The notes under the pieces were generated by a model. The model did no database searches and was not told where the DNA came from. It was given only the letters and a program-made list of their open reading frames with translations. From positions 496,001 to 560,000 of the forward strand of contig NZ_CP119989.1 in assembly GCF_029338555.1 (NCBI RefSeq): a DNA stretch of 64,000 bases, read 5' to 3'. The translations under genes were made by a program, and so were the position numbers. Shown here piece by piece: positions 1 through 64,000 of this stretch. Within the stretch, counting starts at the first letter, position 1. Every line of letters starts with the position of its first letter. This DNA comes from Halobaculum marinum. Its GTDB lineage: Archaea; Halobacteriota; Halobacteria; Halobacteriales; Haloferacaceae.

Positions 1-158
1 GTGAGGAGGGTCGCGTCGCGTTTCCCCAACTCCTCGGCCACCGCGACCGCCAAGTCGTGGGCGCCCTCCGCGACGTCCAGCACCACCTGGTCGCCCGCCT
101 CGACGCGGGCGCTCCAGTCGACGAGTACCTCGGCGTGCTCGCGCACTCTGTCGTCCAT
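1..158 (-). CDS. Aminopeptidase, M29 family, N-terminal fragment
   Basis: Only the first 52 codons lie in the window, and the rest runs off the left edge. The reading starts MDDRVREHAEVLVDW and continues with GDQVVLDVAEGAHDLA, which matches the N-terminus I know from haloarchaeal M29 (AmpS-type) metallo-aminopeptidases; the metal-binding residues would be further downstream and cannot be checked. The ATG is the first in frame and lies head to head with the gnd gene, about 140 bases away. The family assignment rests on recognition of this short stretch only. Confidence 0.7.
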   Translation of the reverse strand, partial: MDDRVREHAEVLVDWSARVEAGDQVVLDVAEGAHDLAVAVAEELGKRDATLL

Positions 159-296
159 ACCGGGCGTCCGACTGCGGGGCGCGTAAGTGCGGCGCTTCCC
201 CGTCCGCGTCGCCGGAATCCGGCCACCGACTGTCCCCGCCGTGGAGCCGACACCGCACACCGCAACGCATACGCCCCGCGTGGCCGACCCGCCGGT

Positions 297-1220
297 ATGA
301 GCATCCAACTCGGCGTGATCGGACTCGGTCGGATGGGGCAGATCGTCGTCGACCGCGTCCTCGACGCCGGCCACGACGTGGTCGCGTTCGACCTCTCGGC
401 GGAGGCGACCGCCGCCGCCGCGGAGGCCGGTGCCGAACCGGCCGACTCCGTCGCGGACCTGTACGAACGACTGGACGCGGGTGCCGACGAGGGCGACGAT
501 GGCGTCCGCATCTGGCTGATGGTGCCCGCGGGCGACGCCGTCGACGCCACGCTCGACGACCTCGAACCGCACCTCACGAGCGACGACGTCGTCGTCGACG
601 GCGGGAACTCCTACTTCGAGGACTCCGTGCGCCGCGCGGAGGCGACCGACGCCGCCTACCTCGACTGCGGCACCTCCGGCGGGCCCGCCGGCGCAGACCT
701 GGGCTTCTCGCTGATGGTCGGCGGTCCCGAGTGGGCCTACGAGGAGTTGACGCCGGTGTTCGACGCCGTCGCGACCGGCCCCGCGGGCCACGACCGGATG
801 GGTGAGGCCGGGTCGGGTCACTACGTGAAGATGGTCCACAACGGCGTGGAGTACGCGCTGATGCAGGCGTACGGCGAGGGGTTCGAACTGCTCCACGAGG
901 GGCGCTACGACCTCGACCTGGAGGCGGTCGCGCGGACGTGGAACAACGGCGCGGTGATCCGCTCGTGGCTGCTGGAACTGTGTGAGGAGGCGTTCCGCGA
1001 GGAGGGGAACGACCTCGGCGACGTGGCCGACCGCGTCGAGGGCGGGTCGACGGGCACGTGGACGGTGCAGGAGGCGCTCGAACAGGAGGTGCCCGTGCCG
1101 CTCATCTACCAGGCGCTCGCCGAGCGGTTCGACTCGCGCCGGGAGCGGTTCGGCCGTCGCCTCGCGAGTCGCCTGCGGTACGGCTTCGGGCGCCACGAAG
1201 TGCCCCGCAAAGACGAGTAG
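297..1220 (+). CDS. gnd: 6-phosphogluconate dehydrogenase, short NAD-type (decarboxylating)
   Basis: This gene of 307 residues would oxidise and decarboxylate 6-phosphogluconate to ribulose 5-phosphate in the cytoplasm. The N-terminus carries a Rossmann dinucleotide-binding motif (GVIGLGRMG, residues 6-14). The substrate-site signatures DGGNSYFEDS, LDCGTSGGPAGA and GSGHYVKMVHNGVEYALMQAYGEG follow in the usual order, including the catalytic Lys of the HYVKMVHN motif. About 300 residues is typical of the short, mostly NAD-dependent (GntZ-like) form rather than the 470-residue NADP form; haloarchaea use this enzyme in the oxidative pentose phosphate route. I chose the ATG at 297 because the Rossmann strand starts right after it, although the frame is open upstream. 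Confidence 0.93.
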   Translation: MSIQLGVIGLGRMGQIVVDRVLDAGHDVVAFDLSAEATAAAAEAGAEPADSVADLYERLDAGADEGDDGVRIWLMVPAGDAVDATLDDLEPHLTSDDVVVDGGNSYFEDSVRRAEATDAAYLDCGTSGGPAGADLGFSLMVGGPEWAYEELTPVFDAVATGPAGHDRMGEAGSGHYVKMVHNGVEYALMQAYGEGFELLHEGRYDLDLEAVARTWNNGAVIRSWLLELCEEAFREEGNDLGDVADRVEGGSTGTWTVQEALEQEVPVPLIYQALAERFDSRRERFGRRLASRLRYGFGRHEVPRKDE

Positions 1221-1280
1221 CCGACCGCGCGAGCAGCCGACATCCGCCACGGCTATTGACCCGGCCTCGGAGCGGTTCGT

Positions 1281-1844
1281 ATGGTCCCTCCATCGACACG
1301 ACGACTGATCGCCGTCGCCCTCGTCGCCCTCGCGGTCGGTGCGGTCCTCGGCCCCTCGGTGAACGCGCTCCCCGGCTTCTCGGATCGCACCGGTCCGACC
1401 GACATCGCCGTCACAGAGTTCGAGCGACTCGACGCTGGCTGTGCGTCGGCGGTCGCGACGTACTCACGTGGCTCGGTGAGCGGCGACACGTTCACGAAGG
1501 TCACGTTCATCGAGACGGCCAGCACGGGCGCGAACCTCTCGGTGTGGACCGAACGGACCTCGCCCGATGGGGCCGACCTGAGCACCTTCCGTGTCCACGT
1601 CGAGTCACACGACGCCGGCCCCGCGAACACGACGTGCGAGACGGGCGTCCTCTATCGGATCTCCGTCGAGACGAGCGGCGGCGCGCCCGCGGGGTTCCTC
1701 GCCGACGACCACGGAACGCAGATTCAGTGGATGGAGAACGGCGCGTTCACCGTCTGTTCTGTGAGCGCGACCGGCGGCCTCGACACCCGGTGTCCCGGTG
1801 ATCGAGACCATCCACGGGTGTGGGCGAACGCGACCGCGAACTGA
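1281..1844 (+). CDS. Secreted or membrane-anchored protein of unknown function
   Basis: The gene encodes 187 residues with an N-terminal hydrophobic helix (about residues 9-30, after basic RR) that would act as signal or anchor. The mature part is acidic and rich in Ser, Thr and Gly, with several cysteines (ASAV preceded by GC, TTCET, FTVCS, TRCPG) that could form disulphides outside the cell. I recognise no domain. The ATG follows the gnd stop by 60 bases. A Tat motif is not obvious, so Sec export is more likely. Codon use and composition match the neighbours. Confidence 0.7.
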   Translation: MVPPSTRRLIAVALVALAVGAVLGPSVNALPGFSDRTGPTDIAVTEFERLDAGCASAVATYSRGSVSGDTFTKVTFIETASTGANLSVWTERTSPDGADLSTFRVHVESHDAGPANTTCETGVLYRISVETSGGAPAGFLADDHGTQIQWMENGAFTVCSVSATGGLDTRCPGDRDHPRVWANATAN

Positions 1845-1935
1845 CGGGCTGTTCCCCGTCCCGTCGTCGGATCGACGTTCCCGGCGTCGCTCGATAATCA
1901 CAACCCTTGTTACCCCCCGCTCCATAGCCGCGAGC

Positions 1936-2517
1936 ATGGTAGACCCCGTGGCAATCGGGTTCGGCGCGGGCCTCGTGTTGGTCTTCGTCGCCCTGCACTT
2001 CGCGCGCGGCACGGGCTGGGAGGCCACCGCGGACATCTCCGAGGAGGTCATCGAGCGGCGCGCCGCCACCGTCCCCGAGACGGAGTTCCCCGAGCCGGGG
2101 AGCCGAGCGATCGGCGGCGGCAGCGCCCCTGCCGGCGCGATCGGCGGCGGCGAGGACGGTGAGCTCGAGGGCGGCGCAGCCGCCGAGGAGTCGACGAGCC
2201 CGGCCGACATCCCGGAAGACGAGATCGAGTACTTCGAGGTCGAGTACGTGAAGGAGGGCGACACCATCGAGGTCGCCAACAACGAGACCGTCCTCGACGC
2301 CGGTGAAGACGAGGGCTGGGACCTGCCGTACGCCTGTCGGCAGGGGCAGTGCGTCTCGTGTGCCGGCCAGATCACCTCCGGCGGCAACTCCGAGGAGTAC
2401 GTCGAGCACGACAACCAGCAGATGCTCGACGACGCCGAACTCGACGACGGCTACACGCTCACCTGCGTCGCGTACCCGCGCGCGGACTTCACGATCGAGA
2501 CGGGCGAGGCGCCGTAA
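1936..2517 (+). CDS. Membrane-anchored plant-type 2Fe-2S ferredoxin
   Basis: The protein of 193 residues has three parts. Residues 1-24 form a hydrophobic helix that would anchor it in the membrane. Residues 25-95 are a Gly/Glu-rich linker. Residues 96-193 are a ferredoxin fold with ligands Cys134, Cys139, Cys142 (motif YACRQGQCVSCAG) and Cys177 (TLTCVAYP). Spacing C-x4-C-x2-C with a distant fourth Cys is that of plant-type [2Fe-2S] ferredoxins. It would carry single electrons at the membrane face; which side depends on topology I cannot settle. The main haloarchaeal ferredoxin is soluble and shorter, so this is a distinct membrane-bound paralogue. An AT-richer stretch (CTTGTTAC near 1906) lies about 27 bases ahead of the ATG and could be the TATA element of a leaderless transcript. 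Confidence 0.92.
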   Translation: MVDPVAIGFGAGLVLVFVALHFARGTGWEATADISEEVIERRAATVPETEFPEPGSRAIGGGSAPAGAIGGGEDGELEGGAAAEESTSPADIPEDEIEYFEVEYVKEGDTIEVANNETVLDAGEDEGWDLPYACRQGQCVSCAGQITSGGNSEEYVEHDNQQMLDDAELDDGYTLTCVAYPRADFTIETGEAP

Positions 2518-2638
2518 CCCGGCGCGCGCCGACAGCCACGGTTTCTCGGTCCACTCGACGGCACGGCGAGCGACTGCGTCGGACCGGCGCGGAGCGGTTC
2601 CGAAGGCTTATTCGCCGCGCCGCGGAACGGTGGAGTGA

Positions 2639-2711
2639 GGGCGGCTAGTTCAGCGGACAGAACGCTTGGTTCCGGACCAAGAGGTCGGGGGTTCAAATCC
2701 CTCGTCGCCCG
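2639..2711 (+). tRNA. tRNA-Arg, anticodon CCG
   Basis: The sequence folds as a full cloverleaf. The acceptor stem GGGCGGC pairs with GTCGCCC with one G-U pair, followed by discriminator G. The anticodon stem CTTGG/CCAAG encloses loop TTCCGGA, giving anticodon CCG for Arg codon CGG. The T arm GGGGG-TTCAAAT-CCCTC also has one G-U pair. No intron and no encoded CCA are seen. The gene stands alone just upstream of the trmB-like regulator. Confidence 0.95.
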
Positions 2712-2805
2712 TGTTCTCTCGATTTCGTCGCCCACAGCGACGCCCACGTCTCGCAACCATCGCGGCCCACAGAACCTTGATGTACCGCTACCCGATCCGG
2801 CGTAC

Positions 2806-3894
2806 ATGGACCGCGAGACGCTGGCGCAGGCGTTGAACTACGCCGACCTGACGGAGTACCAGTCGGAGGCGTACCTCACCCTGCTCGACATGGGCGTCTC
2901 GCCCGCCGTCGAGGTCGGCCGCGAGAGCGACGTGCCGGTGTCGCAGGTGTACGACGTGCTCCGGAGTCTGGAGTCGAAGGGGTACGTCGAGACGATCGAC
3001 CGCGAGAAGCTGTACGTGCGCCCGTGCGACCCCGGCGTCTCGATGGACGAACTGGAGTCGCGCGGCGAGTTGCTCCACGACGCCGCCGAGGAGATCCGCG
3101 AGCGCTACCGCCAACCCGACCGCATGGACGCGCGAGTCGGCGTCACCAAGCGCGGGGAGACGGCGGTCGCGAACGCACGCGACCTCATCGGCGACGCCGA
3201 CACCGTCGTCGAGTTGGCCGGCACGTACGAGCAACTGGCGCAACTGCTCCCGGCGATCCGCGAGGCGCGCGAGCAGGGCGTCGTCGTCCGCGCGTCCGTC
3301 TACGTCGACGACGGGCAGACGCCGCCCGAGGGGTTCGACCCGAGCGGCGCGCTGTCGGAACTGCGCGGCTGTTCCATCCCCGGCCCGTTCCTCGTCATCG
3401 TCGACCGCCACCGCACCTGCTTCGCGCCGAACACCCGGTCGGACGAGGACTACGGCGTCGTCATCTACGACCGCATCCTCCCGTTCGTGTTCCACTGGTA
3501 CTACCTCACCTGTCTGTGGAACCTCTACCCCACGCTGTACGCCGACGAGACCGACCGCGTCACGTACGTCACGATGGAGGAGTTCGTCTGCGACTGCCAC
3601 TCGCTGTGGAACGAGGGGTACGAATTGGAGGTTGTCGTCGACGGCGTCGACATCGCCACCGACGAGCGGCGCACCCTCCGGGGACTCGTCGTCGACCTGT
3701 CACACCTCCGCGACGGCCTCGACCTGTCGCGACTGGCGCTGTCGGACATGGGCGCGCACAAGAGCTTCGTCCTCGTCACTGACGAGGGCACCGTCGAGGT
3801 CGGCGGCTGGGGCGCCGTCTTCGAGGACGTGGAGATGCGGACCATCTCGCTGGTTGGCCTCGACGCGGGGTCGCTGCCGTTGCCCAGCAGGTGA
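2806..3894 (+). CDS. TrmB-family transcriptional regulator next to the glucan operon
   Basis: The protein has 362 residues. The first 80 or so form a winged helix-turn-helix (LTEYQSEAYLTLLDMG, then VPVSQVYDVLRSLESKGYVE, the recognition-helix region). A middle segment (YRQPDRMDARVGV...) and a long C-terminal effector-binding region follow, as in the sugar-sensing TrmB family of archaea, where ligand binding changes DNA affinity. It is convergent with the seven-gene beta-glucan operon ending at 4042, which makes that operon its likely target; the ligand would then be glucose or a beta-glucan oligosaccharide (inference). The ATG at 2806 is the first residue of the recognisable domain. Repeated ATACTTT boxes upstream of the operon are candidate binding sites. 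Confidence 0.88.
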   Translation: MDRETLAQALNYADLTEYQSEAYLTLLDMGVSPAVEVGRESDVPVSQVYDVLRSLESKGYVETIDREKLYVRPCDPGVSMDELESRGELLHDAAEEIRERYRQPDRMDARVGVTKRGETAVANARDLIGDADTVVELAGTYEQLAQLLPAIREAREQGVVVRASVYVDDGQTPPEGFDPSGALSELRGCSIPGPFLVIVDRHRTCFAPNTRSDEDYGVVIYDRILPFVFHWYYLTCLWNLYPTLYADETDRVTYVTMEEFVCDCHSLWNEGYELEVVVDGVDIATDERRTLRGLVVDLSHLRDGLDLSRLALSDMGAHKSFVLVTDEGTVEVGGWGAVFEDVEMRTISLVGLDAGSLPLPSR

Positions 3895-4041
3895 TGGGGG
3901 CTGAGGTGCGGTGCAGTACGGGACGCTGCTGTGCGGTTCGGAGGGCCGGGGGTGGCTCAGTCCCCCGGCCGATGATGAAGGTGGCTGATCAGAGTGGGGG
4001 CGCGCGGTTCGCTCGGACCGACGCGCCCGTGGGGGGCTGTG

Positions 4042-6261
4042 CTACTCGTCGACGGCGTCGACCGTCGCCGCCAACTCGTCACACCGAAGCGTGATCGGGC
4101 CGCTCTCGAAGCGCCGCGAGCCGTCGGGCTGAACCACGCCGAAGGCGTCGGCCGACACCGACAGATCGACTGTCGTCTCCTCGCCCGGGTCCAGCGAGAC
4201 GCGTTCGAAGCCGACCAGTTCCTCGACGGGCGTCACGACCGTCGCGTGGTCGCGCCCGCCGAACAGTTCGACGACCTCGTCGCCGGCGCGCTCGCCGGTG
4301 TTGGCGACCGTCACCGACGCCGTCACCGAGCCGTCGGCCGCGAGCGACTCGGCGTCGACCGAGAGGTCGCGGTACTCGAACTCGGTGTACGACAGGCCGT
4401 GGCCGAACGGCCACAGCGGGTCGTACGACGACAAGTGTTCGTCCTCGCCGATTGGGTGCGGGTTCGGCAGGCGGTTGTGCCGCACGGGCAGGTGGCCCGC
4501 CGAGCGCGCCACCGACATCGGGAGCTTCCCGCTCGGGTTCACCTCGCCGAACAGCGTCTCGGCGACGGCGCGGCCGCCCTCGGCACCAGGGAAGTACGCC
4601 TGCAGGATCGCGTCGACGGTGTCTGCCGCCCACGAGATCGCCAGCGGGCGACCGGTCACGAGCACGAGCGCCGTGGGCGTGCCGGTGTCGACGACGGCCT
4701 CCAGCAACTCGCGCTGGGGGTCGGGCAGGTCGATCTCCGCCCGGTTCGGGAACTGGTCAGTCGGCCCGGTGACGTCCTGCGGGCCGAACTCGTGGATGTA
4801 CCAGTTCTCGCCGAGGACGACGACGGCGGCGGCGGCGGCGGCGGCGGCGTCCGCCGCGGCGGCCACGTCGTCAGGTTCGTCGATGCCAGCGCCGCGCTCG
4901 TAGCGGACGGTCGTGTCGGCGCCGGTGACGGCCTCGACACCCTCGCGGACCGTCGTGCCGTCGAGTTCGTGCTCCTCCTTGAGGCTCCAGCCGCCGACCT
5001 GGTTCACCAGCGAGTCGGCGTTCGGCCCCGTGACGAGCACCTCGTCGGCCTCGGGGTCGAACGGGAGCAGGTCGCCGTCGTTCTGCAGCAGCGTCATCGA
5101 CTCCCGCGCCGCCTCAAGCGTCACGTCACGGTTGGCGGCCACCCCGAGCGCGTCGCTCGACTCGTCGGGGTCGACGAACGGGTCGTCGAACAGCCCGACC
5201 GCGGCCTTGAGGCGGAGCACGCGCCGGACGGACTCGTCGACGGCGGCCTCCGCCACCTCGCCGGACTCGACGAGGTCTGCGAGGTGTTCGACGTGCTCGG
5301 CGGCGCCCAGCGAGTGGACGTCGACGCCGGCGTCGAACGCCCGGCGGATCGAGTCGCGGGCGCTCGCCTCGACGTGGTGGTCCTCGTGGAGCATGTTGAT
5401 GCCGTTCCAGTCGGAGGCGACGTAGCCGTCGAAGCCGAACTCCTCGCGGAGCACGTCGCGCAGCCAGTAGCGCGAGCCGTGCGACGGCTCCCCGTTGATG
5501 GAGTTGTAGCTGGGCATGATCCCCTCGACACCCTCCGCCAGGACACGTTCGAACGAGGGGACGAAGTCGCGGTACAGCGACGACAGCGACCGGTCGACCG
5601 GCCCCGTGTCCTCGCCGCGCTCGGGTTCGCCGTAGGCGGGGAAGTGCTTCGCCATCGCCGCCACGTCGACCGGGGCGTCGTGGATACCGCGGACCTTCGC
5701 GGCTGCCAACTCGCCGACGAGGTACGGCGACTCGCCGAACGTCTCGAACGTGCGCCCCCATCGCGGGTCGCGCGCCACGTCGCAGGTCGGCCCGTACGTC
5801 AGGCTCGACCCCGTCGCGGCGACCTCCGTCGCCGTGACCGCGCCGATGCGCTCGGCCAGATCCGGGTCGCGCGCGGCGGCGACGCCGAGGTTGTGCGGGA
5901 ACACGGTGGTCTCCTCGACGTACGCGTGGCCGTGGATCGCGTCCACGGGGATGAGAATCGGGACGCCGAGGCGCGACTCCTCGGTGGCGACGCGCTGGAG
6001 TTCGTTCGCGATCTCGACGACCTCCTCGGCGTCGCGGTGGGGCGACGCCCCGTAGCCGAACGGCGTGACGAAGCCGATGCCGTACTCGCGGACGAGCTCG
6101 GCGGCGTCGTCGACGGTCATCGTCTCGCCCATCGTGCCGACGTAGGTGCCGGCGAGCTGGGCGGCCTTCTCGCGGACGGTCATCTCCTCGATCAACTGCT
6201 CGATTCGCGTGTCGGTGTCGACGGCCGGGTCGCGGCCGATCTGTGGGTCTCGTGTCGTCAT
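4042..6261 (-). CDS. Glycoside hydrolase family 3 beta-glucosidase, cytoplasmic
   Basis: The 739-residue enzyme would release glucose from the non-reducing end of beta-linked oligosaccharides. The N-terminal TIM barrel contains the conserved KH pair (Lys205-His206 in MAKHFPAYG) and the nucleophile motif GYVASDWNG with Asp284. An alpha/beta sandwich domain (from about 330, with GGWSLKEEHELDG) and a C-terminal fibronectin-III-like domain (about 620-739) follow. No signal peptide or Tat motif is present, so it should act inside the cell. It is the last gene of the operon: its ATG overlaps the stop of the GH81 gene in an ATGA, so the two are translationally coupled. With GH81 outside and an Opp-type importer between them, laminari-oligosaccharides are its most likely substrates. 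Confidence 0.92.
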   Translation of the reverse strand: MTTRDPQIGRDPAVDTDTRIEQLIEEMTVREKAAQLAGTYVGTMGETMTVDDAAELVREYGIGFVTPFGYGASPHRDAEEVVEIANELQRVATEESRLGVPILIPVDAIHGHAYVEETTVFPHNLGVAAARDPDLAERIGAVTATEVAATGSSLTYGPTCDVARDPRWGRTFETFGESPYLVGELAAAKVRGIHDAPVDVAAMAKHFPAYGEPERGEDTGPVDRSLSSLYRDFVPSFERVLAEGVEGIMPSYNSINGEPSHGSRYWLRDVLREEFGFDGYVASDWNGINMLHEDHHVEASARDSIRRAFDAGVDVHSLGAAEHVEHLADLVESGEVAEAAVDESVRRVLRLKAAVGLFDDPFVDPDESSDALGVAANRDVTLEAARESMTLLQNDGDLLPFDPEADEVLVTGPNADSLVNQVGGWSLKEEHELDGTTVREGVEAVTGADTTVRYERGAGIDEPDDVAAAADAAAAAAAAVVVLGENWYIHEFGPQDVTGPTDQFPNRAEIDLPDPQRELLEAVVDTGTPTALVLVTGRPLAISWAADTVDAILQAYFPGAEGGRAVAETLFGEVNPSGKLPMSVARSAGHLPVRHNRLPNPHPIGEDEHLSSYDPLWPFGHGLSYTEFEYRDLSVDAESLAADGSVTASVTVANTGERAGDEVVELFGGRDHATVVTPVEELVGFERVSLDPGEETTVDLSVSADAFGVVQPDGSRRFESGPITLRCDELAATVDAVDE

Positions 6262-9005
6262 AGGGTGGTGGTGGTCGTCGTCTCGTTCGTCGCCCCGTCG
6301 GCCACGGTGACCGCGACGGTCTCGGGGGTCGCTTTCGTCCGCAACTCGGTCGTGCCCGACGCACTCCCGCCGGCGACGCTCGTGGTCGCCGACTCGAGCG
6401 TCGCCCCCGCGGCGTCGCGGAGTTCGACCGTCACCGACGCGAGGTCGCCGTCGGCGTCCGCCACCGACCAGTCGACGGTGACGTTCGTCCACGGCCCGGT
6501 CGTCCGGGTCGCGGTCGACACCGACTCGACGGTCGGGGCGCGCTCCGTGTCGCCGTCGCCGCCGCCGGAGCCGCTGCTGGCGGTGGTCGTGGCGAGGTCG
6601 TTCGCGGGCACCGACAGCGAGGTGCCGTCGGAGAAGGTGACGGTCGTCTCCGCGTCGCCGGCATTATAGGCGACGTAGGTCCGCGTCGTGCCGTCGTCGA
6701 AGGCGGCCGCCAGCGGGGCGTCGGCGGTGACGCTCGCGTCGACGGCGCCCAGGTCCGACAGCGCGGTGAGCCAGCGGTAGGTGTGTGCCCGCGACTCGCC
6801 GAACTCGACGGCGTACGACTCGGGCTTCGTCTCGAACAGCGACACGGCGTCGGCGGGGTCGCTGAACGCGCGGTACGACCACAGGACGTCCGGCCAGTAG
6901 CCGAACGTGTCGCCGCCGTTGGCGGCGACGAGTTCGTCGTACGTCGCCTGCGCGGCCGCGCGGTCGCGGCCGAGGTACAGCGAGTGGCCGCCGACCGGGA
7001 GGACGTTGATCCCGTGGATCGCCTCCACGTCGTCGGTCCACCAGGTGTCGTACTTGTAGCCGGCACCCCACACCATCGCGGCGTAGCTGTAGTCCCAGTC
7101 TGCGGGGTGGTTCTCCTCGTCGACGTCGTACCAGTACTCCTCGACGGCGGCCGTCTCGTGGGCCAGCAGGTACGCGCCGAGGTCACGCAGTCGCGTGTCG
7201 CCGGTGAACGCGCCGTACTGGAGGATCGCCGCGTAGGCGTTGACCGCCTCCGAGGACGACTCCTGGTTGTTGCCCAGGTCGAAGTCCGGGTTGCCGGCGG
7301 CCCACGAGTGGCCCGCGTACGGCGAGAAGTTCCGCAGGAACGGGAACAGCGGGTCGTCGCGGTCCGGCGAGGCGTAGTCGCGGATCAGCAACTCGACCAT
7401 CCCGCCCCAGTTCGCGTCGTCGGCCCACGTCGGGTCGGTGCGCGCGACCTCGGCGGCCCCCTTCACGAAGTAGCCGTAGTGGAAGTGGTGGTCGTTCAGC
7501 TCCGGCCCGGAGCCGAACGAGTCGTTGTAGCCGATGAGCGTGCCCCACGTGCCGTCGTAGTAGAACACGTCCTCGGAGGTGGAGTCACCCGACACCGTCG
7601 CGTCGAGCCACGTCTCCAGGTCGTCGCGCAAGGCGGCGTCGAACGCGTCGGCGGCGGTCGCGTCGCCGACCTGCTCGGCGATCGGTCGCAGTTGGAGGAG
7701 TCGCTCGTAGTTCTTCCCCGTCCAGTACGTCCCGTCGCCGGGCTGTTCGGGGCCCGAACGGACCAGCGGCGACTCCGCCTCGGCGTCGTCGACGTAGCCC
7801 GCCAGTCGGCTCTGGTCTGCACTCTCGGTGGCCGGGAGGTACGGGAGGGTCGGCGGCAGGTCGAGCGTCGTCGTGAACGACGCACCCGTCGTCGTCTCCA
7901 TCGTCCCGCGCGGCGAGACGAACGTGTCGCCGTCGAGCGTCGCGGCGGTGTGCTTGTACTGGTGCGGGTACAGCGCGGCGATCGTCCCCGTCGTCGACGA
8001 CTCCCCGCGCGGCGCGGTGTCGAACGCGTGAGTCGTCTCCACGGTCGCCGCCGTCTCGTCGTACGTCCACGAGACGGTCGTGCCCGTGATCGGGTTGTAG
8101 GCGTACGACTCGTAGCGCGACAGCGCCGTCGTCGTCGCCTCGGGCAACACCGCGACCGCGAGGTAGCCGTCCCCCGCGAGGGCGCTGGTCAGCGTCGCCG
8201 ACCCGACGCCCGACCACGTCGCGCCGGCGGGCGCGAACAGGCCGTAGTGGTGGCCGTTCACCGTGACGCCGAGGACGTTCCCCTGGTCGGCCCACACGTC
8301 GGGCGTCGCGGCGAACGACAACTCGGCGTCGGCGCCGGTCACTTCCGCGAACACGAACGGCGACCCCTGCGTCACCGTCGCGTCGAGCGTCGGCGTCGTC
8401 GTGTCGCCGGCGCCCCAGTGAACGTCGACGTGCCAGTCGCCGTAGCCCGCACAGCGGGCGTCGGCGAAGTCGGCGCCGGTCGTCGACAGCGTGAGGTCGG
8501 TCGTGTCGTCCATCTCGGCGACGTTGTTCCGGTTCGTGTCGCCGGCGACGGTCGAGAACGTCCACTCGGTCGGGTACGACAGGTCCAGCCCCGCGCCGGT
8601 CGGCTCGGCGACGAGCGGGTGCGCCCACATCGGGGCGCCGTACTGGGAGCGCAGGAGGTTGCTCCACCACTCGTTCGTCGGGAACGGCGCCAACAGGTCG
8701 CTCGTGGCGTACACCTGCTCTGGGGGCGCCTCCTCCCCGGACGGGAGCCTCGTCGTGTAGCTCCCGGCGCCGACCGAGACCGTCGGGTCGCCCGCGGCGG
8801 CGGTCGTCGCCTCGGCCGTAGCGGTGGTGGTCGCGGGGGCGCCGGTCGCGGTCGCCTCGCTCGCTCCGGCACAGCCGGCGATACCGGCCGCTCCGAGCGT
8901 CGACACGCCGGCGAGGTAGCCCCGCCGGGAGAGGTCGACGCGGTCGGTGTCGGCGTTCGACTCGTCGTCGTGGCCGTGGTCGGAGTCGTCGGGCGTTCCG
9001 CTCAT
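6258..9005 (-). CDS. Secreted GH81 endo-beta-1,3-glucanase (laminarinase), Tat lipoprotein
   Basis: The 915-residue protein begins with a Tat signal (SRRGYLAG, Arg27-Arg28) and a lipobox ending at Cys45 (GIAGC), so it should be exported folded and anchored by lipid on the outside. A Thr/Ala-rich linker follows. The GH81 core spans roughly residues 75-790 and includes the family motifs HHFHYGYF (near 505), GHSWAAGNPDF and NNQESSSEAVNAY (near 580) that surround the catalytic residues. The last 110 residues look like an Ig-like beta-sandwich that may bind substrate. GH81 enzymes cut internal beta-1,3 bonds in laminarin, curdlan or cell-wall glucan. The gene overlaps its neighbours by four bases on both sides (ATGA), between the transporter ATPase and GH3 genes. 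Confidence 0.9.
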   Translation of the reverse strand: MSGTPDDSDHGHDDESNADTDRVDLSRRGYLAGVSTLGAAGIAGCAGASEATATGAPATTTATAEATTAAAGDPTVSVGAGSYTTRLPSGEEAPPEQVYATSDLLAPFPTNEWWSNLLRSQYGAPMWAHPLVAEPTGAGLDLSYPTEWTFSTVAGDTNRNNVAEMDDTTDLTLSTTGADFADARCAGYGDWHVDVHWGAGDTTTPTLDATVTQGSPFVFAEVTGADAELSFAATPDVWADQGNVLGVTVNGHHYGLFAPAGATWSGVGSATLTSALAGDGYLAVAVLPEATTTALSRYESYAYNPITGTTVSWTYDETAATVETTHAFDTAPRGESSTTGTIAALYPHQYKHTAATLDGDTFVSPRGTMETTTGASFTTTLDLPPTLPYLPATESADQSRLAGYVDDAEAESPLVRSGPEQPGDGTYWTGKNYERLLQLRPIAEQVGDATAADAFDAALRDDLETWLDATVSGDSTSEDVFYYDGTWGTLIGYNDSFGSGPELNDHHFHYGYFVKGAAEVARTDPTWADDANWGGMVELLIRDYASPDRDDPLFPFLRNFSPYAGHSWAAGNPDFDLGNNQESSSEAVNAYAAILQYGAFTGDTRLRDLGAYLLAHETAAVEEYWYDVDEENHPADWDYSYAAMVWGAGYKYDTWWTDDVEAIHGINVLPVGGHSLYLGRDRAAAQATYDELVAANGGDTFGYWPDVLWSYRAFSDPADAVSLFETKPESYAVEFGESRAHTYRWLTALSDLGAVDASVTADAPLAAAFDDGTTRTYVAYNAGDAETTVTFSDGTSLSVPANDLATTTASSGSGGGDGDTERAPTVESVSTATRTTGPWTNVTVDWSVADADGDLASVTVELRDAAGATLESATTSVAGGSASGTTELRTKATPETVAVTVADGATNETTTTTTL

Positions 9006-10117
9006 GACAGATCCGCTCCGTCGAGTGGGTCGCTCTCCCAGTACACCTCGTCGTCCGTCGCGCGGTAACACGCGACGCGGTGAGTGCCGTCGCCGTCGCC
9101 CATCGCGCCGTCGTCTGCGCCGTCCGCGCCGTCGACCGCGGTGACCGGCGGCGCGGCGGTGCGGCACTGCTCGGTGGCCTTCGGACAGCGGGTGTGGAAC
9201 CGGCAGCCGGCGGGCGGGTTCACCGGGTCCGGAATGTCGATCTCGCGGACCGGTGGGCCGCCGGCGTCCTCGTCGACGCCCAGTTCCGGGGTCGCCCACG
9301 TCAGTACCTTCGTGTAGGGGTGTTGCGGGTTGCGCAGCACCTCCTCGACGGGCCCGATCTCGACGAGTTCGCCGAGGTACATCACGCCGAGTCGCCCGCC
9401 CGCGTGTTCGGCGATGTAGCGGGCGTTCGAGAGGTCGTGGCTGATGAACAGGAACGAGGTGTCGAACTCCTCTTGCAGGTCGAGCATCAGGTCCATCATC
9501 TCGACCCGGAGGCTCACGTCGAGCGCGCTGACCGCCTCGTCCGCGAGGATGAGGTCGGGGTTCATCAGCAGCGCCCGGACGAGGGCGACGCGCTGTTTCT
9601 CCCCACCAGACAGCTGGTGGGGGTAGCGGTGCGCGTAGTCCTCGGGCGGCGACATGCCGACGCGCTTGAGGAAGTGGTAGACGCGGGCCTCGCGGTCCTC
9701 CGGCCCCAAGTCCGACTGCCAGCGCTTCAGCGGCGCCGCCAGCGACGACACCACCGTCCGGTTGGGGTTCAGCGCCGCGCCGGGGTCCTGGTGGATGATC
9801 TGCAGCGAGCGGCGGATCTCCTCGAACGGGATCGAGGGGTTCGACCGCCACTTCTTCGCCGCCCACACGTCCTGGCCGCGGAAGCTGACGCTCCCGCCAG
9901 TGGGCTTTTGCAGGCCGACGGCGGTCTTGCCCAGCGTCGTCTTGCCGGAGCCGGACTCGCCGACGATGGCGACCACGTCGTTCTCGCCGATGTCGAGGTC
10001 GACGCCGTCGACCGCGCGGACCGTCGGCTGGTCGGCGAACGGGTTGAGGCCGCCGCCGGACTTCTCGAAGTGGACCTCCAGATCCGACAGCGAGACGACG
10101 GGCTCGTCGACGCTCAT
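9002..10117 (-). CDS. Opp/Dpp-type ABC transporter ATPase (second ATPase, OppF-like)
   Basis: The 371-residue ATPase carries Walker A GESGSGKTTLG, signature LSGGEKQRV, Walker B LILADEAV and the C-terminal oligopeptide-type extension with the Cys-rich segment CRFHTRCPKATEQC. It would form the cytoplasmic ATPase heterodimer with the preceding gene product and power uptake through the two permeases. Although named after peptide importers, Opp-type systems also import beta-glucan oligosaccharides in Thermotoga and Pyrococcus, which fits the glycosidases that follow. The ATG at 10117 overlaps the upstream stop; the frame is open further upstream but that part lies inside the neighbour. Confidence 0.93.
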   Translation of the reverse strand: MSVDEPVVSLSDLEVHFEKSGGGLNPFADQPTVRAVDGVDLDIGENDVVAIVGESGSGKTTLGKTAVGLQKPTGGSVSFRGQDVWAAKKWRSNPSIPFEEIRRSLQIIHQDPGAALNPNRTVVSSLAAPLKRWQSDLGPEDREARVYHFLKRVGMSPPEDYAHRYPHQLSGGEKQRVALVRALLMNPDLILADEAVSALDVSLRVEMMDLMLDLQEEFDTSFLFISHDLSNARYIAEHAGGRLGVMYLGELVEIGPVEEVLRNPQHPYTKVLTWATPELGVDEDAGGPPVREIDIPDPVNPPAGCRFHTRCPKATEQCRTAAPPVTAVDGADGADDGAMGDGDGTHRVACYRATDDEVYWESDPLDGADLS

Positions 10118-11190
10118 CGCTGCACCTCCGTCGAGAGGGCGATTTCGTCGTCGACGTCGGGCCAGTGGTGGCAGGCGACCTCGTGGGTGCCCGACACGGC
10201 CTCCATCGGCGGCTTCACGTCGGCGCACTCGTCGGTCGCCATCGGACACCGCTCGTGGTACGGACAGCCCGCCGGGACGTTCACCGGGTCGGGCGCCGAC
10301 CCTTCGATCGGCCGCATCTCTTCGAGCGGCGCGTCGAGGTTCGGCGTCGCGTTGAGCAGCGCCCGCGTGTACGGGTGTTTGGGGTCGTGGACGATCGACT
10401 CGGTGTCGCCGACCTCGGCGAACTCGAAGGCGTACAGCACACCGATCCGGTCGGCCAGCTTCGTGACCAACGGGAGGTCGTGGGTGATGAACACCATCGT
10501 GAGGTCGTACTTGTCGCGCAGGTCGCCGAGCAGGCTGATGATCGACCGCTGCATGAGGAGGTCGAGCGCGGCGGTCGGCTCGTCCATCACGAGCACCTCT
10601 GGCTCCAGCACGAGCGCGAGCGCGATGAGCGCGCGCTGTTTCATCCCCCCGGACAGCTCGTGGGGGTACGAGTCGAGCACGCGGTCGGGGTCGAGGTACA
10701 GGTCGGCGAGCAGTTCCTCGGCCCGCTCTATGCCGGCGCCCACGTCGTAGTCGTGGGCCTCCAGCGTCTCCACGAAGTGCTCGCGGAAGTCCATCGTCGG
10801 GTTGAACGAGCTCATCGCCCCCTGGAACACCATGGAGATGTCCTCCCAGCGGAGGCTCCGGAGTGGTCCCTTCTCGAGGCCGAGCACGTCGACGGCGTCG
10901 CCCTCGCGCGGGCGGTAAGTGATCGACCCTTCAGTCGTGCCGGGGTCGACGACGGCGTTCAACAGCGCCGACGCGAACATCGACTTCCCGGAGCCGGACT
11001 CGCCGACGATGCCGAGGATCTCGCCGCGCCGGATGTCCATGTCGACGCCGTTGAGCACGCGGCTCGTGCCGCGGTCCATCTCGAAGGCGACCGAGAGGTC
11101 GCGACACTCCAGCACCACGTCGTCGACGCCGTCGGCGTCGGTCGCCGCGGCGGTGGCCGTCGACTCCGCGGCGGCGTGGTCGCTGCTCAC
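10114..11190 (-). CDS. Opp/Dpp-type ABC transporter ATPase (first ATPase, OppD-like)
   Basis: The 358-residue protein shows Walker A GESGSGKSMFA, signature LSGGMKQRA and Walker B VLVMDEPTAALD. Its C-terminal extension has CPYHERCPMATDEC, the Cys motif seen in oligopeptide-family ATPases, some of which bind an iron-sulphur cluster there. It is the partner of the ATPase encoded immediately downstream, with an ATGA overlap at both ends of the gene. The short N-terminal Ala/Thr/Asp segment before residue 30 is a typical halophilic extension. Confidence 0.93.
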   Translation of the reverse strand: MSSDHAAAESTATAAATDADGVDDVVLECRDLSVAFEMDRGTSRVLNGVDMDIRRGEILGIVGESGSGKSMFASALLNAVVDPGTTEGSITYRPREGDAVDVLGLEKGPLRSLRWEDISMVFQGAMSSFNPTMDFREHFVETLEAHDYDVGAGIERAEELLADLYLDPDRVLDSYPHELSGGMKQRALIALALVLEPEVLVMDEPTAALDLLMQRSIISLLGDLRDKYDLTMVFITHDLPLVTKLADRIGVLYAFEFAEVGDTESIVHDPKHPYTRALLNATPNLDAPLEEMRPIEGSAPDPVNVPAGCPYHERCPMATDECADVKPPMEAVSGTHEVACHHWPDVDDEIALSTEVQR

Positions 11191-12308
11191 AGGCCACCTC
11201 CGACGCTGGTGGTGGGCGTGTTGAACTCGGCGTCCTCCGCCTCGTCGTCGTCACCGGCGGTCGAGGAGTGACGCGCCCGGACGCGGGGGTTGAACACGCG
11301 GTCCATCCCCTGCGCGAACAGGATGAGCCCCATCGACAGCAGCACGATGGAGACCATCGGGACGATCAGCCAGTGGGCGGCGTCCAGCGTCAGCATCCCG
11401 CCGTTCGAGTAGGCGAGCTGGAGCATGACGCCCCAGTTGACGACCTTGTTGAACGGCAACAGACCGAGGAAGTAGAGGCCGACGGACGCGAAGATCACGT
11501 TCCGCATCGCGTTGACCATGTTGATCATGACGAACGGCATGATGTTGGGGACGATCTCCTTCGCGACGATGGCGGGCGTGGACAGCCCCATCGCCCGCGC
11601 CGCCTCCACGTATGAGGTCGACCGGAGCGTCAACACCTGCGAGCGGATCGCCCGCGCCATGCCGGCCCACCCCTGCAGCGAGAGGATGATCCCGAGCACG
11701 ATCGGGTTCTCCGGCTGGAGTAGCGCCACCAAGATGAGCAGCAGCGGCAGTCCCGGCAGCGTCAACACGATGTCGACGACGGTGGACAGCCCCTGGTCGA
11801 CGTTGCCGCCGACGTAGCCCGACACGGCGCCGACGGTCGTCCCGAGCACCGTGACGAACAGGCCGGCGCTGGCGATCATCGTGAGCATCCGCGGGGTCGC
11901 GTGGACGACCTGTTCGAGGATGCCGCGACCGACGTTGTCGGTGCCGAGGGGCCAGTTCAGCGCGACCCACGGCACCGAGACGCCGGCGACGGTCGCGCTC
12001 GACAGTTCGTACCAGCTTCCGCCGACGATGCCGCCTTGGAACGGACCGACCAACAGTCCAGCCTGTCCGACGCGGGGTTCGGCCACGAGCCACGGGCCGA
12101 CCACTCCGACGAGGACGAACGTGACGACGAGGAACGTGCCGATGCGAGCGCGCGCGTCGTTCCAGATGACGCGCAGCGGCGCGGCGATCCACAGGTCGAG
12201 CAGCCGTCGGACGCGGTCGAGTCGGCTGAGCGACGACTCTGACACCGTGCCGAAGCCGCCGCGGTCGTCGGCGAACGCGCCGACGGAGTTGGAGTTCTCG
12301 CGGCTCAC
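11187..12308 (-). CDS. Opp/Dpp-type ABC transporter permease (OppC-like)
   Basis: The 373-residue membrane protein has about six transmembrane helices and the binding-protein-dependent transport inner-membrane domain. The coupling-loop motif EAARAMGLSTPAIVAKEIVPN contacts the ATPases. A cytoplasmic N-terminal tail of about 55 residues precedes the first helix. The long external loop between helices 1 and 2 (about residues 75-130) is usual for OppC types. It pairs with the permease encoded directly upstream, and ATGA overlaps link it to both neighbours. Confidence 0.93.
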   Translation of the reverse strand: MSRENSNSVGAFADDRGGFGTVSESSLSRLDRVRRLLDLWIAAPLRVIWNDARARIGTFLVVTFVLVGVVGPWLVAEPRVGQAGLLVGPFQGGIVGGSWYELSSATVAGVSVPWVALNWPLGTDNVGRGILEQVVHATPRMLTMIASAGLFVTVLGTTVGAVSGYVGGNVDQGLSTVVDIVLTLPGLPLLLILVALLQPENPIVLGIILSLQGWAGMARAIRSQVLTLRSTSYVEAARAMGLSTPAIVAKEIVPNIMPFVMINMVNAMRNVIFASVGLYFLGLLPFNKVVNWGVMLQLAYSNGGMLTLDAAHWLIVPMVSIVLLSMGLILFAQGMDRVFNPRVRARHSSTAGDDDEAEDAEFNTPTTSVGGGL

Positions 12309-13330
12309 GAGCCGTCACCTCCGGTGGTGACGCGGGGGTCGACGAGCCCGTACGTCAGGTCGGCGATGAACGCGCCGACGACGACCGCGAGCGTGATGAG
12401 GACGAACCCGCCCATCATCAGCGGGTAGTCGCGCCCCTCGACGGCGGCGACGATGTAGTAGCCGAGTCCCGGGTAGGTGAACACCTGTTCGAGGATCGCA
12501 GAGCCGCCGATGACGCCGCCGAAGGCCAGCAGTAGGCCGGTGTACATCGGCAGGATGGCGTTGCGAGCGACGTACCGCAGCGCGATCCGCGTGTCCGACA
12601 GCCCCCGAAGCCGCGCGACGCGGAGGTAGTCCTCGCCGAGCACCTGGATACTGTTGCCGCGCATCGCGAGCGCGACGCCACCGAAGCCGGTGATGACGAC
12701 CGCCGCGATGAGCAGGCTGGCGTGGTAGACGGCGTCGGCGACGAACTGGAACGTCGCGACCGGGCGCAGCGGGTTCACCACGGGCACGACCTGCGAGGAG
12801 ATGTGCCCGCTCGTCGGGAACCAGCCGAGCGTGAAGCCGAACACGTAGAGGAACAGCAGCGCCGTCACGTAGTTCGGCGTCGAGTTGAGTACGATGCCGA
12901 TGCCCGTCGTGCTCACGTCGAAGCGGGTTCCCTCTTGGTACGCCATGATCGCGCCCAGCGCGATGCCGACGGCGAACATGAGGAGGATGGCGACCGAGAA
13001 CGCGAACACCGTCCACGGAAGCGCCTGCCCGAGGATCTCCGAGACGGGCGCGTTCTGACTGATCGAGCGCCCCAGGTCGCCGCGGAGGATGCCGGCGACG
13101 TAGTCGAGGTACTGCTCGTGCAGCGGCGCCGAGTAGTCGATGTTGATGTAGTTCTCGACGCGGCGGTTGATCTCCTGTTGGGACAGGTCCGGGTTGTTCC
13201 GGATGAGCTGGCCGCGAAGCTGGTCGGCCGGGTTGCCCGGCATGAGCCGGACGAGCCCGAACGACAGCGTGATCACGACGAACGCCGTGAAGATCGCCTG
13301 CCCGGTTCGCTTGACGAAGTACTCGTACAT
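12305..13330 (-). CDS. Opp/Dpp-type ABC transporter permease (OppB-like)
   Basis: The 341-residue protein starts MYEYFVKRTGQAIFTAFVVITLSFGLVR in style, i.e. the N-terminal helix and following large external loop (MPGNPADQLRG) typical of OppB/DppB. About six helices follow. The coupling motif EDYLRVARLRGLSDTRIALRYVARN is in the last third. It is the first of the two permeases and begins six bases after the stop of the solute-binding protein gene. Confidence 0.93.
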   Translation of the reverse strand: MYEYFVKRTGQAIFTAFVVITLSFGLVRLMPGNPADQLRGQLIRNNPDLSQQEINRRVENYINIDYSAPLHEQYLDYVAGILRGDLGRSISQNAPVSEILGQALPWTVFAFSVAILLMFAVGIALGAIMAYQEGTRFDVSTTGIGIVLNSTPNYVTALLFLYVFGFTLGWFPTSGHISSQVVPVVNPLRPVATFQFVADAVYHASLLIAAVVITGFGGVALAMRGNSIQVLGEDYLRVARLRGLSDTRIALRYVARNAILPMYTGLLLAFGGVIGGSAILEQVFTYPGLGYYIVAAVEGRDYPLMMGGFVLITLAVVVGAFIADLTYGLVDPRVTTGGDGS

Positions 13331-13336
13331 CCTCGC

Positions 13337-15160
13337 TTACTCGGGCTTGGCGGTCAGTTTGCCCTCGCGGGGGAGGTAGTACTGCGGCCAGTCGACGATG
13401 GCGTCCTCGTCGTCCTGGGTCACCGTGTTCCAGTCGTCGGTCGTGAGCCACGCCTGGTCGAGCTTCTCCATCAGCGGCGCCATCGGGAGGTGGCGGTTGA
13501 CGACCCACGCCAGTTCTTGGGTCTTCTTCTTGGCTGCCTCACCGGTGAGCCCCGCCAACTCCTCCAGTTCGGACTCGAACTCGACGGTGCGCTTCTCGCC
13601 GTTCGGCTCGCCCAGCGGCGCCACCTCGACCTCGCGCGGGAACTTCAAGATCGTCCGCGAGCGGAAGCCGTTGAGCAGTTTGTTGAGCGAGAAGTACGGG
13701 TACAGCTTGCCGTCCGGCCACCCGAGGCCGGCGACGACGTAGTCTTGGTTGCCGTAGATGTCGCCCCAGTACGACTGCGAGGGGTTGAGCGACGCCTCGA
13801 TGCCGAAGTCGTTGAGGTCCTGCACGATGGACTGGCCGCCCGCGGTCCAGTCGTTCCAGCCCGCGGGGATCTTGTACGGGAACGACAGCGTCTCGCCGTC
13901 GGCGTCGACCCACGTGCCGTCCTGCTTCGAAAAGCCGGCCTCGCGCAGCAGGCGCGCGGCCTTGTCGGTGCTCGGCTCGTACGGGTCGAAGTCGGACAGC
14001 GAGTCTCCGAGCCAGTCCTTGTAGCTACCGTCGAAGTTGCCGGGCAGCCCCGAGGGGACCTCGACGGGGACGTGCATCTTGCCGCCGGCGGTTTGGGCCA
14101 GCTTCTCGCGGTCGATGACGTACTGGATCGCCCGCTTGACGTTCTGCTGGCCGTAGTGTTTGTGCTCGTGGTTGAACATCACGCCCATGCCCCAGTTGGC
14201 GGGCATCTGGATCTCGCGGACGTGATCGCCGTACGACTCCGCGATGTTCGTGGGCGTGAACACGTTGTCGATGCCGTCGACCGAGTCGGTGCGTAGCGCC
14301 TGCCACTGCTTCTGGTTGGACTGGAGGTAGTCCCAGCGGAAGCGCTTGAAGTTGATCTGGTCGGCGTCCGGGTGGTCCGCGAAGCGGTCGGCGACCATCT
14401 CCTGGTTGCGCGCGTGGACGTAGCGGAACGGCCCGGTGCCGTTCGGCTCGTCGATGGTGAGCTCCGTCAGTCCCGGCGCCTCGCCGTCGTCGCGGTACGC
14501 CTCGAGGAACTCGCCGAAGGTGTCACGCGGCGTGTCGAGTGCAATCGGCTTCAGCGAGTAGAGGAACACCTCGTCGGCGACCGATCGCTTGAGGCCGAGT
14601 TCGACCGTCGACTCGTCGACGACGGAGACGTCTTCGGCCGCGACGATGTTGCTGAGTGCGGCGCCGTCGTGGATCTCGAGTTCCAGTTTGAACGCGACGT
14701 CCTCGGCGGTGACCGCGTCGCCGCTGTGCCAGGTGTAGCCGTCACGGACTGACAGGGTCACGGCGTCGTCGCCGATGTCCCACGACTCCAGCACGCCGGG
14801 CATGAACTGGCTGGTCGCCTCGTTCACGTAGAGGAGGTTCTCGAACAGCGCGAACGCGACGCGCTCGGGATACTGCTGTCCGTAGGGGTTGAACTGCATG
14901 TCCTTCGGGACGTCCGTCGTCGGAGTGACGAACGTCTGGTCGGTCATCGGCGTCGACTCCGTCTCGCTCGACTCGGTCCCGTCGCCGCCGGTGTCACCGC
15001 CAGTGTCACCGGTCGACTCGGGCGTCGACTCGACGTTCGACCCCGCACAGCCGGCGAGGCCGGCCGCCCCACCGACTCCGACAGCGCCCGCCGCTCGCAG
15101 GAACCGCCGCCGCGTCTCTCGTAGCCTTCGTCCACTCTCGCCCGTGTGTCCATCGGACAT
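13337..15160 (-). CDS. Extracellular solute-binding protein, family 5 (Opp type), Tat lipoprotein
   Basis: The 607-residue lipoprotein captures the substrate for the downstream permeases. The N-terminus has a Tat motif (RRRFLRAAG) and lipobox GLAGC, then an acidic Ser/Thr/Gly linker. The family-5 binding domain includes GYTWHSGDAVTAEDVAFKLE and NVKRAIQYVIDREKL. I chose the ATG at 15160 because the Tat signal follows at normal spacing and the AT-rich promoter lies just upstream. It is the first gene of the operon with permeases, ATPases, GH81 and GH3. Context suggests it binds beta-1,3-gluco-oligosaccharides rather than peptides, as known for homologous systems in hyperthermophiles; the sequence alone does not prove the ligand. 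Confidence 0.9.
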   Translation of the reverse strand: MSDGHTGESGRRLRETRRRFLRAAGAVGVGGAAGLAGCAGSNVESTPESTGDTGGDTGGDGTESSETESTPMTDQTFVTPTTDVPKDMQFNPYGQQYPERVAFALFENLLYVNEATSQFMPGVLESWDIGDDAVTLSVRDGYTWHSGDAVTAEDVAFKLELEIHDGAALSNIVAAEDVSVVDESTVELGLKRSVADEVFLYSLKPIALDTPRDTFGEFLEAYRDDGEAPGLTELTIDEPNGTGPFRYVHARNQEMVADRFADHPDADQINFKRFRWDYLQSNQKQWQALRTDSVDGIDNVFTPTNIAESYGDHVREIQMPANWGMGVMFNHEHKHYGQQNVKRAIQYVIDREKLAQTAGGKMHVPVEVPSGLPGNFDGSYKDWLGDSLSDFDPYEPSTDKAARLLREAGFSKQDGTWVDADGETLSFPYKIPAGWNDWTAGGQSIVQDLNDFGIEASLNPSQSYWGDIYGNQDYVVAGLGWPDGKLYPYFSLNKLLNGFRSRTILKFPREVEVAPLGEPNGEKRTVEFESELEELAGLTGEAAKKKTQELAWVVNRHLPMAPLMEKLDQAWLTTDDWNTVTQDDEDAIVDWPQYYLPREGKLTAKPE

Positions 15161-15240
15161 ACTCCCCCCATTCGACCATCGGTATGTATGTATTTTTGAT
15201 GATACTTTTGATGTAGTCACCCAATGAATACTTTATCCGA
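15161..15240 (-). promoter_or_regulatory. Promoter of the beta-glucan operon with repeated ATACTTT boxes
   Basis: This is a very AT-rich stretch in a GC-rich region. On the minus strand AAATACATACATACC (15181-15195) is centred about 27 bases before the ATG at 15160, as expected for the TATA box of a leaderless transcript. Further upstream two copies of ATACTTT (15202-15208 and 15228-15234, plus strand) lie 26 bases apart. They could be sites for the TrmB-like regulator or a second factor. Confidence 0.55.
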
Positions 15241-15307
15241 CATGAACGTTCACGATCTCTCTCGGTCGACCGCGAGTCTGATCCTCGCCTCGGCGTGGCG
15301 TCGACGA

Positions 15308-15502
15308 TCAGGGTTCGAACACCCGCACGTCGCGTCGGATCGCCACCACGAGCGCGATAATGGTGAGGACGATAACGCCCAGCGACACCTGCGAGATGGC
15401 GTGTGCGGCCGTTCCCGGTTCGACGAACCGGAAGCCAATCGCGAGCAACACGAGCAACACTATGTCAAGCGCGAGCAGGACCGAGAGGACGGTGGGGCGC
15501 AC
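15308..15502 (-). CDS. Small two-helix membrane protein of unknown function
   Basis: The 64-residue protein is almost entirely two hydrophobic helices (VLSVLLALDIVLLVLLAIGF and ISQVSLGVIVLTIIALVVAI) followed by a short basic-acidic tail ending VRVFEP. I chose the GTG at 15502 because CTTTTGATC (around 15530) lies about 28 bases upstream as a plausible TATA box; an in-frame TTG at 15523 would add seven residues. It runs divergently from the DUF302 gene and is separated by the promoter from the glucan operon. No function can be given. Confidence 0.6.
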   Translation of the reverse strand: MRPTVLSVLLALDIVLLVLLAIGFRFVEPGTAAHAISQVSLGVIVLTIIALVVAIRRDVRVFEP

Positions 15503-15707
15503 ACCCGTACCCCGAGCGAGCAACGATCAAAAGGCTACCGTCGCCGCTCCGCCCGGAGGCGTTCACTGCGGTTCGGATCGGACTGATCGGAATTGTGGCA
15601 CGTCTCTCGCGACTCGGTACGGGAGCGTCCGCGGGTGCCGGGCCGGACAGCGGCTTGCGCACCTACACCGTCGAGGAATTGGCAACAAGTCTTAACGCCC
15701 TCGGTAT

Positions 15708-15730
15708 TGTACTGTATTGTGCAATGTACA
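15708..15730. promoter_or_regulatory. Inverted repeat over the DUF302 start codon
   Basis: TGTAC (15708-15712) and GTACA (15726-15730) form an inverted repeat with 13 bases between the arms, covering the start codon at 15724. A TATA-like CTTAAC lies near 15691. A repressor bound here would block initiation. The arms are short, so this is tentative. Confidence 0.3.
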
Positions 15731-16137
15731 CACTCAAGAGGTCCGTCGACGGCGAGTTCGACGCCGTCGTCGACGAGACGATCGAGGCACTGGGAGCGGA
15801 AGGATTCGGCGTGCTGTGCGACATCGACATCCGGGCGACGTTCGCCGAGAAACTGGACGAGGAGTTCCGAAACTACCGGATCCTCGGCGCGTGTAACCCG
15901 CCGCTGGCACACGACGCGCTGGCCGAGGAGATCGAACTCGGCGCGCTCCTCCCGTGCAACGTCGTGGTGTACGAGCGTGACGACGGCGGGGTGACGGTGA
16001 GCGCGGTCGACCCCGAGCGACTCATCGGCGTGACCGACAACCCCGCGCTCGACGACGTCGCCGCCGAGGTGCGCGAGCGGTTCGAACGCGTGCTCGACTC
16101 GCTCGCGGACGACGCCGTCCAGTCGACGGAGGCCTGA
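15724..16137 (+). CDS. DUF302 family protein
   Basis: The 137-residue protein matches the DUF302 fold throughout: a start like MYTLKRSVDGEFDAVVDETIEAL, then GFGVLCDIDIRATFAEKL, the GACNPPLAHDAL motif with its conserved Cys-Asn-Pro, and LLPCNVVVYE with a second Cys. DUF302 proteins are small, often found with copper and other metal genes in archaea, but have no assigned reaction. It is followed after three bases by a SHOCT membrane protein, so the two form an operon. The AT-rich upstream region (15690-15723) holds the promoter. Confidence 0.88.
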   Translation: MYTLKRSVDGEFDAVVDETIEALGAEGFGVLCDIDIRATFAEKLDEEFRNYRILGACNPPLAHDALAEEIELGALLPCNVVVYERDDGGVTVSAVDPERLIGVTDNPALDDVAAEVRERFERVLDSLADDAVQSTEA

Positions 16138-16140
16138 GCC

Positions 16141-16497
16141 GTGTCCGCCGAGACCCGAATCGACGCGACGACGGCCGTGATCCTGATCGTGGCCGCGCTC
16201 GTGGCGCTCCCGCTGCTCACGATGGGCTTCGGCGGGATGATGGGGTTCGGCGGCGCGATGGGCTACGGGATGATGGACGGGACGACCGGCGGGGGGTGGT
16301 CGCTCGTCGGACTCGCGGTGCAGGTCGCGGTGCTGGCCGCCATCCTCGGGGGTGGCTACCTGCTCGTCACTCGGACTCGCGACGGCGACTCGGGCGACGA
16401 CGCCGCGCTCGAAGAACTCCGTCGGGCGTACGCGCGCGGCGACCTCACCGACGAGGAGTTCGAGACGAGGCGCGACCGACTGGAGCGCGAGGAGTAG
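16141..16497 (+). CDS. SHOCT-domain membrane protein
   Basis: The 118-residue protein has two transmembrane helices (about 12-30 and 52-72) separated by a Met/Gly-rich loop (MGFGGMMGFGGAMGYGMM) and ends in a SHOCT motif (ALEELRRAYARGDLTDEEFETRRDRL). It starts with GTG right after the DUF302 stop. The Met-rich loop resembles copper-binding methionine patches. A close relative sits at 43538-43891 directly before a copper ATPase gene, which suggests a role in metal handling at the membrane (inference). Confidence 0.85.
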   Translation: MSAETRIDATTAVILIVAALVALPLLTMGFGGMMGFGGAMGYGMMDGTTGGGWSLVGLAVQVAVLAAILGGGYLLVTRTRDGDSGDDAALEELRRAYARGDLTDEEFETRRDRLEREE

Positions 16498-16686
16498 TCA
16501 CGGCGGCGAGCGGTCGCCGCCGGAATCGTCGGCGCGGCCCATCCGTTCTCTCCGGGGACCACTCCCCACTGGGTCCCCGTCAGCCCCCGCCCGTCACCGC
16601 CGCAGTGACGTTATCGGGATCCATCCGGGGTGTATCCTGCACGAGTACCATAGTGTCGACGACACGTCCGGTCGGCGACACTCTCG

Positions 16687-18438
<1,752 letters not shown>

Positions 18439-18476
18439 TCGCTACGGTCGCCGTCGGTCGTCGGTCACGGGGCCGC

Positions 18477-18659
18477 TCAGGCCGGAACCGGACCGGCCCG
18501 CCGAACCGTGACGACCGTGCCGCAGTCGGGACACACCACGGCCTCGCCGACGGGGCTCGACTGGACGAGCCAGTCGCCGGTCGGTAGCGCGGCGTGCCAG
18601 CAGTCGGGACAGTAGAGGAGGGCTTTCGGCGGCGGACGTGTCGTCTGCGTAGTGGTCAT
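18477..18659 (-). CDS. Small CPxC zinc-finger protein
   Basis: The 60-residue protein has two CPDC knuckles (Cys17-x2-Cys20 and Cys43-x2-Cys46) suited to bind one zinc ion in a ribbon. Haloarchaea encode many such mini zinc-finger proteins, some with effects on growth or regulation, but I recognise no named family here. The ATG at 18659 is preceded by a short AT-containing spacer. It is convergent with the DUF4397 gene. Confidence 0.7.
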   Translation of the reverse strand: MTTTQTTRPPPKALLYCPDCWHAALPTGDWLVQSSPVGEAVVCPDCGTVVTVRRAGPVPA

Positions 18660-18730
18660 GCCTCCTTCAGGCTGTCGCGGACCTTAAACACCGCTCCGGA
18701 GGACTCGGGAGCCGCCAGACCGTCACCGCG

Positions 18731-20257
18731 TCACAGGCGGCCGCTCGGGGTGAACACCCCGTCGGGGTCCCAGCGGCGCTTCGTCTCGCGGAGCCACTCG
18801 TAGTTGGCGGCGTACACGTCGCGGGCGGCCTCGTCGCCGCGTTCGGTGCCCGAGAAGTTGGGGAGTTCACCCGTCACCGTCCCCACGTCGCGAGCGCGGT
18901 CGGCCGACTCGCGGGCCCACTCGCGATGTGCGTCGTCGTCGGTCGGCTCCGACCAACACGCCTCGAAGTTGAGCACCACCTCGGCGTCGCGCTCGGGGAC
19001 CGCGGTGGCTCCGGCGTCGAGGTCGGCGACCGCGCCACCCATCGGCCACACCACCACGGTGTCCTCGTCGCCGGGGAGCGCGGCCATCCGCTCGGCGGTG
19101 TGGTCGACGAGGGCGTCGGTGAACGTCTCGACGGCGACGGACTTCCAGTAGTAGTGGTCGTCCGCGGGCGACCCGCCTCCGAGGTACGCCTGCACGTCGA
19201 CGTACGGTCGCCGGTCGGCGTACTCGAACAGCGGGTCGACGCCGTCGGCGCCGAGGTTGCGGAACGGCGCCAGCGCCCGTTCACCCTCGTCCGGATCGCC
19301 GCCGTGGACGCCGAGCACGCACAGCGCCAGGTCGCCGGCGCGGTCGTCGGGGAACCCCGCCTCGTCGGGGACGCGCGTGACGTACGGCGAGACGTTCGTC
19401 GTCCGCGGCGCCTCGCGGAGCAGGTCGCGGTACTCCCGGAGCAGCGCCGCGACGTCGTCGGTGCCGTCGACGGGGAACCACGTGTCGCACATCGCCAGTT
19501 CCCCGGGGACAGACACGAGGTCGAACTCGAGTTCGACCGCGACGCCGAACGCGCCGCCGGCGCCCCGCACCGCGCGGAACAGGTCCGGATTCGTGTCGGC
19601 GGTCGCCGTCACGCGTTCGCCGGCGGCGGTGATCAGGTCGACCTGGGCGAGTCGGTCACACGCCAGCCCGTGCGCCCGTGAGAGGTACCCCGTCCCGCCG
19701 CCGAGCGTGAGCCCGGTCACGCCGACCTCGGGGGCGACCCCCTGCGGCGTCGCGAGGCCGTGGGCGGTCGTCGCGGCGTCCAACTCGCCGATGGTGACGC
19801 CCGGGTCGACCGTCGCGGTGCGGGCGTCGGGGTCGACGGCCACCTCCTGCATCGTACCCACGTCGCAGACGAGCACGCCGTCGCCCGACGAGGTGCCGAC
19901 TGAGGAGTGGCCGCCCGAGCGGGTCGCGACCCCGAGGCCCGTCTCGCGCGCCGCCTCGACCACGCGGGCGACGCCCGCCGCTGTCGTCGGGTACGCGACC
20001 GCCGCTGGAGCCGCCTCGCACAGCCCGTTCCACACGCGACGGGCCTCGTCGTAGCGGTCGTCGTCGGGGGTCACCACGTCGCCGGGGAACAGCGTCCGCC
20101 ACTCGCCCGTCGCCTCGCGGTCCACCGGTGTCCCATCGCCGTCGAGCGCGTCGGCCAGCGCCGCGAGCGCCTCGGCGTGGTCGCGAGCGACCGCGGCGGC
20201 GTCCGCGCGCCCGAACGGGTCGTCGCCGGTGGTCGTGTCCGGCGATTCCTGGTTCAT
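18731..20257 (-). CDS. FAD-linked oxidase, berberine-bridge-enzyme type
   Basis: The 508-residue protein has an FAD_binding_4 domain with the motif RSGGHSS, in which His117 is the residue that binds FAD covalently in this family. The pyrophosphate-binding part GVTGLTLGGGTGYLSRAHGL follows. The C-terminal BBE motif is NYEWLRETKRRWDPDGVF. Bicovalent family members have a Cys in the segment before the Gly-rich loop; here it reads QGVAPEVGV, so a single His link is expected. Such enzymes oxidise alcohols, sugars or alkaloids and pass electrons to oxygen; the substrate cannot be told. The ATG at 20257 follows CTTTTCC about 27 bases upstream. Confidence 0.88.
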   Translation of the reverse strand: MNQESPDTTTGDDPFGRADAAAVARDHAEALAALADALDGDGTPVDREATGEWRTLFPGDVVTPDDDRYDEARRVWNGLCEAAPAAVAYPTTAAGVARVVEAARETGLGVATRSGGHSSVGTSSGDGVLVCDVGTMQEVAVDPDARTATVDPGVTIGELDAATTAHGLATPQGVAPEVGVTGLTLGGGTGYLSRAHGLACDRLAQVDLITAAGERVTATADTNPDLFRAVRGAGGAFGVAVELEFDLVSVPGELAMCDTWFPVDGTDDVAALLREYRDLLREAPRTTNVSPYVTRVPDEAGFPDDRAGDLALCVLGVHGGDPDEGERALAPFRNLGADGVDPLFEYADRRPYVDVQAYLGGGSPADDHYYWKSVAVETFTDALVDHTAERMAALPGDEDTVVVWPMGGAVADLDAGATAVPERDAEVVLNFEACWSEPTDDDAHREWARESADRARDVGTVTGELPNFSGTERGDEAARDVYAANYEWLRETKRRWDPDGVFTPSGRL

Positions 20258-20449
20258 ACCACTTGGTTAGGGCCGTGGGAAGGAAAAGCCACCGCGGGTG
20301 CGGCAGCGGTCGGTCGGGCCGCGCCACACCGCGACGAACGTCGGGATGGCCGTCGCTGTCGGATCGCGGTCGTCGAACAAATCGAAGATCGGTCGGGAAG
20401 CGGTGCGTGTCGGCGTCGTGGGTGGGGTGGGTGTGGCTGGGGGCCTACT

Positions 20450-22132
20450 TCACATCGCGCCGCCCATGCCGCCCATACCGCCCATGCCGCCCATGCCACC
20501 GCCGCCCGGAGGCATCTCGTCGTCGCCGCCCGAGTCGGAGCCGCCGCCCTTGAGGTCGCCGGCCGCGATGACGTCGTCGATGCGGAGGATCATCGTCGCC
20601 GCCTCGGTGGCGGACTCGATGGCCTGCGTCTTGACGCGACGCGGCTCGACGACGCCCTCGGCTTCCATGTCGATCACGTCGCCCGTGTAGGCGTCGAGGC
20701 CGGCACCGAACTCACCGCCGTCGTGGCGGGCGCGCAGGTCGACCAGCGAGTCGATCGGGTCGAGGCCGGCGTTCTCGGCGAGCGTGCGCGGGATGACCTC
20801 CAGCGCGTCGGCGAACGCCTCGACGGCCAGCTGCTCGCGGCCGCCGACGGAGTCGGCGAAGTCGCGAAGCTGGAGCGCCAGCTCGGTCTCGGGGGCGCCG
20901 CCGCCGGGCAGCACCTCACCGTCCTGCAGCGTCGTGCGGACGACGCCGAGCGAGTCGTCGATGGCGCGCTCGACCTCGTCGACGACGTGCTCGGTGCCGC
21001 CGCGGAGGACGAGCGTGACCGAGCGGGCGTCCTCGACGTCCTCGACGAAGATGCGCTCGTCGCCGCCGATGTCCTTCTGGGCGACGGAGCCGGCGAAGCC
21101 GAGGTCCTCCTCGGTGATGTCGTCGAGGTTGGCGACGACGCGACCGCCCGTCGAGCGGGCGAGGCGCTTGAGGTCGGAGTCCTTCGCGCGGCGGACGGCG
21201 AGGATGCCCTCCTGCGCGAGGTAGTGCTGGGCCATGTCGTCGATGCCGTCGCCGACGAAGACGACGTCCGTCCCGACGGCGGTCAGCTTGTCGACCATCT
21301 CCTTGAGCTGCTTCTCCTCCTGGTCGAGGAACTGCTGGAGCTGGTCGGGGTCGGTGACGTTGACCTCGGCGTCGATCTCCGTCTCCTTCACCTCGATGGC
21401 GCCGTCGAACAGCGCGACGTTGGCGTCCTCGACGGCGTAGGGCATGTTCTCGTCGACGCGCTCCTTGTCGACGATGACGCCCTCGATGAGCTCGGAGTTG
21501 CCGATGGAGCCGCCGACGACCGTCTCCACGGAGACGTTGTCGGTGTCGATGGCACCGTCGTCGTCACGCACGGCCAGCACGGCGTCGACGACCAGCTTCG
21601 CGAGCGTCTCGCGGGCGGACTCGGCGCCCTTGCCCGTCATCGCGGTCGCGGCGATCTTCTCGAGGGTGTCGCGGTCGTCCGCGGTGACCTCGATGGCGTT
21701 CTCCGAGAGGACCTCCTTGGCCTTCTCGGCGGCCTGGCGGTACCCCTGCGCGATGGTCGTCGGGTGGACCTCCGAGTCGATGAGCTCCTCGGCCTGGTCG
21801 AGCAGCTCACCGGCGATGACGACGGCGGTCGTCGTGCCGTCGCCGACCTCGTCCTCCTGCGTCTCGGAGACCTCGACGATCATGTTCGCCGCGGGGTGGT
21901 CGATGTCCATCTCCTTCAGGATGGTCACGCCGTCGTTCGTGACGACGACGCCGCCCGAGGAGTCCACGAGCATCTTGTCCATCCCTTTCGGACCGAGTGT
22001 GGTCCGAACGGACTCGGCGACGGCCTTGCCGGCCGTGATGTTCATCGACTGCGCGTCCTTTCCGGACGTTCGCTGGCTGTCCTCCGAGAGTACGATCATG
22101 GGCTGGTTGCCCATCCGCTGGCGCTGAGACAT
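20450..22132 (-). CDS. ths: Thermosome subunit (group II chaperonin)
   Basis: The 560-residue chaperonin has the hallmarks of archaeal [30 protein letters not shown] near the N-terminus, the nucleotide-site motif GDGTTTAVV, and the C-terminal flexible tail of GGM repeats. It assembles into a double ring that refolds proteins with ATP in the cytoplasm. The GGM tail points to a CCT1/CCT2-like rather than a CCT3-like subunit of haloarchaea. It stands alone with its own AT-rich promoter (TATA element near 22160) and a GGAG element shortly before the ATG, consistent with strong, heat-inducible expression known for the family. Confidence 0.96.
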
Positions 22133-22155
22133 GAGTCACTCCGTGATTGTTTCCG

Positions 22156-22168
22156 ATTCTATAAAAAC
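22156..22168 (-). promoter_or_regulatory. TATA element of the thermosome gene
   Basis: On the minus strand GTTTTTATAGA is centred about 30 bases upstream of the ATG at 22132. This is one of the clearest TATA boxes in the window. A second TATA-like run (TATATAAAC, minus strand) near 22240-22248 may be an additional promoter. Confidence 0.6.
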
Positions 22169-22346
22169 GTTGTGGCGACACACCGTCATACGCTCGCACG
22201 ACCCCGCTGGGGGCGTGTGTGAGAGGTTGCCACATCGAGTTTATATACTACGTCTTCGCCGCCCCGTTCCCGGCGGTCTGCGGCCAGACTGGTCGCGTGC
22301 CGGAGCGGGAATCGGCAGACTGCGCGGCACTCCGACGGATCGTCGA

Positions 22347-22904
22347 TCAGAAGTCGGTGACTCGCGACTGGATCCGACCGTCGTCGACGCCGTCGGCGTC
22401 GTCACCCCGGAGGTACTCGGCGAACTCGTCGGGTGCGATCTCCGTGCGAGCGTCCGCGAACGCCAACTCCGTCAGCGACAGCGGGTCGCCCGCGCGCATC
22501 TTCCGGCGCACCTCCGCGACGCTCAGCGCGTGGAACGTCACGTCGAGGTCGACGGTCGCGGCGCGCTCCTCGCTCGCCTCAGCGAGGTTGATCCCCTCGG
22601 ACACCACCGTCTCGAAGTCGATCTCGGTGTCGTCGACGCCGCGGTACAGGAACGCCAGCGTCGACACGAGCGCGTCGAACGCCTCGGTCCCCTCCCGGTC
22701 GAGGCGCTCTGTGAACACCAGTTCTCGGTCGCGTTCGCTCAGTCCCTCCACCAACACCTCGAAGTCGTACAACGCGGCGTGGAGTCTGTCGCGGATGCGC
22801 GCCCGTGCGTTGCGCTCGGACTGCACGCTCGCGTACGCCGTCTCGCCGCGCAGGTACCGCCGGTCGGCTTCGGTCAATATCCCCCGTTCGCGGTCGTCGT
22901 CCAT
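22347..22904 (-). CDS. Haloarchaeal protein of unknown function, N-terminal ILTEADRRYLRG motif
   Basis: The 185-residue acidic protein begins with MDDDRERGILTEADRRYLRG, an opening shared by several haloarchaeal families of unknown function. The rest is predicted mostly helical (ARARIRDRLHAALYDFEVL, EAFDALVSTLAFLYRG) with no catalytic motif I can name and no membrane segment. It is divergent from the PCNA-like gene, and the two share a 111-base AT-rich spacer. I chose the ATG at 22904 because the motif starts there; the frame stays open upstream across the spacer but without plausible codon use. Possibly a regulator, but this is not supported. Confidence 0.72.
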   Translation of the reverse strand: MDDDRERGILTEADRRYLRGETAYASVQSERNARARIRDRLHAALYDFEVLVEGLSERDRELVFTERLDREGTEAFDALVSTLAFLYRGVDDTEIDFETVVSEGINLAEASEERAATVDLDVTFHALSVAEVRRKMRAGDPLSLTELAFADARTEIAPDEFAEYLRGDDADGVDDGRIQSRVTDF

Positions 22905-22980
22905 ACTCTGTATCGGGGTATGTCTCAGAAACACATATAGATTCATACTCCGAATCCGGGTATCTACTAGAACCACCACA

Positions 22981-22995
22981 AAAATACTTATTTGG
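22981..22995 (+). promoter_or_regulatory. Promoter element of the PCNA-like gene in a shared AT-rich spacer
   Basis: AAAATACTTATTTGG is centred about 27 bases before the ATG at 23016, as expected for a leaderless transcript. On the other strand CTATATGT (22933-22940) could serve the divergent gene that starts at 22904. Confidence 0.55.
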
Positions 22996-23015
22996 AAATA
23001 GGTCCGCGGTCCGTC

Positions 23016-23846
23016 ATGGTCGACGACACCTCCGCGACCGAATCGGTCCCGGGCGACGACTCGCTCGACTCCCACCACGGCGGCGTCACGGACGCCCCAG
23101 TCCGTGTCACTGTCCGCACGGACGCCCTCAGTCCCCTCCTCTCGGCCGTCGGAGCACTCGTCGACGAGTGTCGGCTGACGTTCGCCGCCGACGGCCTGCG
23201 GGCGGCGGCGATGGACCCCGCCACCGTGGCTGCCGTCGAGGTCGAGTTGGACGCGGACGCGACCCAGTCGTACACGGCCGACGGCACCACCGTCGGCGTC
23301 GACGTCGACCGCCTGGCGGACGTACTCGCGATGGGCGACGGCGACGACCTGGTGACGCTCGCGCTCGACCCGGAGGCGTACCGCCTCCACGTCCGCGTCG
23401 GCGAACTGGAGTACGCGCTCGGCCTGTTCGACCCCGAGAGTGTGCGCGGCCCGGGCGACATCGAGGCGCTCGGCTTCGAGTCCACCGCGGCGCTGACGCT
23501 CCCGGGCGAGACGGTCGGGCGGTTCGTCCGCGCCGCGGGGATGGTCGCCGACCACCTCACGCTCGCGGTCGACCCCGCCGAGGAGGCGTTCGTCGCGGCG
23601 GCCGACGGCGACACCGACGACGTGCGCTTCGTCGTCCCGCGCGAGGACACGGCCGCGTTCGACGCCGGCGAGGCGCAGTCGCTGTTCTCGCTGTCGTACC
23701 TGGAGTGTGTCGAGCGGCCGGTCCCCTCGGGGACGGACGTGCGTGTCACGCTGGGCGAGGAAGCACCGCTGGGCGTCGCCTACGAAGTCGCCGACGGCGG
23801 CGGGCGCGTCGAGGCGTTCGTCGCGCCGCGGCTACAGGCGGTGTGA
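23016..23846 (+). CDS. Second PCNA-like sliding clamp, lysine-free paralogue
   Basis: The 276-residue protein aligns along its whole length with the main PCNA at 60210-60953. Matching landmarks include ALVDECRLTFAADGLRAAAMDPATV (main: [25 protein letters not shown]), EYALGLFDPESVR, the middle segment ERF... MVADHLTLAVD (main [11 protein letters not shown]), EGDTDDV-like ADGDTDDVRF, QSLFSLSYLECV and the C-terminal APRLQ. It adds about 28 acidic, Ser-rich residues at the N-terminus. I count no lysine in it, against seven in the main PCNA. PCNA rings tether polymerases and other partners through PIP motifs; this copy could form its own ring, join a heteromer, or act as a variant clamp in repair. 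Homology is clear, role is inference. Confidence 0.87.
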   Translation: MVDDTSATESVPGDDSLDSHHGGVTDAPVRVTVRTDALSPLLSAVGALVDECRLTFAADGLRAAAMDPATVAAVEVELDADATQSYTADGTTVGVDVDRLADVLAMGDGDDLVTLALDPEAYRLHVRVGELEYALGLFDPESVRGPGDIEALGFESTAALTLPGETVGRFVRAAGMVADHLTLAVDPAEEAFVAAADGDTDDVRFVVPREDTAAFDAGEAQSLFSLSYLECVERPVPSGTDVRVTLGEEAPLGVAYEVADGGGRVEAFVAPRLQAV

Positions 23847-23901
23847 GGTCGAGTCGAGAATGGGGCCGCAGGTCGACGGCGTTTCGCGGGTGTCGACGAC
23901 G

Positions 23902-24465
23902 CTACCGCGACTCCTCGGCGCCGCCGGTGGGCGGCGAGAGGTCGGGTGCGCCGTGGAGTTCGTTGTGCTTGCGTTCGAGGAACGAGTAGACGGCGCCGTG
24001 GGGCGCGCCGTCGAGGATCATCCCCGCGGCGCGGCGGACGGCCTTCACCTCCTCGGGCTGACCGATGATGCCGAGGGTGGTGCCCTTGATGACGACCTCC
24101 GCGCCCGAGAGGTCCTCCATCAGCTCACGGGTGCGGCCGTTCTCGCCGATGAGGCGGCCCTTCTGGCGCTGGAGGTCGTTCTTGTTGCGCGTCTCGGCGG
24201 CGAGGTCGACCAACTCGAACCGGCGGAGGTCGTGGTCCAACAGCGACAGCGCCGCCTCGGGAGTGAACCCCCGGCCGATGGCGCGGACGATGTCGGGCGC
24301 GATCATGCCGGCGACGGGGTCGCCGACGCTGTCGATGCCGACCGACCCCGACTCCGAGTCGATGTCGAGGCGCACCTCGGCGCGGTCTTCGATCTCCCGC
24401 ATCGTCTCACCGCCCGCACCGATGAGCACGCCGATGCGGTCCTGCGGAACCTTCACGTGCTGCAT
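23902..24465 (-). CDS. KH-domain RNA-binding protein, archaeal Dim2/Pno1 type
   Basis: The 187-residue protein contains two KH domains with the GxxG loops IGAGG (near residue 16) and IGENG (near 105). The opening MQHVKVPQDRIGVLIG and the end GAPHGAVYSFLERKHNEL match archaeal homologues of eukaryotic Pno1/Dim2, which bind the 3' end of small-subunit rRNA during ribosome assembly. Its grouping with rio1 and the aIF1A gene fits: in archaea these three often cluster, and Rio1 and Dim2 both act on late 30S particles. I chose the ATG at 24465 because the KH fold starts there. Confidence 0.9.
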   Translation of the reverse strand: MQHVKVPQDRIGVLIGAGGETMREIEDRAEVRLDIDSESGSVGIDSVGDPVAGMIAPDIVRAIGRGFTPEAALSLLDHDLRRFELVDLAAETRNKNDLQRQKGRLIGENGRTRELMEDLSGAEVVIKGTTLGIIGQPEEVKAVRRAAGMILDGAPHGAVYSFLERKHNELHGAPDLSPPTGGAEESR

Positions 24466-24604
24466 TACACCCGGACTTTCCCCCGCACGCGGATAAGGGT
24501 TCCCTCGCCGAAGCGCCGCGACAGCCGTCCACACGGTCGCTCCTCGCCTGTCGCCCGCGGCTCGCCGATCGGTGACCGTCGGTACCCGCGACCGGCGGGC
24601 GTCG

Positions 24605-25537
24605 TTACGCTGTCTCCTCCTCGACCCCCACCACCGCCCCCTCGGCGTCGACGGTCACGGTGAGGGTGTCGTCGCCGACGCGGTACGTCGCTGTCGCGCG
24701 GTACGGCTCTGCACTCACGGTCTCGGCGTCCTCGGTGACGTCGTCGAGCAGCACCCACAGCGAGCGCGCCTCCGGGTCGACCCCCCGCTCGTGGAGGAAC
24801 GCGACGACGACGGGTCGGTCGACCAACAGTGTCACCAGTCCGGTGTCGATCTGCTCGCCACACCGCTGGCAGGCGACGGTCGCTATCGGTCGAGCCGTCG
24901 GCTCCTCCTCGTCCGACCCGAAGGGGTCTCTCGTCGTCGAATGGACGCGGATCGCCGTCGGTCCCGAACAGGTCGGACAGATCCCCCGTCGCGCCCGCGC
25001 GAGGAGCGTCCGCAGATGCGTGTCGACGACGGCCGGGAGGTCGTCGGGGTCGCGTCCGGCCAGCACGCCCGGCGGGCAGCCGAACTCCGAGGTTGGGTGG
25101 TCGCAGTCCCGGCAGGCGACGCGGGCGCGCTCGTCGGCGTAGGTGAGGTCGAGCGGGCCGCCGCAGTCGTGACAGGTGCCGCCCGCCGGCACGTCGAGGT
25201 CCGCTCCCGGCGCGTACGTCCCCTCCAGCAGTGCGCCGACGACGCGGGTACCGGCGAAGCGCAGGCGGTACCCCTCGTCGACGCGCTCGACGAAGCGGTC
25301 GGTCAGCTTCCCGAGGTGGTAGTTGAACCGCCCGGAGTCGTCGACGCCGGCGCGCTCGCGGAGCCGCTCGAAGGGCACGGCGGTCGGCGTCGTCCCTCTG
25401 GTGTCGTCGTCGCGCTGGGCCTCCCACAGCGCCCGGAGGATCCGGAGGCGGGTGTCGTCGCCGAGGAGCGCGAACGCCGCCGCGGGGTCGAACGCGGTGT
25501 CGACGGGGGCGTCGACCGGTTCGTCGCTGTCGCTCAT
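24605..25537 (-). CDS. Winged-helix transcription factor with two zinc-ribbon-like halves
   Basis: The 310-residue protein has an ArsR-like winged helix at about 15-100 (AFALLGDDTRLRILRALWEA; SGRFNYHLGKLTDRFVERV). The rest contains paired CxxC knuckles: Cys122-x2-Cys125 with Cys142-x2-Cys145, and further on ICPTC with ACQRC, each pair set able to bind zinc. Haloarchaea have a family of such ArsR-type proteins with uncharacterised C-terminal halves. It is inserted in the same orientation between the dim2 and rio1 genes. Target and signal are unknown. The ATG at 25537 directly precedes the domain. Confidence 0.8.
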   Translation of the reverse strand: MSDSDEPVDAPVDTAFDPAAAFALLGDDTRLRILRALWEAQRDDDTRGTTPTAVPFERLRERAGVDDSGRFNYHLGKLTDRFVERVDEGYRLRFAGTRVVGALLEGTYAPGADLDVPAGGTCHDCGGPLDLTYADERARVACRDCDHPTSEFGCPPGVLAGRDPDDLPAVVDTHLRTLLARARRGICPTCSGPTAIRVHSTTRDPFGSDEEEPTARPIATVACQRCGEQIDTGLVTLLVDRPVVVAFLHERGVDPEARSLWVLLDDVTEDAETVSAEPYRATATYRVGDDTLTVTVDAEGAVVGVEEETA

Positions 25538-25590
25538 GTCGGGCGGATGAGCGGCAGGTGGCTTGGCCGTGTCGGTCGCGTGGGCGGCGC

Positions 25591-26505
25591 CTACTCGTCG
25601 CTCGTCGGATTCGGGTCCGTCGCGGGGTCCGGCTCCGCGCTCGGCTCCGGTTCCGGCGTCGTCACGTACTCGTGGAGGTCGTCGCCGGTCACCTCCAGCC
25701 CCTGCCGCGAGAAGAAACTCGCCACGTTGTGGCAGTCTCGTTCGAGGAACTCCTCGGCGTTCGGGTGGTGGACCGTCACCGCCTGCCCGAGGTCGATGAT
25801 CACCAACTCGCCCTCGTGGATGATCATGTTGTACTCCGAGAGGTCGCCGTGGATCAGGCCGGCGGAGTACAGCCGGCGCATGTACTCGCGGACCACCTCG
25901 TAGGCGGTCTGTGGGTTCTCGACGCTCACCTCCGCGAGTCGGCGGGCGCGGTCGTCGGCGTGGCCGACCAACTCCATCACGAGGACGTTGCGCTGGACGG
26001 CTATCGGCTCGGGGACGCGGACGCCCGCCTTCCGGGCGCGCGAGAGGTTCGCGAACTCCTTGCGCACCCACGCGAGGACGACCTGCTTCTTGTCAGAGCC
26101 GATGCCCTCGAAGCGGGGGTCGCCCTCGAGGTAGTCGCGCATGTGCCGGAAGTTCGAGGTGTTGATCCGGTACACCTTCGTCGCCACCTCGGTGTCGTCG
26201 GCGCCGAGCGCCTCGTACACGTTCGCCTCCTTCCCCGTCGAGATGGGGCCGCCGAAGGCGACGATGTGGCCGTCGCGCGTGAGTTTGTACAGCGCCGCGA
26301 GCGTGGCGTCGTCGAACACCGACGCCTCGACTTTGAACTGCTCGGTGTTCTTGACGCGCTTGCGGAACTCGTCGAACTCGTCGTCCTGCCGACGCGCGAT
26401 GCGGTCGGCCTCGGTCTGTGCGATTTCCTCGAGGTCGAGGTCCTCCCACTCGTCGCCTGGCGTCTCCGCCTCGTCGGGTTCGACGAACCCGAACTCTCCG
26501 GTCAT
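25591..26505 (-). CDS. rio1: RIO1-type serine/threonine kinase/ATPase
   Basis: The 304-residue protein has the RIO1 hallmarks: flexible P-loop STGKEANVYEA, the catalytic-loop motif LIHGDLSEYN and the metal-binding motif VIIDLGQAV. Between them is the flexible loop region of the RIO family. An acidic tail of about 25 residues closes the protein. Rio1 acts in maturation of the small ribosomal subunit as an ATPase or kinase. The aIF1A gene lies upstream on the same strand (130 bases away), and the regulator and dim2 genes lie downstream. Confidence 0.94.
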   Translation of the reverse strand: MTGEFGFVEPDEAETPGDEWEDLDLEEIAQTEADRIARRQDDEFDEFRKRVKNTEQFKVEASVFDDATLAALYKLTRDGHIVAFGGPISTGKEANVYEALGADDTEVATKVYRINTSNFRHMRDYLEGDPRFEGIGSDKKQVVLAWVRKEFANLSRARKAGVRVPEPIAVQRNVLVMELVGHADDRARRLAEVSVENPQTAYEVVREYMRRLYSAGLIHGDLSEYNMIIHEGELVIIDLGQAVTVHHPNAEEFLERDCHNVASFFSRQGLEVTGDDLHEYVTTPEPEPSAEPDPATDPNPTSDE

Positions 26506-26635
26506 CTACGGCGTCGTACGCGCTCGGGCGTGAAAAGCACCGGCACCCGCGGGCGACGGCGCCGCGCCGCACGGCGTCGCCGCCGCTGGCCGTCGTCGTG
26601 CCCGCTGTCGCCGACCACCGCGACGGTCGACCCGA

Positions 26636-26926
26636 TCAGACGATGTGTCCCTCGTCGCGGAGTTGGTCGGCGGCCTGCCCCTCGTAGCGGTGTTCGATGT
26701 CGGCCTTCTCGTCTTGCCAGTCCCACGGGCTGACGAGGACGATGTCGCCCTCGCGGATCCACGTGCGCTTCTGCATCCGGCCGGGGATGCGCGCGGTGCG
26801 GCGGGTGCCGTCGGCACAGCGCACCTTCACGCGGTTGGCGCCGAGCATCTCCGTCACCTCGGCGAACACCTCGTCGTCGTCGGGCATTCTGAGGTCGGTG
26901 CGACCCTGCGCGTCGCCGTCGCTCAT
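26636..26926 (-). CDS. eif1A: Translation initiation factor aIF1A
   Basis: The 96-residue protein is an S1/OB-fold factor ([42 protein letters not shown] region) that binds the ribosomal A site during initiation. The length and the order match archaeal aIF1A, with an N-terminal tail containing [13 protein letters not shown]. The ATG at 26926 is supported by the short conserved N-terminal tail; the long open frame upstream is not coding. Confidence 0.95.
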
Positions 26927-27240
26927 ACTCTTGTGTTCTGCCGTCCGACAGTTAAGTTCGACGGGCGCGGAGTGCGAGGCCGAGCGAACGGAGTGAGCGA
27001 GGCCTCGACGCGAGCGGGGAGGAACGACCCGCGAGCAGTGTGCGGTCGGGCGAACGGAGTGAGCGAGCAGTGCGCGGTCGACCGCAGGGAGACCGCGAGT
27101 AACGGCGGCGAGGTCCGACGGGCCGAGCCGCCCATCAGAATGCGAGCTCACGATGTGCGCGGGGAGCGAGCAGCCCAGTCGGAACGCGCGACCGACGACG
27201 AACTCGCCGCGTTTTTCACGCCGAACGGGAACGACGGAGT
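26927..27240. repeat. Spacer with dispersed haloarchaeal repeat GCGAACGGAGTGAGCGAG
   Basis: No credible gene is seen in this 314-base spacer between divergent eif1A and the small membrane protein gene. It holds two exact copies of GCGAACGGAGTGAGCGAG (26984-27001 and 27050-27067) flanked by near-repeats GAGCAGTGTGCGGTCG and GAGCAGTGCGCGGTCG. The same motif family, inverted and partly changed, occurs at 33230-33345. Promoter for eif1A should lie at its right end near 26930-26955 (GTTAAGTTCG). Confidence 0.65.
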
Positions 27241-27420
27241 ATGATCGACAAACTCGGGACGGCGGGCATCGTCGGCGCGCTGCTGCTGCTCGCGGGACTC
27301 GTGCTGGTCGCGTGGTCGTCGCCGATCGTCGCCGTCGGCATCGCGCTGGTGCTGGCCGGCACTGGCCTCGTCGTGAAGGGGTTGGCGACCAGCCTGATGC
27401 AGCAGTTCGGCTTCGCGTAA
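27241..27420 (+). CDS. Small membrane protein, DUF7470-like
   Basis: The 59-residue protein begins [19 protein letters not shown] and consists of two hydrophobic helices (about 8-27 and 29-47) and a short C-terminal amphipathic end (SLMQQFGFA). This pattern matches a widespread haloarchaeal family of unknown function that I recall as DUF7470. It is convergent with the tyrS gene, with a nine-base gap. It is short but the match in start and length is good. Confidence 0.78.
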
Positions 27421-27429
27421 GTCGCGTCG

Positions 27430-28446
27430 TTACTCGTCGTCGAGCGCCGCGAGCACTTCGCGACCCGGCGCGATCAACTCGTTCAGGTAGTCGGCGAGCG
27501 CGCCCTTCGCGTCCGCCGGGTGGAGTTCGCCCGACTCCAGGTCCGCCGCGAGCGACTCGTAGTCGTCGTACGTGAGGTCGCCACCGTACTGCTCCGGCCG
27601 CTCGACCACGACCGTGTCGAACCGCGGGAACACGGAGTACTCGAAGATCTCGAGCACGGGGTTCTCGCGCTCGTTGCCGTCGTCGTCCGGCTCCGGGTCG
27701 CGCGTCGGCGGGCAGAACGCGCCGTTGATCTTGTCGTCGATGTCCTCGGCGGTGTCCTCCATCGAGATGGTCGTCCCCGACGAGGAGGACATCTTGCCGA
27801 CGCCAGTGTCGAGGTCCGCGAGGATCGGCGTGTGGATGCACGGCCGGGCCTCGTAAGTGTGGTCGCTCTCGCCGGCCATCGCGGGCACCTGCTCGCGGTG
27901 GAGCATGTGGACCTTCCGCTGGTCGAGGCCGCCGACCGCGAGGTCGAGGTCGAGGTAGACGATGTCGAGCGCCTGCATCAGCGGGTACACCAGGTGGCTC
28001 ACCTTCGCCGTGTCGCCGCCTTGGATCTCCGCCATCGCGCGCTGGGCGCGGTTGAGCGTCGTCGACAGCTCCAACTCGTGGGTGTCGAGGACGTACTCCT
28101 CGTCGAGTTGGAACTCCGAGCCGTAGACGAACTCCGTCGACTCGGCGTCGAGCCCGTACGCGAGGAACTGGTCGCGCATGCGCTCGGCCGTCTCGCGAAT
28201 CTCCGCGAACGTGCCCTTGTCGTTGAGGTACGCGTGGACGTCCGCCAGCAGGACGACGACCTCGAAGCCCGCCTCCTGGAGGTCGATGAGCTTCGTCGCC
28301 GTCAGCATGTGCCCGATGTGGAGGACGCCCGACGGCTCGTAGCCGACGTACACCCGCTTGCCCTCGGGCTCTTCGGCTAGCGCGCGTACTTCGTCCTCGG
28401 TGACCACCTCGGTCGCGTTCCGGGTGATCAGATCGTAGGCGTCCAT
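27430..28446 (-). CDS. tyrS: Tyrosyl-tRNA synthetase
   Basis: The 338-residue class I synthetase attaches Tyr to tRNA-Tyr. It has the HIGH motif (VLHIGHML, near residue 43) and the KMSSSSG signature loop. [12 protein letters not shown] and [31 protein letters not shown] are typical of the archaeal/eukaryotic TyrRS, which lacks the bacterial S4-like C-terminal domain, as here. The ATG at 28446 is supported by the usual N-terminus [17 protein letters not shown]. Confidence 0.96.
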
Positions 28447-28602
28447 ACGCGAGGGTGTCGCGTCCGCCGAGTATGTCTTTCGGATGTGTGCCAGCCGTCG
28501 GTACTCTCTCCGTGTCGCTCGGTAGCACGCCTCTAGTGACGTCGCCGCGCCGATTACCCAGCGAGTACCTAACCCGCGGAGGGACGTCCGATCGATCGTG
28601 CC

Positions 28603-28956
28603 ATGCCCTCTGCGAGTGCAGACACCGAGTACCCTCCCCGACGGCGCGGCCTCCCGAGTGTCCGTAGCGACCTCGGTCCCGTCGCCCGTCGCGCGACGAT
28701 GACCGGACGCGCGGTCGCCTTCTGGAGCGCCGTCACCCTCCCGTTCGCGTCGCTCGTCGTGCTGTTCGGCGGCGCGGTCACGCGCGTCGACTTCCTCGTC
28801 CTCCTCGTCCTCGTCTCGGCGAACGTGGTCGCGCTGTACTTCGGGCGGAGCTACGCGCTGGAGCGGGTCGAGAACAACGCCTACACGGACGGCGGCGACG
28901 ACGACACCGGCGGAGACGCCGAGGTCGCACCCGAGGAGTCGCGGATCGAGCGGTAG
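28603..28956 (+). CDS. Small two-helix membrane protein of unknown function
   Basis: The 117-residue protein has a basic N-terminal part, two transmembrane helices (about 37-58 and 64-82, rich in Val and Leu), then the segment [15 protein letters not shown] and an acidic tail. An internal ATG (residue 33) just before the first helix is an alternative start. It lies between the divergent tyrS gene and the convergent orc gene. I recognise no family. Confidence 0.65.
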
Positions 28957-28993
28957 TCGCCGCCGGAGTGGCCGGCGCGGCTCCCGACCACGA

Positions 28994-30121
28994 CTACCGC
29001 TCGATCCGCTCCAGCACCGCCTCGGGGTCGTACGCAAGCGAGATCGACCGCGAGCGGCCGCGCCCCTCGACCTCCGCGTACTCCGTCTCCACGAGGCCGA
29101 GTTGGTCGAGTTTGTTGACGATCTCCGAGTAGCGAGTGTACCCCAGGTCCGTCCGGTCGTGGAACGCTTCGTACACCGATCCGGCCTGCTCCCCGTCGTG
29201 TTCGGCGAGCACCTCGACGAGCGACAACTCCGAGTCGGAGAGCCCGCGGAGACTGCGCGACAGGTGGACGTACTTCGACTTGTCGTACGCCTTCTCGACG
29301 TCCTCGACGTTGATCGTCCGCGAGGCGCGCATCTCGGCGTTGAGCCCCGCCCGCCGGAGTAGGTCGATCCCGACGCGGAGGTCGCCGGACTCGGCGGTCA
29401 ACTCGGCGACGCGGTCCAACTCGGGGGCGTCGATGACGCCCTCGTGGAAGCCGCGCTTGGCGCGCTCGCGGAGGATGTCGACGATCTCGTCGACGTCGTA
29501 CGTCGGGAAGTACACCTCCTCGGGCCGGAACACCGACTGGACGCGCGTGTCGAGTTCCTCGATCACCGACAGCGAGAGGTCCGACGAGACGCAGATGACG
29601 CCCACCTTCGCACCGGAGTGCGCCTCGTGGGCGCGCAGGAGCGAGTACAGCGCGTCCGACGCCTCGTTCTCGTAGAACAGGTAGTTCACGTCGTCGAGCG
29701 CGACGACGAGCACCTCGTCCTCCTCGACGAGTCGGTCGGCGATCTGGCCGAACAGCTTCTTGAACGAGATGCCCGAGGACGGCGGTTCGTAGTCGAAGAT
29801 CCCCTCGAACACGCGCGAGAACACCGCATAGCGCGTCGAGTCCACCTGACAGTTCACGCGGACGGTGCGCACGTCCGTCTGCGTGCGCAACTCCGAGAAC
29901 AGTTTCTGCACCGAGGTGGTCTTGCCCGTCCCGGGCGGCCCGCGGACGACGGTGTTGAGCGGGCGTGACCCGCGAGCGGCCGGTCGGAGCGCGTACTTCA
30001 GCGACTCCAGTTGGCTCTCGCGGTGGCGGAACGTCTCGGGGACGTAGTCGATCTCGAAGACGTGTTCGTCGCGGAAGACGGACTCGTCCCACGACAGCAT
30101 GTCCTCGGGGTCCCCGGCCAT
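28994..30121 (-). CDS. orc: Orc1/Cdc6-type replication initiator ATPase
   Basis: The 375-residue AAA+ protein has Walker A GPPGTGKTT (near residue 60), Walker B VVALDDVNYL, sensor region VGVICVSSDLS and a C-terminal winged helix (LGYTRYSEIVNKLDQLGLVE). Such proteins bind origin repeats and load MCM; haloarchaea carry many copies, only some tied to origins. The N-terminus MLSWDESVFRDEHVFEIDYVPETFRHRESQ is typical. No set of origin-recognition-box repeats with a G-tract is evident around the gene, so it may be a non-origin paralogue. A short dyad lies upstream of its promoter. Confidence 0.92.
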   Translation of the reverse strand: MAGDPEDMLSWDESVFRDEHVFEIDYVPETFRHRESQLESLKYALRPAARGSRPLNTVVRGPPGTGKTTSVQKLFSELRTQTDVRTVRVNCQVDSTRYAVFSRVFEGIFDYEPPSSGISFKKLFGQIADRLVEEDEVLVVALDDVNYLFYENEASDALYSLLRAHEAHSGAKVGVICVSSDLSLSVIEELDTRVQSVFRPEEVYFPTYDVDEIVDILRERAKRGFHEGVIDAPELDRVAELTAESGDLRVGIDLLRRAGLNAEMRASRTINVEDVEKAYDKSKYVHLSRSLRGLSDSELSLVEVLAEHDGEQAGSVYEAFHDRTDLGYTRYSEIVNKLDQLGLVETEYAEVEGRGRSRSISLAYDPEAVLERIER

Positions 30122-30418
30122 GATACCGAACCCTCGCGCGTCCGACCACTTAATCGTTCCCCGGTGGCGGGGTGAAAGTGAACGTGACCGAGAGACCGCA
30201 GTTTCGGCCCGCTCGTGCCCGATAGCGCTTCAGTATCGCCCCGGTCGACGACGTGACTCGCGGTGGGAGTGAACGGCCCGAACCGGGCGGACGGCACCCC
30301 CGCAGGCGCGGACGGACGGTGATTCGAGGACGATGTTGCCGCAGCGACGGGGTGAATTCGGCTTAATCCGGGGAACGCGTCGGTCGGATTGAGGTACGAG
30401 TGGTGACTGGTGAGAGTG
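30122..30418. promoter_or_regulatory. Divergent spacer orc/response regulator with a CCCCG-CGGGG dyad
   Basis: No gene is seen in the 297 bases. CGATTAAGTG on the minus strand (near 30147-30156) lies about 27 bases upstream of the orc ATG and is a likely TATA element. Next to it is the inverted repeat CCCCG-GTGG-CGGGG (30159-30172), placed where an autoregulating Orc protein could bind. The rest shows no clear structure. Confidence 0.4.
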
Positions 30419-31063
30419 ATGACAGAGGGGACCGACGACGACGGGGGGACCGAGCGACGGACGGAGGGGGACCGCCCCCGCGTCCTCGTGGCAGAGGACG
30501 AGGCCGACGTGCGCGAGCTGTACGTCGACCGCCTCGCCGACGAGTACGACGTCGTGACGGCGGCCGACGGCGAGGAGACGCTCGCTATGCTCGACGACTC
30601 CATCGACGTGGTGTTGCTCGACCGGCGGATGCCGGGGCTCCACGGCGACGACGCGCTCGAACTGATCCGCGAGTCCGGGGTCGACGTCCGCGTCGCAGCC
30701 GTCACCGCCGTCGACGCCAGCCTCGACGTGGTCGGCCTCCCGCTGGACGCCTACCTCGAGAAGCCGGTCGCGCAGGGCGAACTCCGCGAGACGGTCGACC
30801 GCCTCGTGCGCGTCTCCCGCTACGACGACCGGGTGCGCCACTACTACGCCGCCACACAGAAGCGGGCCGCCCTCGACGACGCCCTCACGGTCTCGCCGGC
30901 CGACCCGGCGTACCGCGAGTTGGTTCGCCGCTGTGAGACGCTCGAACGGGGCATCGACGACCTGCGCGACAGCCTCGACGGCGCCGACTACGACCTGCTG
31001 TTCAGGGGGCTCGACGGCTCCGACGACCCCGACCACGAGTCCCCCTCCGACCTGTACGCCTGA
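30419..31063 (+). CDS. Response regulator with HalX output domain
   Basis: The 214-residue protein has a receiver domain at about residues 20-135 with acidic pocket EDE, phosphoacceptor Asp68 in VVLLDRRMPG, a Thr in VTAV and Lys in LEKPV. The C-terminal part (YDDRVRHYYAATQKRAAL through RRCETLERGIDDLRDSL) is the haloarchaea-specific HalX helical domain. Its role is probably signalling by protein contact, since no DNA-binding domain is present. No histidine kinase gene is adjacent. I chose the ATG at 30419; GTG codons at 30410 and 30416 are alternatives. Confidence 0.9.
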   Translation: MTEGTDDDGGTERRTEGDRPRVLVAEDEADVRELYVDRLADEYDVVTAADGEETLAMLDDSIDVVLLDRRMPGLHGDDALELIRESGVDVRVAAVTAVDASLDVVGLPLDAYLEKPVAQGELRETVDRLVRVSRYDDRVRHYYAATQKRAALDDALTVSPADPAYRELVRRCETLERGIDDLRDSLDGADYDLLFRGLDGSDDPDHESPSDLYA

Positions 31064-31117
31064 GGCGGTCCGTCGCCACGACGCTCACCGTCCGCTCGCG
31101 ACACGCGACCCAGCCGC

Positions 31118-33097
31118 TCAGAACTTCTCCAACAGCCCCTCGTAGAACCCCGGATCCGACGACTCCGTGGCGAGTTTCTCGACGATCAGCTCCGGCGTCG
31201 ACCGCGCGAGGTGGTCTTTCTTCGGCGAGCGGTTCACCACCAACTCGCCGTCGTCGAGTCCGACCGCCTCGATGCCGTCGACGGCCACGTCCACGTCGGC
31301 GGCCTCCCGGATCTGTCGGGCGAGGTGTGAGACGAACACGCCCGTCGCCCCCTGTTCGTCGAGCGCTTCGAGGATGCCGGCGATGATCTTCGCCGAGGCG
31401 CCCGGTTCGGTGATCGACTCCAGTTCGTCGACGAGGACGAGCCGTCCCGCCGCGCCCGACACCAGTTCCCCGAAGTCGCGCAGCGTCGACTCGAACGCGC
31501 CGGCGTCGAGCGTCCCCTGCGACTTCGCGTAGTAGTGCAACTCGGAGACGCGCCCCACCCGCGCCGACGCGGCGGGGACGGGGAGGCCCATGTGCGCGAG
31601 CGTGACGATCAGCGCGACCAGATCCAGGGTGGAGGTCTTCCCACCGGAGTTGACGCCCGACAGGAGCGTGACGCCCTCGACGCCGTAGTCGACGGGTTCG
31701 GCCTCCGCGAACGGCACGTCGAGCAGGGGCGAGCGACCGCCCTCGATACTGAAGCCGGATCCCGCCTCGTCGATTTCGGGGACGACGCAGTCGAAGTCGC
31801 GGGCGAAGCGCGCGACCGCGAGTTCCACGTCGAGTTCGAGCGCGTCGGCGATCAGGTCGTCTGCGGGCTCCCGGAGGTCGGCGAGGTCGGACGCCAGCCC
31901 GGACTTCAACTTCGCCGCGCGGCGGTCGCGGGCCGCCTTCAGCTCGGTTCGCAGCCGGTTCAGCGGCTCCTCGTTGTGCTCGGTCGGGAACGTCGGCTCG
32001 CCGGCGAACACGCGCTCGGCGAAGTCGTCCTCGCCCGGCTGTAACTGGAGCGCGTCGACGAAGTGCTCGCGCGCCTTCCGGATCGCCGCGTCGTACTCGT
32101 CGGCCAACTCCCGCGAGAGCAGGCTGTCGACACGGGCGCCCTGCTCGACTAGCGAGAGGAAGTCGGTGCCCTCGATGGTGACGTCCTGCTCGCGGATGGC
32201 GTCGCGGAGGTGGTCGTTGGCGACGCTCGCGGCGGTGCTGGCGGCGGCGTCGAGGTCGTCGACGGCGTTCGTCAGCCGCCGTAACTCGTCGTCGCCGCGG
32301 GGGGTGCCGTCGTCGTCGAGCCGCGAGAGGGCGTCCCGGAGCGCCGCCGGGTCGAGCGCGGGGTCGATGCCGGCGGCCTCGTGGACGTCGACCGCCGCCA
32401 GCAACTCGGCGCGGTTCTCGGCGAAGAACGCGAGCAGGCGCTCGGGGACGACCTCCTCGTGGTGCTCCTCGGGGTCGGGGATCACCCGCACGTCGCCGTC
32501 GACGTCGACGCCGGCGAACGACTCGTCGAGCGCGACGACGGTGCTGTACGACCGCGCGAGTTCGGCCAGGTCGCGGGCGTCTTCGACGACTTCGACCGAC
32601 AGCTCCGGGAAGGCGTCTTTCGCCTCGGCGTAGCGCTCGGCGTCGGCGGTCGCGAGCGCCCGTTCGCGCACCCGCAGGCCGCGCGGTTCGGTCGGCTGTT
32701 GGACCCCTTCCAGCGCCTCGACGACGGCCTCGTTCGGCTCGCGCTCGACCGCCTCGGCGGCCCACGCGCGCACCTCCTCGATGCGCGACTCGGTCGCCGA
32801 GGGGTACAACGTCCGCAGGCGCTTCTCGGCGTATCCAGTGACGGCGCGCTCCTGCAGGAGGCCGAGGGCGTCTTCGTACACCTCGCGGGCGCGGTCGGTC
32901 GCCAGCCAGCCGCCGGGGTCGTCGTGGCGGCGGCGGATCGCACCGCGAGCGATGGCGGCCGCCCGCCCCTCGGTGAGCCCCGGCGCCCGCGCCAGCGCCG
33001 CCACGTCGCCGCGGCGGAGCGCGTCCTCGGCGCCGTCGAGTTTCGAGAGCGTCTCGGCGGTCTTCTCGCCGACGCCCGGGACCGACGTGAACTCCAT
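31118..33097 (-). CDS. MutS-like ATPase with N-terminal helix-hairpin-helix
   Basis: The 659-residue protein starts with an HhH region (SVPGVGEKTAETLSKLDGAEDALRRGDV and the following GLTEGRAAAIARGAIR). A long coiled clamp-like part spans about 250-420. The C-terminal ATPase has Walker A GVNSGGKTSTLD, the segment ELHYYAKSQGTLDAGAFESTLRDF, and Walker B RLVLVDELESITEPG. It lacks the mismatch-binding N-terminal domain of MutS1 and the Smr nuclease domain of bacterial MutS2, so it belongs to the archaeal MutS5-type group rather than a canonical mismatch sensor. It could act on branched DNA, as MutS5-like proteins do (inference). The ATG at 33097 precedes the HhH motif directly. Confidence 0.87.
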   Translation of the reverse strand: MEFTSVPGVGEKTAETLSKLDGAEDALRRGDVAALARAPGLTEGRAAAIARGAIRRRHDDPGGWLATDRAREVYEDALGLLQERAVTGYAEKRLRTLYPSATESRIEEVRAWAAEAVEREPNEAVVEALEGVQQPTEPRGLRVRERALATADAERYAEAKDAFPELSVEVVEDARDLAELARSYSTVVALDESFAGVDVDGDVRVIPDPEEHHEEVVPERLLAFFAENRAELLAAVDVHEAAGIDPALDPAALRDALSRLDDDGTPRGDDELRRLTNAVDDLDAAASTAASVANDHLRDAIREQDVTIEGTDFLSLVEQGARVDSLLSRELADEYDAAIRKAREHFVDALQLQPGEDDFAERVFAGEPTFPTEHNEEPLNRLRTELKAARDRRAAKLKSGLASDLADLREPADDLIADALELDVELAVARFARDFDCVVPEIDEAGSGFSIEGGRSPLLDVPFAEAEPVDYGVEGVTLLSGVNSGGKTSTLDLVALIVTLAHMGLPVPAASARVGRVSELHYYAKSQGTLDAGAFESTLRDFGELVSGAAGRLVLVDELESITEPGASAKIIAGILEALDEQGATGVFVSHLARQIREAADVDVAVDGIEAVGLDDGELVVNRSPKKDHLARSTPELIVEKLATESSDPGFYEGLLEKF

Positions 33098-33401
33098 TCG
33101 GGCCACGGTAGCGTGGCGGGGGTCAAAACCGTTCGCGTCGTGCGGGGTGCTCGCCGCCGCCGTCCGAGGGCTCGCCTCGCTCCTCCCTCGCCCCGGCCGA
33201 CAGCGCCTCGTTCGCGGGCGGCTCGGGCCGCGCGACCTCACTTCGTTCGGTCGCGCACACCTCGCCGCCGTTCTTTCGAGGCTTGCGTTCGTTCGCTGTC
33301 GCGGGCGCACTCCGTTCGCCCGCGCACCGCTCACTCCCGCACGCCTCGCTCTCCTCGCCCCCTTCGGACGACTTTTGGCTCCCCACCTCGTCGCTGGGGC
33401 C
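33098..33401. repeat. Spacer with inverted members of the CGAACGGAGTGAG repeat family
   Basis: This 304-base spacer between divergent mutS-like and larE genes has no credible gene. It contains CCTCACTTCGTTCGGTC (33236-33252), TTGCGTTCGTTCGC (near 33283) and GCACTCCGTTCGCCC (33307-33321) followed by CGCTCACTCCC. These are the complement of the repeat family seen at 26984-27067. Promoters of both genes must be inside, but no clear TATA box stands out apart from ACTTTTGG near 33371. Confidence 0.6.
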
Positions 33402-34295
33402 ATGAACGACGACGTGGCGGCGAAGGCGGCGGCGGCGCGCGAGTCGCTGGCCGAGCGCGACGGCGTCCTCGTCGCCTTCTCCGGCGGCGTCGACTCGTCG
33501 GTCGTCGCGGCGCTGGCGCGCGACGCCCTCGGCGACGACGCGGTCGCGTGCACGGCCAAGAGCGAGACACTCCCCGCCGAGGAACTCGACGACGCGACCC
33601 GCGTCGCCGACGACATCGGCATCGACCACGCGGTCGTCGAGTTCTCGGAACTGGACGACCCGAACTTCGTCGCCAACGGCGACGACCGCTGTTACCACTG
33701 CCGGACGATGCGCCTCTCGCGGATGTACGAGGCCGCCAAGGAGCGCGACATCGGCACCGTCTGCGACGGCACGAACGCCTCCGACCCCGGCGAGGGGCAC
33801 CGCCCCGGCCTCCAGGCGGTCGAGGAGTTGGACGTGGTGTCGCCGCTCCTCCAAGCCGGCATCACGAAGGACGAGGTCCGCGAAATCGCCGACCACTACG
33901 GCCTCGACGTGGCCGACAAGCCCTCGATGGCGTGTCTCTCCTCGCGGATCCCGACCGGCCTCGAAGTGACCGAAGAGCGTCTCACGCGCATCGAGAAGGC
34001 CGAGCGCCTCCTGCGAACCTGGGGCTTCTCGCAGTTCCGCGTCCGCGACCACGACGGCCTCGCGCGCATCGAGGTCGGCGCCGACGAGTTGGAGACGGCG
34101 CTCAACCCCGACTTCGTCGCCGCCGCCCGCGACCACATGCTCGACCTCGGCTTCGACCACGTCACCCTTGATCTGGAGGGCTACTCGACCGGGAGCGTCA
34201 GCCCCGCCGGGGAAGCGGACGACGAGGAGAAGTCGGTCAACTACGACGGCGAACCGGTCGTCGAAGACGTGTTCGCCCGCGAGTACCCTTCCTAA
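33402..34295 (+). CDS. larE: ATP-dependent sulphur transferase LarE
   Basis: The 297-residue enzyme has the PP-loop SGGVDSSVVAAL (residues 27-38) that activates its substrate with ATP. The LarE signatures DGTNASDP and ADKPSMACLSSRIPTG are present. Cys97 and Cys100 (DRCYHCRTM) plus Cys178 (MACLSSR) give three cysteines, the pattern of the [4Fe-4S]-dependent LarE that reuses its cluster, rather than the one-Cys sacrificial type. In lactate racemase maturation LarE thiolates the pyridinium cofactor (nickel-pincer) precursor. No larA, larB or larC lies in this window, so the receiver enzyme is unknown. The ATG at 33402 was chosen by the domain start. Confidence 0.9.
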   Translation: MNDDVAAKAAAARESLAERDGVLVAFSGGVDSSVVAALARDALGDDAVACTAKSETLPAEELDDATRVADDIGIDHAVVEFSELDDPNFVANGDDRCYHCRTMRLSRMYEAAKERDIGTVCDGTNASDPGEGHRPGLQAVEELDVVSPLLQAGITKDEVREIADHYGLDVADKPSMACLSSRIPTGLEVTEERLTRIEKAERLLRTWGFSQFRVRDHDGLARIEVGADELETALNPDFVAAARDHMLDLGFDHVTLDLEGYSTGSVSPAGEADDEEKSVNYDGEPVVEDVFAREYPS

Positions 34296-34335
34296 TCCCC
34301 GAACAGCGCGCTCGCGGTGCCGGTCGCAGTCGCCG

Positions 34336-34983
34336 TCAGTAGTTCTCCTGCGTCGTCGACTCGGGGAGGTACGAGGTGACGTTCTCGCGCACTAACTCCA
34401 CGCCGGGGTTCCCGTCGGTCACCCGCACCTCGTTGACCGCGCAGTTCCCCTGCTCCTGGTCGAGCACCGCCGCGACGATGTCCAACTCCTTGATAGTCCC
34501 CGTCACCGCGTACAGCGGGCCGCCGTGGGCGACGACGGCGACCGTCTCGTCGGCGCCGACCGACTCACAGAGGTCGTCGAACGCCGCGGTCACGCGCTCC
34601 CACATGTCGAGCAGCGACTCGCCACTCTCCGGGACAGTCTCGGCGGCCGCGTACCCGATCTCAGAGAGGGTGTACTCGGGGTACACTCCGAACAGTTCGT
34701 CGTAGGCGAGCCCTTGCATCCGCCCGAAGTCGCGCTCGCGCCACCGCGCGTCGAACGTCACGTCGACGCCGGTCGCTCGTGCGACCGCTCGTGCAGTCTC
34801 GGCGGCGCGCTCTAAGTCCGAGGCGACGATCCGGTCGACGGTATACTCGTCGGCGAGGAAGTCGGCGAGTGCGGCGGCCTGTTCGGTGCCGCGCTCGGTC
34901 AACTCGGTCGGCGCCCAGCCCTGCACGCGCCGGTCGCGGTTCCACGGCGTCTCGCCGTGGCGACACAGGAGGATCGTTCCCAT
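34336..34983 (-). CDS. Histidine phosphatase family protein (phosphoglycerate-mutase-like)
   Basis: The 215-residue protein begins with the active-site motif LCRHGETPWN, in which His takes the phosphate. VQGWAPTELTERG, the second basic motif VASDLERAAETA and the C-terminal catalytic His in VAVVAHGGPL follow in order. The family includes cofactor-dependent phosphoglycerate mutases and many small-molecule phosphatases; this one looks like a broad-specificity phosphatase such as GpmB or CobC type. It is convergent with larE (40 bases). The ATG at 34983 is nine codons inside the open frame, right before the first strand. Confidence 0.9.
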   Translation of the reverse strand: MGTILLCRHGETPWNRDRRVQGWAPTELTERGTEQAAALADFLADEYTVDRIVASDLERAAETARAVARATGVDVTFDARWRERDFGRMQGLAYDELFGVYPEYTLSEIGYAAAETVPESGESLLDMWERVTAAFDDLCESVGADETVAVVAHGGPLYAVTGTIKELDIVAAVLDQEQGNCAVNEVRVTDGNPGVELVRENVTSYLPESTTQENY

Positions 34984-35038
34984 CGGTCGGGGGTGGCGCG
35001 GCGTCGGCAAAAGGCTACCCCGCCCGCGGGCGCTGCGG

Positions 35039-36322
35039 CTAGTTCCCGGTCCAGCGCAACAGCGCCAGCGTCCCCTCGAACAGCGTGATCATCGTCGCGC
35101 CGACGATGATGGGCGCCATCCCGGTCGGGTCCGGCGAGACGATGAACGCGAGGCCGACGAACGCCGACCAGAACAGCAGGCGGCGGTCCTCCATCCACTC
35201 GCGCGTCACCAGCCCCATCATGATCGCCAGTTGGATGAACAGCGGGATCTGGAACACGATGGCCATGTACCCCATCAGCAGGAGGATGAGGTTGAACGTC
35301 TCCCGCAGGCTGAACGCGAGCACCGCGCTCTCCTCGGTGTAGCTGATGAAGTAGTCGAAGATGACGGGGAGGACGATGAAGTGTGCGAACGCGACGCCGA
35401 CGAGCCCGAGGATCAGACTCGTCGGCACCGCCGCGAGGTAGTAGCGGCGCTCGTGGGGGTACAGCCCGGGCTTCATGAAGCGGTACGTCTCGTAGACGAA
35501 CACCGGCAGGCCGACGAGCAGGCCGGCCAGGGAGGCGACCTTCAACTTGGTGAGGAGGAACTCCAGCGGGCCGTACACCCGCGGGCGGTTGTCCTCGAAG
35601 CCGACGTGGGAGTCCCACAGGAACTGGATAATCTCCTCGGCGCTCGGCACCGTCGGCGACACGGTCCCGACGAGCAGCACCGCGACGACGACGACGCCCG
35701 AGACGGCGAACACGACGCCGAGGCGGCGCATCATCTCCTCGATGTGCTCGGCCAGCGGCATCTCCTGGTCGGAGTCGGGCCCGCCGCCCTCGCCGCCGAG
35801 GTGGCCCATCCCCTCGTTGACCGCCGCCATCCCCTTCTCGGCGGCCGTCATCGCGCCCTCGCCGTTGGAGACCACCTCCTCCTCCTCGGACCGCTCGCCG
35901 GCGACCGGCTCGGGGACGGGTTGATCCGGTTCGGGCGGCACAGTGACCTGTTCGCCGTCGATGCCTGTCGGCTCGGCGGGCTCGTGCTCCGCGTCGTCGT
36001 CTGGGTCGGCACTGTCGGTGGCCGTGTCGTCCGCGTCGTCTGCGTCGTCCGCGTTCTCCGCGCTGCCGTCGTTATCGCTGCCGTCGGTGTCGTCTACCGT
36101 GTTGCCGTCGTCGTTATCGCTGTCGTCGGTGTCGTCTGCCGTGTCGTCGTCCGTCGCGCCGTCGGCCGGGAACTCGAAGGAGTCGTCCGACTCGACGGGC
36201 GCGTCGTCGTCGCCACCGCCGTCGTCGTCGCGCTCGGAGGGGTCGGCGGGTCCGGACCCGTCGGTGTCGCCGTCGTCGGCGTCCACCGGATCGTCCGCCG
36301 GCGGGTCCGGATCCGTAGTCAT
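35039..36322 (-). CDS. tatC1: Twin-arginine translocase subunit TatC with long acidic N-terminal tail
   Basis: The 427-residue protein has a disordered N-terminal region of nearly 190 residues made of Asp, Glu, Ser, Thr and Gly, with repeats around DDTDGSDND. The TatC core starts at MPLAEHIEEMMRRLG, the conserved TatC N-terminal helix, and has six transmembrane helices with the conserved PGLYPHERR loop. It corresponds to the single-domain haloarchaeal TatC (TatCo type). TatC binds RR signal peptides, and haloarchaea send most exported proteins this way, including the Tat lipoproteins in this window. It is divergent from the fused tatC, with a 162-base spacer. Confidence 0.94.
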   Translation of the reverse strand: MTTDPDPPADDPVDADDGDTDGSGPADPSERDDDGGGDDDAPVESDDSFEFPADGATDDDTADDTDDSDNDDGNTVDDTDGSDNDGSAENADDADDADDTATDSADPDDDAEHEPAEPTGIDGEQVTVPPEPDQPVPEPVAGERSEEEEVVSNGEGAMTAAEKGMAAVNEGMGHLGGEGGGPDSDQEMPLAEHIEEMMRRLGVVFAVSGVVVVAVLLVGTVSPTVPSAEEIIQFLWDSHVGFEDNRPRVYGPLEFLLTKLKVASLAGLLVGLPVFVYETYRFMKPGLYPHERRYYLAAVPTSLILGLVGVAFAHFIVLPVIFDYFISYTEESAVLAFSLRETFNLILLLMGYMAIVFQIPLFIQLAIMMGLVTREWMEDRRLLFWSAFVGLAFIVSPDPTGMAPIIVGATMITLFEGTLALLRWTGN

Positions 36323-36484
36323 TGGGTGGCTTTCACCTCCGGTGCGTTATAGGCCTTTTCTGATTGGTCTGGCCGTGGCCTCCGACACGCCACTCCGTCG
36401 CCGCGGTCCGCCACCGCCATCGCCGGCCTGACCCGCAACCCCTCGTTGAAAAGGTTGATAACCGGTAAGCCGCTCCCTTGCGGT

Positions 36485-39256
36485 ATGTCAAGCGCGCTCG
36501 ATGAGGACACCCAACGGGCGCTGGCGGAGGGGCGAGAGACCGCCGGCGCGATGCTCAGGTCCGCCCAGAAGGACCTCCAGAAGGTGTTCATCGTCTTCGT
36601 CATCGGGTTCATGGGGACGTTCTACGCCCTCCGGCTGTACGTCTGGGACTTCCTGAAGGGCGTCACCCGCGCGCAGTTGAGCGAGGCCGCCGGCCAGGAG
36701 GTCGAGATCATCGCCCAGACCCCGTTCGACGTGATCCTCCTCCAGGCGAAGATCGGGATGATCGTCGGCATCGTCGTCGCGATCCCGCCGCTGCTGTACT
36801 TCTCGCGCGACGCCCTCCGCGAGCGCGGCGCGTGGCCACAGTCCCCGGTCGCTCGCTGGAAACTCGCGCTCATCGCCGTCACCGCCGTCGGTCTGTTCGC
36901 CGTCGGCGTCGCCTACGGCTACCTCGTGTTCTTCCCGTTCATGTTCGCGTTCCTCGCGAACAACGCCCTCTCCGCCGGGATCCAGCCGACCTACTCCATC
37001 GTGAAGTGGGCGCAGTTCATCGCCCTCCTGACGTTCTCGTTCGGCTTCGCCGCCCAGATGCCGCTGTTGATCACGGCGCTGTCGTACGCCGAGATCGTCC
37101 CCTACGAGACGTTCCGCGAGAAGTGGCGCCACGCCGTCGTCGCCATCTTCGTGTTCGGCGCCGTCTTCTCCCCGCCGGACCCGTTCACGCAGATCATGTG
37201 GGCGGCGCCGCTGCTGTTGCTGTACGGCGCCTCGCTGTACTTCGCGAAGGTCGTCGTCACCGCCAAGCGCGGTAGTGAGCGCATCGACCTCCGGGCGACC
37301 GCGAGTCGCCGGTGGAACGCCCTCGCCGGCGTCGCCGTCGCCGTCGCGGCGGCCGTCTTCCTGTTCTACACCCGCGGCGGCGCGCAGGCGGTCAACGGCG
37401 TCGCCGGCGCCGTCACCGACTACCGACTCGTCACCGACCTCCCGACGCCGCTCGTCGTCGGCATCGCCGCCGCCGTGGGCGTCGTCGCGGCGCTGGTGGC
37501 GCTCGGCTACTTCGTGTACGCCGAACTCGACGCCTCTGCCGCCGGCGTGGGAGGCGGCGCCGTCGGCGACCCCGAGGGGATCGATCTGGCCGCGCTCGAC
37601 GAGACGGGCGTGTGGGCCGCCCCGCCCGAGGCGTTCGAGGGGATGACCGAACAGGAGGCGCTGGCGGCGGCCTCCGCCGCGATGGAGGACGACGACCCCG
37701 GGAAGGCGCAGGCGATCCTCGACCGCTTCGACCAAGCGGAAGCCGAGGGGACGGCTGGCGAAGCCGTCGACGACGACGGCGCGGCGGCGTCCACCGGCCC
37801 TACGCGTGACCTGTTCCCCGCTGACGAGGGCGTGATCCGGGCGACGCGCCGGGGAGCCGGCTTCGTCGACTGGCGCGGCCGCTTCGGCTCGCTGTGGAAC
37901 GTACTGCTCGGCATCGCCGCCATCGTCGCCGCCGTCGGCTACGTGCTCGTCGAGCGACCGACGCTGGCGGACTCGATCCTGACGGAGTACGGCACGAGTT
38001 CGGCGGCCATTCTCGCGAGCGTCGGCGTGAGCGGGACCGCCGCCATCGCGGCGTTCGCCGCCGGGGGGCTCTCGTTGGCGGCCCTCCTCGGTCTGCTCTT
38101 GGCCGTCTACTTCGCGTACGTCGCGGGCACCGACCCGACCGCCGTCGACGTGGAGGTGTTCACCGCCGACGAGGTGCGCCGCGCGCCCGACGCCGTGTTC
38201 GCGGGCGTCTCCGAGCGCCGCGCGAACTACCTCGCCGACCGCGCCGCCGCCAACGGCGACACGGAGAAAGCCCGCGCGGTGCTCGACCGGTTCGACGAGG
38301 CGCAGACCGCTCGCGAGGCCGCCGAGCAGCGTGGTGGGTCGGGCTCCCCGTCGGTGCCCGGCGCCGCCGACGACGTCGGGAATCGCGCCTCCCGCGCCGG
38401 CGGCACGCTGTTGGAGGGGCTGACCGACGGCGAGCGCGACGAGGACGACATCGGCGGCTACTACGACGACTTGGCGTTCATCGCGGCGTCGCTCCGCTCG
38501 CGACTGTTCATCCTCGTGTCGGTGTTCGGGGTGACGCTCGCGAGCGTGTTCGCGTTCCTCTACCTCGGCGGCATCGGCGACGTGAAGAACAACTTCGTGA
38601 ACCGCATCCCCGAGGAGGTCGTCGGCGTCGGCGCGGAGAACTTCGGCGTCATCGTGCTCCACCCGGTGGAGGCGCTCATCTTCGAGGTGAAGATATCCAC
38701 CATCGCCGGTGCCGTCGCCGTCCTGCCGTTCGCGGCGTACTACGCGTGGCCCGCGCTCCGGGACCGCGGCTTCGTCCGCGGGCGCCGGCAGGTCGTGTTC
38801 GGCTGGGTCGCCGCGCTGCTGGCGGGCTTGCTGGGCGGCCTCGCACTCGGCTACACCGTCATCGCGCCGACGGTCATCTCGTGGCTCGTCGGCGACGCGC
38901 TCGCCGCCGGCATGGTGATCAGCTACCGGATCAGCGACTTCGCGTGGCTCGTGTTCTTCACGACCGTCGGCATCGGCTTCCTCGCCGACGTGCCGGTGTT
39001 GATGGTGCTTCTCAACACCGCTGGCGTCTCCTACCAGGCGATGCGCTCGCGCTGGCGCGAGGTGACGGTTGCGATCATGCTCGTCGCCGCGCTGTTCACC
39101 CCGGCGGACGTGTTCACGATGTTCCTCGTGACCATCCCGCTGATGGCCGCCTACGGGGTCGGCCTGCTGATCCTGTGGGTGCTCACCCTCGGGGGACGGC
39201 GTAACCTCGGGAAGCCGACCGTCAACCTCGTGCGCGACTCCAAGCCGGGGGCCTGA
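36485..39256 (+). CDS. tatC2: Fused double TatC, haloarchaeal TatCt type
   Basis: The 923-residue protein contains two TatC domains, at about residues 30-265 (with FVIGFMGTFYALRLYVWDF and QPTYSIVKWAQFIALL) and 670-915 (with YRISDFAWLVFFTTVGIGFLADVP). They are joined by a long part with extra helices and two acidic loops containing similar sequences (GMTEQEALAAASAAMEDDDPGKAQAILDRFDQAEA and RANYLADRAAANGDTEKARAVLDRFDEAQTA). This is the known TatCt architecture with about 14 helices. The similar loop segments suggest that the whole half was duplicated, not just the TatC domain. The ATG at 36485 follows a AT-rich segment (TTGATAACCGG). Confidence 0.94.
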   Translation: MSSALDEDTQRALAEGRETAGAMLRSAQKDLQKVFIVFVIGFMGTFYALRLYVWDFLKGVTRAQLSEAAGQEVEIIAQTPFDVILLQAKIGMIVGIVVAIPPLLYFSRDALRERGAWPQSPVARWKLALIAVTAVGLFAVGVAYGYLVFFPFMFAFLANNALSAGIQPTYSIVKWAQFIALLTFSFGFAAQMPLLITALSYAEIVPYETFREKWRHAVVAIFVFGAVFSPPDPFTQIMWAAPLLLLYGASLYFAKVVVTAKRGSERIDLRATASRRWNALAGVAVAVAAAVFLFYTRGGAQAVNGVAGAVTDYRLVTDLPTPLVVGIAAAVGVVAALVALGYFVYAELDASAAGVGGGAVGDPEGIDLAALDETGVWAAPPEAFEGMTEQEALAAASAAMEDDDPGKAQAILDRFDQAEAEGTAGEAVDDDGAAASTGPTRDLFPADEGVIRATRRGAGFVDWRGRFGSLWNVLLGIAAIVAAVGYVLVERPTLADSILTEYGTSSAAILASVGVSGTAAIAAFAAGGLSLAALLGLLLAVYFAYVAGTDPTAVDVEVFTADEVRRAPDAVFAGVSERRANYLADRAAANGDTEKARAVLDRFDEAQTAREAAEQRGGSGSPSVPGAADDVGNRASRAGGTLLEGLTDGERDEDDIGGYYDDLAFIAASLRSRLFILVSVFGVTLASVFAFLYLGGIGDVKNNFVNRIPEEVVGVGAENFGVIVLHPVEALIFEVKISTIAGAVAVLPFAAYYAWPALRDRGFVRGRRQVVFGWVAALLAGLLGGLALGYTVIAPTVISWLVGDALAAGMVISYRISDFAWLVFFTTVGIGFLADVPVLMVLLNTAGVSYQAMRSRWREVTVAIMLVAALFTPADVFTMFLVTIPLMAAYGVGLLILWVLTLGGRRNLGKPTVNLVRDSKPGA

Positions 39257-39383
39257 CTCGGCCGCTCCCCAGACGCGCCGGCGGGCGACTTCCTCCGAAC
39301 ACGCGCTCTGGCTCGCCCGCGCCGCCGATCCGGCTGTGGGTACATGTGACAAGATTCAATTCATCGTCGGCGTATCCTGAGAT

Positions 39384-39581
39384 ATGCCCAAGATAAGCGT
39401 CGAGATGCCCGGGGAACTCCTCGCGGATCTCGACGAGCACGTCGGCGACGACGGCAAGTTCGTGAATCGAAGTGACGCGATCCGCGCGTCGGTACGCAAG
39501 ACGTTGGACGTCCTCGACAAGATCGACGCCCGTCACGGTCGACTGGAGCGGGAGCAGTCCGACGAGGTGGCCGAGGAATGA
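39384..39581 (+). CDS. Ribbon-helix-helix (CopG/MetJ-like) DNA-binding protein
   Basis: The 65-residue protein opens with MPKISVEMPGELLADLDEHVG, the antiparallel ribbon and first helix of the RHH fold. The second helix FVNRSDAIRASVRKTLDVLDKI follows. RHH proteins bind DNA as dimers and often repress their own operon. The stop overlaps the start of the following transporter gene (ATGA at 39578), so it may control it. The spacer upstream is AT-rich (AAGATTCAATTCATC). Confidence 0.9.
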   Translation: MPKISVEMPGELLADLDEHVGDDGKFVNRSDAIRASVRKTLDVLDKIDARHGRLEREQSDEVAEE

Positions 39582-40297
39582 GTGACGGAGTCGCCGCCGC
39601 GGAACCGCTCCGCCTCGACGTGCCGCTGGCGGCGGTCGTCCTCACCGCGCTGTTCGTCGCGGCGCTCGTGACCGCGCAGGTCATCTCCGCGAAACTGCTG
39701 GCGGTCACGCTCCCCGTGCTCGGCGCCGTCACCGCCCCCGGCGGGACGCTGGCGTACGCGGTCACCTTCTTCGCCTCCGACTGTCTCTCGGAACTGTACG
39801 GCAAGGAGTACGCCCGACGCGTCGTCAACGTCGCCTTCGCGATGAACTTCGTCCTGCTGGCGCTGGTGTTCGCGACCATCGCGACGCCCGCCGCGCAGGG
39901 GTCGGTCGACCCCGCCGCGTTCGAGACGGTGCTCGGCCTCTCGGGCAACATCGTCCTCGGCTCGCTCGTCGCCTACGTGCTGAGCCAGAACTGGGACGTG
40001 ATCGCGTTCCACCGCATCCGCGAGTTCACCGACGGCGACGCGCTGTGGCTGCGCAACGTCGGCTCGACTGCGACGAGTCAGCTCATCGACACCGTCGTGT
40101 TCACGCTCGTCGCGTTCGCCGTCGCGCCCGCCGTCTTCGGCATCGGGCCAGCGCTCCCCACCTCGGTGCTCCTGTCGCTGATCGTCGGGCAGTACGTGCT
40201 GAAACTCCTGATCGCGCTCGTCGACACGCCGCTCGTGTACGCCGCCGTCGCGTTCGTCCGCCGCGACGACGCCGAGGCGACCGGCGTGACCGCCTGA
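39578..40297 (+). CDS. yhhQ: Queuosine/archaeosine precursor transporter, YhhQ (VUT) family
   Basis: The 239-residue protein has about six transmembrane helices and the family signatures VTFFASDCLSELYGKEYAR, AYVLSQNWDVIAFHRIREF and LWLRNVGSTATSQLIDTVVFT. Bacterial YhhQ proteins take up preQ0 or preQ1. In an archaeon the likely cargo is preQ0 or a related base for archaeosine in tRNA (inference). It is translationally coupled to the RHH gene upstream, which is a candidate regulator. Confidence 0.9.
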   Translation: MSDGVAAAEPLRLDVPLAAVVLTALFVAALVTAQVISAKLLAVTLPVLGAVTAPGGTLAYAVTFFASDCLSELYGKEYARRVVNVAFAMNFVLLALVFATIATPAAQGSVDPAAFETVLGLSGNIVLGSLVAYVLSQNWDVIAFHRIREFTDGDALWLRNVGSTATSQLIDTVVFTLVAFAVAPAVFGIGPALPTSVLLSLIVGQYVLKLLIALVDTPLVYAAVAFVRRDDAEATGVTA

Positions 40298-40325
40298 GAA
40301 CTCGGCTCGCTACTCTCTCTGTTGC

Positions 40326-41132
40326 TCAGTCGACGCGCTCGGCGAAGCCGAACCGCGGCTTCACGTCGTCGACGACGACCTCGACCGTCTCGCCGGCGTC
40401 GGCGCCTGGGACGAACAGCGTGAACCCCTCGACGCGGGCGATGCCGTCGCCCTCGTCGCCGGTGTCGGTCACGTCGACTTCCAGCCGCTGGCCCTCGCGG
40501 ACCGGCGCGTCGGTGCGCCCGCGGGCGATGAGGTAGCGCTCGGAGGAGCGCTTCCGCGACGCCTCCGGGGTGTACGCCCGGACGTACTGGAACTGCTCGG
40601 CCACGTCGTCGCGGAAGTCGGCGAGGTCGGGGCCGTCGAACACCTTCACGACGAACGAGCCGCCCGGCTTCAGCAGTTCGAGCGCGGTGTCGAACGCCTG
40701 CCGACAGAGGTGGATCGAGCGCGCGTGGTCCAACTGGTACTCGCCGGTCATGTTCGGCGCCATGTCGGAGATAACCACGTCGACGGGGCGCTCGGGTTCG
40801 CCGTCGCTCTCCTCGGGTCGGGGATCGACACCGAGCGCCTTCCGCAGGTAGTAGCGCGTGCGCTCCTCGGTCATGTCGCCCCGGACGGTCTCGACGTGCG
40901 GGTGGTCGAGGTCGTCGATGCGCTGGAGGTCGACGCCGACGACGCGGCCCGCCTCGGTCACCTCCTCGGCGGCGATCTGGAGCCACCCGCCGGGAGCGGC
41001 GCCGAGGTCGACGACGGTGTCGCCACGGTCGAACAGGTCCACCTCATCGTCGATCTGGCGGAGCTTGTAGGCGGAGCGGGCGCGGTACCCCTCCTGTTTC
41101 GCTCGGTTGTAGTAGTCGTCTTTCCGTGCCAT
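40326..41132 (-). CDS. rlmE: 23S rRNA 2'-O-ribose methyltransferase RlmE (FtsJ/RrmJ) with TRAM domain
   Basis: The 268-residue enzyme starts MARKDDYYNRAKQEGYRARSAYKL and has the SAM-binding motif VVDLGAAPGGWLQ. The catalytic K-D-K-E set is visible as Lys in SAYKL, Asp in DMAPNMTG, Lys in VVKVF and Glu in SSERYLIARG. The last 60 or so residues form a TRAM domain that binds RNA, a usual archaeal addition. It methylates the A loop of 23S rRNA in E. coli. Confidence 0.95.
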   Translation of the reverse strand: MARKDDYYNRAKQEGYRARSAYKLRQIDDEVDLFDRGDTVVDLGAAPGGWLQIAAEEVTEAGRVVGVDLQRIDDLDHPHVETVRGDMTEERTRYYLRKALGVDPRPEESDGEPERPVDVVISDMAPNMTGEYQLDHARSIHLCRQAFDTALELLKPGGSFVVKVFDGPDLADFRDDVAEQFQYVRAYTPEASRKRSSERYLIARGRTDAPVREGQRLEVDVTDTGDEGDGIARVEGFTLFVPGADAGETVEVVVDDVKPRFGFAERVD

Positions 41133-41283
41133 GGTTAGGTCACCGACCCCGCCGCGACGTGGTCGCTCGTCGTCGCCGGCGAATACGCGTTCATACCCGG
41201 GTCGACGTGGCCGAATCGGAAAGGCACATCGCATGGGCGTGGAGGCCGGTCGGACGCCGACACACCCGTCGCCGGCCGTGAAC

Positions 41284-43533
41284 TCACACCGAGATGTCCG
41301 CCTGCCGGAGCAGTTGCGCGTTGACCGCGACGACGACCGTGCTCGCCGACATCAACACCGCGCCGACCGCGGGCGACAGCAGGAACCCGACCGGGGCGAG
41401 CAGTCCCGCCGCGAGCGGGAGGGCGAACACGTTGTAGCCGGCCGCCCAGACGAGGTTCTCGCGCATCTTCCGGTAGCTGGCGCGACTCAAGCGGAGGAGG
41501 CTCACCACGTCGCGCGGGTCGTTGTCGACGAGGACGACGTCGGCGGCCTCGACGGCGACGTCCGTCCCCGACCCGATGGCGATGCCCACGTCCGCACGCG
41601 TCAGCGCGGGGGCGTCGTTCACGCCGTCGCCGACCATCGCGACGGTGCGACCGCCCGTCTGCAACTCGGTGATCTTCGCGTCTTTGTCGCCCGGGAGGAC
41701 TTCGGCGAAGTACGTGTCGATGCCGAGGTCGGCCGCGACCGCGCGGGCGACGTCCTCGGAGTCACCGGTCAACATGGCCACCTCGACGCCCATCGCGTGG
41801 AGCGCGTCGACGGCCGCGCGACTCTCCTCGCGGACCACGTCGGCGAGGGCGACCGCCCCGACGGTCGCCCCGTCGTGGACGAGGTAGACCACGCCCTGCC
41901 CACGGGACCCCGCCTCGTCGGCGAAGGTCGCGAGCGCCGCGGTCGGGTCGACGTCGAGGTGTCGCAGGAGGTTCGGCCCGCCCACGTACACCGACTCCCC
42001 GGTCGCTCCAGCGGCCGACTCGGTGCCGCCGTCCGTGACGGGAGTCGCGTCGGTGTCGACGGTCGCACGGACACCGCGCCCTTCGAGCGCCTCGAAGCCC
42101 CGCGCGTCGGGGACGGTGAGCGCCCGCTCCCGCGCCGCCCCGCGGATGGCCTCGGCGATCATGTGCTCGGAGTCGCCCTCGACGGCCGCCATCACGGAGA
42201 GGACGTCCGCCTCGCTCCACTCGGCGGTCGTCTCGACGCCGACGACGCCCTGTTCGCCCTTCGTCAACGTCCCCGTCTTGTCGAAGACGACCGTGTCGAG
42301 GGTGCGCGCCTCCTCCATCGCGACGCGGTCGCGGATGAGGATGCCGTTGCGCGCCGCCAGCGACGTGTTGATCGCCACGACGAGCGGGACGGCCAGTCCG
42401 AGCGCGTGGGGGCACGCGATGACCAGCACCGTGACGACCCGCTCGACGACCGGGAGGCCGAACCCCTCGGCGGCCGTCCAGGCGACTGCCGTGATCGCCG
42501 CGACGCCGAGTGCCGCGTAGAACAGCCAGCCGGCGGCCCGATCCGCCAGCAGTTGCGTGCGCGACTTGCTCCGCTGTGCGTCCTCGACGAGGCGGACGAT
42601 GCCCGAGAGCGTCGTCTCCTCGCCCGTCGCGGTCACCCGAACCCGGAGACTGCCGCTCCGGTTCGTCGTCCCGCCGATCACCTCGTCGCCGGCGACTTTG
42701 TCCACCGGCTTCGACTCGCCGGTGATCATCGCCTCGTCGACCGCCGACTCGCCCGACTCGACGACGCCGTCGGCGGGGACGTTCGCGCCCGGCCGAACGA
42801 GGACGAGGTCGCCCGTCGAGAGGTCGTCGACGGGGACCTCCTCGGTGTCGCCAGACTCGCCGACGCGCTCGGCGGTGGCGGGCATGAGTTCGGCGAGTTG
42901 GTCGAGCGCGCCGGAGGCGCGGCGGACGCTGCGCATCTCGACCCAGTGGCCGAGCAGGAAGATGACGATCAGCGTGACGAGTTCCCAGAAGAACGGTTCG
43001 CCCACCGCGAAGACGACGGCGGCGACGCTGTAGCCGAACGCGACGGTGATCGCCAACGAGATGAGCAGCATCATCCCCGGTTCCCGGTTGCGCGCCTCGA
43101 CGGCGCCCATCCGGAGGAACGGCACGCCGCCGTAGGCGAACACGACGAATCCGAGGACGGGAGCGACGAACTCGCTGCCGGGGAACGTAACCGCCGAGAA
43201 GCCGAGCCACTCCTGCAGCGTCGCGCTGTAGTAGAGGACGGGGAGCGCGAGCGGCAGGCAGACGAGGAACCGCCGTCTGAACATCGCCTCGTGGCCCGAG
43301 TGGTCGACCATCGCGCCGTGGTCGTGTCCGCTACTCGCTCCACGCTTCCCGTGGTCGTCGTGGTCGACGTGGCCAGCGTGGTCCTCGCCGGCGTCGTGGC
43401 TGGTGGGACCGTCGGCAGTCACCGCCTCGCGTTCGGCCTCGTGTTCGTAGCAGGCGCAGACCCGACACCCCGGGCACGCTCGGTCGGTCGGTGCGTCGTC
43501 GTGCCGACGCGCCGAGCCGTGGTGGTCGGTCAC
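41284..43533 (-). CDS. copB: Copper-translocating P-type ATPase, CopB type
   Basis: The 749-residue pump has a His-rich, Cys-containing N-terminus ([13 protein letters not shown], then many His-Asp/Gly pairs), as in CopB rather than CopA. It has about eight transmembrane helices. The actuator motif TGES, the membrane metal site CPH (VIACPHALG), phosphorylation motif DKTGT and hinge [10 protein letters not shown] are present. CPH marks the P1B-3 group that exports Cu(II) or Cu(I). The nucleotide-domain motif reads SEHMIAEAI, so Pro of the usual His-Pro pair is Met here, while His is kept. It starts four bases after the stop of a SHOCT protein gene and is cotranscribed with it. Confidence 0.92.
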
Positions 43534-43537
43534 CCGC

Positions 43538-43891
43538 TCACTCCGAACGGCTGAGCCGTTCTCGCCGGCGGTCGAACTCTTCGTCGGAGAGGTCGCCGCG
43601 GGCGTACGCGGCGCGTAGTTCCTCGATGGCGGGGTCCGACGACTCGTCGGCGTTTCGTCCGAGAGTCGTGTAGACGACGTAGCCGCCGCCGACGAGGAGC
43701 ACGAGCGGGACGAGCCACATCCCGAGCCACAGCCACGACCCGGTGGCGCCCCACATCCCGGTGCCGCCCATCTGGCCCCAGCCCCACAGCCCCATCATCG
43801 GCATCATCATCGTCATCCCGAGCAGGGGAAGGAGGACGATGACGGCGAGTACGATCACGAGCGGTCGAGTGAGTGTGTCTGTTTGGGTCAT
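43538..43891 (-). CDS. SHOCT-domain membrane protein linked to copB
   Basis: The 117-residue protein has two transmembrane helices (about 8-28 and 52-72), between them a Met/Gly/Trp-rich loop ([22 protein letters not shown]), and a C-terminal SHOCT motif ([26 protein letters not shown]). The Met cluster could bind Cu(I). It is the first gene of the copB operon. The close paralogue at 16141-16497 follows a DUF302 gene. I chose the ATG at 43891; an upstream TTG/GTG extension of 13 residues is possible. Confidence 0.85.
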
Positions 43892-44223
43892 GGTGTTGGT
43901 GGGTGAGGTCGTCGACCGGGCCGACCGCACGGCGAACGGGCAGCCGTGTCGGCGGTCGCGAACACCACCGTCGACAGAGAAGTACGGGGGCAGAGACTTT
44001 GGTAGTTTCTCTTACGTTTCGAAGTCGCTCGAACGACGAGCGAACCGATAGCCGTGACGGCAGCGCCGATCGGCTCGACGGCCAGACGGCGTCGACGCGC
44101 CCCGATCTGCTTTGGATCCGTGTGTTTCGAACCGGGATCCATTCGAATCGAAGGGGCTGGGCCGATCACACCACGATCGGAACAAGGGAAACCGTGGTAG
44201 TCGATCGTCCCGTTCGATGACGT
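43892..44223. promoter_or_regulatory. Divergent control region between the copB operon and the YHS permease
   Basis: The 332 bases hold no credible gene. A perfect inverted repeat TCGCTCG-AACGA-CGAGCGA lies at 44025-44043, next to the most AT-rich part (43996-44022). A second element repeats the order GGATCC then TTCGAA twice: GGATCC at 44114-44119 and 44135-44140, TTCGAA at 44126-44131 and 44142-44147. Both could be operators for a metal-responsive regulator serving both directions. The regulator is not encoded next to them. Confidence 0.45.
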
Positions 44224-45618
44224 ATGCAGGCCGCGTTCGTCGACGGCGTCCTCGAAGCCCTGCGCATCGGGATCGGCTTCCTGTGGACGGCGAGTTGGGC
44301 GATCGTCTTGGGGTTGGTGGTCACCAGCTACGTCCAGGTGTACGTCTCGAAAGAGCGCATGGCGGCGGTCCTCGGCACCGACGACGCCGACGCGCTCGTG
44401 AAGGCCACGCTGTTCGGCGCCGCGAGCAGCGGGTGTAGCTTCGGCGCCGTCGCGATCGGCAAGGGACTGTTCAAGCAGGGCGCACACGCCGTGAACGTCC
44501 TCGCGTTCATGTTCGCCTCGACGAACCTCATCGTCGAACTCGGGCTGATGATCTGGATCCTCCTGGGGTGGGAGTTCCTGGTCGCAGAACTGCTGGGCGG
44601 CGTCGTCCTCATCGCGGTGATGGCCGGCATCGTGCGCCTGACGCTGCCGGAGACGCTCTTCGACAGCGTCCGCGAGGAACTCGCCGCCCGCGACCGCGAG
44701 TCGGGCGTCACGGAGGACCCGACCTGCGGCCACGAGGGTCGCCCCGAGTACACCGTCACGACCGACGGCGGCGAGACGCTGCAGTTCTGTTCGGCGGGGT
44801 GTCTGGAGACGTACCGACAGCGGGTCGCCGGCGCCGCCGACTGGCGGGAGGAACTCCTGTCGTGGGGCGGTTGGTACAAACTGGGCAACCAGTACCGCAA
44901 GGAGTGGTCGATGATCTGGACAGACGTGGTCGCGGGGTTTCTGATCGCGGGCTTCGTCATCGTGTTCGTCCCGCAGTGGGTGTGGAACGCGCTGTTCCTC
45001 CCGGGAGACGGGCTGGCCGTGACCGTCGAGAACGCCGTGATGGGCGTGACCATCGCCGTGGTCAGCTTCGTCGGCAGCATGGGGAACGTCCCGTTCGCGG
45101 TGGCGCTGTGGGGCGGCGGGATCAGCTTCGCGGGCGTCATCGCGTTCGTCTACGCCGACCTCATCACCGTCCCCGTCCTCAACGTCTACCGGAAGTACTA
45201 CGGCTGGCGTGTGATGGCGTACATCCTCGTCGTGTTCTTCGTCACGATGGCGTTCACGGGCGTCCTCATGGAGCTGCTGTTCGACGCGCTGGGGATCGTG
45301 CCCGACCTCGCCGGCGGTCGGACGGCCTCCGAGCAGACGTTCTTCGAACTCGACTACACGTTCGCCCTGAACCTCGTCGCGTTTGCGCTGTCCGCGTTCC
45401 TCCTCTCCGTGTACCGGCGTGGACTGGGCGCCCCCGGCGAGCACCGCGACCCGGTCTGTGGGATGCGTACGGACGAGGACGGCCCGAGCGCGACGTACGA
45501 CGGCGAGACGTATCGGTTCTGCTCCGCCCGCTGCGAGCGGACGTTCCGGTCGACCCCGTCGCGGTTCGTGAGCCACCCGACTGCGGGGCCGGAGGCGGCC
45601 GGACACGACCACCACTGA
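44224..45618 (+). CDS. COG0701-type permease with two YHS/TRASH metal-binding domains
   Basis: The 464-residue protein has two membrane halves of about four or five helices each, as in permeases of the ArsP/DUF318 group. The first half contains the family motif AASSGCSFGAVAIGKGLFKQG (Cys71), the second SFVGSMGNVPFAVALWGGG. In the central cytoplasmic or external loop is a YHS/TRASH-like domain with Cys168, Cys189 and Cys193 (FCSAGCLETY). The C-terminal 50 residues form a second one (DPVCGMRTDEDG... FCSARCERTF) and a His-rich end GHDHH. Its cargo is probably a metal, metalloid or metal complex. It is divergent from the CopB operon and beside the CO dehydrogenase cluster, so copper is attractive but unproven. 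Confidence 0.85.
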   Translation: MQAAFVDGVLEALRIGIGFLWTASWAIVLGLVVTSYVQVYVSKERMAAVLGTDDADALVKATLFGAASSGCSFGAVAIGKGLFKQGAHAVNVLAFMFASTNLIVELGLMIWILLGWEFLVAELLGGVVLIAVMAGIVRLTLPETLFDSVREELAARDRESGVTEDPTCGHEGRPEYTVTTDGGETLQFCSAGCLETYRQRVAGAADWREELLSWGGWYKLGNQYRKEWSMIWTDVVAGFLIAGFVIVFVPQWVWNALFLPGDGLAVTVENAVMGVTIAVVSFVGSMGNVPFAVALWGGGISFAGVIAFVYADLITVPVLNVYRKYYGWRVMAYILVVFFVTMAFTGVLMELLFDALGIVPDLAGGRTASEQTFFELDYTFALNLVAFALSAFLLSVYRRGLGAPGEHRDPVCGMRTDEDGPSATYDGETYRFCSARCERTFRSTPSRFVSHPTAGPEAAGHDHH

Positions 45619-45672
45619 CGCCGCTGTGGGGACCGGTCGCCCGACGCGGCGCTCGCGCACCGCCGTCGCCCC

Positions 45673-46905
45673 CTACTGCGTCGGCGCGTCCGCGTCGACG
45701 CCGTCGCCAGCACCGTCGTTGCCACCGTTCCCACCGTCGTCGCCGACGTCGACCCGCTCGTGGATCGGTCCCTCGCGCTCCTTGAGGTGGCCGGGGTCGC
45801 GGTCGTTCGACACCGCGAGCACCTCCGCGACGATGCTGTGTGCGATCTGGTACGGCGATCCGCCGCCCAGGTCCAGTCCCACGGGCGTGTACAGCGGCGC
45901 CAACTCCGACTCGGAGAACTGCCGTCCCTCGTCGGCGAACGCCTCCAGCATCTCCTCGAAGCGCTCGCGTGGGCCCATCAGCCCGACGTACGCCACGCCG
46001 GCGTCGAGCAGCGCCTCCACGACGATGCGGTCGTCGACGAAGTTGTGCGTCATCACGACCGCGTGCGTGCGGTCGTCGAGTCGGACCTCGTCCGCGAGGC
46101 GCCCGGGCGCGGTCGTCACCGTCCGGTCGGCCGCGGGGAACCGCTCGGCGAGGTCGACGGCGCCGCGGAAGCCGACGACCGTCACGCGGAAGTCGTTGTT
46201 CGCGGCGAGTTCGGTCACCGGGCCGACGTCGTGGCCCGTCCCGAACACGACGAGGTCGGTCGGCGCGGCGACGCCGTCGACGAACACCTCGACGGTCGTG
46301 CCGTCGGTGTCGAACACCAGCGTGTCACCCCGACCGCGCCCCGCGAGGTCGCCCGCGGGACCGGCCAGTCCCGCCGGCCACTCGTCCGACGCGGGGTCGC
46401 CGTCGGGCGTGCGGAGCGTCCCGTCGTCCGGGCGGTAGTACGCGCGGTCGCCGCGCACCAGCGGCCCGTCGCCGCCGTCGAGCACGGTCGCCACCGCCAC
46501 GTCGTGGCCCGTCTCGAACGCGTCGACCGCAGGACGGTACGTCTCCGTCAGCGGTTCGAGGAGCACGTCGATGATGCCGTTGCAGCCGACGCCGAGGCCC
46601 CAGACGTCCTCGTCGTCGTCCATGAGGTCGTACGTGACGACCTCCGGGGTGCCTGTCTCGCGAATGCGCTCGGCGACGCTCGCGAGGTCCTCCTCCAGGC
46701 AGCCGGCGGTGATGGCGCCGACGCCCTCGCCGTCCGCGCCGAGCAGCATCTTCGCGCCGGGGCGGCGGTAGGCGTTGCCCTCGACGCCGACGACCGTTGC
46801 GAGGACGGCCGGCGGCCCCTCGGGGTCGCCCGCGCGACCGTCGAGGTGGTCCCTGATCGACTGTACGACTTCGGTTTCGGGTACGCTCCAGGTGTGTGCT
46901 GTCAT
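45673..46905 (-). CDS. XdhC/CoxF-family protein (second copy in the CO dehydrogenase cluster)
   Basis: The 410-residue protein has an N-terminal XdhC_CoxI domain (GVEGNAYRRPGAKMLLG and GVGAITAGCLEEDLA with the conserved Cys) and a C-terminal Rossmann domain (DLVVFGTGHDVGPVTELAANNDFRVTVVG). The end is an acidic Gly/Asp tail. XdhC-type proteins bind molybdenum cofactor and help insert a sulphur or metal into molybdo-hydroxylases. It is the last gene of the cox cluster and overlaps the preceding DUF364 gene by four bases. Confidence 0.88.
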   Translation of the reverse strand: MTAHTWSVPETEVVQSIRDHLDGRAGDPEGPPAVLATVVGVEGNAYRRPGAKMLLGADGEGVGAITAGCLEEDLASVAERIRETGTPEVVTYDLMDDDEDVWGLGVGCNGIIDVLLEPLTETYRPAVDAFETGHDVAVATVLDGGDGPLVRGDRAYYRPDDGTLRTPDGDPASDEWPAGLAGPAGDLAGRGRGDTLVFDTDGTTVEVFVDGVAAPTDLVVFGTGHDVGPVTELAANNDFRVTVVGFRGAVDLAERFPAADRTVTTAPGRLADEVRLDDRTHAVVMTHNFVDDRIVVEALLDAGVAYVGLMGPRERFEEMLEAFADEGRQFSESELAPLYTPVGLDLGGGSPYQIAHSIVAEVLAVSNDRDPGHLKEREGPIHERVDVGDDGGNGGNDGAGDGVDADAPTQ

Positions 46906-47879
46906 GGATCGGGTGTGTCGGTCGTGTCTGCGACTGCGCCGCCGTCGCGGTCGTCGCGGTCGATGTGGTCGTCGTGGTCGTCGTGGTCGTCGCCGGCCCG
47001 GTGTCCGGCGGGCGTGAGATCGATGCCGGCGGTGGGCGCCGCCGCGACGTATCCCTTGCGCACGCCCGCGTCGTGGAGGTCCGTCCCGCAGGCGCCCGCC
47101 TCGACGGCCGCGCGGACTCGGACCGGGTCGTCGACGGCGGCGCCCGCGACCACGTCGGCGCCGGCGGCGAACAGCGGGTCGGGGAGGAGCGAGGCGCTCG
47201 CGCCGACCACGACGACCGTCGCCTCGGCCGGGGCCGCCGCGAGCGCCTCTCCCAGACCGCCGTAGACGAGCGTCGATCCGGTGACGAACACCACGTCGGC
47301 GCCGGCCATCGCGACGGCGGTGTCCGCGGGCGGGACCACCGAGACGGTCACGCCGGGGGGCGTCTCGACCTCGGCGACGTCGACGGGGTCGCGCTCGACG
47401 ACGCGGACGTCCACGGCGTCGAACTTCCGGAACGCCGGGCGGAACAGCCCCACCGTCGCGATGGTCTCGACGTCGGCGGACAGGCGCTCCATCGGGTCGC
47501 CGTCGCGCCAGTCGACGAACGGCGCCGACAGCGCGTTCAGCGTCGCCACGCCCACCGCGCGGGCGACCGCCGCGTCGCCGTCGGTGGGTGCCTCCCCGAG
47601 TGCCCACGCAACCAGCGTCTCGATGTCGACGCCCTCGACGGCCGGGGCGGGACCGGGCGGGCGGTGTGCGAGTCCGGCGCGGGGCACGTCGGCGCCGTTC
47701 CGGTTGGTCTCGTTCCGGTCGGCCTCGTTCCAGTCGGTACCGTTTCGCTCGTCGCCATCCCCGCGGAGTTCGACGAACACGGCGGCGTCGCCGACGGTGA
47801 CGTGATCGACCGCGACTCCGTCGAACGCGCCACGCTCGCGGAGCGCGTCGACCACGGCCCGCACGACGGCGTCGCTCAC
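46902..47879 (-). CDS. DUF364-type putative metal-chelating protein
   Basis: The 325-residue protein has the order of the DUF4213/DUF364 family: an N-terminal DUF4213-like part (VTVGDAAVFVEL and VAWALGEAPTDGDAAVARAVGVATLNAL) and a C-terminal part with TVGLFRPAFRKF, DVVFVTGSTLVYGGLGEAL and VVVVGASASLLPDPLFAAGADVV. One structure of the family suggested metal chelation; no reaction is established. An insert of Asn/Asp/Arg-rich residues splits the N-terminal part, and a His/Asp-rich stretch (DDHDDHDDHIDRDD) near the C-terminus could bind metal. The GTG start at 47879 overlaps the coxE stop (GTGA). Its place in a CO dehydrogenase maturation operon is notable. Confidence 0.8.
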   Translation of the reverse strand: MSDAVVRAVVDALRERGAFDGVAVDHVTVGDAAVFVELRGDGDERNGTDWNEADRNETNRNGADVPRAGLAHRPPGPAPAVEGVDIETLVAWALGEAPTDGDAAVARAVGVATLNALSAPFVDWRDGDPMERLSADVETIATVGLFRPAFRKFDAVDVRVVERDPVDVAEVETPPGVTVSVVPPADTAVAMAGADVVFVTGSTLVYGGLGEALAAAPAEATVVVVGASASLLPDPLFAAGADVVAGAAVDDPVRVRAAVEAGACGTDLHDAGVRKGYVAAAPTAGIDLTPAGHRAGDDHDDHDDHIDRDDRDGGAVADTTDTPDP

Positions 47880-49369
47880 GACGGACCACCGCCGTCGGCG
47901 GGTGTCGAGGCGTCGGTACCGGCGTCGCTGTCGGCGTCCGGGATGGCGTCGTCGTCTCCTGCCGCCGCGTGCCGCCGCGGGTCGTACTGGTAGCCGACCG
48001 GTCCTCGCAGGCCGCGTCGTTCGAGTTGGCGGGCGGCAGCCGCGAGGTCCGCGGGGCCGGCGAAGCCGAACAGCGCGTCGACGTACGGTTCGCAGGCGGC
48101 CATCCCGCGCGAGCGGGGTTCGAACTCGGGCGAGACGGCGAGCGGGTTGAGCCAGATCACGGCGCTCGCGCGGTCGGCGAGCCAGGTGATCCCGCGGTCG
48201 AGCAGGTCGGGGTCGCCCACGTCGAGGCCGTCGCTGACGACGACGACCACCGTCCGCCGGTCGACGGCGTCGGGGTGCTCGCGCCGGAGCGTGTCGAACG
48301 CGGCGCCGATCTGCGTGCCGCCGCCCCACCGGATCTCTGCGGCGCGCAAGGCGGCCGCCGGGTCGCCGTCGGCGCGCGCAAACGCCGCCGTCGCGTCCGC
48401 GAGGTCGGTGTCGAACAGGAACACCCGCGCATCTCGCGCGGTCGTCGACAGCGTCTCCGCGACCGACAACAGCGCGTTCCGGTCGGCGGTGTCCAGCACC
48501 GACCCGCTCACGTCGACCAGCAGGCAACAGCGCAGTTCGCTCGGCGTCGGCGCCGCCGTCGGCAACTCCATCGGGACGCCACCGGTGGCGAGACTCGACC
48601 GGAGCGCCCGCCGCGCGTCGACGCGTGCGCCCGTCGGCGACCGCCGCCGCCGACGACCCGGGAGCGTGGCGAGCGCGTCGACGAACCGCCGCACTGCGGC
48701 CCGCTCGTCGGGTGTGGTCGGCGCGACGGTCGCCTCGACCGTCTCCCCGCCCCCGATCGCGCTGGCCCGCCGAGCGTCGTGCTCGCCGGACTCCGCGGCT
48801 CGCTCGCCCGAGGCGTACCGGCGGCCCGTCGGGATCCGGATCTCGGGGTCGCCCGTCGACTCGTCCTCGTCGTCGAACGCGGGTGGTTCGGCGCCCGCCA
48901 GCGTGTCTTCTGCCGACTCGGCGTCGTCGTTCGCGGGGGCGAGCGCGTCCGGTGTCGTCGGGTCGTCGCCGCCGGCGCCGTCGTCGACGTCGGACTCCGG
49001 CCCGCCGCCGGCGGTCGCAATCGCCGACAGCCCCGAGCGCAGTCGGTGCCAGAACGAGGGGAACGCGTCGTCGAAGGCGTCGCCGCCGTCCGCGTCGGAC
49101 AGCAGCGCCGCGCGGAGGGCGTCCGCCGCCCGGTCGCGGTCGTCGAGACCGACGACTGCCAGCGCCTGCGCGGCCGCGAGCGTCCCGCTCGGGGGCACGT
49201 CGACGCCGTCGCGTCGGAGCACGGCGGCGAGCCTGACCACCTCGATCAGGACGTGGCGCCGTGCCGCTCGGAAGTCGGGGACGCCGTCGCCACCGGCACC
49301 CGCCGCGAGCGGGTTCGCGCCGCTGCCGTTCGCGACTCGGTCGGCGTCGGCGCCGTCCCGGTCGGTCAT
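47876..49369 (-). CDS. coxE: CoxE-like von Willebrand factor A protein
   Basis: The 497-residue protein ends in a VWA domain with a complete metal site: DVSGSV, the Thr of GGGTQIG and Asp in VVSDGLDVGD. The N-terminal 280 residues contain helices (FRAARRHVLIEVVRLAAVLRRDGVDV) and acidic linkers. CoxE works with the MoxR-like ATPase CoxD in building the Mo-Cu site of CO dehydrogenase; in Oligotropha CoxE and CoxF are linked to copper insertion. One base separates it from coxD. The ATG at 49369 fits the CoxE N-terminus better than the longer frame. Confidence 0.88.
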   Translation of the reverse strand: MTDRDGADADRVANGSGANPLAAGAGGDGVPDFRAARRHVLIEVVRLAAVLRRDGVDVPPSGTLAAAQALAVVGLDDRDRAADALRAALLSDADGGDAFDDAFPSFWHRLRSGLSAIATAGGGPESDVDDGAGGDDPTTPDALAPANDDAESAEDTLAGAEPPAFDDEDESTGDPEIRIPTGRRYASGERAAESGEHDARRASAIGGGETVEATVAPTTPDERAAVRRFVDALATLPGRRRRRSPTGARVDARRALRSSLATGGVPMELPTAAPTPSELRCCLLVDVSGSVLDTADRNALLSVAETLSTTARDARVFLFDTDLADATAAFARADGDPAAALRAAEIRWGGGTQIGAAFDTLRREHPDAVDRRTVVVVVSDGLDVGDPDLLDRGITWLADRASAVIWLNPLAVSPEFEPRSRGMAACEPYVDALFGFAGPADLAAAARQLERRGLRGPVGYQYDPRRHAAAGDDDAIPDADSDAGTDASTPADGGGPS

Positions 49370-49370
49370 C

Positions 49371-50384
49371 TCACTCCGCCGGCCGCTCGGCGGCGACCGG
49401 GTCGGGGTCCGCGTCGGCCGCGGCCGCCCGCAGCGCCTCAAGCAGGTCCGTGTCGACCCGGTCGACGTCCTCGACCTCCTTGAGCAGGCAGCCGATGGTG
49501 CGTTCGATCTCGGCGGGCGTCAGCGAGTCGCCGTCGTCGTCGCCGTCGGGGTCGTGCCGGAGGTGTGCGACCGCCCGCGCCCAGTCGAGCGTCTCGGCGA
49601 CGCCCGGGCGCTTGAGGAACGCCTCCTCGCGGAGGCGGGCGACGACTGCACACACTTCGGCGGCGACGGCGGCGTCCAACTCGGGCACCTTCCGGCGAAC
49701 GATCTCGTACTCCGTCTGGAACGACGGCGGTTGGACGTTGAGGTACAGACACCGGCGCTTCAGCGCGTCGCTCAGCCCCCGCGTCCGGTTCGACGTGAGG
49801 ATCACGACGGGCGAGCGGTCGGCGGAGACGGTGCCCAACTCGGGGATCGACACCTGAAAGTCCGACAGCAGTTCCAGGAGGAACGCCTCGAACTCCTCGT
49901 CGGCGCGATCGATCTCGTCGATGAGCAACACCGGCGGCGTCTCCCCCTCGGTGCGGAGCGCGCGCAACAGGGGGCGCTCCAGCAGGTACTCCTCGGCGAA
50001 CACCGAGTCGTCGCGTGCGGGCGACGAGCCGCCGGTGTCGGCGTCGTCGACGGCGGCGTTCGCGCCACCGACGCGCCCTTCCTCCGCCTGCACCGCGAGG
50101 AGTTGCTTGGTGTAGTTCCACTCGTACAGGGCGTTCTCGGCGGTGAGGCCCTCGTAACACTGCAGGCGGATCAACTCGGTGTCGAACGCCGACGCGAGCA
50201 CCTTCCCGAGTTCGGTCTTGCCACTGCCGGGCGGCCCCTCGATCAACAGCGGGCGTTCGAGGCGCAACGCGAGGTGGACCGTCGTCACCGTGCGGTCGTC
50301 GGCGACGTAGTCGGCGGCCTCGAACCGCTCGCGGAGCTCCGCGTCGGTGACGCGCCCGAACGGGTCGTCGGCGTCCCGGGTCAT
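49371..50384 (-). CDS. coxD: CoxD-like MoxR-type AAA+ ATPase
   Basis: The 337-residue ATPase has Walker A GPPGSGKTE (near residue 52), Walker B VLLIDEIDRAD, sensor 1 LTSNRTR and arginine-finger region LKRRCLYL. It matches the CoxD group of MoxR ATPases, membrane-associated chaperones that help sulphurate the molybdenum centre. An insert of Gly/Ala/Asp residues (about 103-125) separates two helices. It overlaps the CoxF-YHS gene (ATGA) and is followed by coxE, the usual D-E order. Confidence 0.92.
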   Translation of the reverse strand: MTRDADDPFGRVTDAELRERFEAADYVADDRTVTTVHLALRLERPLLIEGPPGSGKTELGKVLASAFDTELIRLQCYEGLTAENALYEWNYTKQLLAVQAEEGRVGGANAAVDDADTGGSSPARDDSVFAEEYLLERPLLRALRTEGETPPVLLIDEIDRADEEFEAFLLELLSDFQVSIPELGTVSADRSPVVILTSNRTRGLSDALKRRCLYLNVQPPSFQTEYEIVRRKVPELDAAVAAEVCAVVARLREEAFLKRPGVAETLDWARAVAHLRHDPDGDDDGDSLTPAEIERTIGCLLKEVEDVDRVDTDLLEALRAAAADADPDPVAAERPAE

Positions 50385-51532
50385 GTCGGCGCGTCGTCCT
50401 CCGCGAGGTACGACGCCGGGTCCGCGCGGAACGACTCCGCACAGCCGCCACAACAGAAGTAGTACGTCTCCCCGTCGTGGGCGACGCTGTGGGCGGTGTC
50501 GCTCGGGTCGACGGTCATTCCGCAGACCGGGTCGATAGCCTCGGCGGGTACCTCCTCGTCGCCGCCCGGGTCTGTGTCTCCGTCCGCGCTCGCCGTGTCG
50601 GCGGCGTCGGTACCGTGATCCTCCGTCGCGTCTGCAGCCGTCGGCTCCTCGCTCGTACTCGTCGCAGCCGCGACTCGCGGTGCGTCGCCGCGACCGCGGC
50701 GGTGGTCGACGACCTCGGCGACGATGCTCACCGCGATTTCGGCGGGCGTGTACGCCGCCACGTCGACGCCGGCGGGGTTCGTCACCCGCGCGGCCACGTC
50801 CTCGGGGTCGCGGTCGATCAGCGCCGCCGCGGTGTCGACCACCTCGTCGGCGCGCTTGCTGCTCGCGATCAGCCCGACGTACCGCGCGTCGGCGAGCACG
50901 CCGGCGGCGACGCCGCTGGCGTCGAACGACCCCATCGTCGCGACGACGACCAGCGGGTCGTGCCCGAGGGCGTTCGCGAGCGCTTCGGGGTCTGTGTCCG
51001 TCAGGACGCGCGTCCCCTCGGGGAGTCCGGTCTCGTCGCCCGTCGGGTCGACGACCACGACGTCGACGGCGAGTTCCGTCGCGAGTCGTGCGAGCGACCG
51101 CGCGACCGGCGACCCGCCGCAGATCACGAGTTCTGGCCGGGGGTTCACCGGCTCGACGAACAACTCCAGCACGCCCTCGCTGTGGCACGTCATCGGGAAC
51201 GCCTCCAGCCCTGGACGAGCGACCGTCTCGGGGTCGGGCGCGATGCCGATCAGCCGGGGCTGGCCGTCCTCGATGGCCGCCAGTGCCTCCGTGATGGCGG
51301 TGGTCTGCGCGCAGGCGGCGCCGCCGATCCACCCGCGGAGGTCACCCTCGCGGGTGACGACCGCGCGGTCGCCGACGTTCGCGGACACCGGCGGCTCGCG
51401 GCGGACGACCGTCACGCGGGCGTACGGCTCGCCGGCGCTCGCGAGTTCGCGCTCGACGTCGCTCACGTCGCCGTCGGCGTCCGCGGGGCGCTCGGGTGTC
51501 GTACTCGGGTCCTCCTCGGTGTCGCGTGTCAT
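50381..51532 (-). CDS. XdhC/CoxF-type protein fused to a C-terminal YHS metal-binding domain
   Basis: The 383-residue protein has an XdhC_CoxI-like domain (RVTVVRREPPVSANVGDRAVV, GWIGGAACAQ with a conserved Cys) and a Rossmann XdhC_C domain (LVICGGSPVARSLARLA). A long Thr/Asp/Ala linker leads to a YHS domain at about 335-378 with DPVCGMTVDPSD and YYFCCGGCAESF. Cys in CGM and CCGGC can bind a soft metal such as Cu(I). CoxF-like proteins act in Mo-Cu site assembly, so the fused domain may carry copper to CO dehydrogenase (inference). Order coxL-F(YHS)-D-E is consistent. It is separated from coxL by 160 bases with a strong hairpin. Confidence 0.88.
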   Translation of the reverse strand: MTRDTEEDPSTTPERPADADGDVSDVERELASAGEPYARVTVVRREPPVSANVGDRAVVTREGDLRGWIGGAACAQTTAITEALAAIEDGQPRLIGIAPDPETVARPGLEAFPMTCHSEGVLELFVEPVNPRPELVICGGSPVARSLARLATELAVDVVVVDPTGDETGLPEGTRVLTDTDPEALANALGHDPLVVVATMGSFDASGVAAGVLADARYVGLIASSKRADEVVDTAAALIDRDPEDVAARVTNPAGVDVAAYTPAEIAVSIVAEVVDHRRGRGDAPRVAAATSTSEEPTAADATEDHGTDAADTASADGDTDPGGDEEVPAEAIDPVCGMTVDPSDTAHSVAHDGETYYFCCGGCAESFRADPASYLAEDDAPT

Positions 51533-51652
51533 GGGTTCGGTGTCGGGACGGGTCGCATCGGATAGAGTCGGTGTCCTCGCGCGTGGTAGGCTTCGAGGAC
51601 GGGTAGCGGTTCGGGTCGGTCCCGGACGGTCCGAGCGGCGCGAACGGCGCCG

Positions 51653-51674
51653 CGACCGCCCACGCGGGCGGTCG
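51653..51674 (-). terminator. Intercistronic hairpin after coxL
   Basis: CGACCGCCC and GGGCGGTCG form a perfect nine-base stem with a four-base loop, 17 bases after the coxL stop codon. It may stop or process the transcript so that structural subunits are made in excess of the maturation proteins. There is no U-tract, so RNA stabilisation or processing is as likely as termination. Confidence 0.5.
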
Positions 51675-51691
51675 GGGGCGCGACGGTCGGA

Positions 51692-54202
51692 TCAGTCGTC
51701 CGCGGGCTCACCCTCGCCGGAGTCGACGTCGGTGAACTCGAACGTGACGCTGTCTGCCGGGTCACGCTCCAGGCCGACCTCGGCGAGCGCGGCCCAGACG
51801 CGGTCGGGCGTCATCGGCATCTCCACGTGCGTCGTGCCGGCGTGGGCCATCGCGTCGACGACGGCGTTGACGATGGCCGGCGGCGAGCCGACGGTCGGCG
51901 ACTCGCCCACCCCCTTCGCACCGATCGGGTGGTGGGGCGACGGCGTCACCGTGTACCCCGTCTCGAAGTTGGGAATCTCCATCGACGTGGGCAGCAGGTA
52001 GTTCATGAAGTCGCCGCCGGTGCAGTTGCCGTTCTCGTCGTAGGTGACGTGCTCCATCATCGCCGTCCCGATGCCCTGCGCCAGGCCGCCGTGGATCTGG
52101 CCCTCGATGACCATCGGGTTGATGCGGTTGCCGCAGTCGTCGACGGCGACGAACTTCTCGAAGTCGACGGCGCCGGTCTCGCGGTCGACCTCGACGACGA
52201 CGATGTACGAGCCGAACGGGTACGTCATCTCCGGCGGGTCGTAGTAGTCGACGGCCTCGAGGCCGGGCTCCTCGCCCGCCGGGTGGTTCATGTAGGCGCC
52301 GGCGGCGATCTCGGTGATCGTGATCGAGCGGTCGGGCGCGCCGGCGACGTGGAAGTGGCCGGACTCGCGGTCCCACTCGATGTCCTCCTCGGCGGCCTCC
52401 AACTCGTTGGCCGCGATAGACTTGGCCTTGTCACGCACCTTGCGCGCGGCGACGGCGGTCGCGGCGCCCGCGACGGGCGTCGACCGCGAGCCGTACGTCC
52501 CCAGCCCGTAGGGGTCGGTGTCGGTGTCGCCGTGCTCGACGCTGATGTTCTCGACGTCCATGCCGAGTTCTTCCGCGACGATCTGCGCGAAGGTGGTCTC
52601 GTGACCCTGCCCTTGCGTCTGGACGCCGACCCGGAGGACGGCGTTGCCAGTCGGGTTCACCCGGATGTCCGCGGAGTCGAACATCTCGATGCCCGCGATG
52701 TCGCAGGTCTTGCCCGGCCCGGCGCCGACGACCTCCGTGAACGAGGAGATGCCGATGCCGATCAGCTTGTCGGCGTCCTCCTCGATGCGGCGCTGTTGCT
52801 CCTCGCGGTAGTGGTCGTAGTCGGCCATCTCCATGGCCAGATCCAGCGCCTTCTCGTAGTCGCCGGAGTCGTAGTTCCAGCCCGTCGGACTCTCGTACGG
52901 GAACTGCTCCGGTTGGATGAAGTTCTTGCGCCGGATCTCTGCCGGGTCCATGTCGAGTTCGTGGGCGAGCACCTTCACCATCCGCTCGATGAGGTACACC
53001 GCCTCCGTCACCCGGAACGAACAGCGATACGCGACGCCGCCGGGGGCGGTGTTGGTGAACGCCGCCGTCAGCGACCCGTACGCCGCCTCGATGTCGTACG
53101 ACCCGGTGAAGATGTTGAAGAAGCCCGCGGGGAACTTCGACGGCTGGGCGACGGCGTTGTACGCGCCGTGGTTCGCCAGCACGTCCGTCCGCACGGCTCT
53201 GATCTTCCCGTCTTTCGTCGCGGCCAACTCGCCCGTCATGTCGTAGTCGCGGGCGAAGCCGGTCGTCTGGATGTTCTCCGAGCGCTCCTCCATCCACTTC
53301 ACGGGCCGTTCGAGCACGACCGACGCCGCCGCGGCGACGACGTAGCCCGGGTAGATGGGCACCTTGTTGCCGAACCCGCCGCCGATGTCGGGGCTGACGA
53401 TCCGGACCTTGTGCTCGGGAATGCCCGACACCATCGAGAACAGCGTCCGGTGGGCGTGGGGCGCCTGCGAGGTGAGGTGGACGGTGATCTTCTCTTTGCC
53501 AGGGTCCCAGTCGGCCACACACCCGCACGTCTCGATGGGCGCGGGGTGGAGCCGCTGGTACTCCATCTGCTCTTTGACGGTGACCTCCGACTCCTCGAAG
53601 ATGGCGTCGGTCGCCTCCTTGTCGCCGACGTCCCAGTCGAAGATGTGGTTGTCCTCCTGGTCCTCCAACTCGTCGCGGATGAGCGGCGCGTCGGCCTCCA
53701 GCGCGTCCTTCGCGGTGACGACCGGGTCGAGCACCTCGTAGTCGACGGCGACCTTCTCGGCGCCGTCTTTCGCGATGTAGCGGTCCTCGGCGATGACCGC
53801 CGCGACCTCCTGCGACTGGAACTTCACCTTGTCGTTGACGAGCACGTCCTGCGTGTCGTCCATGAGGGTCGGCATCGTCGCGAGGTCGTGGGCCGCCAGG
53901 TCCTCGGCGGTGAGGACGGCGACGACGCCGTCGACCTGCATCGCCCGCTCGGTGTCGATGCTGTTGATGCGGGCGTGGGCGTGGGGACTGCGAACGATCT
54001 CACAGTGGAGCATCTTCGGCTTCTTGATGTCGTCCACGTAGTTGCCGCGCCCGGTGATGAAACGCTTGTCCTCCTTGCGCCGCACGGACTCGCCCATCCC
54101 GCCGCGACCGTGGCCGCAGTGCTTCTCGGGGTCCGGCCCGCCGTCCTCGTCGTGTTGGTACTCGGTGTTTGCCTGGGGGACGTTGTCGGAGTCGCTGCTC
54201 AT
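51692..54202 (-). CDS. coxL: Form I aerobic CO dehydrogenase, large (Mo-Cu) subunit CoxL
   Basis: The 836-residue molybdo-hydroxylase oxidises CO with water to CO2, giving electrons to the FeS and flavin subunits. Residues 391-397 read AYRCSFR, the loop that defines form I CoxL; Cys394 would hold the copper of the Mo-S-Cu centre (Cys388 in Oligotropha). Form II homologues have AYRGAGR. The cofactor-binding motifs GGGFGNK (near 275), [12 protein letters not shown] and [13 protein letters not shown] with Glu767, the general base, are present. The N-terminus has about 35 extra acidic residues with a CGHGRGGMG motif. The ATG overlaps the coxS stop. The enzyme shows no Tat signal and should sit at the inner membrane face. 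Confidence 0.95.
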
Positions 54203-54858
54203 CGCTCGTCACCTCGGTGCGTCGCGTCGGTGGACGGACCGCCGCAGCAGTTCTCCACGCCGCAGGAGAACTCCCCGTCGTCGTCGACGTCGTAGCCGTC
54301 GAACGAGGCCGGGCCGTCGGCAGACGAGACGCCGCCGTCGGCCGCCACGGCCTCGGCGTCGTCGCGCTCGCCGTCCGCGAGTTTCTCGGCGGCGTACTCG
54401 ATCGACTTCACGATGTTCTGGTAGCCGGTACACCGACAGAGGTTGCCGCTGATCGCCTCGCGGATCTCAGCCTCGCTCGGGTCCGGGTTCTCCTCCAGCA
54501 GCGCCTTGCCCGACATGATCATCCCGGGCGTGCAGTAGCCACACTGGAGGCCGTGTTCCTCGTGGAACCCCTCTTGGAGCGGGTGGAGGTCGTCCACCGC
54601 GTCTGGGTGGTCCTCCATCCCCTCGACCGTCTCGACCTCGCTGCCGTCGGCCTGGACCGCGAACATGAGACACGACTTCAGCGGCTCGCCGTCGACGAGC
54701 ACCGTGCAGGCGCCGCAGTTGCCCGTGTCACAGCCGATGTGGGTACCCGTCAGGTCGAGGTCCTCGCGGATCGCGTGGACCAGCAGCCGTCGCGGTTCGA
54801 CCTCGATCGTCTCCTCGGTACCGTTGACTGTCAGGGTGATCTCGCGTGTCTCACTCAT
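54199..54858 (-). CDS. coxS: CO dehydrogenase small iron-sulphur subunit CoxS
   Basis: The 219-residue protein has two [2Fe-2S] clusters. The proximal plant-type cluster uses Cys43, Cys48, Cys51 and Cys63 ([16 protein letters not shown]). The other uses Cys106, Cys109, Cys141 and Cys143 ([18 protein letters not shown]). They carry electrons from the Mo-Cu centre to the FAD of CoxM. Beyond residue 165, where usual CoxS proteins end, is a tail of about 50 residues with three more cysteines (Cys199, Cys204, Cys205 in [11 protein letters not shown]). Start and end overlap the neighbouring genes (ATGA). Confidence 0.95.
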
Positions 54859-55742
54859 GGTTTCACCGTCCGCCTGACGACGCCCGCCCGTTCGGCCGCG
54901 TCGCCCAGCGCGCGCTGGGTGAGGACGTCGACCATCCGCTCTTTGTACGCCGCGTCGCCGTGTTCGTCGGACTCGGGGTGCGACTGCTCGGCGGCCAACT
55001 CGCCCGCCTCCTCGAACAGGTCGGGGCTCGGTCGCTCGCCCTCGAGGTGGTCCTCGGCGTCGCTCGCGCGGGCGTTGGTGATGTCGACGGCGGTCATGCC
55101 GATGCCCGCCGACTCGATGACGCCGTCGTCGTCGAACTGCAGGCGGACGCCGACGCCGGCCATCGCGTAGTCGCCGGTCTTGCGTTTCAGCTTGTGGTAG
55201 GCGCTCCCTTCGCGAGCGCTCGGGACGGGGACGCGCACCTCCGTGATCAACTCGTCCTCGTCGAGCGCCGTGTCGTACGGGAGCAGGAAGAACTCGTCCG
55301 CGGGGATCACCCGTTCGCCGTCGGGACCCTGCGCGACGACCTCGCCGTCGTGGGCGATGAGGAGGCTCCCCCAGTCACCCTTCGGGTCCGCCTGCGCGAC
55401 GGAGCCGACGACGGTGCCGCGGTTGCGGATCTGCGGGTCTGCCACCAGCGGCGCCGCGTCGGCGAAACTGCCGTACTTCTCGGCGATCAGGTCGGAGTGC
55501 TCCACGTCCGCGTGGCGCGCCAGCGCGCCGATCTTCAGGGAGCCGTCCTCCTCGTGGAGGTAGTCCAACTCCTCGATGCCGTTGATGTCGACGACCACGT
55601 CCGGGTTCGCCAGTCGGAACCGGAGCATCGGGACGAGGCTCTGCCCACCCGACAGCACCGTCGGCCCGTCGAGGCTCTCGAGGAGACTGACGGCCTCGCC
55701 GACGCTCGTCGGCTGGTGGTGCTCGAACGGCGCGGACTTCAT
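54855..55742 (-). CDS. coxM: CO dehydrogenase FAD subunit CoxM
   Basis: The 295-residue protein has the FAD-binding motifs of the molybdopterin dehydrogenase FAD subunit: [14 protein letters not shown] and [19 protein letters not shown]. The C-terminal CO dehydrogenase flavoprotein domain follows from about 180. It passes electrons from CoxS to the quinone pool or another membrane acceptor. The order M-S-L is that of known cox operons. The ATG at 55742 overlaps the coxG stop. The frame runs on upstream inside coxG, but the FAD domain starts here ([14 protein letters not shown]). Confidence 0.94.
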
Positions 55743-56335
55743 CCGAACATCCCCCGGATGCGGTCGGTGACGCTCGAGTCCGTCTCCTCGACGTCGGTCA
55801 TCTGCTTCTCGATGTCCTTGAAGAAGTTGCCCACAATCTTGTCGGCGACGGGGTTGATCACCCGCCCGCCCAACTGCGCGATGCGCCCGGAGATGTCGGC
55901 GTCGGTCCACCACTCGATGCGGGAGCCGTCGCCCTCCTCCTGGGGGTGGATGTGCATCCCGGACTCCATGCTGAAGCTGCTGCCGCTGGCGGAGCCAGAC
56001 CCGGTCGCGGTCATGATGAACTCTTCCTCGTCGCGCTCGTCGATGGTCACCGTCGTCTCGAACTTCGGCTTCACGCTGCCGACGCCGACCTGCATCAGCG
56101 CCGCGTACTTCTGCCCCTCTTTGAACGCGCGCGCCGCGACGTCCTCGGGGTCGGCCTCCGGGAGCGTCGCGACGTCCTCCTCGGGCTCGTAGGTGTCCCA
56201 GCCGAACTCGTCGTCCATCGGGGTGATGTACTTGCACCCCTTCAGCGAGTTCCGGACCGCGATCGGGTCCGAGAGCACCACCCACGCCTTGTCCGGTGGT
56301 ACCCCGTCGAGTTCGAACTCGCCCTCGAAGTTCAT
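55739..56335 (-). CDS. coxG: CoxG-like SRPBCC protein
   Basis: The 198-residue protein opens like CoxG (MNFEGEFELDGVPPDKAWVVLSDP) and has the START/SRPBCC helix-grip fold. The conserved DADISGRIAQLGGRVINPVADKIVGNFF segment lies at about 140-175. CoxG recruits CO dehydrogenase to the membrane in carboxydotrophs, and recent work showed it carries menaquinone to the enzyme in mycobacteria. It is the first gene of the cluster, with a strong Shine-Dalgarno GGAGG five bases before the ATG. An insert at about 45-65 (EPEEDVATLPEADPED) is acidic. Confidence 0.91.
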   Translation of the reverse strand: MNFEGEFELDGVPPDKAWVVLSDPIAVRNSLKGCKYITPMDDEFGWDTYEPEEDVATLPEADPEDVAARAFKEGQKYAALMQVGVGSVKPKFETTVTIDERDEEEFIMTATGSGSASGSSFSMESGMHIHPQEEGDGSRIEWWTDADISGRIAQLGGRVINPVADKIVGNFFKDIEKQMTDVEETDSSVTDRIRGMFG

Positions 56336-56518
56336 CGGATCCTCCCGGGCGGGGCCGTCGGTGGTTGGATCGGTGCGGCCGTCATCTTTTATAGTCCTCC
56401 ACTATGGGCATACTATTACCTCGGCTGTGGTATCTGGTAGCATCTCAATAAAGGTATTGTTCATGAAGGTTTTGACAGAGGCGGTACTCGCTCCCGAATA
56501 TCCCCACAGTTCGTCCCC
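56336..56518. promoter_or_regulatory. Divergent control region of the cox and moeA operons
   Basis: On the minus strand TATAAAA (56387-56393) should start the cox transcript near 56363, giving a leader of about 28 bases with GGAGG (56341-56345) before coxG. The stretch 56400-56475 is unusually AT-rich and includes TACTATTACC, GGTATCTGGTA and CAATAAAGGTATTG, a likely binding area for a CO- or redox-responsive regulator shared by both operons. The moeA TATA box is not obvious; GAATATCC near 56495 is a candidate. Confidence 0.6.
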
Positions 56519-57811
56519 ATGACCGACACACCCACCACCGACGACGACGCCCGCGACGCAGCCAACCACGACGACGCCGACCACGACGCAAGCGGCAGCC
56601 ACGCCCACCCCGACCCGATCGACTGGCGCGACGGCGCCGCCGAGGCCGCGGCGTTGCGCGAGCACCTCCTCGACAGGGTCGCGACCGAGGCGGTCGGCCT
56701 CGACCGGATCGCCGGTCGGCCGCTCGCCGAAGCGGTCGACGCGCCGACGGCCATCCCGGCTCAGAGCCACGCGACGATGGACGGCTTCGCGCTCGACGCG
56801 TCCGACGACTACCCGCTGGAGGTGGTCGACGCCGACGTGTTCCCGGAGGACGACGCCCCGGACATCGAAGCCGGACAGGCGGTCCGCATCGCCACCGGCG
56901 CGCCGGTGCCGGCGTCGGCGAACGCCGTGCTCAAACGCGAGGAGGCGACCGTCGAGGACGGCCTGCTCACGGGGCCGTCGCTCGACCCGGGGACGTACGT
57001 GTACGAGCGCGGGAGCAACGTCGCCGAGGGTGAGCGTCTGTTCGACGCCGGCGAGCGTCTCGCCCCGCGCGACGCGATCCTCCTGGGTGATCTGGGGATC
57101 GACGAGGTCCAGGTTCGCGAGCGGCTCTCCGTGGGCTTGCTCGCCACCGGCACCGAGATTCACGAGGGCCGCCACACGGACCTCGACTCGCCGATGCTGG
57201 CGAACCTGCTCTCGGCGTGGGGGCACGACCCGGTGTACGAGGGCACGGTGCCCGACGACTACGACCGCGTCGAGTCGCGGATCGCCGCGCTCGCCGACAA
57301 GCACGATGTCGTCGTCACGACTGGCGGCACCAGCGTCGGCGACAAAGACCACGTCGTCCGCGCGCTCAGGAACTTGGGCGACGTGCTGTTCCACCGGGTC
57401 GCGCTCCGTCCGGGCAAACCCATCGCCGTCGCGGACCTGCCCGCCCACGATGCGGTCGCGGTCGCGGTTCCCGGCAAACCGGTCGGCGCGCACGCCGTGA
57501 CGACGCTCGTCGCTCGCCCGCTGTTCACCGGCGAGACTGCGCTCCCGACCGTCCCGGCGACGCTCGCAGTCGACGTGGGCATCGGCGTCCCCGGCTTCGA
57601 CTACGCCGTCCCGGTGACGCTCGACGACGGCACCGCGATGCCGCTGGGCCACGTCGACTCCGACCTGGCGGTGTACGAGGAGACGTTCGACCCGAGCGTG
57701 CTCTCGTCGAGCACCCGGGCGACTCGCGCGGACGGCTTCGTGCTCACCGAGACGGCGTTGGCGGCGGGCGACGAGGTCCGCGTCGTCCCCTACCCGGCGG
57801 TCGAGCGATGA
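56519..57811 (+). CDS. moeA: Molybdopterin molybdenumtransferase MoeA
   Basis: The 430-residue enzyme inserts molybdate into adenylated molybdopterin. MoeA_N (with the SHATMDGFAL motif), MoCF-binding domain (LLATGTEIHEG, VVTTGGTSVGDKDH) and C-terminal beta domain are in normal order. An N-terminal His/Asp-rich stretch of about 35 residues is extra. It is divergent from the cox operon and cotranscribed with the mocA-like gene, so it is probably the MoeA paralogue used for CO dehydrogenase. Confidence 0.94.
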   Translation: MTDTPTTDDDARDAANHDDADHDASGSHAHPDPIDWRDGAAEAAALREHLLDRVATEAVGLDRIAGRPLAEAVDAPTAIPAQSHATMDGFALDASDDYPLEVVDADVFPEDDAPDIEAGQAVRIATGAPVPASANAVLKREEATVEDGLLTGPSLDPGTYVYERGSNVAEGERLFDAGERLAPRDAILLGDLGIDEVQVRERLSVGLLATGTEIHEGRHTDLDSPMLANLLSAWGHDPVYEGTVPDDYDRVESRIAALADKHDVVVTTGGTSVGDKDHVVRALRNLGDVLFHRVALRPGKPIAVADLPAHDAVAVAVPGKPVGAHAVTTLVARPLFTGETALPTVPATLAVDVGIGVPGFDYAVPVTLDDGTAMPLGHVDSDLAVYEETFDPSVLSSSTRATRADGFVLTETALAAGDEVRVVPYPAVER

Positions 57812-58467
57812 GCGGCGGCGACCTCCCGATACGCGAGCCACCAACAGCCGCCGGCGAGCGGACCACCCTCGACGACGCTCGCGTCGCGGGCGTCGTGCTC
57901 GCGGCGGGGACGAGCTCCCGCTACGGCGACCGGAACAAACTCCTCGAATCGGTCGGTGGCGACGACTCCGACGGCGACCCCATCGTGCGGACGGCGACGC
58001 GGACGCTCCTCGCTGCGGGGCTGGACCCGGTGGTCGTCGTCGTCGGGCACGAGGCCGCCCGTGTCGCCGCGGCGGTCGCGGACCTCCCGGTCGAGACGGT
58101 CGAGAACGAGGCGTTCGCGGCGGGACAGTCCACCTCCGTCGCCGCCGGCGTCGAGGCGGTGGCGGCCCACGACCCCCCGGTCGACGCGGCGGTCGTGGCG
58201 CTCGGTGACATGCCGTTCGTGGCGCCCGACACCGTCCGCGCGCTCGTCGCCGCCTACGCCGCGGGTGTCGGCGACGTGCTCGCGCCGGCGTACGAGGGGC
58301 GGCGCGGCAACCCCGTGCTGTTCGACCGTCGCTTCTTCTCGGCGCTCGCCGACGTCGACGGCGACGTAGGCGGGCGTGCGATTCTCCTCGGCAGCGACGA
58401 CGCCGCGCTCGTCGCGGTCGACGACCCCGGGGTCCGGCGCGACGTCGACGAACCGGGCGACGTGTAG
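57808..58467 (+). CDS. mocA: MocA-like molybdenum cofactor cytidylyltransferase
   Basis: The 219-residue NTP-transferase has the nucleotide-binding motif VVLAAGTSSRYGDRNKLL near residue 29, GHEAA and the metal motif ALGDMPFV with the conserved Asp. The end has GRRGNPVLFDRRFFSAL. It resembles MocA, which makes molybdopterin cytosine dinucleotide, the form of the cofactor used by CO dehydrogenase and xanthine-oxidase-family enzymes. Its ATG overlaps the moeA stop (ATGA). A MobA-like GTP preference cannot be excluded, but context favours CTP. Confidence 0.88.
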   Translation: MSGGDLPIREPPTAAGERTTLDDARVAGVVLAAGTSSRYGDRNKLLESVGGDDSDGDPIVRTATRTLLAAGLDPVVVVVGHEAARVAAAVADLPVETVENEAFAAGQSTSVAAGVEAVAAHDPPVDAAVVALGDMPFVAPDTVRALVAAYAAGVGDVLAPAYEGRRGNPVLFDRRFFSALADVDGDVGGRAILLGSDDAALVAVDDPGVRRDVDEPGDV

Positions 58468-58546
58468 TCGCGGTCGCGCGGCGGCGTCGCTCCCGCGCTC
58501 GTTCGTGGGCTCGGTGTCGTCAGCCGAAGCGTCGGCGAGACGACGG

Positions 58547-58711
58547 CTACTCGTCGTCTTCGTCGCGGATCAGCTTCTCGACGACGATCTGGCCGTCGCG
58601 GACGTGCCACTCGACGCGGTCGCCCGCGCCGACGTCGAGGAAGTTCCGAACCGGTTTCGGGACAGTCGTGAGGTTCTTCTCGGAGACCTTCGTGTTCGTC
58701 AGCGTACCCAT
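58547..58711 (-). CDS. AbrB/SpoVT/MazE-like DNA-binding protein
   Basis: The 54-residue protein has the swapped-hairpin fold (TKVSEKNLTTVPKPVRNFLDVGAGDRVEW pattern) of AbrB-like factors, followed by GQIVVEKLIRD. Such proteins act as dimers, alone or as antitoxins; no toxin gene is adjacent, so a stand-alone regulator is more likely. I chose the ATG at 58711; an upstream in-frame ATG at 58735 would add eight residues. An inverted repeat covers the start and may be an autoregulatory site. Confidence 0.82.
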   Translation of the reverse strand: MGTLTNTKVSEKNLTTVPKPVRNFLDVGAGDRVEWHVRDGQIVVEKLIRDEDDE

Positions 58712-58726
58712 CGGTACCCAGTACGC
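58702..58726. promoter_or_regulatory. Inverted repeat over the start of the AbrB-like gene
   Basis: GCGTAC (58702-58707) and GTACGC (58721-58726) are perfect inverted arms with 13 bases between them, and the centre contains a GGTACC palindrome. It covers the chosen start codon, which suits repression by a dimeric AbrB-type protein. Confidence 0.35.
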
Positions 58727-58796
58727 ACCTAGCATACACGTAGTTTCCGCTATGTCACGGCGACGGACACGCCGCCGCCGCAGGCGTCCTCGCGTG

Positions 58797-59099
58797 CTAC
58801 TCGGCGCGGCCCCGTCCCCGGCCCGTCGACCCCCAGCGGTGGGCGCCGCCGTCGGAGGCGCGCGAGAAGTCGCGACCCAGGCGGTCGCCGTCGAGCAGTC
58901 CCGGTCCGGGGACGTACTCGTGGTCGCCGCCGTCGCGCGCGACGAGCAGGTCGCGCTCGGCCATCGTCGACAGCACGTCGCGCACGGTTCGCTCGCGCCC
59001 CGGGATCAGGTTCGCCTCCTCGACGACCGACTCGACGTCGACGCGCCCACGTAGCAGCGCGAGGCGGATGGCGGCGACCCACGCCGGTTCGCGCTGCAT
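58797..59099 (-). CDS. Small winged-helix-like protein of unknown function
   Basis: The 100-residue protein has a helical N-terminal part (AAIRLALLRGRVDVESVVEEA) followed by RERTVRDVLSTMAERDLLVARDG and EYVPGPGLL, which reads like a winged helix (helix, recognition helix, wing). The C-terminal 25 residues are Gly/Arg-rich. I chose the ATG at 59099; a GTG at 59111 fits a leaderless start behind TATTTGTAC (59135-59143) and would add four residues. It shares a spacer with the methyltransferase gene. Confidence 0.6.
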   Translation of the reverse strand: MQREPAWVAAIRLALLRGRVDVESVVEEANLIPGRERTVRDVLSTMAERDLLVARDGGDHEYVPGPGLLDGDRLGRDFSRASDGGAHRWGSTGRGRGRAE

Positions 59100-59243
59100 C
59101 TCTCTGCACACGACCCGCCGGAGGAGGAGCGCGTACAAATATGTTCGTCACTCCGGGCAGACAGATCGGCAGGGCGGCACGCTGGCACGTCGCCGCCGCG
59201 TGAGAGCGCTTAAGAAGCGGCGGGCGAGAGAGCAACCAACTGC

Positions 59244-60113
59244 ATGGTCGAGCCGATCCTGAAGTGGGCCGGAGGGAAGCGCCAACTCCTCTCGGAGATC
59301 ACGGCGCAGTTCCCCGTCGCGTTCGACCGCTACCACGAGCCGTTCATCGGCGGCGGCGCGGTGTTCTTCCACCTCGAGCCGGACGCCGGCTCTCTCAACG
59401 ACCTCAACGACCGGCTGACGACCCTCTACGAGGTTATTCGCGACCGCGACCCCGAGGTGCTCATCGAGGAGAACCGGAGCCACGAGCACTCGGAGGAGTA
59501 CTACTACGACGCCCGCGACGAGTTCAACGAGCTGCACGCGGTCGCCGACAAGACCGACCAACAGCGCCTCCGCGAGGCGTCGCTGTTCGTCTACCTCAAC
59601 CGGACCTGCTTCAACGGCCTCTACCGCGAGAACAGCAGCGGCGAGTTCAACGTCCCCGTCGGCCGGTACGCCAACCCCGACTGGGTGCAGGCCGACCGCA
59701 TCCGCGCGCTCCACGAGGTGCTGCAGGACACGACCATCCACAACGAGGACTTCGAGTACGTGCGCGAGGCGGCCACCGCTGGCGACCTCGTCTACTTCGA
59801 CCCGCCGTACGAGCCGGTGTCGACGACGGCGAACTTCAACGACTACCACGCGGAGGGATTCGGCAAGGACGACCAGAAACGGCTCCGCGACCTGGCGGTC
59901 GACCTCGACGAGGCTGGCGTCTCGGTCGTCCTCTCGAACTCGCCTCCGGTCGCCGAGTTGTACGAGGAGTACGACCAGTTCGAGGTGAACGTTGTGCAGG
60001 CGACGCGGGCGATTAACAGCGACGCCGACAACCGCGGCGAGGTCGCCGAGGTACTGATCACGAACGTGCCCGTCGACGAACAGCGGCGGACGACGCTCTC
60101 GTCGTTCGAGTGA
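59244..60113 (+). CDS. D12-class (Dam-like) adenine-N6 DNA methyltransferase, solitary
   Basis: The 289-residue enzyme has the D12-class order: KWAGGKRQLL (residues 7-16, SAM site), EPFIGGGAVFF, SLNDLND and the catalytic motif YFDPPYEP near 193. It is about the length of Dam/DpnM enzymes, which methylate the adenine of GATC, but the site here cannot be read from the sequence. No restriction endonuclease gene is adjacent. It is followed after 96 bases by pcn on the same strand, which could link methylation with replication or repair. The ATG is the first in the frame and starts the conserved N-terminus. Confidence 0.9.
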   Translation: MVEPILKWAGGKRQLLSEITAQFPVAFDRYHEPFIGGGAVFFHLEPDAGSLNDLNDRLTTLYEVIRDRDPEVLIEENRSHEHSEEYYYDARDEFNELHAVADKTDQQRLREASLFVYLNRTCFNGLYRENSSGEFNVPVGRYANPDWVQADRIRALHEVLQDTTIHNEDFEYVREAATAGDLVYFDPPYEPVSTTANFNDYHAEGFGKDDQKRLRDLAVDLDEAGVSVVLSNSPPVAELYEEYDQFEVNVVQATRAINSDADNRGEVAEVLITNVPVDEQRRTTLSSFE

Positions 60114-60176
60114 GGGCCGCGCGAACGGCGGCGGCGACGGCGTCGCGGGCATCCCGCCCGCGACCCGAACCGCGGG

Positions 60177-60185
60177 TATTTTTAT
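60177..60185 (+). promoter_or_regulatory. TATA element of the main PCNA gene
   Basis: TATTTTTAT is centred about 28 bases before the ATG at 60210 and stands out in GC-rich surroundings, indicating a leaderless or near-leaderless transcript that is independent of the methyltransferase gene. Confidence 0.6.
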
Positions 60186-60209
60186 GGGCACACCCGTAGC
60201 CCGCGATAT

Positions 60210-60953
60210 ATGTTCAAGGCCATCGTGAGCGCCTCCACCCTCCGGGACGCGCTCGATTCGGTGAGCGTGTTGGTCGACGAGTGTAAGATCCGGCTCAACG
60301 AGGACGAGCTGGCGATCCGCGCCGTCGACCCGGCCAACGTCGGCATGGTCGACCTCACGCTCGAGGCCGCGGCGTTCGAGTCCTACGAGGCCGACGGAGG
60401 GGTCATCGGGGTCAACCTCAACCGCCTGGAGGACATCGCCGGCATGGCCACCTCCGGCGACCTCGTCCAGTTGGAACTCGACGAGGAGACCCGCAAGCTC
60501 CACATCCAGATCGACGGCCTGAGCTACACGCTCGCGCTCATCGACCCCGACTCCATCCGCCAGGAGCCGGACATCCCGGATCTGGACCTGCCCGCCGAGA
60601 TCGTCGTCGAGGGCGCCCAGATCAACCGCGGGATCAAGGCCGCCGACATGGTGTCGGACCACATCCGCCTCCGCGTCGACGAGGCCGAGGAGGCGTTCTT
60701 CATCGAGGCCGAGGGCGACACGGACGACGTCGACCTCCGTCTGGACCGCGAGGACCTCATCGACCTGCAGGCCGGCCCCGCCGACTCGCTGTTCAGCCTC
60801 GACTACCTCAAGGACATGAACAAGGCCATCCCGAGCGACGCGGAGGTCCGCGTCGAACTCGGCGAGGAGTTCCCCGTCAAACTCCACTACGAGTTCGGCG
60901 AGGGGATGGGGCAGGTGACATACATGCTCGCGCCGCGCATCCAGAGCGACTGA
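60210..60953 (+). CDS. pcn: DNA polymerase sliding clamp PCNA
   Basis: The 247-residue protein is a canonical archaeal [22 protein letters not shown] at the start, [23 protein letters not shown], the interdomain loop [16 protein letters not shown] and the C-terminal LAPRIQSD with which PIP-box partners pair. It forms a ring trimer that tethers polymerases, FEN1 and ligase. It has seven lysines, unlike the paralogue at 23016-23846. Length and all landmarks are normal. Confidence 0.97.
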
Positions 60954-61059
60954 CGGACGCACACGCCCCTGCTCGGGCGCGGTCGTCGGTCGACCCGCGC
61001 GCTGTCGGGCCGTTTCTGCACTCGACTCCACTCTCTCCGAGCGACTGGCGGGCCCCTCG

Positions 61060-61680
61060 CTACGACCCCGACGACGCTCGAACGAGCCGCCCTGCCGCGA
61101 CCACGCCACGACCGAACAGCCACGCGCCGACCACGCAGGCGGCGAGTCCCGCGGCGGCCGCCGCCACGGCGGGCCAGTTCGTCGTCGCCGCCACGCAGGC
61201 CGGCGTCTCGCGGGCACAGGAGCCGAACAGGTCGCGCTCGAACGCGGCGACGTCGACCAGCCACGCACCGACGCCGACCGCGACAGCGCCGGCCACCGCG
61301 TAGAGCGCGGCCCGCCGCGGCGTCGGCGGCGTCGACGACGCGGCGACGAGTGGCCCCGCCCACCCGGACAGCGCCGCCGCGGCGAGGAGACACAGCGCCG
61401 CGGGAACGAACAGGAAGCCGACGGTCATGAGTCCGACCGCCGAGAACGCCGTCACCGTCAGCGCCGCGACCCACACGCCAAGGCGCCGGCCGGTCCAGGC
61501 GGCGACGCCCCCACCGACCGCGACGGCCGCCGCGCCGCCGACTAGCGCCGTGACGAAGACGTCGGCGAGCGGTGCGGGGGCGACGACGCCGACGGCGGCG
61601 ACCGTCGCGGACGCCGCACCGAGTACGCCGAGCAGTCGGCTCGCTGCGCGTCGACGGCCGGCGGGAGGGCGGGAACGCAC
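61060..61680 (-). CDS. Multi-pass membrane protein of unknown function
   Basis: The 206-residue protein has about six hydrophobic segments rich in Ala, Val and Gly, arranged in helical pairs. Between the fourth and fifth is an external-looking loop with two cysteines (FGSCARETPACVAATTNW). The chosen GTG at 61680 is supported by AAACTATTC about 27 bases upstream; an in-frame ATG at 61812 would overlap the next gene. No family is recognised. Confidence 0.65.
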   Translation of the reverse strand: MRSRPPAGRRRAASRLLGVLGAASATVAAVGVVAPAPLADVFVTALVGGAAAVAVGGGVAAWTGRRLGVWVAALTVTAFSAVGLMTVGFLFVPAALCLLAAAALSGWAGPLVAASSTPPTPRRAALYAVAGAVAVGVGAWLVDVAAFERDLFGSCARETPACVAATTNWPAVAAAAAGLAACVVGAWLFGRGVVAAGRLVRASSGS

Positions 61681-61808
61681 ACAGACTCGTTCGCGGATCT
61701 CCGCTGAATAGTTTCTGGAGGGGTGACACGTCCAGCCGGGGGCCGTCCAACCAGTCGATCGGTCGGACGGTTCGGGCGCGAGCGCGACCCTGTTCTCCGA
61801 GGCCGCGG

Positions 61809-63221
61809 TCACTTCGCGCCCGCGGCGTCGCTCCCGCCGAGTGTCCGGCCCCGCGCGAGCACGTACACCACCGGCACCAACAGCACCGCGCCGGCGACGA
61901 ACGGCGACCAGTAGGCGAGCACGTACGCCGACGCCGCCACTGGCGGGCCGACGGTCCGCCCGAGGCTCCCGGCGCCCTGCGTGACGCCGAAGGCGGCGCC
62001 CTGTGTCTCGTCGCTCGCGCGGTCGGAGACGAGCGTCGACAGCGACACGTTCAGCGAGCCGTTGCCGAACGACAGCAGCGCGCCGACGGCGAACAGTGCG
62101 ACGGTCGGCCCGGTGAGGAGCGGCCCGGACAGCAGGCCGTCGCCGGGGTCGCCCGGCAGCGGGAGGAGCGCACCAATCTCGGGGGTGAACGGGAGGAACG
62201 CGAGCGACGCCGCCAGCGCCGTCCCGCCGACGACCGCCAGTTTGATCGCGCCGAGGTACCGCTCCAGTTTCCCGACGAGGACGCCCTGGTTGATCGTGCC
62301 GAGTACGCCGATGTAGGTCAGGAACACCGCCGCCGCGGTGGCGTCGTAGCCGTAGTAGTCCGCAGCAAAGGGGATGAACATCACCTGGATGCCCGCGAAC
62401 GCGACCGAGGTGACGAAGTACGACGCGACGAGCGGCCGGAGCGCGTCATCCGCCAGCGCCGTACGGAACTGCTCGACCAGCGAACTGCTGCGGGCGCCCG
62501 TCGACCGCGTGCGCTCGGGCTCTTTCAACACGATGAGGGCGGCGCCGAACGCGAGGAACGACAGCGCCGCGGCGGTGAAACTCGGGAGCGTGAACCGTGT
62601 CGTCGGGACGAACGCCGGGAGCAGTGCGTCCGCCGCCGAGACGACCTGGTCGCTGGCGGCGACGCCGCCGAGCGCGGGGCCGAACACGAACCCCAGCGAG
62701 AACGCGGCGCCGACGAGCCCCAGGGCGCCGGCACGCCGCTCGCGGGGGGTCACGTCCGCGATGTACGCCTGCGCCGCGGAGATGTTGCCGCCGGCGGCGC
62801 CCGCGAGCGTCCGCGAGATAAGCAGCGTGGCGACGGCCGCGGCGGTGCCGGCGACGGCGCCTATCTCGGTGGCGAAGCCGAACACCAGCCACGCGACGCC
62901 GGCCATCGCGACGGAGAAGGCGATCACCGGGCGACGACCGCGTTCGTCGGAGATGCGGCCGAGCGTCGGCGCGGCGAGGAACTGCGCCAGCGAGTAGGAG
63001 GCGGCGGTCAGGCCGATGAACACGTCCGAGACGCCGAACGAGCGCACGTAGAACGGGAGGATCGGGATGACGACGCCGAAGCCGAGCAGGTCGAGGAAGA
63101 CGACGCCGATGACGACCGCGACGGCGCGCCGGGAGCCGCGGGGGGTGTCGTCCCCGCCGTCGGTCGACGAACCGCCGGCCGCCGCGTCGGCGGCGTCGGG
63201 GTCGTCGGACGAAGTGGTCAC
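61809..63221 (-). CDS. MFS transporter, DHA1 (TetA-like) family
   Basis: The 470-residue protein has about twelve transmembrane helices, an acidic N-terminal tail, and the MFS motif A variant GRISDERGRRPVI between helices 2 and 3. The motif GAAFSLGFVFGPALGG in helix 5 is the motif C of proton-driven antiporters. It resembles TetA-like drug and multidrug exporters; the substrate is not known. It starts with ATG at 63221 and is divergent from the secreted protein gene. Confidence 0.88.
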   Translation of the reverse strand: MTTSSDDPDAADAAAGGSSTDGGDDTPRGSRRAVAVVIGVVFLDLLGFGVVIPILPFYVRSFGVSDVFIGLTAASYSLAQFLAAPTLGRISDERGRRPVIAFSVAMAGVAWLVFGFATEIGAVAGTAAAVATLLISRTLAGAAGGNISAAQAYIADVTPRERRAGALGLVGAAFSLGFVFGPALGGVAASDQVVSAADALLPAFVPTTRFTLPSFTAAALSFLAFGAALIVLKEPERTRSTGARSSSLVEQFRTALADDALRPLVASYFVTSVAFAGIQVMFIPFAADYYGYDATAAAVFLTYIGVLGTINQGVLVGKLERYLGAIKLAVVGGTALAASLAFLPFTPEIGALLPLPGDPGDGLLSGPLLTGPTVALFAVGALLSFGNGSLNVSLSTLVSDRASDETQGAAFGVTQGAGSLGRTVGPPVAASAYVLAYWSPFVAGAVLLVPVVYVLARGRTLGGSDAAGAK

Positions 63222-63315
63222 GGCGGACCGTCGGCGTGCGGGAACTTAGCGGTCGTGGTCGGGTCCGCCGGTCGACGCAGAAGACACTTACAGCGCTACA
63301 GGCGATCCGCAGGCG

Positions 63316-64000
63316 ATGCCCTCCGACCGCACCGCGCTCGTGCTCGTCTTCGTCGGCCTCCTCCTGCTCCCGGGGCCGGCGTACGCGTTCGCGCTCGACG
63401 CCGCCGACGGCCCCGAGCGGTACCGCTCCTCAGCGGGCTACGCGGCGACACCGATCGACTACGAGAACGACACGGTGCTCGCCGAGCAGTACGCGGCCTC
63501 GCTCACGTTCCGCCCCGAGTCGTTCCAGTACCGCCACGTTCGAGACGACTTCCGCGCACCTAACCGGACGCGCGAGGTGCTGGAGACGGCGATGGCGACT
63601 GGCTCCGCGACCGTCGACTCGGACGCGGTCGCCGCCGACGTGCGGCAACTCCGCCGGAACTACTCGTTCCTCTCGGCCGAGTACGACACCTACCACGCGT
63701 TCACGCTGGCCGACGGGGAGGTGACGACGACCGTCGCGAACGAGTCAGATGTCGCGGCGGCGGTCCGCGAGGAACTGGTGGTCTCCTACGACGACCTCTC
63801 GCCGGCCGAACAACAGACGTTCCGGAAGATCCGCAACGCCACCGAGTCCGACGACGCGTTCGCCTACCGCCCGTGGAACGACGAGCCGGTTCCCGACGAC
63901 CCCATCGTCGAGCGCGACGGCACGTACTACGCCGTCGAAGCCGTCTCACACACCGACGACTTCGGCTTCCCAGAGGGGACGTTCGTCGGGCTAGTCGCCA
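63316..64000 (+). CDS. Secreted protein of unknown function, partial
   Basis: The gene runs off the right edge; 228 codons are visible. Residues 1-25 (LVLVFVGLLLLPGPAYAFA) are a Sec-type signal peptide with a plausible cleavage after AYA. The mature part is rich in Asp, Glu, Tyr and Thr, with several potential glycosylation sites (NRT, NYS, NES, NAT). I recognise no domain. CACTTACAG near 63290 is a likely TATA element about 27 bases before the ATG. Confidence 0.7.
   Translation, partial: MPSDRTALVLVFVGLLLLPGPAYAFALDAADGPERYRSSAGYAATPIDYENDTVLAEQYAASLTFRPESFQYRHVRDDFRAPNRTREVLETAMATGSATVDSDAVAADVRQLRRNYSFLSAEYDTYHAFTLADGEVTTTVANESDVAAAVREELVVSYDDLSPAEQQTFRKIRNATESDDAFAYRPWNDEPVPDDPIVERDGTYYAVEAVSHTDDFGFPEGTFVGLVA

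Follow-up and report, generated by a model that had tools for sequence, protein, structure and literature searches.

The stretch of DNA analyzed here, hereafter "the window", comprises 64,000 nucleotides of the genome of the haloarchaeon Halobaculum marinum and carries a cox gene cluster whose order, read on the minus strand, is CoxG-CoxM-CoxS-CoxL-CoxF(YHS)-CoxD-CoxE-DUF364-second XdhC, the CoxF and CoxD genes overlapping by 4 bp. The presence of the AYRCSFR motif in the CoxL loop identifies the predicted product as a form I CO dehydrogenase, which is, to our knowledge, the only known Mo-Cu enzyme and constitutes a major sink of atmospheric CO. The initial annotation of the window had placed at 50381-51532, between coxL and coxD-coxE, a CoxF-type maturation protein fused to a Cys-rich YHS domain and had proposed that this protein is the copper chaperone of the enzyme. 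The coordinates turned out to be exact, the location between form I coxL and coxD-coxE was confirmed and the strand, which had not been given, is the minus strand. The genes of the cluster and its divergent neighbors are the following:

45673-46905, minus strand: second XdhC-family protein, of CoxI/XdhC type, without YHS
46902-47879, minus strand: DUF364 protein (Pfam PF04016, "putative heavy-metal chelation"), kept in haloarchaeal clusters
47876-49369, minus strand: CoxE, VWA protein (Pfam VWA_CoxE)
49371-50384, minus strand: CoxD, MoxR-type AAA+ ATPase
50381-51532, minus strand: CoxF-type XdhC protein with YHS domain, 383 amino acids, grouping with Oligotropha CoxF in the tree
51692-54202, minus strand: CoxL, form I (AYRCSFR), predicted from its loop motif to be a Mo-Cu CO dehydrogenase subunit
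54199-54858, minus strand: CoxS, 2Fe-2S subunit with a C-terminal stretch (10 protein letters not shown)
54855-55742, minus strand: CoxM, FAD subunit, by sequence and position
55739-56335, minus strand: CoxG (Pfam COXG)
56519-57811, plus strand: MoeA homologue, divergent neighbor kept in relatives
57808-58467, plus strand: nucleotidyltransferase (MocA/MobA-like), kept in relatives and named by analogy with an annotated Natronorubrum gene

The entire arrangement, divergent MoeA and nucleotidyltransferase genes included, recurs in the majority of 22 further clusters from haloarchaea, and the gene order of Natronorubrum bangense matches that of the window down to these two divergent genes. In the haloarchaeal clusters L252, L259 and L267, coxE and the second XdhC gene were not found beside coxF, and the same applies to coxD in two of them. 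CCGG or His-rich stretches occur in the CoxS tails of haloarchaea (in the window, within 54199-54858) as well as in the CoxF linkers of L004, L029, L032, L044, L058 and L082.

Other neighboring genes had been enlisted by the initial annotation as parts of a dedicated copper route, and it is this portion of its argument that mostly fails. The claimed CopB-SHOCT operon and YHS permease do exist, since the region 41284-45618 encodes a CopB-like P-type ATPase (CPH type) whose N-terminus is His-rich, a SHOCT membrane protein and an ArsP permease with two YHS-like domains, and the only two YHS genes of the genome are less than 5 kb apart; however, genes for CopB, SHOCT or the ArsP-type YHS permease adjoin none of the 22 related cox clusters, and the CopB-SHOCT operon and the permease were accordingly rejected as components of the system. 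Similarly, the DUF364 protein is indeed present and conserved with the cluster, but 19 relatives lack its His/Asp stretch, which, being confined to the window protein, was discarded as a conserved copper store. The literature connects the DUF364 family with rare metals generally (PMC2954201), and this steady member of the haloarchaeal cox clusters possibly plays a role in Mo/pterin or metal handling.

Domain structure of the CoxF-YHS protein

The fusion of a CoxF-type protein with a YHS domain is real; all three Pfam domains of the protein score above their cut-offs. From the N- to the C-terminus the protein consists of:

51248-51442, minus strand: XdhC_CoxI domain, residues 31-95, including invariant C74 (45.2 bits, cut-off 24.3)
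50711-51130, minus strand: XdhC_C Rossmann domain, residues 135-274 (80.5 bits, cut-off 29.7)
50543-50680, minus strand: linker, about residues 285-330, predicted disordered (pLDDT mostly <60)
50405-50536, minus strand: YHS/TRASH domain, residues 333-376, with D334, C337, C360 and C364 (49.5 bits, cut-off 30.3)

The protein is assigned to CoxF by the presence of both XdhC_CoxI and XdhC_C and by its position in the tree, in which it falls on the side of Oligotropha CoxF and apart from CoxI and the other XdhC proteins with a support of 92, and of 93 in a second tree. Immediately before XdhC_C lies the motif M114-T-C116-H-S-E-G, which aligns with M107CPSHGTM of Oligotropha CoxF, and the YHS domain displays the three-Cys signature C-x(about 20)-C-x3-C. 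In the AlphaFold2 model, two domains predicted with confidence are separated by a disordered linker of ~45 residues, in which segments 287-298 and 303-324 have pLDDT <50. When the modeled YHS domain was used for a structure search, the YHS domains of diiron hydroxylases and ribosomal protein eL24 topped the list, with E-values and Z-scores that are weak, the query being 59 residues long.

Distribution of the fusion and its linkage to form I coxL

Since a search baited with the YHS domain would have been biased, 80 form I coxL loci were retrieved by CoxL alignment alone, blind to YHS, and CoxF was then sought in them. The loci belong to Chloroflexota, Bacteroidota, Acidobacteriota, Gemmatimonadota, Armatimonadota, Ignavibacteriota, SAR324, Neomarinimicrobiota, Bacillota, Thermoplasmata and Thaumarchaeota. 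A CoxF-YHS protein was found in 61 of them and a complete CoxF lacking YHS in one (L061); of the remainder, one holds a misassigned XdhC of CGG type, three have a CoxF truncated at the end of a contig and 14 show no CoxF in the retrieved DNA. Thus, YHS is present in 61 of the 62 complete CoxF-type genes at form I loci, whereas it was found on none of the about 40 other XdhC paralogues of the same 80 loci. A search of plasmids showed that those of Thermomicrobium roseum, Paraburkholderia, Deinococcus and Natronorubrum also encode the fusion, which on these plasmids adjoins form I coxL only. The plasmid matches and the form I loci from many phyla lead to rejection of the idea that the fusion is confined to haloarchaea; CoxF has the YHS tail in the majority of the bacterial and archaeal lineages sampled, and the recurrence of this architecture next to form I coxL in numerous phyla is far beyond chance. 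Three CoxF proteins carry a tandem pair of YHS domains (L071:18791-19954, L087:12347-13579 and L092:12362-13579). A strict AYRCSFR pattern would miss some form I CoxL loop variants, namely AYACSFR (L166, L321 and L322) and AHRCSFR (L119).

The same linkage emerges when entire genomes are considered. In the order to which the window belongs, the 24 genomes having CoxF, out of 293, are exactly the 24 having form I CoxL. In the phylum of Niastella (247 genomes) the same six genomes possess both CoxF and form I CoxL, and five of these six have form II CoxL as well. As to the phylum of Thermogemmatispora (271 genomes), form I CoxL is present in 57 genomes, which include all 50 having a CoxF that scores at least 200 bits, the threshold separating CoxF from other XdhC proteins having been chosen after the score gap (214 vs 177 bits) had been seen. 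The association yields a Fisher p of about 2e-47, a value that, the genomes being related, serves only to rank the effect. Two apparent cases of form I without CoxF in this phylum do have CoxF-YHS, scoring below the threshold, and YHS is found at the end of all 49 complete CoxF retrieved.

In the phylum of genome G302, nearly all CoxF have YHS. About a dozen genomes of Gemmatimonadota type have CoxF-YHS but no coxL within 9 kb. Form I CoxL was found in 16 of the 27 genomes searched (in two as fragments), often ~10 kb from CoxF; the other 11, in which it was not found, are mostly accounted for by broken contigs, leaving two or three genomes unaccounted for. Taken as a whole, the linkage of CoxF to form I CoxL is near-universal in the lineages sampled, and CoxF can serve, genome by genome, as a practical marker of form I CoxL. 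The co-occurrence with form I that the initial annotation had suggested checking holds in the sets of 293, 247 and 271 genomes, and in the sets examined the fusion was not found on XdhC proteins of xanthine dehydrogenase or form II loci; the central proposal, a soft-metal-type domain dedicated to form I, is supported and acquires a generality that extends well beyond the window.

Candidate metal ligands, the HMA replacement and probable losses of the tail

Five cysteines are invariant across 62 CoxF-YHS proteins: C74 and C116 in the XdhC body and C337, C360 and C364 in the YHS domain; the second Cys of the FCC triplet is not. The pattern C-x21-23-C-x3-C occurs in 128 of 129 distinct fused proteins, and the 22 + 3 spacing of the CoxF YHS is that found in the YHS domain of Mycobacterium phlei adenylyl cyclase (C181, C204, C208). 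In Deinococcus AJ005 (L042:9010-10071) the YHS domain is retained while its first Cys is gone (SPVDGE). In the sampled sets, C74 and C116 do not vary, whether YHS is present or absent. The C116 position coincides with the site in Oligotropha CoxF, M107CPSHGTM, that has been proposed to bind copper (PMC4240915).

Five CoxF proteins (L269-L273), which could have been taken for tail-less, proved to have at the YHS position a C-terminal HMA domain with the sequence MSCAHC; the three tested score 40.8-45.5 bits against a Pfam cut-off of 24.8. The HMA-bearing proteins form one clade nested among the YHS-bearing CoxF, and their genomes contain form I CoxL. HMA is the fold of the copper chaperones CopZ and Atx1. 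Two unrelated folds thus occupy one and the same place and have soft-metal binding in common, an argument for a copper ligand stronger than that offered by YHS alone. This replacement, which could not be seen from the window, adds support to the initial proposal and represents the best sequence evidence for copper.

The tail is sometimes absent altogether. CoxF without YHS was found in eight alphaproteobacteria (Oligotropha included), in one actinobacterium (Nonomuraea), in the haloarchaeon G058 and in L061. The eight alphaproteobacterial proteins constitute one supported clade nested in the CoxF tree, and those of Nonomuraea, L061 and haloarchaeon G058 occupy separate positions; the parsimonious reading is that an ancestral YHS may have been lost several times, a reading that depends on the root and on the thin sampling of Actinomycetota (one record) and Pseudomonadota. 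The last residues of L061 CoxF (L061:8281-9216), GHCCHD, may represent a minimal soft-metal tail. An additional case is L235:8993-9835 of genome G426, a protein sister to a YHS-bearing CoxF that has itself lost YHS and both body cysteines and in whose genome no form I CoxL was detected; this is what would be expected, from one case, if cysteines and tail serve copper.

Proposed copper delivery, its alternatives and known systems

The enzyme made by coxF mutants of Oligotropha is copper-free while Mo and S are present, and it was in this organism that CoxF was proposed, in 2014, to be the copper supplier (PMC4240915); the accompanying model was built on short motifs taken to indicate a suspected phytase and a copper site (PMC4240915). 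A review had noted that CoxF falls into one group with XdhC proteins encoded in further CO dehydrogenase operons (PMC2997495). Neither XdhC together with a YHS domain nor coxF together with YHS was found in the open-access literature.

From the linkage to form I, the invariant cysteines and the HMA replacement, we infer that the YHS domain would bind and deliver Cu(I), and we assign a probability of roughly three in four to the reading that the window protein is CoxF, which takes part in the maturation of form I (Mo-Cu) CO dehydrogenase, endowed with a built-in Cu(I)-delivery module, i.e., the tethered YHS. The XdhC body would, on the analogy of XdhC and of the Oligotropha CoxF, dock on an apo-CO dehydrogenase whose Mo already bears sulfur, while the YHS domain, on its flexible tether of ~45 residues, would hold Cu(I) through C337, C360 and C364, and perhaps D334. 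The YHS (or the HMA) could then carry Cu(I) to the active site, either directly or via C116/C74 of the XdhC body, and copper would finally be placed between the Mo-bound sulfide and the AYRCSFR cysteine of CoxL. What counts against a copper module is that it is dispensable, Oligotropha making a Cu-replete enzyme without YHS, that the YHS of Deinococcus AJ005 lacks the first Cys and that YHS/TRASH domains also bind soft metals other than copper.

The fact that Oligotropha CoxF works without YHS lends some weight to a different function, in which YHS acts as a copper sensor, so that Cu switches on CoxF or a CoxD-CoxE-CoxF complex, restricting maturation to times when copper is available, and the copper itself passes via C116/C74 or another chaperone. 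The invariance of C74 and C116 irrespective of YHS points in the same direction, and the one studied enzyme having a C-terminal YHS, the adenylyl cyclase of M. phlei, is Cu-regulated through this domain, which responds to none of the other metals tried (PMC4626032). However, for the HMA found at the YHS position, carrying copper is a better established function than allosteric switching, and both the long disordered linker and the tandem YHS of L071, L087 and L092 fit a carrier better than a gate, so that sensing, the best surviving of the rivals, appears improbable. Even fewer chances are left to YHS as a structural or docking Zn domain, akin to a zinc ribbon, that anchors CoxF to CO dehydrogenase, to CoxE or to the membrane; although the nearest solved folds are the Zn-containing TRASH-type ribosomal eL24 and the diiron-hydroxylase YHS, the latter not known for copper binding, the domain is strictly limited to the sole copper-containing branch of the enzyme family and is replaced by an unrelated fold with which it shares soft-metal (Cu) binding. 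Finally, that the cysteines carry a persulfide for Mo sulfuration, as might be imagined for a Cys-rich domain attached to a member of a family that guards sulfurated Moco (PMC2997495) and works with cysteine desulfurases, is very hard to reconcile with the enzyme of the Oligotropha coxF mutant, which keeps its cyanolysable sulfur (1.40 vs 1.53-1.93) and has almost no copper, with the lack of YHS in XdhC proteins of other sulfurated enzymes and with HMA domains not being sulfur carriers. All three roles are less likely than copper delivery.

Extending the copper-delivery reading to the whole family, a step taken with somewhat less assurance, CoxF would probably be ancestrally a two-part copper insertase, consisting of an XdhC body for the sulfurated apo-CO dehydrogenase and a tethered carrier (YHS or, in one lineage, HMA), a CCS-like prokaryotic chaperone serving a bimetallic Mo-Cu site, of which Oligotropha would be the derived exception, its carrier having been lost. 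The only CoxF studied so far, that of Oligotropha, on which the 2014 model rests, is devoid of a domain that most of its relatives carry. With a concrete candidate copper-binding module and its ligands at hand, the source of the enzyme's copper becomes directly testable, suitable organisms being Thermomicrobium, Thermogemmatispora, Natronorubrum and other haloarchaea, with the YHS-less and HMA-bearing CoxF as natural controls.

Several known systems lend themselves to comparison. CoxF of Afipia (Oligotropha) carboxidovorans resembles the window protein in its XdhC clade, its clustering with form I coxL, coxD and coxE and its aligned C-x-S-x-G site; unlike the latter, it has 280 amino acids and neither YHS nor HMA, belonging to a nested lineage that appears to have lost the domain. 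The XdhC proteins of xanthine dehydrogenase and CoxI share the XdhC_CoxI + XdhC_C fold with CoxF but have a CGG-type motif in place of C-x-S-x-G and, in the sets examined, never carry YHS. In M. phlei adenylyl cyclase, YHS is likewise C-terminal on an otherwise unrelated protein, with identical 22/3 Cys spacing and an Asp three residues before the first Cys, but it regulates cAMP synthesis, is attached through an 8-residue linker, as opposed to ~45 residues, and has no delivery role. The TRASH- and HMA-type copper chaperones (CopM/CopZ) of the cop systems of archaea and bacteria are small cytoplasmic Cu-carrying domains, and both types occur as CoxF tails; yet CopM and CopZ exist on their own and serve export ATPases and regulators, whereas the CoxF tail is fused to the maturation factor of a single enzyme. 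A parallel is offered by CCS of the eukaryotic Cu,Zn superoxide dismutase, in which Cu reaches a single enzyme through an Atx1-like domain joined to a domain that docks on the target; the two systems would be alike in principle, although YHS is unrelated in sequence to Atx1 and the docking domain of CoxF is XdhC.
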